Of a DNA stretch of 33,689 bases, positions 1 through 33,689 are shown in pieces. The notes beneath the pieces were generated by a model that saw only the letters and a program-made list of their open reading frames with translations, did not search any database and was not told the DNA's origin. Position 1 is the stretch's first letter. Each line of letters starts with the position of its first letter. The position numbers were made by a program, and so were the translations under genes. This stretch comes from Fibrobacterota bacterium (GTDB lineage: Bacteria > Fibrobacterota > Fibrobacteria > UBA11236): NCBI GenBank assembly GCA_023249635.1, contig JAHFCH010000051.1, positions 1 through 33,689 on the forward strand. The letters run 5' to 3'.

Positions 1-1113
1 GATGATCAGGGGACGTTGGCGCGGGCCAAGGATGATCCTGTCGGGTTCGTGGCGGACCTGCCTGATAGGGTGATACTTGATGAGGTGCAAAAGGTACCAC
101 ACCTGTTCTCGAGCCTGAAATTAACCGTGGATGAAAACAGACAGCCCGGGAGATTTATCCTCACGGGCTCCTCCAATCTGCTCTTAGCCCCTAAATTGTC
201 CGACTCCCTTGCAGGGAGAATGGAAATCCTCAATCTGCATCCGCTTGCCCAATGTGAAATCGAAGTTACCCGACCGGATTTCCTGGATCAGCTCGTAGCA
301 GGAGGTTTCCGCCCATGGGAAGGCAGGCGTTTGGGAACCGAATTGTCGAAACGGATTGCTAATGGAGGATACCCACCCGCCTTTCATCTGCGGGAGGGAA
401 ACCGCCGCGTGGATTGGTACAGAAGCTATGCAGAGTCGTTGATCAAGCGGGATATAAAGGACATTTCGCGTATCCATGCCTTGGACGCAATCCCAAAGCT
501 GCTACGGGCCGCGGCCGGGCAGACAGCCCGGCTGTTCAATGTAAGCGCGCTCTCGGCGCCTCTGGAATTGAGCCGACCTACGATCAAGGAATATGCGCAT
601 CTGCTTGAGCTGATCTTTTTGATCGATTTCGTGCCGGCTTGGTCCAACAGTCATTTGAAAAGGCTGATCAAGTCGCCGAAAATGCATATGAAGGATACCG
701 GGTTGGCGCTGGCGCTTCTGGAAGGGGATGCGGAAACCTTGCATCAGGATAGGGATCTGCTCGGCCAAATGGCGGAAACTTTCGTCTATCAGGAATTGCG
801 GAGACAAGCTAGTTGGCGTAGTGACCGGTTAAGCTTTTCCCATTTTCGCGACCAAGACGGAGACGAAGTCGATCTGGTAATCGAAAAAGGCGCTTTCGGT
901 GTAATGGGCGTTGAGATCAAGGCGAGCTCTACCATAGGTTCCAGCGACTTCAGGGGCTTGAGAAAATTACGTGACGCCACGGGGAAAAAATTCATCGCCG
1001 GTGCGGTACTCTATGACGGAAACCAAACCGGCCGGTTCGGGGAGGGGATGTTCGCCGTCCCCATTTCGATGCTATGGGCCTCCAACCTCAGAACAACGAA
1101 ACCCGCCGCTTAA
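1..1113 (+). CDS. ATP-binding protein, AAA/DUF4143 family (5' end cut by window edge)
   Basis: The reading frame is open from base 1, so the start and the Walker A loop lie outside the window. The first visible stretch contains a Walker B-like ILDEVQ near base 85 and the sensor-like FILTGSS near base 160. The C-terminal half (about residues 200-365) has the DUF4143 pattern, including KMHMKDTGLALALL and a late nuclease-like segment with DEVDLVIEKG and VEIKASS, which resembles the PD-(D/E)xK-like end of this family. Members are common stand-alone bacterial ATPases with no settled role; some have been discussed as toxin-antitoxin or defence-related, which I cannot judge here. A TTG at base 16 could be read as a start but would remove the nucleotide-binding loop. 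It is convergent with the next gene, with a gap of 24 bases. Confidence 0.85.
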   Translation, partial: DDQGTLARAKDDPVGFVADLPDRVILDEVQKVPHLFSSLKLTVDENRQPGRFILTGSSNLLLAPKLSDSLAGRMEILNLHPLAQCEIEVTRPDFLDQLVAGGFRPWEGRRLGTELSKRIANGGYPPAFHLREGNRRVDWYRSYAESLIKRDIKDISRIHALDAIPKLLRAAAGQTARLFNVSALSAPLELSRPTIKEYAHLLELIFLIDFVPAWSNSHLKRLIKSPKMHMKDTGLALALLEGDAETLHQDRDLLGQMAETFVYQELRRQASWRSDRLSFSHFRDQDGDEVDLVIEKGAFGVMGVEIKASSTIGSSDFRGLRKLRDATGKKFIAGAVLYDGNQTGRFGEGMFAVPISMLWASNLRTTKPAA

Positions 1114-1137
1114 ACGTTCCCGCCGCCGCCCAGCCCA

Positions 1138-2124
1138 TTACCGGTTCGTGGTTACCTTGAATCCCTCGGCCTTGAGCACCGGCAGGCTGTGGCCCAACGG
1201 ATCCCACAGGCCTTCCGCGGTCCGCGCCCCTGCGGTCGACGCATCCCCGCCCAGCGTGGAGGCGTTCCCGTCCCATCCCATGGTGATCTTCCCTTGCGAC
1301 GCCCATACCCGCGCCGCCCGCGGGCTGCCCAGGTAACCTTTGGCCGCCGCCTGGGGATCCAACTTGGTGGTCGCCGGCTTGGCCCACATAATGGCGTCGC
1401 GCACCAGCAACAGGTAGGTGGGGTGGCTCCACACCGAAACGTCGTGGCCGATGCCGAGGTAGATCATCTTCGGGTAGGTTTCGTTGGACCAGATGATGGG
1501 ATGATCGCCTTGGGGCTTCACCTGGGTATAAGTCTTCTCGTCCGCCTTGGCCAGCACGCGCACCCGCGCCCGCGGGTTGCCGTCCCACTCGTACCACTCG
1601 TCCTTGAACTGCGCGGTGGCGGGCATGTTCTTGGTAGCCGGATGGGTGCGGTCCTCGAAGATGGCCGTACCGGTCTGCAAGGCAGGATGGGTAACGTAGC
1701 GGATACTCCCGAAGAAGGACTCGTACCAATCCCAGTTGCCGGCGTGGAACCATTCGGGATGGGTTAGCCCGGCCGCGTGCACGCCGATCCAGCCCCGACC
1801 GCTCGCGACGAATTTCTCCACTGCGGCGCGCCGCTCGTTGGAGACTTCGAAAGGCGCGAGATGCTCCTGGAAGAAGACCTGGTACTTGTCCAGGTTGGCT
1901 TCGCTGATAAGGGAGGTGTCGAGGGTGTAGTCGACGGTAAACCCGTTCTCGGTCCCCATTTTCTCCAGGGCGGCCTTGGCGGCCGTGCTGGTGGCGATGT
2001 GATCCGAGGCCTTGGAGGCGATCATGAAGATGCGGAAGGGGGTTTGGGCCGAAAGGCCGAGGGCGCCGAACGCCAACGTGGAGAGTAGGCAAGCGCAAGC
2101 GGGGGACCTGAAGGTCTTGAACAT
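1138..2124 (-). CDS. Secreted ThuA-like domain protein
   Basis: The product has 328 residues. A signal peptide is visible (MFKTFRS, then a hydrophobic stretch ending near ALGLSAQ). The rest is a ThuA-like (trehalose-utilisation type, class I glutamine amidotransferase-like fold) domain. Family features are GRGWIGVHAAG near residue 110, the WYESFFGS segment, THPA and EDRTHPAT, DEWYEW, and HPIIWSNETYPKMIYLGIGHDVSVW. These domains occur in secreted proteins linked to sugar metabolism, often with PQQ sugar dehydrogenases, but the reaction is not well defined. The last 70 residues are an extra C-terminal part (GKITMGWDGNASTLGGD) I do not recognise. The start is supported by GGAGG five bases upstream. 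It is divergent from the DUF1161 gene across 79 bases. Confidence 0.85.
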   Translation of the reverse strand: MFKTFRSPACACLLSTLAFGALGLSAQTPFRIFMIASKASDHIATSTAAKAALEKMGTENGFTVDYTLDTSLISEANLDKYQVFFQEHLAPFEVSNERRAAVEKFVASGRGWIGVHAAGLTHPEWFHAGNWDWYESFFGSIRYVTHPALQTGTAIFEDRTHPATKNMPATAQFKDEWYEWDGNPRARVRVLAKADEKTYTQVKPQGDHPIIWSNETYPKMIYLGIGHDVSVWSHPTYLLLVRDAIMWAKPATTKLDPQAAAKGYLGSPRAARVWASQGKITMGWDGNASTLGGDASTAGARTAEGLWDPLGHSLPVLKAEGFKVTTNR

Positions 2125-2203
2125 GGATTCCTCCGGAAAGAGTTATCCCCCTCCTGAAAACTTAATATTATTTAGCCGCTCACCCGCACCAAAGGACTCT
2201 CGC
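2125..2203. promoter_or_regulatory. Short divergent intergenic region with AT-rich centre
   Basis: The 79 bases between the two divergent starts contain an AT-rich core around 2161-2174 (TAATATTATTTA) in an otherwise GC-rich region. On the minus strand TTGGTG lies 16 bases upstream of TAATAT, a weak sigma70-like pair directed at the ThuA-like gene. On the plus strand AAAGGA at 2191-2196 sits seven bases before the ATG at 2204 and acts as the ribosome-binding site. The promoter assignment is inference only. Confidence 0.35.
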
Positions 2204-2545
2204 ATGGCCTCCAAAAAGATGAAAATCCTGTTTAGCATCGCATTCACCGCTTTCGCCCTGGAAGCGGGCGAACCCGCCAAAGCCCCGGCCGTAGCGGCCG
2301 CGACGGCCGGGGCTGCGGCCAAGCCCGCCGCCGTTCAACCGACCGTCGCGGTGTCGGACGCTCCCAAGCCCGCCGCCACCGGCAAATCGTGCGAGGACGT
2401 GAAGGCCGCCATCGACGCCAAGATCAAGGCTAAGGGCGTGAAAGCCTTCACCCTCGAGATCGTCGGCAAGGACGAGGTGAAGGATGCCAAGGTCGTGGGC
2501 AACTGCGAGGCCGGCGCGAAGCGGATCACCTACAAGCGCGGTTGA
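2204..2545 (+). CDS. DUF1161 domain protein, exported
   Basis: The product has 113 residues. It has a short N-terminal hydrophobic export signal (MKILFSIAFTAFALEAG after the first five residues), an Ala/Pro-rich linker of about 40 residues, then a C-terminal DUF1161 domain. The domain starts at SCEDVKAAIDAKIKAKGV and ends at GNCEAGAKRITYKR, with the two family cysteines that probably form a disulfide outside the cytoplasm. DUF1161 proteins are small periplasmic proteins of unknown function. The ATG at 2204 is chosen because AAAGGA lies seven bases upstream; the ATG at 2219 is an alternative. The frame stays open further upstream, but that part overlaps the divergent gene. A terminator follows 12 bases after the stop. 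Confidence 0.85.
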   Translation: MASKKMKILFSIAFTAFALEAGEPAKAPAVAAATAGAAAKPAAVQPTVAVSDAPKPAATGKSCEDVKAAIDAKIKAKGVKAFTLEIVGKDEVKDAKVVGNCEAGAKRITYKRG

Positions 2546-2557
2546 TTGACGGCCGCA

Positions 2558-2587
2558 GCCTCCCGCCTCAAGGCGCGGGAGGCTTTT
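2558..2587 (+). terminator. Rho-independent terminator
   Basis: A perfect 9-bp stem (GCCTCCCGC at 2558-2566, GCGGGAGGC at 2575-2583) with an 8-base loop is followed by TTTT. It ends the DUF1161 transcript. The hairpin overlaps the stop codon (2568-2570) and last codons of the convergent DUF4197 gene. Confidence 0.8.
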
Positions 2588-3563
2588 CCATGTCCATGAT
2601 CTTCCCGAACACCTCGGTGAGGATGTTCGACAGGTCCGCCGCCAGCTCCTTCACGTACCCGATCGGATCCCTGCGGATCGATCGCTCCTGCTCCCCTACC
2701 AGGAAGAACAATCCCGTCAGCGCCTTCTCCGTGGTCCAGGCCCCCAGGCTCTCGGTCTCGATGGGCTTATAGCTAACCCGCTTGAGCGCATCCACCTGCA
2801 GGGTGGGCACGCGGGAGACCACCACGTTCGCGTTCCAGGAAACCTGGAAGTCGACCAGGGCCTGGTAGTCGACCAGCAGGGTATTGTAGGTGGAACGGAA
2901 ATCGGACCAATACTTGGTGAGCGGCACCAGGGCCAAGGTGGAATCCACGATGGGGGTATAGGCCGCGTCCAGGGGGTTGAAGGTCTTGCCGCTCAGGTAG
3001 AGCGTGGCGGCGGTGCTGTCCGCGCTGTTGAGCAGGGAAAGACCATCATTGATGGTCATCGATCCGATGGCGGATTTGAAGATGGGCACCGAGCGCGGCG
3101 CCGCGTACTCGGCCGCCCGGTTCATGTACTTGACCAGGGAATCGCCGATCGATCCCATGGCGGCCACCTCGCCCAAAATGCCGGCGGAGCGACCCAGATT
3201 GGCGGTGAAGCTGCCTTGTTCCACCCCGGGCGTGGCGGCGGCGATGGCTTTGATGGCCTGTAATTCATGCGCGAAGGGATTGACGTAGCCGGCCACCTCT
3301 TCGGCGGCCTTGATGGCCTGGGCCGCTTCGGCGGGTAAAAGGATGCGGATGGCTTCGTGGGCCAGGTAGCCGTTGACCTGTGAGGCGAAGGCCGCGCTGG
3401 TATCGATGCCGACGGATAATGCCGTGCGCAGCCCCAGCACCACCTTTTCGTCCAGGCTGCCGCCGCCGCTGCCCACCGGGGCCAGCACGTCATCGATGGT
3501 GCAAGAGGAAAAGGCGAGGCCGCCGCATAGGGCCAAGAGGTATTTCCGGAATCGCGCGCGCAT
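2568..3563 (-). CDS. DUF4197 lipoprotein
   Basis: The product has 331 residues. The N-terminus is a lipoprotein signal: MRARFRK, a hydrophobic stretch, then the lipobox-like FSSC at residues 18-21, so the mature protein would be lipid-anchored. The DUF4197 family pattern follows: LDEKVVLGLRTALSVGIDTSAAF, a glycine-tyrosine segment (VNGYLAHEAIRILLP), and a C-terminal part with GLFFLVGEQERSIRRDPIGY and ILTEVFGKI. The function of DUF4197 is unknown and proteins are usually about 230-330 residues. No strong Shine-Dalgarno sequence is visible at the ATG at 3563. The gene stands alone on its strand: a hairpin separates it from the gene upstream, and its 3' end overlaps the DUF1161 terminator. Confidence 0.85.
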   Translation of the reverse strand: MRARFRKYLLALCGGLAFSSCTIDDVLAPVGSGGGSLDEKVVLGLRTALSVGIDTSAAFASQVNGYLAHEAIRILLPAEAAQAIKAAEEVAGYVNPFAHELQAIKAIAAATPGVEQGSFTANLGRSAGILGEVAAMGSIGDSLVKYMNRAAEYAAPRSVPIFKSAIGSMTINDGLSLLNSADSTAATLYLSGKTFNPLDAAYTPIVDSTLALVPLTKYWSDFRSTYNTLLVDYQALVDFQVSWNANVVVSRVPTLQVDALKRVSYKPIETESLGAWTTEKALTGLFFLVGEQERSIRRDPIGYVKELAADLSNILTEVFGKIMDMEKPPAP

Positions 3564-3630
3564 AGGTTCCCGTCGGTTGGAAGGACATCTTGAAGATAAT
3601 CCCTAGCGGCGGGTAAAAACCAGCGAAAGC

Positions 3631-3664
3631 CGGCGCGGCGCCCGGGAAAACCGGGGCCGCGCGC
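3631..3664 (-). terminator. Strong GC hairpin, probable terminator of the starch-binding-like gene
   Basis: GCGCGGC plus CCCGG (3633-3645, one bulged G at 3640) pairs with CCGGG plus GCCGCGC (3651-3662) around a GAAAA loop, giving twelve base pairs. It lies about ten bases after the stop codon of the minus-strand gene ending at 3673. There is no real T-run on the minus strand (GGCTTTCGC), so it may be a weak terminator or only an mRNA-stabilising hairpin. Confidence 0.5.
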
Positions 3665-3672
3665 GCGTCAGC

Positions 3673-5391
3673 TCAGAAAGGGGAAATCTGGGCGGCGCTT
3701 TCGCCGCGGCGGAACACGTTCACCATTCCGCATTTCCCGAAATGATTGCGTGATTGCCAGGGGGCGCCGGGCTGGGAAACGTCATTCTCCCAACCGGGTC
3801 CGTTGGTGATGAAGCTCTTGGCCTCGAACCAACCATCCACGGTGCGCGAACAATCCATGTCCACGTCCAGCATCCAGTAATGCTCGCCGTATTTGTTCAG
3901 CGGCGTATATCCCACGGTATCCTTCCAAACCGCCTTGGGATTCCCGGGATCGTTCGTGGTCCAGATCAGAGGCGAACCCTGCGCGGTCGCGGTCTGGTTG
4001 TCCTCGGCCCCGTACCAATCCAGAAACCCATCCCCGATTTGATCCTCCCGGTCCCAACGCAGGCGATGGCGCATGGGAAGGGCGCAGGGGTTTTCCCAAC
4101 CGGCGGTATCGGCGCAGGGCTTATGCAAAACGTTTTGGGAGTAGGCGTGGTCGATGCCTCCGCGCAGGAACATGTCCTGGCCTACCATGGTGCGGCCGTA
4201 GATGAAGATCAAGGTCCGCCGTATGGGCCCGCTCTCGGCCTGCTTGGCCACGGTGAAAGCGTGGGAGTGATCGGAAAAATTGATCTTGTACGGTCCCGGC
4301 CCATCCAGGAAGCGGATATCCGAACCATTGCGATCGGCGATGCCGCTGCGGGATAAGCCGCCATTGTCGTTGTCGCCGAAATTGAAGCTCCAATCCCCCA
4401 GCGCGTCGAACTTGAAGCGCTCTTTGGGATCATGACCGGTCACGTACGCCACGGTGGCGTAGGCCAGGGAGCCGTCGATGCCGCCCTGGGCATACATGTA
4501 TTGCGGCTGCCACGCGGAGAAACTGCCGCGCGCCTGCATCTGCGGATATTCGGGAATGGCCAGCTTGTAATTGCGGCCGAAGTTGGAATCGTAATGACGC
4601 TGCCCGTTCACGTCGTATTGGATGAAGTACTCCAACTGGTTTCCCTCGGGCAAGCTGAGGCTGAAATCCCAGGCTTCGCCGCCGAACTCACCCGGATTGG
4701 TGAAGCGCTCGGGCGGGTACAGCTGATCGCCATTGACCCAGGTGAGCGCGGCTTCCGCGCGCGAAGCCCAGCCGTTGACGGTGTAGATGATCTTGACCGA
4801 TTTCGGATTGCCCAGGTTTTCCACCAGCACGCGGCCATACAGGGACAAGGTCGCCCCCGGTCCCGGGGAACGGTTCACCATTCCCGGGTAAATCGTGAAG
4901 GCTTTGAAGCCGTTGGCAAGGCGGTATCCGCTTTGGCGGTTGAGATGGTAGTTGGCGCCGCCGTTGTTGTCCCAATAGGTCTGCCCGCCCACGTCCATGC
5001 GTACGGCGAAATCGGGATCGATTTGGGAGCAGCCGGGATCGTTATAGGCATAGCAGGGCGAGAAGCCCACCTGCCAGCGTTCGCGCCCGTCGCCCTGGGT
5101 ATACAGGAAGGTTCCCCAGGCATCGGCCCAGTCGCCGTTCGCGGCGCGGTAATGCATGCCTACTTTTTTCGCGCCGCCCAGGTTGCGCACCAGAATGTCC
5201 GCGGACAGCGATTGGATTTCCGGGCCGCGATAGCTGGTGACCCGGCTGGACGCGTCCACGAGTTGGATCTCGCCGCCCGCCTGGGCCCCTTGGGCTTGCG
5301 TGGCGCGCGCGAGTGCGAGGTAGCCGGTGGATAGGATCGTGATCGTGGTAACGGCTTTAAAGGTCTTAAAGGTCTTAATTCGAAATGGCAT
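3673..5391 (-). CDS. Secreted protein with several starch-binding-like modules
   Basis: The product has 572 residues. A signal peptide (MPFRIKTFKTFKAVTTITIL, cleavage near TQAQGAQA) is followed by two CBM21-like beta-sandwiches. The first, about 40-150, ends QTYWDNNGGANYHL; the second, about 175-277, ends QRHYDSNFGRNYKL. A third module (about 285-383: RFKFDALGDWSFNFGDN, then GPYKINFSDHSHAFTV) looks like the SusE/SusF or CBM-like beta-sandwich. The last part (about 390-560) carries IFIYGRTMVGQDMFLRGGIDH, PMRHRLRW, LDWYGAED and YWMLDVDMDC; I associate it, from memory, with regions attached to bacterial alpha-amylases. I see no catalytic GH motif, so binding of alpha-glucans at the surface is the likely job. 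The ATG at 5391 is chosen because GGAGGGG lies just upstream. Confidence 0.7.
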   Translation of the reverse strand: MPFRIKTFKTFKAVTTITILSTGYLALARATQAQGAQAGGEIQLVDASSRVTSYRGPEIQSLSADILVRNLGGAKKVGMHYRAANGDWADAWGTFLYTQGDGRERWQVGFSPCYAYNDPGCSQIDPDFAVRMDVGGQTYWDNNGGANYHLNRQSGYRLANGFKAFTIYPGMVNRSPGPGATLSLYGRVLVENLGNPKSVKIIYTVNGWASRAEAALTWVNGDQLYPPERFTNPGEFGGEAWDFSLSLPEGNQLEYFIQYDVNGQRHYDSNFGRNYKLAIPEYPQMQARGSFSAWQPQYMYAQGGIDGSLAYATVAYVTGHDPKERFKFDALGDWSFNFGDNDNGGLSRSGIADRNGSDIRFLDGPGPYKINFSDHSHAFTVAKQAESGPIRRTLIFIYGRTMVGQDMFLRGGIDHAYSQNVLHKPCADTAGWENPCALPMRHRLRWDREDQIGDGFLDWYGAEDNQTATAQGSPLIWTTNDPGNPKAVWKDTVGYTPLNKYGEHYWMLDVDMDCSRTVDGWFEAKSFITNGPGWENDVSQPGAPWQSRNHFGKCGMVNVFRRGESAAQISPF

Positions 5392-5608
5392 TTTCCCCTC
5401 CAAATGAAATGGCGGGGATCAATCAAACTTATTTTTTCCACGCTTCGCGGCCGCTCCCGGAACAAACGTGATCGCCGCGAGTACGTTGTATGGGAAGTCG
5501 GGATGTTTCAGGAAAGCTTGGGGAGGCCTTTATGGGATATCCCCGCCGGACAACGCGAATGCCCTGTTTTTAAGGATTAGGGCCGGTCCAAGTGGTATAT
5601 TAGAATGC
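5392..5608. promoter_or_regulatory. Divergent intergenic region upstream of the Phe/Tyr catabolic operon
   Basis: These 217 bases separate the starch-binding-like gene from the operon. A TATATT at 5596-5601 lies only eight bases before the ATG at 5609, without a convincing -35 element. No Shine-Dalgarno sequence precedes that ATG. The first gene of the operon might therefore be translated from a leaderless mRNA. The GGAGGGG before 5391 serves the other strand. No clear regulator site was recognised. Confidence 0.25.
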
Positions 5609-7642
5609 ATGGCTGATTCCCCGGCTACCGGCGGTAAAGCCGCCTGGGAAGGCGGTAAAGCCGCCTGGGAGCCCGATTCCGCTACGCGCTCCCGCGCGCG
5701 ATTGACCCGCTTTATGGCGGACTGCGGTTGCGCTACCTGGGAAAAGTTCCACCAATACTCCATCACGGATCCGGCGCGCTTCACCGAAGCCGTATTGCGC
5801 TTTCTGGATATCCGTTTCGATACGCATTACACGCGCGTCCTCGATACCGCGCGCGGACCGGCTTGGCCGGCCTGGTGCGTCGGAGGCGGTCTGAACATTT
5901 CCCGGTCGTGCCTGGACAAGCATGTCGAAACCGGCCATGGCGATCGGCCCGCGCTCATCTGGGAAGGGGAAGAAGGCGGCGTCCGTACGCTTATCTACGG
6001 CGAACTCCATGCGCAAGTCGAGGCCTGCGCGGCCGGCCTGCGGGCCTCGGGCCTGGGCGCCGGCGATGCCGTGGGCCTGCACCTGCCCATGCTGCCCGAA
6101 ACCGTCATCGCCCTCTTGGCCTTGGCCCGTATCGGCGCCGTCGCCGTTCCCTTGTTTTCCGGATATGGTCCCACCGCCCTCGCGGCCCGCCTCCAGGACG
6201 TGGAAGCCAAGGCGGTATTCACCTGCGACGGATTCCCGCGCCGGGGGAAACCGGTGGCCGCCAAACCGGCCATGGATGAGGCGCTGCGCGAATGCCCGGG
6301 TGTGGCGAAGGTGTTCATGGTGGCGCGGCTGGGCGCGCCCAAGGCGGCATCCGCCGCGCGGTCGGTCGCCCGCGAAGTGTCCTGGGAAGATCTGATCGCG
6401 CTCGGCTCCGCCCCCGGCGCCGACGGCTCCGCGGCCCGCACCGGCGCCGAGGATCCCCTGCTCATCCTGTATACCTCGGGCACCACCGGTCGGCCTAAGG
6501 GCATACTGCATACCCATTGCGGCTTCCCTATCAAGGCGGCCCAGGACATGGCCCTGGGCACCGATGTGGGACCCGGGGACCGTATCACCTGGGTTACCGA
6601 CATCGGATGGATGATGGGACCCTGGCTCATCTATGGCGCCGCCCTGCTGGGGGCGACGATTACCCTTTACGACGGCGCTCCGGATTTCCCGGCGCCCGAT
6701 CGCCTGTGGGAATTCTGCGCCCGCCACCGCGTGGGCATCCTGGGGATTTCCCCTTCCCTGATCCGCGCCTTGATGGTGCGGGGCGATGATCTGCCCGCGC
6801 ACCATGATCTCTCCGCGTTGCGCATCCTGGCTTCCACGGGCGAACCCTGGAACCCGGATCCCTGGTGGTGGCTGTTCGAAAAGGTGGGGGGCGGCAAGCT
6901 CCCCATCATCAACTACTCCGGAGGCACGGAGGTTTCCGGGGGCATCCTTATGGGCAATCCGCTGCTTCCCATCAAACCCTGTTCCTTTCCCGCCCCCTGT
7001 CCCGGCATCGACGCCGGGATCGTGGATGAGCAGGGCCGGCCCGCGACGGCGGGAGCGGTAGGGGAACTCGTGATCCGGGCGCCCTGGATAGGCATGGCCC
7101 GGGGCTTCTGGCGCGACCCGGAACGTTATCTGGCTACTTATTGGAATCGGTGGCCGGGTCTATGGGTCCACGGCGACTGGGCCCAGATGGACGCCGACAG
7201 GCATTGGTACATCCTGGGGCGCAGCGATGATACGCTTAAGGTGGCGGGAAAAAGGGTGGGACCGGCCGAGGTGGAATCCATCCTGACGGCGGACCCGCGG
7301 GTCATGGAGGCTGCCGTGATAGGCGTGCCGGATGAACGCAAAGGGCAGGCCATGGCGGCCTTTTGCATCCTGGCGCCGGGGGTAACCGGCGAGGTACCCG
7401 GCCTGGGCGAGGATCTCAAGGGCCGCGTGGCCGCGGAACTCGGGAAACCGCTGCGGCCGGACGCGGTGCATTTCGTGGCGGCCTTGCCGCGCACGCGCAA
7501 CGCCAAGGTGATGCGGCGCGTGATCAGGGCGGCCTACCTGGGCCTGGACCCGGGAGACGTGACGGCATTGGAGAATCCGGCCTCGCTCGCCGAGATCGCG
7601 CGGGCCGGAATAGCAGGCAAGCAAGGGGAGCAGCATGGGTGA
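5609..7642 (+). CDS. AMP-forming acyl-CoA synthetase, candidate acetoacetyl-CoA synthetase
   Basis: The product has 677 residues in the ANL (adenylate-forming) superfamily, closest in pattern to acetyl-CoA/acetoacetyl-CoA synthetases. Visible motifs are the P-loop [12 protein letters not shown] near residue 290, [16 protein letters not shown], the GGTEVSGG adenine/carboxylate motif, [10 protein letters not shown], and [21 protein letters not shown]. The C-terminal NAKVMRR holds the likely catalytic lysine. An N-terminal ACAS-type extension is present. As first gene of the Phe/Tyr operon it could activate the acetoacetate released by FahA; that substrate is inference, and acetate or another short acid is possible. 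ATG 5609 is chosen because upstream residues do not look like protein. A 21-bp tandem duplication repeats GKAAWEG near the N-terminus. The gene overlaps hpd by eight bases. Confidence 0.85.
5630..5670 (+). repeat. 21-bp tandem duplication in the acyl-CoA synthetase N-terminus
   Basis: The unit at 5630-5650 is repeated at once from 5651, identical over 20 bases. It keeps the reading frame and gives two copies of the residues GKAAWE. Confidence 0.85.
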
Positions 7643-8735
7643 TCAGGATATCCGCATCAAACGGGTCCACCACGTGGAATTCTACGTGGGCAACGCCAAG
7701 CAGGCGGAGTTCTTCTACCGCCAGGCGTTCGGCTTCGCGCGCGTGGCCTATGCCGGTCTCGAGACCGGCTCGCGCGACCGCGCCTCCTACGCCTTGCGGC
7801 AAGGCAAGGCCACCTTCGTCGTGACTTCGCCTTACGGCGTCGATGGCGAGAGCGCCCCCATCGGCGAACATATCCGGAAGCACGGCGACGGCGTACGCGA
7901 CATCGCGTTGGAAGTGGACGATGCCGAAAAGGCCTTCGACATCGCGGTCGCGCGCGGCGCCGAGCCCGCCTACGCGCCCAAAGAACTCCGCGATGAGCAC
8001 GGAACCGCCAAGCGCGCGGCCGTCAAGGTTTACGGCGACACCATCCACTCCTTCCTCTCGCTGGGCGACTACCGCGGCCCCTTCCTGCCGGGTTACGCGA
8101 CCGCCTCCGTTCCCGGCAGGGACGCCGGACTGGCCGCCCTCGACCATTACGTGGCCAACGTGCATCTGGGCGAGATGGCCAAATGGGAAGAATGGTATAC
8201 GCGGGTGTTGGGGCTGCGCCGCTTCATGACTTTCGAAGACGCCGATATCAGTACCGAGTTCACGGCCCTCAACAGCGTGGTGATGGCCAACGATTCGCGC
8301 AGTCTCAAGTTCCCCATCAACGAACCCGCGCCGGGCCGCCGCAAAAGCCAGGTGGAGGAGTACAACGATTTCTACCGCAGTCCCGGCGTGCAGCATATCG
8401 CCCTGCTTACCGGGGACATCCTGGCCACGGTCAGGCGGTTGCGGGACAACGGCGTCAATTTCCTGCGCGTCCCCGACGCATATTACGAGGCGCTGCCCGC
8501 CCGCATCGGGAACATCGCGGAAGCCTTGCCGGCCCTCAAGGAGCTGGGTATCCTGGCCGACAAGGACGAGGACGGTTACCTGTTGCAGATCTTCACCCAG
8601 CCGCTGGAAGATCGTCCCACCCTGTTCCTGGAAATCATCCAGCGCAAGGGCTGCCAGGGTTTCGGCAAAGGCAATTTCAAAGCCCTGTTCGAGGCCATCG
8701 AGCGCGAACAGGATCGCCGCGGGAACCTGGTATGA
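7635..8735 (+). CDS. hpd: 4-hydroxyphenylpyruvate dioxygenase
   Basis: The product has 366 residues, the normal family length. It is a non-haem iron enzyme (EC 1.13.11.27) turning 4-hydroxyphenylpyruvate and O2 into homogentisate and CO2 in the cytoplasm. It shows two vicinal-oxygen-chelate halves. The N-terminal one starts at [18 protein letters not shown]; the C-terminal one carries the iron ligands H171 (ALDHYVAN), H254 (GVQHIALLT) and E333 (FLEIIQRKG). The C-terminal gate region ([20 protein letters not shown]) is complete. It overlaps the preceding ligase by eight bases, and its TGA overlaps the hmgA ATG (ATGA at 8732-8735), indicating translational coupling. Confidence 0.97.
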
Positions 8736-10036
8736 GCGGCCCGGCGGACAATGGCTGCCTGGCCGGTTTCGGCAACGAGTTCGCCAGCGAAGCCCTGGCC
8801 GGCGCCTTGCCGCAAGCACAGAATTCGCCGCAACAGGCGCCCATGGGCTTGTACGCGGAACAATTCAGCGGCACGGCTTTTACGGCGCCCCGCGCGGCCA
8901 ACCGCCGATCCTGGCTCTATCGTATCCATCCTTCCGCGAAACAATCCCCGTTCCGCGCGCTGCCCCGGACTCTCCTGACCGCTGGTGCCTTCGACGGCGC
9001 CGCCGCCACCGCTCCCGATCCGCTGCGCTGGGATCCCCTCCCCCTGCCCTCCGCGCCCACGGATTTCCTCGCGGGCCTGGCGGCCATGGCAGGTAACGGG
9101 AATGTTACCCAACAGGAAGGCTGCGCCGCGTACTGCTATACCGCCAACGCCTCCATGACGGAGACTTTCTTTTCGAGCGCCGACGGGGAATGGCTGCTCG
9201 TGCCCCAGCTCGGCCGCTTGCGGCTGCGCACCGAGTTGGGGATACTGGAAATCGCGCCCGGGGAAATCGCCCTCCTTCCCCGCGGCATCCGGTTCCAAGT
9301 GGAATTGCCCGATGGCGCTTCGCGCGGGTATGCCTGCGAGAATTTCGGCCAGCCCTTCCGCCTGCCCGAGCTGGGCCCCATCGGCGCCAACGGCCTGGCC
9401 CATCCCCTGGACTTCCTGAGCCCGCGCGCCGCCTTCGAAGACAAGCCCGGCCGCTTCCGCCACATCGCCAAGTTCCAAGGCCGGCTGTGGGAATCGGAAC
9501 TGGATCATTCGCCCCTGGACGTGGTCGCCTGGCGCGGCAACCTGGCGCCCTGCAAATACGATCTGCGCCGGTTCAACGCCATGGGTTCGGCGGGTTTCGA
9601 TCATCCCGATCCTTCCATCTTCACCGTGCTCACTTCGCCTTCGCCCCTGGCAGGCACCGCCAATGTCGATTTCGTGATCTTCCCGCCCCGTTGGCAGGTG
9701 GCCGAACATACTTTCCGGCCTCCCTGGTTCCATCGCAACGTGATGAGCGAATTCATGGGCCTTATCGAAGGCGCTTATGACGCCAAGGCCGAGGGCTTCG
9801 TGCCCGGGGGGGCCAGCCTGCACAATTGCATGACCGGGCATGGGCCCGATGCCGGAACCGTGGCCAAGGCCGCGGCGGCCGAGCTCAAGCCCGATTATCT
9901 TTCCGGTACCTTGGCCTTCATGTTCGAATCCCGTTGGGTATTCCATCCCACGCCTTTCGCCCTGGCGACTCCGGCGTTGCAAAAGGACTACGCGGGATGC
10001 TGGCGCGATATCCCCAAGCGGTTCCCGGGGGTATGA
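8732..10036 (+). CDS. hmgA: Homogentisate 1,2-dioxygenase
   Basis: The product has 434 residues, the usual length. It opens the ring of homogentisate to give 4-maleylacetoacetate (EC 1.13.11.5). The N-terminus starts with [16 protein letters not shown] and [18 protein letters not shown], typical of the family. The iron ligands correspond to H334 and E340 ([13 protein letters not shown]) and H370 (CMTGHGPD), matching human H335, E341 and H371. The ATG at 8732 overlaps the hpd stop; the frame is open further upstream, but that is the shadow of hpd. The stop at 10034-10036 overlaps the next start in the same ATGA manner. Confidence 0.97.
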
Positions 10037-10920
10037 TGGAAACGGCGCTAAGCATCCTCATGGAAGGCCTCATCGACTACGCGGGCCTGTATCCGCCCGC
10101 CTCCCTGGGCATGGATACGGCGACCCGCAATTACGCCGCCTACCGCAAGGGGCACCAGGCCGAATGGCTGGGACGCTTCGTGCTCCCGGTGGCGCGCCTG
10201 AAGGAATTTTCCGCCGCGCGCGCCACGCTTCCCGCGGGCACTTGGAAACTCGCCGCTTTGATCGGCACTGACCCCGTGCTCGACTTGTCGCAGCTGGCCG
10301 AATTCAACCGCGCCGGTTTCCTGTACGCCGAACCCGCAGCCCGCATCGATACCCTGGAGATGAAGGCCGACAGGCCGAGTGACATCGCGCGCGTACTGGA
10401 AGCCGCCCCCGACGACGTGATCGCCTATTTCGAAATCCCCCTGGCCGATCCCGGCCATTGCCTGGCCGAACTGGCCCGCCTGGGCGGGCGCGCCAAGCTG
10501 CGTACCGGCGGAGTTACCCCCGATCGCATCCCTTCCTCCGCCGAGGCGGCCGCCTTCGTCGCCGCCTGCGCAGCCGCCCGGGTACCCCTCAAGGCCACGG
10601 CCGGCCTGCACCATCCCTTCCGCTCCTTGCGCCCGCTGACGTATGCCCCGGACAGCCCCAAGGCCATGATGCACGGCTTCGTAAACGTCTTCCTGGCCGC
10701 CGCCTTCGCCACCCAGGGGGCTCCCGCCGCGGAACTGGAGGCCTTGCTGGACGAGACTTCGCCGCAAGCCTTCCGGTTCACAAGCGACGGCGTGCAATGG
10801 CGCAACCGCCGCATCGACGCCGAGAGCCTGCGCCGGGCCCGCGGGGATTTCGCCATCGCCTTCGGTTCCTGTTCTTTCGAGGAACCGCGGCAGGATTTAC
10901 GGGAGGCGGGATGGCTATGA
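10033..10920 (+). CDS. Unrecognised conserved-looking protein between hmgA and fahA
   Basis: The product has 295 residues with no signal peptide or membrane segment. I cannot name its family with certainty. The sequence alternates helix and strand in the way of a TIM barrel. It contains K155-L-R-T-G-G, then 32 residues later K187-A-T-A-G-L-H-H-P, and later HGFVNVF (H214) and FGSCSFEEP near the C-terminus. The two lysine motifs resemble, in kind and spacing, the K-T-S-T-G and K-A-x-G-G motifs of class I aldolases such as DeoC, hinting at Schiff-base chemistry. It is coupled by ATGA overlaps to both hmgA and fahA, so it very probably works in homogentisate breakdown. No maleylacetoacetate isomerase is seen in the operon, and this protein could fill that step. 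ATG 10036 is an alternative start. Confidence 0.85.
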
Positions 10921-12257
10921 CGCGCGGCATCGACGAAACCCATGACGCGGCATTGACCAGTTGGCTGCCCGGGGCCAATGCCCCTGGCCACGATTTCCCC
11001 ATCCAGAATCTTCCCTTCGGGATTTTCCGCCGGCGGGGATCGGGGGAGCCGCCCCATGCCGGCGTCGCGATCGGCGATCGCGTTCTCGACATCGCGGCCT
11101 GCCGGACCGCCGGACTTTTCACGGGCCTGGCCTCCGAAGCCGCCGCCGTATGCGGCGATGCCTCGCTCAACCGCTTGGCCGCCTTGGGTCCAGCCCATGC
11201 CGGCGCTCTACGCGGCCAAATCAGCGCTTTGCTGCGCGCGGGCGATACCCGCATCGCGGGACTGCCCGACTGGGAAACCCGCGTGTTACCTCGGATTTCC
11301 GAATGCGAACTGTTCCTGCCCATGGAAACAGGCGACTATACCGATTTCTACGCCTCCATCCATCATGCGACCAACGTAGGGCGCCTGTTCCGTCCCGAGC
11401 AACCGCTGTTGCCGAATTACAAGCATGTCCCCATCGGGTACCATGGCCGCGCTTCTTCACTCATCCTAGACGGCACTCCGGTGCGCCGACCCATGGGCCA
11501 GACCCAGGCTTCGCCCGATGGCCTGCAGCCCCCGTCCTTCGGGCCCTGCAAGGCCCTGGACTACGAAGTCGAGGCCGGTTTGATCATCGGGACCGGGAAC
11601 CCCCTGGGGACCCGCATCCCGGTGGCCGCGGCGGAAGATCATCTTTTCGGCATGTGCCTTCTCAACGATTGGTCCGCGCGGGATCTCCAGAAATGGGAAT
11701 ACCAACCCTTGGGGCCTTTCCTCGCCAAAAGCTTCGCGACCACCCTCTCACCCTGGGTCATCACCTGGGAGGCCCTGGCGCCTTACCGCGCGGCCGCCGC
11801 GGCCCACCCTTCCGGCGATCCCGCGCCTCTGGCCTATCTCGATCAGGGGAGCGCCTCCGGGCGCGCCGCCATCAATCTCGTTTGCGAACTCCACCTGCTC
11901 ACGCCCGCCATGCGGCAACAGAGCCTTGCCCCGGCGCGCCTCAGCCGCGCCCACGCCCGGGATTTGTATTGGACCCCGGCGCAGTTGCTGGCGCATCATG
12001 CCTCCAACGGTTGTAACCTGAGGCCGGGCGATATCCTCGGCACGGGAACGATCTCGGGACCGGATGCGGAAAATCGCGGCTGCCTGTTGGAGCTGACCCA
12101 GGGCGGTAAGGATGCCGTCGTTTTGCCCGCTGGCGAAACCCGCCGCTACCTGCAGGACGGGGACGAAGTCATCCTTTCGGGCCATTGCGAAGCGCCCGGT
12201 TTCGTCCGCATCGGCTTCGGGGAGTGCCGCGGTACGGTTCTGCCTGCCGTGGGATAA
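10917..12257 (+). CDS. fahA: Fumarylacetoacetase
   Basis: The product has 446 residues. It hydrolyses 4-fumarylacetoacetate to fumarate and acetoacetate (EC 3.7.1.2), the last ring-cleavage step. The N-terminal domain includes NLPFGIF. The catalytic domain has GDYTDFYASIHHATNVG, NYKHVPIGYHGR, LDYEVEAGLIIG and LLNDWSARDLQKWEY. Metal ligands by comparison with the mouse enzyme are D143, E217, E219 and D251; the catalytic histidine is H150. All are present with the same spacing as mouse D126/H133. The ATG at 10917 gives the ATGA overlap seen throughout this operon. ATG 10911 is an alternative, four bases after GGAGG, which may be too tight. Confidence 0.96.
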   Translation: MTRGIDETHDAALTSWLPGANAPGHDFPIQNLPFGIFRRRGSGEPPHAGVAIGDRVLDIAACRTAGLFTGLASEAAAVCGDASLNRLAALGPAHAGALRGQISALLRAGDTRIAGLPDWETRVLPRISECELFLPMETGDYTDFYASIHHATNVGRLFRPEQPLLPNYKHVPIGYHGRASSLILDGTPVRRPMGQTQASPDGLQPPSFGPCKALDYEVEAGLIIGTGNPLGTRIPVAAAEDHLFGMCLLNDWSARDLQKWEYQPLGPFLAKSFATTLSPWVITWEALAPYRAAAAAHPSGDPAPLAYLDQGSASGRAAINLVCELHLLTPAMRQQSLAPARLSRAHARDLYWTPAQLLAHHASNGCNLRPGDILGTGTISGPDAENRGCLLELTQGGKDAVVLPAGETRRYLQDGDEVILSGHCEAPGFVRIGFGECRGTVLPAVG

Positions 12258-12266
12258 ACAAAAGCC

Positions 12267-13109
12267 ATGGAGCACGGTCCTGACTTCGTCATCGAGCAAC
12301 CCATCGACCGTTATACCGCCGAGGATCAGGCGGTCTGGCACGCCCTCTGCGCGCGCCAGGCCAAGTTGTTGCCGGGGCGCGCCTGCGCCGAATTCCTGGC
12401 CGGCCTCCAAGGGTTGTCCGTGGTCGGCGAAGGCATCCCCGATTTCGCCCGCCTCAACCGCACCCTGCGGGCCGCGACGGGCTGGGAACTGGTGGCCGTG
12501 CCCGGATTGGTTCCCGATGCCGTCTTCTTCGAGCACCTGGCCCATCGCCGCTTTCCCACCGCCTGGTGGATACGCAAGCACGAGCAAATCGATTACCTGC
12601 AAGAGCCGGACGTATTCCACGATCTCTACGGACACGTGCCCTTGCTGATGAACCCGGTCTTCGCCGATTACCTGCAGGCCTACGGACAGGGCGGGATGAA
12701 GGCCGGCCGCCTCGGCGAGATCACGCATCTGGCGCGCCTCTACTGGTATACGGTCGAGTTCGGTCTCATCCGCGACGCTTCCGCGCCGGGCGGTTTGAAA
12801 ATCTACGGATCCGGGATCCTGTCTTCACAAGCGGAATCCATCTATTGCCTGGATAGCGCCTCGCCGAACCGCGTGGCCTTTGATCTGTTACGGGTCATGC
12901 GCACCAAATACCGCATCGATACCTTCCAGAAGACCTACTTCGTGGTCGACGACTTCGCGCAATTGTTCGATGCCACGCGGCCCGACTTTCGTCCCTACTA
13001 TGAAAGCCTGCATGGCATGGCCGAGTTGGGTTCGGGCGATTTAGATGCGGGCGATACGGTGATTACCCGCGGTAATCGCGAAGGTTGGGCAGACAGCGCC
13101 GACGTGTGA
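12267..13109 (+). CDS. phhA: Phenylalanine 4-monooxygenase
   Basis: The product has 280 residues, typical for bacterial single-domain enzymes without the regulatory ACT domain. It hydroxylates phenylalanine to tyrosine with O2 and a tetrahydropterin (EC 1.14.16.1). Family motifs are YTAEDQAVWHALCARQ, the PGLVPDAVFFEHLAHRRFP segment, and the iron ligands H118 and H123 (DVFHDLYGHVPLL) with E164 (WYTVEFGL). It follows fahA by nine bases and closes the operon, feeding tyrosine into the pathway. No pterin-4a-carbinolamine dehydratase (phhB) and no tyrosine aminotransferase are in the window; they must be elsewhere or replaced. It ends six bases before the convergent RDD gene. Confidence 0.97.
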   Translation: MEHGPDFVIEQPIDRYTAEDQAVWHALCARQAKLLPGRACAEFLAGLQGLSVVGEGIPDFARLNRTLRAATGWELVAVPGLVPDAVFFEHLAHRRFPTAWWIRKHEQIDYLQEPDVFHDLYGHVPLLMNPVFADYLQAYGQGGMKAGRLGEITHLARLYWYTVEFGLIRDASAPGGLKIYGSGILSSQAESIYCLDSASPNRVAFDLLRVMRTKYRIDTFQKTYFVVDDFAQLFDATRPDFRPYYESLHGMAELGSGDLDAGDTVITRGNREGWADSADV

Positions 13110-13115
13110 TTCCCA

Positions 13116-13814
13116 TCAGCCCTCGGGCTCCTGCCAGCGCACCACCACCGTCCCCGCGATGAAATCGTGAACGGCCCGGCGCTTTTCGTTGAACAACATG
13201 GTCAGCAGCTCCGACCAGGCCCAGAAAGCGCTGACGCGAGAAACCAGTTTCGCGCTTCCGGCATTCAATAGCTGGCTGAAGGCCAGAAAGCCCATCCCCT
13301 CGATGGCCTCGCGGTGGCCTATCACTATGGGTAGAAGGGTGGCAGTATACGCTACGGCCATGAAGAATTCGGGCGCGCTCCGAACCAGAGCCTCCCGCAA
13401 TCCGACCTTCTTCAAATCCACGGTCATCAGTTTCAGGCCCGCCAGCATTTTGCCGGGAGTGGCCCCGTAACGGGCATGGAAGAATACGTGGAATGCGGAT
13501 CCAAGGGGTACCAGAACCAGAAAGGAAGAGAATCCGATCCAAAAATTGGCCCGGATCAGGAAATACGGAGCCAAACCAAGGGGCGTCATGATCAGGCCAT
13601 CGACCATTTGGGCTACGAACCGCCGCCAGAAATTGCGGTAAACCGCGATGGGTCCCTTCGGCCCTTGGGGCGCTACGTCGGCAGGCGGATTCGCGATGAC
13701 CGCTTGCAACGCCTCCGAGGCGTTCCGGAAATTCTCCGGGTACTTCTCGCGATCGATGTTCTGCAAAACGCTTTCCAGATCTTCCCGCCCGTATTTCGAA
13801 TAGTCGATCGCCAT
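13116..13814 (-). CDS. RDD family membrane protein
   Basis: The product has 232 residues. A soluble N-terminal part of about 70 residues (MAIDYSKYGREDLESVLQNI) is followed by an RDD-type membrane domain. That domain starts with YRNFWRRFVAQMVDGLIMTP, in which R-x(n)-D takes the place of the name-giving residues. GATPGKMLAGLKLMTVD is the typical second motif of this family, and AVHDFIAGTVVV is the typical last one. About four hydrophobic segments are visible. Some RDD proteins have been linked to ion exchange, but the role here is unknown. The ATG at 13814 is chosen because GAGGGAAGG lies just upstream; the frame runs open further back only through overlap with the moeA 3' end region. It probably shares a transcript with moeA. 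Confidence 0.85.
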   Translation of the reverse strand: MAIDYSKYGREDLESVLQNIDREKYPENFRNASEALQAVIANPPADVAPQGPKGPIAVYRNFWRRFVAQMVDGLIMTPLGLAPYFLIRANFWIGFSSFLVLVPLGSAFHVFFHARYGATPGKMLAGLKLMTVDLKKVGLREALVRSAPEFFMAVAYTATLLPIVIGHREAIEGMGFLAFSQLLNAGSAKLVSRVSAFWAWSELLTMLFNEKRRAVHDFIAGTVVVRWQEPEG

Positions 13815-13858
13815 TTGCCTTCCCTCTCCCCCGGTTTCCCATGCCGCTGCCGCGCGGC

Positions 13859-15094
13859 CTACCAACGCCATGCCCGCAGGACCTTGCCCGCCGGCACCGC
13901 TGCATCCCCGGCGGGGATTTCCACGAACCCCTCCGCCCTGGCCCAGCCGGTAAAGTCTCCCGAGCCCTGGTGCTTCGCCCACTTTGCGAGCATGCGTCCT
14001 TCCTCATCCCACGCGAAGGTAGCGGGACGGAACTGGGTAAGTTTTCCCGGAGCGCCCATGGCTTCCGCCGTGACGACCGGGACATGCAAAGGTCGCGGGC
14101 TACCCTGCGCCCGTAGCAGCGCGGGCAGCACGTAACGATGCAGGCACACCAGCACGGAAGCGGGATTGCCCGGCAGCCCGAATACGGGGCGCCCGCCCGC
14201 GGCCACTCCGAACCAGAATGGCTTGCCGGGCTTTTGCATAATGCGGTGAAACAACGGGCGCACGCCCAAGTCCTTAAGCACGGCGGGCACATGATCGGTT
14301 TGCCCCATGGAGACGCCGCCGGTGAGGATCAATGCCTGGCATTTGCCCAACACGCCTTCCAGCGTAAAGCGCAGACGGGCGGCATCGTCGCGGCAATGCA
14401 GCAAGGCCACCCGTTCGATATAGCGCTTGCGCAAGGCGGCTTCGATGGCATGGGGATTGGAGCGGCGGATCTGGTGGGGCAAAGGCATACGCCCCACGTC
14501 CACCAATTCATCCCCCGTGGCCACCACCGCCACCGAGGGCGACTCGGCCACCGGCAGCCCGGCATAACCGCAGGAGGCCGCCGCGCCCAAGTGGGGCGCT
14601 TCCAGGCGCGTCCCTTCCGGCACCAGCACATCGCCGGCGGCGCAATCGACCCCCTCCCGATGCACGAATCGGTAGGGCACGGCATCGCCATAGCGCGCCG
14701 CCAATTCCGCCCGGCCATCGGCCACGGAAATATCTTCCACCGGGGCGATGCAATCGGTTCCCGCGGGCAACACGGCCCCGGTCATCACTTCCAGGCAACC
14801 CTGGTCCGATTTCAGTTTCCTGGGTTTTTCACCCGCCTTCTGCGCGCCTTCCACGGCGAAGCTCCGCAACCCGCGCTCCCAGGCCGAGAACGCGAAGGCG
14901 ATGCCGTCCATGGCGACCCGATCGAAAGGCGGTTGGGCCCGGTCGGCGCGGATTTCCCCGCGCAGGATGCGGCCCCGGCATTTGGCCAAAGGCAAGGTAA
15001 CCGGCGTGTAACGGGGGATGGCTTCCGCCAGGATGGCGTCGGCTTCGTCGGGAGCGATACGTTCGCGCAAGCCGGGACCTTCCGTTGCCGACAT
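13859..15094 (-). CDS. moeA: Molybdopterin molybdenumtransferase
   Basis: The product has 411 residues, the usual MoeA length. MoeA inserts molybdate into adenylylated molybdopterin in molybdenum-cofactor synthesis. Visible are the N-terminal PPFDRVAMDGIAF motif, the linker VMTGAVLPAGTDCI, and VAVVATGDELVDVG. The MoCF-binding core has LILTGGVSMGQTDHVPAVLKDLG, then FHRIMQKPGKPFWFG and PVFGLPGNPASVLV. The C-terminal domain IV is complete. No other cofactor genes are nearby, so it is an isolated moeA. The start is at 15094, where MSATEGPGLRER begins just after a GGGGGAAGG stretch; longer starts only add residues unlike the family. It lies 44 bases upstream of the RDD gene on the same strand. Confidence 0.95.
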   Translation of the reverse strand: MSATEGPGLRERIAPDEADAILAEAIPRYTPVTLPLAKCRGRILRGEIRADRAQPPFDRVAMDGIAFAFSAWERGLRSFAVEGAQKAGEKPRKLKSDQGCLEVMTGAVLPAGTDCIAPVEDISVADGRAELAARYGDAVPYRFVHREGVDCAAGDVLVPEGTRLEAPHLGAAASCGYAGLPVAESPSVAVVATGDELVDVGRMPLPHQIRRSNPHAIEAALRKRYIERVALLHCRDDAARLRFTLEGVLGKCQALILTGGVSMGQTDHVPAVLKDLGVRPLFHRIMQKPGKPFWFGVAAGGRPVFGLPGNPASVLVCLHRYVLPALLRAQGSPRPLHVPVVTAEAMGAPGKLTQFRPATFAWDEEGRMLAKWAKHQGSGDFTGWARAEGFVEIPAGDAAVPAGKVLRAWRW

Positions 15095-15210
15095 CCTTCC
15101 CCCTTCCCCGCGTTCCGGAAACATTTTCGCGTCCCCGAAATCTAAGATCTTGCGCGGCCGCGGCGGCATTCTCCGGACGGGTTTGAGGCAAATGCCATTT
15201 TCCCGGCGGC

Positions 15211-15272
15211 GGCTTGGGGCGCTTGGGACTCTCGCGATCGGGGATCCCCCGATGGGAGTTGGCTTGGGGCGC
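15211..15272 (+). repeat. 12-bp direct repeats flanking a palindrome upstream of the receiver-like gene
   Basis: GGCTTGGGGCGC occurs at 15211-15222 and again at 15261-15272, exactly 50 bases apart. Between them lies a perfect 7-bp palindrome, ATCGGGG at 15237-15243 and CCCCGAT at 15247-15253. The right repeat overlaps the predicted -35 element. This may be a binding site for a regulator; that is inference. Confidence 0.6.
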
Positions 15273-15287
15273 GGAGTGCCATAAAAT
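15259..15287 (+). promoter_or_regulatory. Predicted sigma70-like promoter of the receiver-like gene
   Basis: TTGGCT at 15259-15264 and TAAAAT at 15282-15287 are separated by 17 bases. Transcription would start near 15294, leaving a leader of about 33 bases with GGGAG before the ATG at 15327. Confidence 0.5.
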
Positions 15288-15326
15288 GGGATCAGATTGG
15301 GAGGGAATCACCCTCTTTGGGAGAAC

Positions 15327-15743
15327 ATGTCCAAGATCCTCATCTTCGAACCGGAAACGCGGTACCGGGTCCTGCTGCGCTATATCCTCGAAGGCATCAA
15401 CCATCGCGTGCTCGATGCCGGCACTTGGGACGATATTCCCGTGCTGCTCGCCTCGGACCGCCCCGACCTGATCGTCCTGGGCGTGCATCTGGGCGAAGAC
15501 GACTCCGAAAGCACCGGAATGCTCACCTGGCCGGAGTGGCAATTGGCCCTGCCCGAGGTCCCCACCCTGCTGCTCTTCTCGGGCGATCCCGATTTACGCG
15601 AAGGCTTTCTGGACTCCTGGGACGGCGCGAAGCTCTTGAACGTGATGGTGCAGCCGGTTGAGCCGTACCCGCTGCTGGCGATGGTGAAGTCGATGTTGAC
15701 TGCGCCTGAGGTTTGGCGCAGGGGCGGGCAGCATATCGTTTGA
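15327..15743 (+). CDS. Degenerate response-regulator receiver domain protein
   Basis: The product has 138 residues and is a single domain of the CheY-like fold: KILIFEPE (strand 1), RPDLIVLGVHLG (strand 3), VPTLLLFSG (strand 4) and LLNVMVQPVEPYPLL (strand 5 and after). The phosphoacceptor aspartate that normally ends strand 3 is replaced by G52 (LIVLG rather than LIVLD). The conserved lysine before the cis-proline is Q109 (VQPVEP). The first acidic pocket is E8/E10 rather than two aspartates. The protein therefore probably cannot be phosphorylated and may act as a pseudo-receiver. No DNA-binding domain is attached. The ATG at 15327 follows GGGAG by five bases. No kinase gene is nearby. Confidence 0.75.
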   Translation: MSKILIFEPETRYRVLLRYILEGINHRVLDAGTWDDIPVLLASDRPDLIVLGVHLGEDDSESTGMLTWPEWQLALPEVPTLLLFSGDPDLREGFLDSWDGAKLLNVMVQPVEPYPLLAMVKSMLTAPEVWRRGGQHIV

Positions 15744-16215
15744 AGTCCGTCTACTTTCACTAAGGTGGAGCCTGGAGCCGGCGCGTGGATTGGGCTGCGG
15801 GCGGTGCGGGAACCCGGCTTCGGCTCAGACGAGGCTCGGCGATAATTGGGTCGCTTTACGGTTCGGAAAAGGCGACGCCCGCGAAGCGTAGGTGTGGGTC
15901 TCGCACCGGCCGGCGCGGGCTGCCCTTCAGTTTATCCGATTGCCTTTTCCAAACCTAGCCCGCCTCGAATTCGCCGAGGCCGGGCTCCCGCACCGCCCGC
16001 CCCTGCGGTCACGCGCCGGCTCCAGTCTCCACCCTGGCGCCGCGGCCTCGCAGGGTCCCGCTCATTAACTCGAAAGTTCGGCCCTGGATTTGCGGAAATT
16101 TTTCGACGAAGTGAGTTCTTGGTCGCGGTGGGATTCGTGAGGCGATCGGGTTCGCCCGCCCCGTGGACGCGAGGGCGGGCGTGCGTGTCGCTCTACTTCT
16201 GGAAGGCGAAGGGAA
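15744..16215. other. 472-base convergent gap; no gene supported
   Basis: This space lies between two convergent genes. An open frame exists on the plus strand (15846-16229), but its composition (Pro/Arg-rich, running into the end of the opposite gene) does not look coding. Most of the gap is the nested inverted repeat described in the next entry. A further small hairpin lies directly after it: ACCCTG at 16031-16036 pairs with CAGGGT at 16051-16056. Confidence 0.6.
15764..16033. repeat. Nested long inverted repeat, about 270 bp
   Basis: The outer arms at 15764-15787 and 16010-16033 pair at 23 of 24 positions. The next arms at 15797-15824 and 15973-16000 match at 26 of 28; one of the two exceptions is a G-U type pair. 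Further in, 15860-15873 pairs with the GCCTTTTCCAAACC at 15942-15955 at 13 of 14, and GCCCGCG at 15877-15883 with CGCGGGC at 15914-15920. The centre has GGTGTG and CGCACC at 15891-15907. The whole unit can fold as one long branched hairpin on either strand. It could be a structured RNA, a palindromic mobile repeat, or a bidirectional terminator. I saw no second copy in the window. Confidence 0.85.
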
Positions 16216-18330
16216 TCAGGCGGGGCTGATGCGGATGGGTCCTGCGGCGTCGCGGGCGTCCTGGGCGGCTTGGGCTTCGCGGCGTTCTTGATCGCGGCTG
16301 GAGTCGCGATCCGAATCCTCGCTGGTCTGGGTGGAATCGCGCATCCAATGGGAGCCCAGGTTGGTGGGGATGTAGACCGGGTCCTTCTTCAGCATCACGC
16401 GTATCCGCCGGGTATCCATATTGTCGCGGATGGATGTGAAGGAGAACTTCTGCAGCAGGCGGTTGAGCTTCCATTCCAGGCTGTGCAGGTTCACGTAGTG
16501 CTGGAAGGTCTTTACCAGGCCTACGCTGACGCGGCGCTGATCCTGATCGAGCTCCCAAGGGTGGAAGTAGACCATGGCGGGATTGCCCTTCCGGTTGCAG
16601 CTTTCGATGAAGCTTTCCGTGACCGCGTGCGGGAACAGGCGTAGGTAGCCGCCGCCGGACATGGGCAGGAACTTGTTGCCCACGCCCAGGGTGGACATGG
16701 GGAATTCGTGGAGCTGGCTGCCGCTTTGCAAATGCAGGGTATGCGGCATGCGGTTGGGATAATCCGGGATGCCGTAACGATCTCGCTTGATGGGGAAGAT
16801 GCTGGAATCGTATTCCAAGCCGTGCTTGGCCATGATTTCCAGCGCCCAATAAGTGCCGGGCACGATGGTGAAGTTCGAGGCGCGATGCCCCAGGATGGGC
16901 TCCTTGGCGTGCTTGGAGATGGCTTCCAGGGACTTGAGCAAATCCTCTTCATAACTGGCCGGGGTCATGTCCGTGATCAGGTTGTGGTAATAACCGTGAG
17001 TGCCGATTTCATGGCCTTCGGCGGCGATCATCTTCACCACTTCCGGAAAGCGGTCGGCCACCCAGCCCAGCACGAAGAAGGTGGCCTTGGCCTCGTGGGA
17101 GCGGAACAGCCCGAGGATGCGCTCCATGTTGTTCACGATGCGCGTTTCCTGGTGGTGCCATACCGCGGGCGGGATTTTCTCTTTGAGATTGTAGGCATGG
17201 AACCAGCATTCCACGTCCACGGTCATGAAGTTGCGTACGCGGCTCTGGGGGCGGGCCACGTCCACCACCTTGTCCATGTGGATTTCCTGGAGCATGCGGC
17301 GCACCCGGGCGCTGGGCTCGCGCACCGAGAGGCGGCCGCCGGCCTGGTTCACGCGTTGGGCCAGCTCCACCAGGAAGCCCATGTCCTCCAGATCGAACTC
17401 CTTGCGGGGCGTATAGGAAACTTCCAGGGTCTTAAGACCGCGGGCCGTCAGCCGGCGCAACCGGCCCATGATTTCCCGGGGTTCTTTGCCTTCCAGGACC
17501 ACGGAGCGATCATCGTGATCCAACTTCACCCAAGCGGTCACTTTATGTTTTTCGTGCTTGATCGGCGACTGCGCCAGCATCTTCAGCACCTTGACGCGTT
17601 TCAGGCTCTTGAGATCGCGGGTATCGCCTTCCTTGCGCGGCTTGATGAGCAGGTAGCCGATGGTATTCATCAGCACCCACCATTCCATGCGCCACCACGA
17701 TCCGAAATGGGCGAAGGAAGCGCGGTAGGAATAATCGAAATAGGTTTTGCGGACCACGCTCTCCATGCCGTCGTCGGCGCCCAGGTTGATCTGGGCCAGG
17801 CCGGTGAGGCCGGGCTTGACCCACAAGGTACGGTTGCGGTAATGGGGGATGGTGCGGCCGAACTCGACGGTGAAATGCGCGCGCTCCGGGCGCGGGCCGA
17901 TGAAACTCATGTCGCCCTTGAGTACGCTCCAGAACTGGGGCAGCTCATCAAGGTGCAGGGCGCGCAGCCACCAGCCTACCTTGGTCACGCGCGGGTCCAC
18001 GCCCTTGGCCGCGAATTGCGGTCCGTTCTTTTCGGCGTCGATGCGCATGCTGCGGAACTTATAGACCGGGAACGGTTTGCCGCCCACGTCCGACTTGCGG
18101 ATGGGCATGGCCGCTTCGGCATCCCATTCGTCCTGGCGCCGGCCGGAACGCTTGTTGATGCCGATGCGCTCCTGGCTATATAGCGCGGGGCCTTTGCTTT
18201 CGAGCTTGATGATCAAGGCGATGGCGGGATACAGGAGCGCGAAGGCGGCGGTACCGACCGAGCCAATCGCGATATCGGTAAGGCGTTTGACGACAAGAAC
18301 GCTCGGGCTGGGACGCATCGGTGCAATCAT
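16216..18330 (-). CDS. Three-domain fusion: phosphoglycosyl transferase, STAS, polysaccharide deacetylase
   Basis: One continuous frame encodes 704 residues. Residues 1-235 are a bacterial sugar transferase (monotopic phosphoglycosyl transferase): hydrophobic segment 15-42, FPVYKFRSM, catalytic D128-E129 in LHLDELPQF, LKGDMSFIGPRPER and KPGLTGLAQIN. Residues 262-360 resemble a STAS domain (DMGFLVELAQRVNQAGGRL, ARVRRMLQEIHMDKVVDV). The usual phosphorylatable serine segment reads DLEDMG, with no serine or threonine. Residues 365-640 are a polysaccharide deacetylase of the type with a DUF3473 tail found near XrtA/PEP-CTERM exopolysaccharide genes: FMTVDVECWFH (D372), HEIGTHGYYH (H445, H449), GHRASNFTI and YFHPWELD. 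The C-terminal 65 residues are charged and disordered. It would join lipid-linked sugar initiation to glycan deacetylation in exopolysaccharide assembly. No other polysaccharide genes are adjacent. Confidence 0.9.
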   Translation of the reverse strand: MIAPMRPSPSVLVVKRLTDIAIGSVGTAAFALLYPAIALIIKLESKGPALYSQERIGINKRSGRRQDEWDAEAAMPIRKSDVGGKPFPVYKFRSMRIDAEKNGPQFAAKGVDPRVTKVGWWLRALHLDELPQFWSVLKGDMSFIGPRPERAHFTVEFGRTIPHYRNRTLWVKPGLTGLAQINLGADDGMESVVRKTYFDYSYRASFAHFGSWWRMEWWVLMNTIGYLLIKPRKEGDTRDLKSLKRVKVLKMLAQSPIKHEKHKVTAWVKLDHDDRSVVLEGKEPREIMGRLRRLTARGLKTLEVSYTPRKEFDLEDMGFLVELAQRVNQAGGRLSVREPSARVRRMLQEIHMDKVVDVARPQSRVRNFMTVDVECWFHAYNLKEKIPPAVWHHQETRIVNNMERILGLFRSHEAKATFFVLGWVADRFPEVVKMIAAEGHEIGTHGYYHNLITDMTPASYEEDLLKSLEAISKHAKEPILGHRASNFTIVPGTYWALEIMAKHGLEYDSSIFPIKRDRYGIPDYPNRMPHTLHLQSGSQLHEFPMSTLGVGNKFLPMSGGGYLRLFPHAVTESFIESCNRKGNPAMVYFHPWELDQDQRRVSVGLVKTFQHYVNLHSLEWKLNRLLQKFSFTSIRDNMDTRRIRVMLKKDPVYIPTNLGSHWMRDSTQTSEDSDRDSSRDQERREAQAAQDARDAAGPIRISPA

Positions 18331-18520
18331 AGGGGATGGGCACGGCTTTTTCCAAGATTTTCAGGAATTACTGCCTATTCCGCGGAAATTTGGCCATTCC
18401 GATAATTTCCAGTGAACGCTTCCCCAGCCTCTTCCCCAAAAGCGTATTTCCCAATAGATGGGTCCCCGCGACCTTTCACACGGCGAACTGCGGATGGGGC
18501 GGCCCCCCGGGCGGAGCGAT

Positions 18521-19120
18521 ATGCGCGAATGGCTGATCGATAACGGCATTTGGGGGGTGGCATTGCTGATGTTCACCCAGAACATCGTGCCCATACTCCC
18601 CTCGGAAATCATCATGCCGCTGGCCGGGTTCTTGGCCTCGCTGGGCCTGCTGCCTATGCAGGGTGTCGTGCTCGCCGGATTGCTGGGATCCGTGCTCGGA
18701 CACATGCCCTGGTATTTCCTGGGAGCGGCCCTGGGGGAAGAACGTCTGGAAGGATTTCTGGCGAAACCGGGGCGCTTCCTCGCCCTGCGGCGTTCCCATC
18801 TGCAAAGGGCCGGGGCCTGGTTTGATCGCAATTCCGTGAAAGCGGTTTTGCTAGGGCGCCTGGTGCCCGGCCTGCGGACGTGCGTGAACATTCCGGCCGG
18901 CGCGGCGCGCATGGCCTTCCTGCCCTACCTCGGATATACCCTGCTGGGGGATGCGCTGTGGACCACGGTGCTCGGGTACGGCGGATACGGGATGGGACGC
19001 GATTATCCCCTCATCGCGCGCTATCTCCACTACGCGATCTGGCCGTTGGTCGCTTGCGCTTTCCTCGCCTTGGCCTGTACGGCATTGCGTCGCCACTTGC
19101 GCGGCCACCGCACCGTTTGA
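18521..19120 (+). CDS. DedA family membrane protein
   Basis: The product has 199 residues with four to five hydrophobic segments and belongs to the DedA/SNARE-associated (VTT) family of inner-membrane proteins, linked to lipid flipping, membrane energetics and drug sensitivity. Family features are an early acidic P-x-E segment (VPILPSEIIMPLAGFLA), the GSVLGHMPWYFLGAALG segment, and the conserved loop GRLVPGLRTCVNIPAGAARM. The last is the usual F/G-R-x-x-P-x-x-R pattern. The final segment LWTTVLGYGGYGMG matches the family W-x-x-x-L-x-x-x-G-Y. The ATG at 18521 follows GGAG by five bases. It is divergent from the fusion gene across 190 bases, where I see no clear promoter. Confidence 0.92.
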   Translation: MREWLIDNGIWGVALLMFTQNIVPILPSEIIMPLAGFLASLGLLPMQGVVLAGLLGSVLGHMPWYFLGAALGEERLEGFLAKPGRFLALRRSHLQRAGAWFDRNSVKAVLLGRLVPGLRTCVNIPAGAARMAFLPYLGYTLLGDALWTTVLGYGGYGMGRDYPLIARYLHYAIWPLVACAFLALACTALRRHLRGHRTV

Positions 19121-19152
19121 CGCCTATCGCTTTTCTTGCCTATCGCTATCCT

Positions 19153-19818
19153 TCACGGCGCGCGCGGCGTGCGCAGCCTGATCACCTTGGGCGGAGCCGG
19201 CGGTTTGCCTCTGCGCATCACGGCGTGGACCGGCGCCACCGCGCGTTGCGCGCGGTCCACCACGAACATGCCCTCGCCTTCCGTTTTCTCGGGATAATAG
19301 TCGACCTTGATGCGCAGGGACGCGAACTTGGGTCGCGCCTGCCAATCCCCGAGTAGCCGATCAAGGCGTCGCTGGCCCTGGTATGCCTGGCCTCCCGCCA
19401 CGCGTTGGGGCGGGAAGTCGTCCGGGTTCACGGCCGCCGCGGCGCCCGCGCTATCGCCCGCCACCGGTCCGCCCGCCTGCGCGCCTTCGCCCGCGCCGGC
19501 CGCCCTGGAAAAAGTGAGGGAAAGGACATTGCCTTCCATTACCGCCCGCGGCGGCAGTTGGCAATCAAGGTAGAGCACCGAATCGCCGGGATTGGTAAAG
19601 GTGAAGGCGAATTGCAGCACCCCGGCGTTCACGTCGTAGATGGCGGTGTCGATTTTGAGGTTCGCGGTCGCCGCGCCCGCCGCCAGGGTAACCTGCGCGA
19701 TACTGGAACAGGCCAGGCAGAACAGGCCGGCCAGGGCCCCTCCCCGTAACTTTCCCGGTACTGTACGCGCTACCTTGCCTAGCCTACAAATACCATCCCG
19801 TTCCTGTTGCATGCCCAT
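19153..19818 (-). CDS. Secreted protein of unknown function
   Basis: The product has 221 residues. A signal peptide is visible (GKVARTVPGKLRGGALAGLF, then CLACSSIAQ), possibly a lipoprotein. The first part of the mature protein looks like a beta-sandwich: NLKIDTAIYDVNAGVLQFAF, TNPGDSVLYLDCQLPP, EGNVLSLTFSRAAG. An Ala/Gly-rich linker and a basic C-terminal part (MRRGKPPAPPKVIRLRTPR) follow. I do not recognise a family. The start at 19818 is decided by GGGGAGG five bases upstream (ATGGGCATG, so 19812 is also possible). The frame stays open for another 525 bases upstream, but that part is antisense to the esterase gene and to non-coding sequence. Confidence 0.7.
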   Translation of the reverse strand: MGMQQERDGICRLGKVARTVPGKLRGGALAGLFCLACSSIAQVTLAAGAATANLKIDTAIYDVNAGVLQFAFTFTNPGDSVLYLDCQLPPRAVMEGNVLSLTFSRAAGAGEGAQAGGPVAGDSAGAAAAVNPDDFPPQRVAGGQAYQGQRRLDRLLGDWQARPKFASLRIKVDYYPEKTEGEGMFVVDRAQRAVAPVHAVMRRGKPPAPPKVIRLRTPRAP

Positions 19819-20040
19819 GCGGACCTCCCCGGGAAGCATAACCAAACCCGGCCTTCCGGCGCCCGGAATTGCGTACCCGCCAAGAAAGTATTTCGCCTGC
19901 GTCGCTTCGTCACCGGGACGCATCCAAAACCGAAACACCGCGCCGAACTTTGCGCCGATTAGCGCCTGCCGGGGCCCACTGCCGTGGTTATCTTGGCCCC
20001 AGGGGCGCGGTCCATGGCCGTCCCCAGGTGGGGGTTCATA

Positions 20041-20976
20041 ATGGCTTGTTTTTCCCGGCGCGGTACGCGCGCCGTCGCTGTCGTCTTCACGTGCGTTTTT
20101 GCCGGCGCGGCCCAAGCGCAAAGCAACCTGGATATTTTCCTGTTGATCGGCCAGTCCAACATGGCGGGCCGCGGGCCGATGACGCATGCCGATTCGGTGA
20201 CGGACATCGCCGGCGCCTGGTTGCTCAAGGATACCAGCGGATGGGAACCGGCCCGCAATCCACTCAACAAATATTCCGCTGAAGAGTACGGCAGCAGCGC
20301 CAATCAGGTGGGGCCCGGATTCGGGTTCGCGACGGAGATCCATCGCCTCTCGCCCAAGATTTCGTTGGGATTGGTCGTGAACGCCCGCGGCGGTTCGGCC
20401 CTCAAGGAGTGGACCAAGGGGACCAAATACTATGCCGATGCCGTGGCCCGTACCCGCTACGCCATGAAGTCCGGCACCCTGAAAGGCATTCTATGGCACC
20501 AGGGGGAATCGGATAACGGGGACACGGCCTACGTGACGCGCCTGCAAGGCTTCATCGATTCCCTGCGGAAGGATCTGGGGCGTCCCGATTTGCCCTTCAT
20601 CGCCGGGCAGTTGGGGCCCTGGGGTACCAAATACGCGGGTTTCAATGCGCGCATCCCGGCCCTGGTCGCGCGGGTGCCGCATACCGCCGTGGTGCGCACC
20701 GACAGCCTGGTGGACAAGGGCGACTCCACCCATTTCGACCGCGCCAGCCAGATCAAGCTGGGCCAGCGTTATGCCGCCGCGGCCTGGACCCTGGTGTACA
20801 AGGATGGTACCGTAACTTTGAAGTTACCTAGGCAATCCGGGATCGCGGCTGTCGCCGGGTTCCGCTCCGGCCCCGCGTCGCTAGGGCGCGATGCCGCCGG
20901 CAGGACGATTTCCGCGCGGAAAAATTCCGCCCGCTTCCCGCTGGTCCCGGTTTCGGCGGAAGCGCCCAAGCCCTAG
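20041..20976 (+). CDS. Secreted sialate O-acetylesterase-like / CE6-type carbohydrate esterase
   Basis: The product has 311 residues. A signal peptide (MACFSRRGTRAVAVVFTCVF, cut near AQAQS) is followed by an SGNH-type esterase domain of the SASA family, which includes CE6 acetyl xylan esterases. Catalytic features are S39 in LIGQSNMAGRG, the WHQGESD motif at 152-158, and D228 and H231 in GDSTHFD. The likely role is removing acetyl groups from xylan or another polysaccharide outside the cell. The last 45 residues contain GRDAAGRTI, a short tail resembling the secretion tails of neighbours. ATG 20041 is chosen; GTGGGGG lies seven bases upstream. Its TAG stop shares CTAG with the convergent gene's stop. 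Confidence 0.88.
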   Translation: MACFSRRGTRAVAVVFTCVFAGAAQAQSNLDIFLLIGQSNMAGRGPMTHADSVTDIAGAWLLKDTSGWEPARNPLNKYSAEEYGSSANQVGPGFGFATEIHRLSPKISLGLVVNARGGSALKEWTKGTKYYADAVARTRYAMKSGTLKGILWHQGESDNGDTAYVTRLQGFIDSLRKDLGRPDLPFIAGQLGPWGTKYAGFNARIPALVARVPHTAVVRTDSLVDKGDSTHFDRASQIKLGQRYAAAAWTLVYKDGTVTLKLPRQSGIAAVAGFRSGPASLGRDAAGRTISARKNSARFPLVPVSAEAPKP

Positions 20977-21890
20977 GCCCGGGCCAATGCCGCCTCCAGG
21001 GCGGCGGCGAGCTCGGGGTAACGGAAAAGGTACCCCGAAGCCTCCAGCTTCGCTCCCGACGCGCGTTGCCCTTCCAACAGGGTTCCCGCCATTTCCCCCA
21101 GGCCCAAACGCAAGAGGAAAGCCGGGACCTTCCACAGCCGGGGCCGATGGACGGCCCGGGCCAGGGCGTCGGCAAATGCCCTTTGCCTGGCCGGGTTGGG
21201 CCCCGCGCCATTCACGGGTCCACGCAAGCCTTGGGCCGTGAGGGCATGCGCGAAAATACCCGCCGCATCTTCCACGTGGATCCAGCTCCACCATTGCCGC
21301 CCGGTCCCCATAATGGATCCGCCGCCAAGGCGGAAGGCGGGCGCCAGCTTGGCCAGGGCGCCGCCGCGGCCCAGCACCAATCCCGTGCGCACAGCGACGG
21401 CGCGGACGCCCAGGGCCTCGGCCTTGAAAGTCTCCGCTTCCCAGGCCGCGCAGGTCCGGGCCAGGAAATCGTCCCCGGCCGATGCGTCCTCATCCAGAAG
21501 CCGATCGCCGCCGTCTCCGTAATAACCGATTGCCGAAGCCGATACGAATACGCGCGGCCGTTTTCCCATTCGCCCCATGGCGGCCACCAGGGCGCGGGTG
21601 CCGTTGACGCGGGACTCGAAGGCGCGCCGCTTGCGTTCCGCGGTCCAGGGCCAGGTCCCGATGCTCTCACCCGCCAGATGGATCACCGCTTCGGCGCCGT
21701 CCAGCGCCTCGGCGGGCACGGCACCGCCTTCGGGCCAGGTGAAGGCTCGGCAGTCCGGAGGCAGCCGGGCTTGGGTAACTTGTGGGTTACGGTGGCGGGA
21801 AAGCGCGCGCAGGGAATGGCCGTCCGCAGCCAACCGGGCCGCCAGGGTCCTTCCGATGAAGCCCGTGGCGCCGGTCACAAGGACGATCAT
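20973..21890 (-). CDS. TIGR01777 family NAD(P)-binding epimerase-like protein
   Basis: The product has 305 residues, the family length. It is an extended short-chain dehydrogenase of the YfcH/SDR39U1 type. The dinucleotide-binding motif VTGATGFIGRTLA lies at residues 4-16. The family features AVIHLAGESIGTWPWT, SASAIGYYG (Ser and Tyr of the active site), FLARTCAAWE and RTGLVLGRGGALAKL are clear. The C-terminal DUF1731 part has VPAFLLRLGLGEMAGTLLEGQ. The substrate of this family is not established. The start ATG at 21890 overlaps the stop of the methyltransferase gene as ATGA, so the two are translationally coupled. The stop overlaps the esterase stop on the other strand. Confidence 0.93.
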   Translation of the reverse strand: MIVLVTGATGFIGRTLAARLAADGHSLRALSRHRNPQVTQARLPPDCRAFTWPEGGAVPAEALDGAEAVIHLAGESIGTWPWTAERKRRAFESRVNGTRALVAAMGRMGKRPRVFVSASAIGYYGDGGDRLLDEDASAGDDFLARTCAAWEAETFKAEALGVRAVAVRTGLVLGRGGALAKLAPAFRLGGGSIMGTGRQWWSWIHVEDAAGIFAHALTAQGLRGPVNGAGPNPARQRAFADALARAVHRPRLWKVPAFLLRLGLGEMAGTLLEGQRASGAKLEASGYLFRYPELAAALEAALARA

Positions 21891-23344
21891 TTGCCGGGTT
21901 TGGCTGGGGGCTTTTTGGTCTTGGTGGCGGTGGAAGGCTTCGACCCGACAGGCTTGGATTTCGGGGCTTCCTCGGAGGCGGCGGCAGGCGTCGTCGCGGC
22001 AGGGGCGGGCTTGGAAACGTGGGGCGGTGTCGAGTACAAGGGGGCGGGCGTATAATCGACCGATTCGCCGAGATGCGCGGAGACCGCGGTCAAGGCGTCC
22101 CCGGCCTTCAGGATCTTGGCATGTTTCGGGGGCGCATCGTCGCGCTGCGCCAGGATGGAATATTCAGTCACCCCCACGGCCAAAGCGCCGTTGTCGATCT
22201 CAAGGCGGCGTTCCGGCTTGAACCAGATTTCCTTGTCCAGGTCGCCTGCCGGAATGAGGACGTAGGCCTTGGAGCCGGCGCATTTCACCTTCAGGAACTG
22301 CCCGATGGCCTTGTAGAATTCCTTCAGGCCTTCGGTGGTGTCTTCCAGACGCACGCCGTAGGGTGGGTTGGCCACGATCACCTTGTCGGTGTAGGGGCCT
22401 TCGAGCTTGGTGAAATCCTTTTGCACCAATTTGACGGCGTCTAGCCAGGGGGTGCGCGCGAGATTGGCGCGGGTCGCGGCCATGGCGCGCGCGGAAATGT
22501 CGACGCTGGTTATCAGGCCCTTAGGCAAGGGTAGGATGCCTTTGGTGAATTCCTGCTTCACCTTTTCCCACAGGCTCGGCGAGAAATCCGGCAAGGCTTC
22601 GAAGCCTTGCGATTCGCGGAAGAAGCCGGCGGGGGTATGCGTGGCGATCATGGCGCCTTCGATGGCGAAGGTCCCGCTGCCGCAGAACACATCCACCAGG
22701 GGCTTTTCGCCCTTCCAACCCGCGAACAAAAGCACGGCCGCCGCCAGGTTTTCCTTGAGCGGCGCGTCCACGGCCTGGATGCGGTAGCCGCGGCGATGCA
22801 TGATGCCGTCGGAATAATAGAGGCTGATGGTCGCCTGGTCATGGCGCAGGAACAAATCCAAGCGCACGTCCGGCGTTTCGCGGTCGATGGAGGGGCGCGC
22901 TCCCGTGCGTTCGCGCAGGGAGTCGACTACCGCGTCCTTGAGCTTGAGGGCCGCGTACTGGCTATGCGTGATGGCCGAATCGGAAACCGAAGCGGACACC
23001 TTCAGGGTCTGGCCTTCCTTCAGGATTTTCGCCCAATTGAATTGGACGGCATGCTCGTAGAGCTCTTCGGGATTGCGGCAAGGGAAGGTGGCAAGCGGCC
23101 GGAGCACGCGTGATGCCAGGCGCGAAGCATATACGACTCGGTAGACTTCTTCGCGGGAGAGCTTGGCGTCGACCCCGAGGTAGGTGGGTTTTACGTCGAC
23201 GATACCCAGATCACGCAATTCATCCGCCAAAAGCGGTTCAAGATTGCGCGGAGTGCTGATGAAGAAGGCGTGGCGGGCGGGACCCTTGCGACCCTCAGCC
23301 TGTTGGGTCTCATCCAACGCGGATAGGGGGTCGCTGGTAATCAT
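21887..23344 (-). CDS. THUMP-domain class I RNA methyltransferase (RlmL/YpsC-like)
   Basis: The product has 485 residues. Order: an N-terminal ferredoxin-like/THUMP region (AFFISTPRNLEPLLADELRD to about residue 170), then the UPF0020-type methyltransferase domain. RGYRIQAVDAPLKENLAAAV is the typical entry. VDVFCGSGTFAIEGAMIA is the SAM-binding motif I, and IVANPPYGVRL is the NPPY motif for N2-methylation of guanine in RNA. By family, it modifies 23S rRNA (the m2G2445-type site). The last 55 residues are an Ala/Pro/Lys-rich disordered tail (KPVGSKPSTATKTKKPPAKP) which could bind RNA. ATG 23344 is chosen though no clear Shine-Dalgarno is visible; TTG at 23443 would add 33 unlikely residues that reach the terminator. 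Confidence 0.9.
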   Translation of the reverse strand: MITSDPLSALDETQQAEGRKGPARHAFFISTPRNLEPLLADELRDLGIVDVKPTYLGVDAKLSREEVYRVVYASRLASRVLRPLATFPCRNPEELYEHAVQFNWAKILKEGQTLKVSASVSDSAITHSQYAALKLKDAVVDSLRERTGARPSIDRETPDVRLDLFLRHDQATISLYYSDGIMHRRGYRIQAVDAPLKENLAAAVLLFAGWKGEKPLVDVFCGSGTFAIEGAMIATHTPAGFFRESQGFEALPDFSPSLWEKVKQEFTKGILPLPKGLITSVDISARAMAATRANLARTPWLDAVKLVQKDFTKLEGPYTDKVIVANPPYGVRLEDTTEGLKEFYKAIGQFLKVKCAGSKAYVLIPAGDLDKEIWFKPERRLEIDNGALAVGVTEYSILAQRDDAPPKHAKILKAGDALTAVSAHLGESVDYTPAPLYSTPPHVSKPAPAATTPAAASEEAPKSKPVGSKPSTATKTKKPPAKPGK

Positions 23345-23441
23345 GGGGAAAACATAAAAATCCGCGCGTTGGTTGGCCGGATATTCGGGGCCAGCGCGTT
23401 CAAAAGGGCCGGAAAAACCTGAACTTACCGGCTCCAAGATC

Positions 23442-23482
23442 AAAAAATGCCCGAACCAGGGTTTGAAAACCGCGGTCCGGGC
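23442..23482 (-). terminator. Rho-independent terminator of the RRM gene
   Basis: Read on the minus strand, GCCCGGACCGCGG (23482-23470) pairs at 10 of 13 positions with CCCTGGTTCGGGC (23461-23449) around an 8-base loop. It is followed by A and six T (23447-23442). It separates the RRM gene from the methyltransferase gene. Confidence 0.8.
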
Positions 23483-23493
23483 CGAAGGAAGAG

Positions 23494-23533
23494 CGTCGCG
23501 GTTAAACGCGCGGGAAACCCGCGAACCGCGACG
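23494..23533 (-). terminator. Extra 3' hairpin directly after the RRM gene
   Basis: CGTCGCGGTT (23494-23503) pairs perfectly with AACCGCGACG (23524-23533), enclosing a second perfect stem CGCGGG/CCCGCG (23509-23514, 23518-23523) with an AAA loop. It begins six bases after the RRM stop codon, before the T-run terminator. It has no T-run of its own and may protect the transcript's 3' end. Confidence 0.55.
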
Positions 23534-23539
23534 AGGATC

Positions 23540-23863
23540 TCAGTAAGTACCGCGGTTGGTGCTCTGGGTGTTCGGGCGCGGGCCGCTGCGGAAGCCGCCG
23601 CCGCCGCCGCCGGGACCTTCTTCGCGGGGCCGGGCCTCGCGGGCGTTGATCTTGCGGCCGGTGAGCTCGGCGCCGTTCATGCCTTCGAGGGCTGCGCGGG
23701 CTTCGTCATCATTGCCCATTTCCACGAAACCGAATCCGCGGGACTTGCCGGTAAGCTTGTCCTTGATGATGCGGGCGGAGCTCACGTTGCCGAAGCCGGC
23801 GAAGGCCTCGCGGAGTTCCTCTTCGGTGGTCTGGTATGGGATGTTGCTGACATAAATATTCAT
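23540..23863 (-). CDS. RRM-domain RNA-binding protein
   Basis: The product has 107 residues: one RRM domain (residues 1-80) and a Gly/Arg-rich tail. RNP2 is MNIYVSNIPY and RNP1 is KSRGFGFVEM; both carry the aromatic residues that stack on RNA bases. The tail (EEGPGGGGGGFRSGPRP) is typical of the short bacterial and cyanobacterial RRM proteins, often cold-inducible and thought to act as RNA chaperones. The ATG at 23863 is supported by AAGGA seven bases upstream. The gene has its own strong terminator and a long upstream region, so it is probably a single, well-expressed unit. Confidence 0.95.
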   Translation of the reverse strand: MNIYVSNIPYQTTEEELREAFAGFGNVSSARIIKDKLTGKSRGFGFVEMGNDDEARAALEGMNGAELTGRKINAREARPREEGPGGGGGGFRSGPRPNTQSTNRGTY

Positions 23864-24179
23864 CTGAGATTCCTTCTGTGAGAACACATCAGCCACCCGG
23901 TAAAACCCCAGGCATCCTGCGCTTAACACGCGTGATACCGATCCTACCCGAACGCCAAGTAACTGATTGTGGCTAAATATAATACGGGTCCCCGGAGCGG
24001 GGGCTGTGTTTTTAAGCGTATTGGGGAAAAAAGAGCCCTAAAACAAGGGGAATCACCTAATCCCAATGGCGGCCATGGGTTCCATAAATCGCCGAGGCTT
24101 AAGCGACGATCATGAACACTTAGGCGTTACCCCCCGTATGATCCCCATGGGTAAAGGGCCGGAACGAAATGTTTCGGAA
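23864..24179. other. 316-base intergenic region upstream of the RRM gene
   Basis: It holds the leader of the RRM gene. An AT-rich box (TATAAT at 23978-23983 on the plus strand, TATTATATTT on the minus) is present but I find no good -35 on either strand. A small hairpin CCCCG-GAG-CGGGG at 23990-24002, followed by TGTGTTTTT on the plus strand, looks like a weak terminator with no gene in front of it. CGAAA-TG-TTTCG at 24165-24176 lies directly after the stop of the next gene. A plus-strand open frame starting at 24066 is not convincing. A long structured leader for a cold-regulated RRM gene is possible but not shown. Confidence 0.4.
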
Positions 24180-25139
24180 TCAGAGATCGTGGATCCACGC
24201 CAGCTTGAGGCTCAACTCGATGGGCGTATAGCCGTATTTACCGGAGGTGAACTGCACGGTTTCCAGCGACCACGAGGTGTAGATCCAATGCCAACGCGCG
24301 TCCAGAAAGAAGCGTCCGCTCACCCCGGGAGAGGCCTGGCGGTAGGTACGTAGTTGGCAGGCCGAACGCAACTCCTGCTTTCCGATCGTGCCCGCGTCGA
24401 AATCGCGCGCCGCATCGTAACACGCGCGGTTCGTCCCCGAGGTATCCTCCAGGAAGTAGGCCGTGCCCCGCACCCATGCCCAGCCCGCCCCCACGCCCAG
24501 CCCGATGCGGGCGAAGGTATCCGGATTCTCATCGCGGGCGCCCAGGCTCACGAATACCGAAGGCGAAAGCGAGAGAAAAGTCATGCTGGCGTAGGTGCCC
24601 ACGTCCCGCACCTCTTGGGCATCCATGGGGATGGGCTGGTAGGTGGCCACGGTGCTGGAGTACAAGAAGGAGAATTCATATCCCCAACGGCTGCCCCCGA
24701 AGAAGCTGGTGGGCAGGGAGAAGCCGTAATAGGGCGCCGGGCTGAAGATCCCCACCAAGGTGGCCGCGTCCTCGCCTTTGGAGGTGATGCTCAGGTAGCC
24801 GGAAAAAAAGGCCAGCCCGGCGCTGAAATTGGCCCCATCGAGGAACCGGGCCACGGGCTTTACGCAATCGGAATGGCGCACGCGGGCCATCAGTTCGCTG
24901 CAGGTTTCCTGGGCCTTGGCCGAATCGGCCGCTGCCGCGGTGGCGGCGGCGTTAGCCGTTGCGGTATCCTCCCCGACAAGGGCGGAAACGTGCGAGGACG
25001 GGGGTGCGGAGAGGGATGGGGCCGGGGTAACCGGCGGAGTGGCCGCGCGAGCGGCGGCCCCAGGTAACACGCAGGTTAATAGCAAAGCGGCGAGCGCGGG
25101 ACGCGCGGCGCTAGCGGATGGAAAAAACTCCCGTGGCAT
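24180..25139 (-). CDS. Exported outer-membrane-like protein, unknown function
   Basis: The product has 319 residues. A signal peptide (MPREFFPSASAARPALAALL, cut near AARAA) is followed by a Pro/Ser/Ala-rich segment, then a part with alternating aromatic and polar residues typical of beta-barrels. Examples are FSAGLAFFSGYLSITSKG, PAPYYGFSLPTSFFGGSRWGY, FARIGLGVGAGWAWVRGTAYF and GRFFLDARWHWIYTSWSLE. Two cysteine pairs are present. The last residues (LSLKLAWIHDL) are compatible with a barrel strand, though the protein does not end in an aromatic residue. I do not recognise a family. The ATG at 25139 lies inside the end of the chitinase gene (29-base overlap), suggesting a shared transcript. Confidence 0.75.
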   Translation of the reverse strand: MPREFFPSASAARPALAALLLTCVLPGAAARAATPPVTPAPSLSAPPSSHVSALVGEDTATANAAATAAAADSAKAQETCSELMARVRHSDCVKPVARFLDGANFSAGLAFFSGYLSITSKGEDAATLVGIFSPAPYYGFSLPTSFFGGSRWGYEFSFLYSSTVATYQPIPMDAQEVRDVGTYASMTFLSLSPSVFVSLGARDENPDTFARIGLGVGAGWAWVRGTAYFLEDTSGTNRACYDAARDFDAGTIGKQELRSACQLRTYRQASPGVSGRFFLDARWHWIYTSWSLETVQFTSGKYGYTPIELSLKLAWIHDL

Positions 25140-26181
25140 GGCGCAAAGGTAGCAACGCCCGACCGAGGACGTCGCTGCCTGTCGCGCGCGCGACGGGCGG
25201 CGGGGCCAGGATGGACAGGACGCCGGTGGACCCGTGGGCGAGGATGACCGCGTGCACGGCGGAGAGCAGGGAAAGTTCGCCGACGGCGTCTTGGGACAAT
25301 TCCCAGAACATGATGCCGCCGCCCTGGTCCAGGGCCATGGTCGTTTTCTTGCGCATAGTCGGGATGCTGTTGTAATCCTCCGCGCCGTCCTTGTCGACCC
25401 AGGCCGCGGCGGGATCGTTGGCGACGATGTTCTTATAAGCTACGCCGCCATTGGCGGCCCCGTAGAACGGGCACCCCAGCACGGCCTTATCCTTCGCCAG
25501 ACCTTTGGTTTTTATCCAGGTATCCAACCCGGACTGGGCCGCCTTGACCGTGGAGTGGGGCGCGGGATCGTCATAGACCATGATGTTGAGGAAGTCGAAG
25601 CCGGGCGCGGAACCGTCGTACAGTTCCCGGGTGGGAAAGCTGTGGGGCCAATCGGTCTTGGTCACGGCGGCGGAAATCTCTTTGCCTTCGGCGTGCAGGG
25701 CCGCGGCCAGGGCCTTGACCGCGGTATTGTAGCCCGCGACCTGCGCTCCGTCGGGGTACTCCCAATCGAAATCGATTCCATCGAGCTGATAGGTATGCAC
25801 CGCCCCCATACAAGCCTTCACGAAAGCCTGCCGCCCCGTTTCCGAGGCGGTGCATGTTTGCCAACCCTTATCGCCATTACCGCCGCCGCCCACGGCCAAG
25901 AAGGCCTTTACTTTCGCGGCATGGGCCGCCGCCGCCAGCTTGGCCAGCTTGGCACCGTCGAAGTCCGCGAGGGATCCGTCATCTTGCGGCGCGGCAAAGG
26001 ACCAGAGCACGTGGGTGAGTTTGGAATATTGGATGGCTGGGATGTCGGCGCTCCAAGCCGCCACGTAGCCTACCACGCGGAAGGCCGCGCCGTGCGCGAC
26101 GGCGCAAGTCATTGCGACCGCGGCCACGACTGCGCCGCGCATCGCCCCGCTTGGCTTAAACCTCCGCCCGGCTTCCCGCAT
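25111..26181 (-). CDS. Secreted GH18 chitinase-like glycoside hydrolase
   Basis: The product has 356 residues. A signal peptide is visible (RRFKPSGAMRGAVVAAVAM, cut near AHGA). The GH18 barrel starts with FRVVGYVAAWS and holds KAFLAVGGGG (strand 3). The catalytic motif DGIDFDWEYP has D134, D137, D139 and the acid/base E141. FDFLNIMVYD is the strand 6 motif and GGGIMFWELSQDA the last tryptophan motif. It would cleave chitin or related beta-1,4-N-acetylglucosamine polymers outside the cell. The last 25 residues (ATGSDVLGRALLPLRHATGV) look like a short version of the secretion tails of FCB bacteria. ATG 26181 has AGAGG six bases upstream; ATG 26142 is an alternative. Confidence 0.93.
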   Translation of the reverse strand: MREAGRRFKPSGAMRGAVVAAVAMTCAVAHGAAFRVVGYVAAWSADIPAIQYSKLTHVLWSFAAPQDDGSLADFDGAKLAKLAAAAHAAKVKAFLAVGGGGNGDKGWQTCTASETGRQAFVKACMGAVHTYQLDGIDFDWEYPDGAQVAGYNTAVKALAAALHAEGKEISAAVTKTDWPHSFPTRELYDGSAPGFDFLNIMVYDDPAPHSTVKAAQSGLDTWIKTKGLAKDKAVLGCPFYGAANGGVAYKNIVANDPAAAWVDKDGAEDYNSIPTMRKKTTMALDQGGGIMFWELSQDAVGELSLLSAVHAVILAHGSTGVLSILAPPPVARATGSDVLGRALLPLRHATGVFSIR

Positions 26182-26345
26182 CGCCCACCTCTTTCCCTCT
26201 CCGCCTTCGGCTTTTTCTGCGCCGCCGGCATTTCCTTTTCCGCCCCCCTCCGGGCTCCTTCGAAACTATACCGGATGGCGGGTTCCGGCCCGGAACCGCT
26301 TGGGCCGGAGCCGGGAATACGCGGATTTCGGGACTGGGGGATCGC

Positions 26346-26371
26346 AAAAGCGTGGACAGGCATGTCCACGC
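26346..26371 (-). terminator. Rho-independent terminator of the dockerin/DUF3160 operon
   Basis: A perfect 9-bp stem, GCGTGGACA (26350-26358) with TGTCCACGC (26363-26371), has a 4-base loop. On the minus strand it is followed by TTTT (26349-26346). It starts ten bases after the stop codon at 26382. Confidence 0.85.
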
Positions 26372-26381
26372 GCGTCGGGAC

Positions 26382-28787
26382 TTAAGGGGACATGATTCGC
26401 TGGAACCAGGCGGGTTGGGCGGGCCTGGCCACGCCCGTGGTCAGGGACTTGGTCCACTCGTCATCGTTCATGCGCTCCAGGGAATTGAGCTTGAGAACTT
26501 CGTGGAAGGAACCGATGGGCCCCACGAACAGGGTCGCGCAGGAATCGGTTTTGATGGCGACGGCCGCCAGGCGGATGCCCCCGCAGGCCACGGAGTATAC
26601 GCCCATGGGGCCCAGCTCATCCGTGGCGGGTTTGGTGTGCACGTCGGCGATGGTATAGTCCATCTGGTTCTCCGCCGCATGCCCCTGGCCGTAGATGAGA
26701 TCCATATACCACCCATCGAATATCTTGATGGATGTGCAGCCGGCGGATCTCACCTCGGCGTTGAGCGCGGAGCGTAGCCAATCGGACTGGGAAGCCGTGG
26801 GCGCCAGGCCCTGGGCCGAACGCGCCGCCACGTCGCGGAGCCGCAGGGAGATGCTTTCCAGGTTGACGAAGTATTCGGTAACATCGGCGTTACGCCCGCG
26901 GAACAGGCCGGCCCCCATGCGCGCGTAGGCCGCCACCCCCGCGAAAAAATCCGGATAGGGCTCCACGTAGGCCTTGGGGAAATCGCAGCCCAACATTCCC
27001 GTATACGATTGCTTCGCGTAGAGGATGGTATTGTGGCGCAACTGGGCCCACGAGGCCAGCTGGGTATTGCGCATCTTCAACCGCCACGCGGGGGAACGGA
27101 ACACCGGCGCAACATTGGCATTGCCTTCGGCCCCGTTCAGCTTGCGCAGAAAACCCAGCCACGAGGTGTACAGGTTGGTTCCCCAGCCCTCCTCGCTGAT
27201 GCCGTCATAGAGGGCGCGTTGCGCGCCCAGGTTGGCGTAGGCGGCATTGCTTCCCGGCACGGGCAAATCCTGCGCCGCGGAGTTGTCCCCCAAGGCGAAG
27301 GCGATTTGCGTAGCGGCGGGAAAGACTTCGCGGGTGAGCGGGAAGACCAGTTGCGAGAAGGTATACGAATCGAGGATGAAGCGCTGGGGCATGAAAGAGA
27401 AGATAGGCGACAGGTCGGGATCGCCTCCGCCGGCCCCGTAGGATTTCTGCTGGGAGAGGATGGCCTGGGAACCCAGTCCCGTGGCGGCCACGATGGAATC
27501 GAAGCGGGCCTCGGGAAACGCCGCCAGCAAGGCGGGCACGTCCCGCGCGCCCAGCGCCTGTGCCACGCGCCCCATCCCCTTGGCGTTCAGCCCATCGCTG
27601 GTGCCCACCAGGTACTCGATGTAATGATCGAACTCGAGCCAGGCCGGATAGGATCCCGAGGCCAGCATGCAATCCCACAGCGCTACGGCATCCTTTTTCA
27701 TGCGCGTATAGGCGGCCGCGTGCGAAGTCGACCCATGGCGCAGGTCAAAGGCCAGGTCTGCCCGGGACAGCCACATCATGGCGCGGAAATACCCGGTCAG
27801 GCTTTCCGATCGCGTGTAATGGCCGCGCGGCTTGAATTGCGAAAAGTCGATCAGGGTATCCCGGCCCCACAGGGAAACCGTCTTCATCCCCGCCGCAGCG
27901 CGGATATCCGCCACGTGCGCGGCCACCTTATTGTCTGTCTCGACGTCGCGCCGATCCGGGCGCAGCAGAAACAGGGCCGTGACCAGCAGCTCATGGAGAT
28001 CCTGGCCTTGTTCGCCCTGGCCGTAAGCCTGCTCCGCATAGCGCGCGCTCGCGCCCAGGATGGAATCCAGGGAAGGGGCCAGCAGCGAATCCTCCAACCG
28101 GATCAGGATATTGTCATAACTGAGGAATACCGTTTGCAGCATGGCGTCGGTGGTGAAGAGCAGCGGAAGATCGTGGGTGTGGATGAACTCCAGGGCCTGG
28201 AAGTAATTCGGGAAGTATGCCCCGCGGGAAACCGCCACGCCCTCACCGCGCGCCTTGTCCAGGAACCGGGCCTTGTCCAAGGTCTCGCCTCCCGGAGCGG
28301 CCGCGATGGCGTCGACGACCAGGGTTTCGTATTGCAGGGCGCCGGCCGGATAGGCGATGAAGGGTACGGGGTTGGCTGGATAGGCCGCCGTCAGCTCAGG
28401 CTTGCCCCACGCCGTCTTGGCTTTCACATCGTCCTTATAGCGGGCATACACGGCCGAGTCGGCGGGATTGCGGAAGTACAAGCTGCCCAATCCGGCCGAG
28501 GGCTTGTCCCACAGCCCGTCGATCCAACGGCCGAACAGCAATGCGTCCGGGAGGCCTACCTTGCCGTCGGCGTCCAGGTCCCATGCGCCCGCAGGGGGCG
28601 TACCGCCGGCCACGGCATCGAGGAAATACTTGGCGTCCGCCGCGTCCACGGATTTGTCTCCGTTGAGATCGCCTGTGAAGGCCGCGGAGGTTCGCGCCTG
28701 GGGCAGGTCCAAGGCGGCGGAAAAAAGCAGTGCCGTAAAAACGGATGGGGAGAGGGCGGATATCGAGAACAGCGGCGATGCTTTCAT
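26382..28787 (-). CDS. Secreted DUF3160 protein with N-terminal dockerin-like repeat
   Basis: The product has 801 residues. A signal-like hydrophobic start (residues 1-35) is followed by a dockerin type I-like pair of calcium loops: D40-L-N-G-D44-K-S-V-D48 and D70-L-D-A-D74-G-K-V. Hydrophobic residues follow as in F-hand repeats. The remainder, about residues 100-750, is a DUF3160 domain with YFPNYFQALEFIHTHDLPLL, TDAMLQTVFLSYDNILIRLE, SLWGRDTLIDFSQFKPRGHY, PQRFILDSYTFSQLVFP and QMDYTIADVHTKP. The function of DUF3160 is unknown; it occurs in large extracellular proteins. The start codon overlaps the stop of the preceding gene (ATGA at 28784-28787), so the two are translated together. Confidence 0.85.
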   Translation of the reverse strand: MKASPLFSISALSPSVFTALLFSAALDLPQARTSAAFTGDLNGDKSVDAADAKYFLDAVAGGTPPAGAWDLDADGKVGLPDALLFGRWIDGLWDKPSAGLGSLYFRNPADSAVYARYKDDVKAKTAWGKPELTAAYPANPVPFIAYPAGALQYETLVVDAIAAAPGGETLDKARFLDKARGEGVAVSRGAYFPNYFQALEFIHTHDLPLLFTTDAMLQTVFLSYDNILIRLEDSLLAPSLDSILGASARYAEQAYGQGEQGQDLHELLVTALFLLRPDRRDVETDNKVAAHVADIRAAAGMKTVSLWGRDTLIDFSQFKPRGHYTRSESLTGYFRAMMWLSRADLAFDLRHGSTSHAAAYTRMKKDAVALWDCMLASGSYPAWLEFDHYIEYLVGTSDGLNAKGMGRVAQALGARDVPALLAAFPEARFDSIVAATGLGSQAILSQQKSYGAGGGDPDLSPIFSFMPQRFILDSYTFSQLVFPLTREVFPAATQIAFALGDNSAAQDLPVPGSNAAYANLGAQRALYDGISEEGWGTNLYTSWLGFLRKLNGAEGNANVAPVFRSPAWRLKMRNTQLASWAQLRHNTILYAKQSYTGMLGCDFPKAYVEPYPDFFAGVAAYARMGAGLFRGRNADVTEYFVNLESISLRLRDVAARSAQGLAPTASQSDWLRSALNAEVRSAGCTSIKIFDGWYMDLIYGQGHAAENQMDYTIADVHTKPATDELGPMGVYSVACGGIRLAAVAIKTDSCATLFVGPIGSFHEVLKLNSLERMNDDEWTKSLTTGVARPAQPAWFQRIMSP

Positions 28788-29527
28788 GGCGCCACCTCCA
28801 GCTTGCGATCATAGCTGAAGGTTCCGGCCTCCAGATGGAGCAGGTAGGCCCCGCCCGCGGGGGCCCGGCCGCCTTTGGCCTTCCCGTCCCAGGTAATCTC
28901 CTGCAGGCCCGCAGGCAGGCGCTTGTCGAGGATATCCGCCACGCGCCGTCCGCGCATATCGGAAACATATGCCCGCACCCGTTGGGGCCGCGCCAGGGAA
29001 AACAGTAAGGTGCGCGAAGCGCCGCGTACCTTTTCCACCGGCCGCGCGGAAGGCTGGACCGCAGGTACCAGGCCCGTCGTGAGCTTTTTCGCGAGGGTAA
29101 GCGGCTGTCCATGGGGACCATAGGCTTCTTCCACGATCACACTATCGATCAAATCGCCCGCCGCCTGCAACGACAGGCCGGGCTGCAAGGCCGCTTCGAA
29201 ATGGAAGATCGGGGTGGCGTCGTTATCCTTGCCCTCGCCCGAAGCCGGCGCGATGGCCCAAGCGGTCACTTGGCGCGGCGTGAACTCGACATGGGGGTGG
29301 ATTTGCGCCCAGGGCCCCGAGGTCGCGTCCAGCGTCATCAGATTATCCGAGACCGTACCCGCCTTGAACTTGAGCCGCAGCTTGATGGCCGCCACCGGCT
29401 CTTGCGAGGGAACGTGGAGTACGCGTATCTGCGCGTAGCCGTTGGTCCGGTATACCACGTCCACCGTCAAGGCCTGGGCCAATCCCATTCCCGTTACCAT
29501 GAGCAGTCCCAACGCCAGCTTAAGCAT
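28784..29527 (-). CDS. Secreted beta-sandwich protein with FlgD/T9SS-like C-terminal domain
   Basis: The product has 247 residues. A signal peptide (MLKLALGLLMVTGMGLAQA) is followed by a beta-sandwich domain (about 20-150). It has alternating strands (AAIKLRLKFKAGTVSDNLM, ATPIFHFEAALQPG) and resembles in a general way cohesin or other cellulosome-type folds. The C-terminal domain (about 170-247) is FlgD-like and like T9SS sorting domains: VRAYVSDMRGRRV, LPAGLQEITWDGKAKGG, RAPAGGAYLLHLEAG. The start at 29527 is set by GGGAGG four bases upstream; the frame is open further up without sense. It is the first gene of a two-gene operon with the dockerin/DUF3160 gene. The cohesin assignment is weak. 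Confidence 0.75.
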   Translation of the reverse strand: MLKLALGLLMVTGMGLAQALTVDVVYRTNGYAQIRVLHVPSQEPVAAIKLRLKFKAGTVSDNLMTLDATSGPWAQIHPHVEFTPRQVTAWAIAPASGEGKDNDATPIFHFEAALQPGLSLQAAGDLIDSVIVEEAYGPHGQPLTLAKKLTTGLVPAVQPSARPVEKVRGASRTLLFSLARPQRVRAYVSDMRGRRVADILDKRLPAGLQEITWDGKAKGGRAPAGGAYLLHLEAGTFSYDRKLEVAP

Positions 29528-29839
29528 CGCACCTCCCGGATTCCGATCGATGTACTGTTTCCGCGCGATTCTAAATCTGATTCCTTTCCATCCGGAAGCG
29601 TATAGGTTTTTGCGGCAAGTCCGCGCTTTGGGGCGATTCCGCTCCCGAAAAGCAAAGGGGATGCCGCTCGCGATACCGCAAAAAGGGAAGAAACGCCGAA
29701 TCACCAGCGTTACCCAGGGTCGCAAACCCGGGGGCACGTCTCGGGCCCCGATGCGTTTTTGACCCTATTCTGTGGTCATCAACGGCGGCCAGGGAGTTGG
29801 GCGCCAATTCATACATGCATGTTTAGAGGGGGATTTCCG
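29528..29839. other. 312-base divergent intergenic region
   Basis: It lies between two divergent genes for secreted proteins. I looked for promoters and riboswitch cores (for example GEMM-type c-di-GMP motifs) and found none convincing. TTGACC at 29760-29765 has no matching -10. GAGGGGG at 29825-29831 is the ribosome-binding site of the next gene. Open frames crossing the region on both strands are extensions of the flanking genes. Confidence 0.4.
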
Positions 29840-31561
29840 ATGGTTCCTGCCAATACCCGTATCGCGGCTTGGGCGATTCTCGCCTGCGTCTGCCTCCCCG
29901 CAAGGGCGCAGTTGACCTATAAGGGTTGCGCCGATCTGCAGGCCTCCGATTTCCAGATGACCGAGCTCTTGAACAAGAAGGGCGACAACGGCGCCGCTTC
30001 CGATCCGGAAATATCCGAACCCACGCGCATGGACGTGCAGGTGATCAACAAGGCCAACGGCCAATATGATCATTCCAACATCATTTTCGTGGAACGCCTG
30101 GGTGCGGTAAAGTGGTACGACGGCGTCGCCAAGAAGGTTACGCAAATGGGCAGCATCAACGTATGGGGCAATGCCGACAACGGGCTGATGGGCGTGGCCT
30201 TCGACCCCCATTTCGCCGATAACCATTGGATCTACCTGTGGTATTCCCCCAAGCAGCTCATCGGGCAGAACCGCCAACTGCGCCTCACGCGCATGGCAGT
30301 GAAGACCGACAATACCCTGGACATGGCCAGCGAGAAGATCCTCATCAACATCCTCGCCAGCCGCACCGATACCTGGCATAGCGGCGGCCCCATGCAATTC
30401 GACGCCTACGGCGATCTGTGGGTGGGCGTGGGCAACAACAGCTCCGATCTCAACCCCGGCGATTGCGATGCCGGCGGCAGCGTGCTTTCCAAGACCGACA
30501 GCACGGCCAGCGCGGAATGGGGTTCCTCGAACACCGCCAGCCTGCGCGGCGGATTCTTCCGCATCCATCCCGACAGCACCGCCAAAGGCTATTCCATCCC
30601 CCGCGGCAACTTCGGGGAGTACTGGGCCGATCAGTTCGAGAAGCAGGGCAAGACGGCCTTGGCCACGCAATACCGCGACACCAAGAAGGTGCTCCCGGAA
30701 GTGTACGTGAAGGGCGAGCGCAGCAATTTCTCCATCGGCGTGCATCCCACCAAACGCTGGCTCAGCTGGGGAACCGTGAACTACGCCAGCGTGAACGACG
30801 AGTTCAACGTGACGGATCATCCCATCTTCAGCGGCTTCCCGTACTTCCACAACAACAACCTGCCCACCTGCGCCCACGGAAAATCCGCCGACGCTCCCGT
30901 GAACAACTCCCCGCTCAACAGCGGCGTGAGCGACTTGCCGCCCGCGGTGCCCGGCGCCATCAACAACCTGGTGAACGTGGCCATCGGCGGGCCCATCTAC
31001 CATTTCGATCCGAGCCTGAACAGCGATACCAAGTTCCCGCCCCATTTCGACAACAAGTGGATCGTCACGGGTTTCCGCGGCGGCATGTGGGCCGTGACCC
31101 TGGATACCGTCACCCTGAAGGTTGTCAACACCCTCAAGGTGGAAGGCGCCCTGTTCGGTTCTTTCACGGTACGCAACCACGTGATGTCCATGTACGGCAA
31201 GGACGGCGCGTTGTATATCCTCAACTACGACGGCTATTACAACAGCGCCCTCAATCCGGGAGTGATGCGCGTGACCTATAAGGGGAATTGCAAGGTGGCC
31301 GTGGCCGCGAAGGATCCGCGCCCGGAACCCTACCAGAAAATCTGGTTAACCCAGCAGGGCATCGAAGTGGGTGAGGCCGGCGCGCACTCGTTGGCGCTGT
31401 TCGACATGCATGGCAAGCGCGTGTTTTCGGCCGAGGGTCGCCAAGGGGATGGGTACCGCTTCGCGGATATCCGCGCCCGTGCCGGGCTGAATGCGGGCTT
31501 GTACCAGGCGCGCGTGACCACGTCGGCCGGAACCTTCACCCGCGCGGTCTCGCTGCTCTGA
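29840..31561 (+). CDS. Secreted PQQ-dependent sugar dehydrogenase-like protein with T9SS-type tail
   Basis: The product has 573 residues. Signal peptide: MVPANTRIAAWAILACVCLP, cut near ARAQ. The glucose/sorbosone dehydrogenase (GSDH) beta-propeller shows SNIIFVERLGAVKWYD, GLMGVAFDPHFADNHWIYLWY, the HSGGPMQFDAYGDLWVGVGNNSSD motif, FSIGVHPTKRWLSWG, and GPIYHFDPSLNS. It probably oxidises a sugar aldose group with PQQ in the periplasm or at the surface. The last 60 residues (HSLALFDMHGKRVFSAEG, AGLNAGLYQARVTTSAG) form a sorting domain like those of T9SS substrates. ATG 29840 is chosen from GAGGGGG seven bases upstream. ThuA-like proteins, such as the one at 1138, often accompany these enzymes in other genomes. 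Confidence 0.9.
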   Translation: MVPANTRIAAWAILACVCLPARAQLTYKGCADLQASDFQMTELLNKKGDNGAASDPEISEPTRMDVQVINKANGQYDHSNIIFVERLGAVKWYDGVAKKVTQMGSINVWGNADNGLMGVAFDPHFADNHWIYLWYSPKQLIGQNRQLRLTRMAVKTDNTLDMASEKILINILASRTDTWHSGGPMQFDAYGDLWVGVGNNSSDLNPGDCDAGGSVLSKTDSTASAEWGSSNTASLRGGFFRIHPDSTAKGYSIPRGNFGEYWADQFEKQGKTALATQYRDTKKVLPEVYVKGERSNFSIGVHPTKRWLSWGTVNYASVNDEFNVTDHPIFSGFPYFHNNNLPTCAHGKSADAPVNNSPLNSGVSDLPPAVPGAINNLVNVAIGGPIYHFDPSLNSDTKFPPHFDNKWIVTGFRGGMWAVTLDTVTLKVVNTLKVEGALFGSFTVRNHVMSMYGKDGALYILNYDGYYNSALNPGVMRVTYKGNCKVAVAAKDPRPEPYQKIWLTQQGIEVGEAGAHSLALFDMHGKRVFSAEGRQGDGYRFADIRARAGLNAGLYQARVTTSAGTFTRAVSLL

Positions 31562-31565
31562 TTCT

Positions 31566-31958
31566 TCATTCTCCGCCGTTGGGCGCAACCAATGGGCCCA
31601 ACACCTCTTCCGTGAAGCCGTTGGCCGCCGCCTGCGCCGCGTTTTCGACAACGTGCGCGGCGATTACAACCAGTAGAACGGCTGCGCCGCATACGGCGAC
31701 CGCGGTCATGACTCCGCTCCCGCTCGGGCTCGATCCGAATGCGACGGGATCCGGATCGTTCGGCAGGTATTCGAAATCAAGTTTGCCCTCACCGCGCGCA
31801 GCATCCGCCATGGAGGCGCCAACTGGGAGAGCCCCCACGGCCTCGGGACCACGGAGGGAATAAGGGGACCCGGCCCGGCAGGGAAGTGCGGTCAGCAAGA
31901 CGGCGACCGCAAGCAGCGGGGCCAGCATGGCGGTGGTTTTCGATCGGGATGGGTGCAC
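31566..31958 (-). CDS. Small exported protein with a C-terminal membrane segment, unknown
   Basis: The product has 130 residues. It has a signal-like start (TTAMLAPLLAVAVLLTALPC, cut near CRAGS) and a second hydrophobic segment (VMTAVAVCGAAVLLVVIAAH). Between them is a polar stretch of about 50 residues with DFEYLPNDPDPVAFGSSPSG. I recognise no family. It ends four bases from the convergent dehydrogenase stop. ATG 31928 (MLAPLLAV) is an alternative start. It may share a transcript with the sulfatase, 63 bases upstream on the same strand. Confidence 0.55.
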   Translation of the reverse strand: MHPSRSKTTAMLAPLLAVAVLLTALPCRAGSPYSLRGPEAVGALPVGASMADAARGEGKLDFEYLPNDPDPVAFGSSPSGSGVMTAVAVCGAAVLLVVIAAHVVENAAQAAANGFTEEVLGPLVAPNGGE

Positions 31959-32021
31959 GGCCGGTTCTCCTGCTTCTCTGCCTATGGGACGTACCCCAAG
32001 GCCCGGCCGGTCACTCCGGTA

Positions 32022-33602
32022 TCAATCGCGTCCGGATCCCCTGAATAACGGTGCCATACCGCCTTTTGATCCCCCTGGGACCGCCCGGCCACGAGCGTCC
32101 ACTTGCGTATTTTGGTGGGTATTTTGGTGGGTATTTTGGTCCGCACGCGAGTCAAGGCTTCGACCCCATGGCGCCCGACCGGCCAAGGCGCTGGGCCCGG
32201 AGACGGGCGCGGTCCGCTCGGCGATGGAATCATCCTTGGCGCTGGATGCGCGCAGCGCGTCAAAGCGCAGCTTAAGACTGTCGAGGATGGTTTTGTATTT
32301 CGCGTTCGCGATCAGGTTCACGGATTCATGCGGGTCCGTTTTCACATCATACAGCTCGGCATAAGCCGGATTCGCGGTGGTATAGACGATATACTTGTAG
32401 CGGTTGCCGACCAGGGCCTCGGAGGGCGGCGCCGCGAAGGGGACCGCGACATGCTGGTAGAAGAATTCCGTACGCCAGGCCTTGGCCCGGCCGTCGATTA
32501 ATCCGGACATGTCCCGGCCCTGCATGGATGCGGGCACGGGTACGCCGGCAAAGCCGAGAATGGTTTCGGGGATATCCAGATTAAGCACCATTTCCGATCT
32601 CCGCGTGCCTTTGGCGGAAGCAGGAAAGCGCGGATCGAAAACGATCAAGGGCACGCGGATGGCGGGATCATAGGCCAGCCATTTACCGGCATAACCCCGG
32701 TCGCCGATGAACATCCCGTGATCGCCCGAGAAGACGATGACGGTATTCTTGTCCGCCCCCATTTCGGCCAGCTTCTTGCGGATACGGCCGACCACGTGAT
32801 CGGCGCCGGATATCAGCCGATAATAGTTTTTCATGCTTTCCTGGTACATGGCCGGGGTCTTGTATTCCAGCTCCCAGCGCTTGCGGAGTTCGCTATTGGT
32901 GTCGCGCAGGAACGCCGGCAGGGCCGCGAAGAAAGCGGGATCGGAGTTGGGCGGCGGCGCGAATACGGCCTGCGTGTACAAACCCATGTCGGCGGAGTCG
33001 GGGATGAATTGCCGCGGATCGCCATCCTGGATATGGGGCGCCTTGAAGGAGATCGACAGGCAGAAAGGTTTCGTAGGCGAAGTCTTGCCGAGAAAATCGA
33101 TGGCCTGATCGCCCATCAACGGGGTCAGGTGCTGGACCACCACCCCGTTCGCTTTGATCTCGTAATCGCCCTGTCCCGAAAAGCCGTACCAGTTGTCGAA
33201 GCTCGCCGTGGGCAGCGGATCCCCGAGCCCCCATTTGCCGATGAACCCCGTTTGGTAGCCGGCCTTGCGCAACAAAAGCGGATAGGTCCGGTCCAGTGCG
33301 GCGGGCGTGAACACGCTGCTGAAATCGGTGAAGCCGTTGCGGATGACATGCTGCCCGCTGAAGATCGTGGACCGGCTGGCAAAGCAGATGGCCGTGGTCG
33401 CGAAAGCGTTGTCGAAGGTGACGCCGGCCTTGGAAAGGGCATCGATCTCGGGAGTGCGGATAATGGTATCACCCATCGCCCCCAGGGTATTCCACCGTTG
33501 ATCATCGGTAAGCAGAAAGATGATGTTGGGGCGGGAGGATTGGGCCGCCGCAGCCCCGCAAAGGGCGATCGACAAAGCGGGGAGCAAGCGGCCGGGCATC
33601 AC
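32022..33602 (-). CDS. Secreted sulfatase (type I, formylglycine-dependent) with unusual C-terminal tail
   Basis: The product has 526 residues. A signal peptide (MMPGRLLPALSIALCGAAAA) precedes a sulfatase domain. Visible are RPNIIFLLTDDQRW (metal-binding D33, D34), the formylglycine motif C73-F-A-S-R77 in ICFASRSTIFSG, TGFIGKWGLG, APHIQDG, and IVFSGDHGMFIGDRGYAGKWLAYDPAIRVPLIVF. The maturation motif is C-x-A-x-R, not the commoner C-x-P-x-R; both are accepted by maturases in the literature. The domain ends near residue 450. The remaining 75 residues (with QNTHQNTHQNTQ) are low-complexity and come from a 12-bp tandem repeat; they may be an added tail after loss of the original stop. The substrate, perhaps a sulfated polysaccharide, is unknown. 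Confidence 0.92.
   Translation of the reverse strand: MMPGRLLPALSIALCGAAAAQSSRPNIIFLLTDDQRWNTLGAMGDTIIRTPEIDALSKAGVTFDNAFATTAICFASRSTIFSGQHVIRNGFTDFSSVFTPAALDRTYPLLLRKAGYQTGFIGKWGLGDPLPTASFDNWYGFSGQGDYEIKANGVVVQHLTPLMGDQAIDFLGKTSPTKPFCLSISFKAPHIQDGDPRQFIPDSADMGLYTQAVFAPPPNSDPAFFAALPAFLRDTNSELRKRWELEYKTPAMYQESMKNYYRLISGADHVVGRIRKKLAEMGADKNTVIVFSGDHGMFIGDRGYAGKWLAYDPAIRVPLIVFDPRFPASAKGTRRSEMVLNLDIPETILGFAGVPVPASMQGRDMSGLIDGRAKAWRTEFFYQHVAVPFAAPPSEALVGNRYKYIVYTTANPAYAELYDVKTDPHESVNLIANAKYKTILDSLKLRFDALRASSAKDDSIAERTAPVSGPSALAGRAPWGRSLDSRADQNTHQNTHQNTQVDARGRAVPGGSKGGMAPLFRGSGRD
32107..32140. repeat. 12-bp tandem repeat inside the sulfatase 3' end
   Basis: GTATTTTGGTGG is present twice (32107-32118, 32119-32130) and then for ten more bases (32131-32140). 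On the minus strand it encodes the repeated residues Q-N-T-H. Confidence 0.9.
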
Positions 33603-33689
33603 GGGGAAGGTAACCGCGCGCCGCCCGCTCCGACTTGGGTTCCTGGGGAGAAGCCCCCGAATTCGTTGAACCTATCCGCTCAACGTCCC

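Follow-up and report, generated by a model that had tools for sequence, protein, structure and literature searches.

We describe a conserved protein architecture from Fibrobacterota in which a small monotopic phosphoglycosyl transferase (PGT), a STAS domain and an XrtA-type polysaccharide deacetylase form a single polypeptide. The fusion is retained throughout one genus, with the active-site residues of both enzymes intact and a single membrane segment, and genomes of that genus also carry exosortase, FemAB-like, PrsK-, PrsR- and PrsT-like, and T9SS-sortase genes. Taking these observations together, we infer that the fusion may make and deacetylate the initiating lipid-linked sugar of a linking-sugar pathway. 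It is apparently an undescribed architecture within the known class of bifunctional monotopic PGTs.

A single reading frame joins three domains

The gene lies in a contig of 33,689 nucleotides (the window). Positions 16216-18330 of the minus strand form one unbroken open reading frame (ORF) of 704 amino acids, with a GC3 of 0.82. The annotated start is at 18330; Met5, at 18318, is conserved among the aligned fusions and is likely the true start. Pfam and NCBIfam agree with the initial annotation that the uninterrupted frame holds, in order, a sugar transferase (PF02397), a STAS-like middle (STAS_2) and an XrtA-type polysaccharide deacetylase with a DUF3473 tail. An AlphaFold2 (AF2) model of the fusion, built from a 99-row alignment, has a mean pLDDT of 87.5. 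The features of the gene and its neighbours are as follows.

16216-18330, minus strand: PGT-STAS-deacetylase fusion gene, 704 aa, likely start Met5 at 18318
17626-18330, minus strand: monotopic PGT domain, residues 1-235 (PF02397; PglC/WbaP by sequence and fold)
18199-18306, minus strand: re-entrant membrane helix, residues 9-44 (AF2 secondary structure and hydropathy; the only hydrophobic stretch)
17944-17949, minus strand: catalytic dyad D128-E129, invariant in 18 fusions
17275-17544, minus strand: STAS domain, residues 263-352 (Pfam, AF2, PDB profile search, family matches, Foldseek)
16423-17235, minus strand: XrtA-type CE4 deacetylase with DUF3473 tail, residues 366-636 (TIGR03006 over cut-off; CE4 fold)
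17209-17217, minus strand: motif 1, D372-V-E374, predicted base and metal ligand (invariant in fusions; 90-91 of 93 relatives)
16984-16998, minus strand: HxxxH metal-binding motif, H445-H449 (invariant in fusions; aligns with the HP0310 HxxxH pair)
16561-16563, minus strand: H590, predicted catalytic acid, invariant
16219-16383, minus strand: charged C-terminal tail, residues 650-704 (low confidence, pLDDT mostly 42-82)
15327-15743, plus strand: receiver-like protein without a phospho-acceptor Asp, convergent neighbour (syntenic in 6/6 genomes; no Pfam match; receiver reading by eye)
18458-19120, plus strand: DedA/VTT-domain membrane protein, divergent neighbour (PF09335; syntenic in 5/6 genomes)

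The first part is matched by Bac_transf (PF02397) at residues 83-224 (3.9e-46; 157 bits against a cut-off of 27), and its structural matches, by sequence and by Foldseek, are PglC and WbaP (8e37, 8g1n, 8t53). The D128-E129 dyad lies where it had initially been placed. The predicted activity of this half is transfer of a sugar-1-phosphate to undecaprenyl phosphate (Und-P). Membership of the large EpsB_2 PGTs was considered and rejected, given that TIGR03013 scores 156.6 bits against a cut-off of 393.35 and matches at model positions 298-416 only, the N-terminal part being absent.

The deacetylase part is recognized by Polysacc_deac_1 at residues 400-482 (3e-17) and by DUF3473 at residues 509-636 (7.8e-42) in Pfam, and by TIGR03006 in NCBIfam at residues 367-635, with 293.3 bits against a cut-off of 276.2; two of the paralogous fusion groups described below, groups 3 and 4, exceed this cut-off as well. 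Foldseek places it with CE4 enzymes, including ArnD (8t0j). In HP0310 (HpPgdA), the metal is bound by Asp14, His86 and His90, and water is held by Asp12 and His247 (PMC3084791); we equate the His pair by direct alignment and the remaining residues by motif. Across four paralogue groups, D128, E129, D372, E374, H445, H449, R483, D508 and H590 are invariant in 18/18 aligned fusions. Since both sets of catalytic residues are preserved, the alignment argues that both enzymes have presumably been kept active.

The middle part is a STAS domain despite a weak Pfam score. In the full-length fusion, STAS_2 matches residues 285-352 at 1.3e-4, under the curated cut-off, and the domain searched alone likewise falls short (26.4 bits against 29.2). 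Three further lines of evidence agree and uphold both this call and the original description of a STAS-like middle: PF13466 is matched by all 14 family members individually (E<=0.05), a PDB profile search with the domain returns TM1081 and RsbV (E 0.01-0.04), and every one of the nine best Foldseek matches to a separate model of moderate confidence (pLDDT 71) is a STAS protein (best E 3e-3), headed by SpoIIAA, RsbV and TM1081. A phosphorylatable Ser before the conserved Gly is absent from all 14 members, 12 of which read D-L-E-D-x-G instead; partner docking therefore seems a likelier role than switching of the SpoIIAA type. Three of the four fusion groups (1-3) carry the STAS domain and group 4 has a linker of 50-78 residues in its place, so the domain is dispensable for the fused architecture.

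The fusion is conserved across a genus

The fusion is real, as first described, but it is no lone oddity. An orthologue of the window gene, with 75-82% identity, is present in 6/6 genomes of the genus, in the neighbourhood moeA / receiver-like gene / fusion / dedA (dedA found in 5/6). Three further paralogous fusions recur at unrelated loci, giving up to four paralogues per genome and 20 complete fused ORFs in the genus, others being broken by contig ends. That an assembly or annotation artefact had fused two genes might be suspected of a genome in 341 contigs, as is the window genome, and an assembly error at the domain joints had been raised as a concern. In six genomes, each assembled independently, the frame runs unbroken across both joints (about 17545-17625 and 17236-17274), which excludes such an error. 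The fusion also has the same syntenic position in all six and recurs at three other loci, which leaves the artefact with practically no probability.

The paralogues lie in varied surroundings: group 2 adjoins a gene that reads as mnmG, group 3 a PrsR-like regulator gene, and group 4 lies upstream of a gene for a polytopic membrane protein. A strict-pattern search upstream of 18 fusions yielded no sigma-54 box. DedA proteins, one of which is encoded beside the window fusion, have been linked to undecaprenyl-phosphate recycling. On the other side, the receiver-like protein has Gly at the expected place of the phospho-acceptor Asp in 5/5 aligned sequences (placed by eye). The PGT EpsZ of Myxococcus is switched on by a response regulator that consists of a single domain, and contact between the two is apparently the means (PMC12802240). 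Synteny holds for the receiver-like gene, but the phospho-acceptor Asp is missing and the genes are convergent, and we rejected it as an equivalent of EpsW; a role in regulating the fusion is a possible lead.

Elsewhere in the window, ORFs at 5468-13109 (plus strand) resemble, by eye, a tyrosine/phenylalanine degradation cluster, with likenesses to acetoacetyl-CoA synthetase, HPPD, homogentisate dioxygenase, fumarylacetoacetase and phenylalanine hydroxylase. A sugar dehydrogenase-like protein (PF07995) is encoded at 29759-31561 (plus strand), and its C-terminal part looks like a T9SS sorting domain by eye.

Both active sites are predicted to face the cytoplasm

The initial annotation had pointed to a puzzle, namely that the inner membrane would be expected to separate the two activities, one on each side. 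The catalytic domain of monotopic PGTs sits on the cytoplasmic face, as is established for PglC and WbaP, and CE4 polysaccharide deacetylases are often extracytoplasmic. Hydropathy analysis found one hydrophobic region per fusion, the re-entrant helix of the PGT, and no further membrane segment in any of the 18. Stand-alone relatives of the deacetylase start at the catalytic domain (in the 65 of 93 deacetylase ORFs whose first motif was caught by the pattern, the start lies a median of 14 residues ahead of it), leaving no room for a signal peptide. A strongly hydrophobic 19-residue window occurs in 4 of the 93: two fusions, a sister-genus protein discussed below and one further ORF (L136). Because the PGT domain would be cytoplasmic, no other hydrophobic segment follows and the relatives lack signal peptides, the C-terminal deacetylase is expected to be cytoplasmic too, and both catalytic sites most likely face the cytoplasm at the inner membrane. 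The puzzle presupposed a periplasmic deacetylase and, on this prediction, largely dissolves. Export of the deacetylase across the membrane, to modify a finished polymer in the periplasm, would accord with the location of many CE4 enzymes, but a second hydrophobic segment is present in 0/18 fusions and use of a UDP-sugar requires a cytoplasmic PGT. We consider it very unlikely, and rejected it on hydropathy and the start sites of relatives.

Origin and distribution of the fusion

In a quick tree with long branches, the PGT halves from the four groups cluster as a single clade that also takes in a small stand-alone PGT encoded by a genome of the same order (SH-aLRT 99), and the deacetylase halves form one clade with sister-genus deacetylases (100/100). 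Since the two halves each cluster together, their histories fit a single fusion followed by duplications. A monophyletic grouping of the fused deacetylases apart from the sister genus is not rejected by the AU test (p 0.24).

One sister-genus deacetylase (L039:9469-10794, genome G008) has an N-terminus resembling the PGT re-entrant helix and no PGT core. Compared with 19 PGTs it reaches scores of 56-87, and none of 105 neighbouring proteins that contain hydrophobic segments gives more than 52; shuffled sequences served as a further control. Its deacetylase groups with fusion group 3 (97/97), and the protein likely descends from a fusion whose PGT core has been lost while its membrane helix was retained. 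Its neighbours are a DegT-type aminotransferase, a FemAB-type gene and a tyrosine autokinase.

Among 168 Fibrobacterota genomes searched, the fusion is confined to the one genus; it was not seen in the other 162, most of whose deacetylases are stand-alone proteins of about 280-330 aa. A search of 84,980 species genomes gave 541 loci, and among the best 80 of these, PGT-deacetylase ORFs occur in two Fibrobacterota records only. The 77 loci outside the phylum (among the same best 80) hold no fusion, and PGT and deacetylase are separate genes. The two are nevertheless often close: a PGT lies within 6 kb of the deacetylase in 21 of these 77 loci, and the two ORFs overlap in five (L103, L107, L111, L148, L149). 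The plasmids searched likewise showed no fusion; in annotated Vibrio and Alteromonas plasmid records, a TIGR03013 XrtA glycosyltransferase adjoins an XrtA system polysaccharide deacetylase. Both Pfam families also appear in the list of epsH neighbours given in the paper that first described exosortases (PMC1569441). The earlier statement that XrtA/PEP-CTERM clusters keep the transferase and the deacetylase as separate genes is correct. A 735-aa Planctomycetota protein (L135:4612-6819) has a C-terminal XrtA deacetylase preceded by about 460 residues that have no NCBIfam identification.

Pathway context

The exosortase profile (PF09721) is matched over cut-off in all 6 genomes of the genus, and the 7 relatives searched outside it have no exosortase; with the XrtA-specific exosortase model, the genus scores below cut-off. 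The genes around the exosortase include PrsT-, PrsK- and PrsR-like genes and a tyrosine autokinase, and FemAB-type (TIGR03019), amidotransferase and acyl-CoA-ligase genes occur elsewhere in the genomes. TIGR03019 FemAB-type matches are found in 6/6, three of them over cut-off. For most of these pathway genes, a model of the XrtA system is the best or near-best match, yet the score is under the curated cut-off. In one genome, genes resembling GlcNAc 3-dehydrogenase and DegT aminotransferase lie near the FemAB gene. T9SS sortase matches were obtained in 13/13 genomes searched. No exosortase-type gene stands beside the window fusion, the exosortase being on another contig (C82), and the fused genes, most of which have housekeeping genes as neighbours, are not part of the exosortase cluster; the assignment to a pathway is accordingly a conditional one.

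A precedent for such a pathway was proposed by Veith et al., in which VimE (CE4) strips the C-2 acetyl from a diacetamido uronic sugar, an amino acid is attached by VimA (a relative of TIGR03019), and the resulting sugar links sorted proteins to A-LPS, with the same neighbours present in exosortase loci (PMC7468200).

At another locus (L166:8318-10087, genome G003), adjoining a FemAB gene, an XrtA-type deacetylase-like domain shares a chain with a family-2 glycosyltransferase resembling ArnC. The domain is a probable pseudo-deacetylase, since it has lost the Asp of motif 1, the two metal-binding His and the catalytic His.

A proposed initiating enzyme

We give about an even chance to the reading that the fusion is a bifunctional initiating enzyme at the cytoplasmic face of the inner membrane, in which an N-acetylated sugar loaded by the PGT has its amine uncovered by the deacetylase tethered to it. 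The initial annotation had suggested that initiation is coupled with deacetylation, and this stands as the natural reading of a fused chain with predicted activities. The PGT, held by its re-entrant helix, would move the N-acetylated sugar-1-phosphate from a UDP-sugar to Und-P, and the deacetylase, tethered via the STAS domain, would strip the N-acetyl group from the lipid-linked sugar or a short lipid-linked glycan. Deacetylation would follow transfer, as ArnD acts after ArnC. The amine would probably then be modified by a FemAB/VimA-like GNAT, yielding a linking sugar that may serve as attachment point for exosortase- or T9SS-sorted proteins, and the STAS domain would probably dock a partner.

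In support of this reading are the invariance of both catalytic sets over four paralogue groups, the recurrence of PGT-deacetylase gene pairs in other phyla, the lack of signal peptides in stand-alone relatives, the single hydrophobic segment of the fusion, the Foldseek matches to PglC/WbaP and ArnD, the presence of exosortase in the genus but in none of the 7 relatives searched, together with the FemAB-type and Prs-like genes, and the VimE/VimA precedent. Against it stand the location of the fused genes outside the exosortase cluster, the many XrtA-type matches under curated cut-offs, and the fact that most species keep the enzymes separate, which means that fusion is not required. The substrate of the deacetylase may also be an oligosaccharide further along on the lipid carrier, or a nucleotide sugar. 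In the former case, both enzymes would be active and the PGT would mainly hold the deacetylase at the membrane, the substrate being later glycans made by other enzymes. The sister-genus deacetylase that keeps a PGT-like helix without the PGT core speaks for such tethering, but PGT catalytic residues invariant in four groups are not those of a mere anchor in the genus, and we regard it as a minority possibility. In the latter case, the deacetylase would work on a soluble UDP-sugar and the PGT would then transfer the deacetylated sugar phosphate. NodB-type relatives act on small substrates, as do PuuE-type ones (PMC3084791), and the VimE step is drawn at the sugar level with its position in the pathway not fixed (PMC7468200); the recurrent partner is nonetheless an initiating membrane enzyme and the ArnD precedent is lipid-linked (PMC12748117), making this reverse order rather improbable.

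Relation to known systems

One close pairing is that of XrtA/PEP-CTERM systems (TIGR03013 EpsB_2 PGT plus TIGR03006), which share the deacetylase family and the partnership, often as adjacent genes. That pair consists of two genes, with a large PGT bearing an N-terminal membrane bundle, whereas the window fusion is one chain with a small PGT and a STAS domain, encoded outside the exosortase cluster. Bi-PGTs are bifunctional monotopic PGTs whose core continues, at its C-terminal end, into a second functional domain (PMC10942596). The fusion resembles them in the position of its partner domain and differs in having a deacetylase partner and a STAS domain; a literature search of partial coverage found no report of such a partner, and no description of the PGT-STAS-deacetylase order. 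ArnD, of CE4 fold, acts on an undecaprenyl-linked sugar directly after transfer (PMC12748117), a likeness in step order that the fold match (8t0j) parallels, but ArnC is an unrelated transferase forming Und-P- rather than Und-PP-sugar (Und-P-Ara4FN), the proteins are separate and the reaction is deformylation. The Wbp/Vim system of Porphyromonas offers an analogy in proposed CE4 N-deacetylation, a FemAB/GNAT partner and a sorting context (PMC7468200), although VimE is a separate protein with neither PGT nor STAS, and is likened here by description, not sequence.

A bolder reading, which we offer tentatively, is that these proteins form a class of initiating PGT not seen before, in which a single chain both places the first sugar on its lipid carrier and N-deacetylates it, with up to four isoforms per cell, undecaprenyl carriers dedicated to a sortase-acceptor (linking-sugar) pathway and the STAS domain as a control point.

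Altogether, the gene fusion is a sign of partnership, suggesting that the XrtA-type deacetylase works with an initiating PGT on the cytoplasmic side. This would narrow the search for the substrate of the widespread TIGR03006/DUF3473 family. With one polypeptide carrying both steps for assay, the site of deacetylation in the exosortase/PEP-CTERM or T9SS linking-sugar pathway becomes testable.
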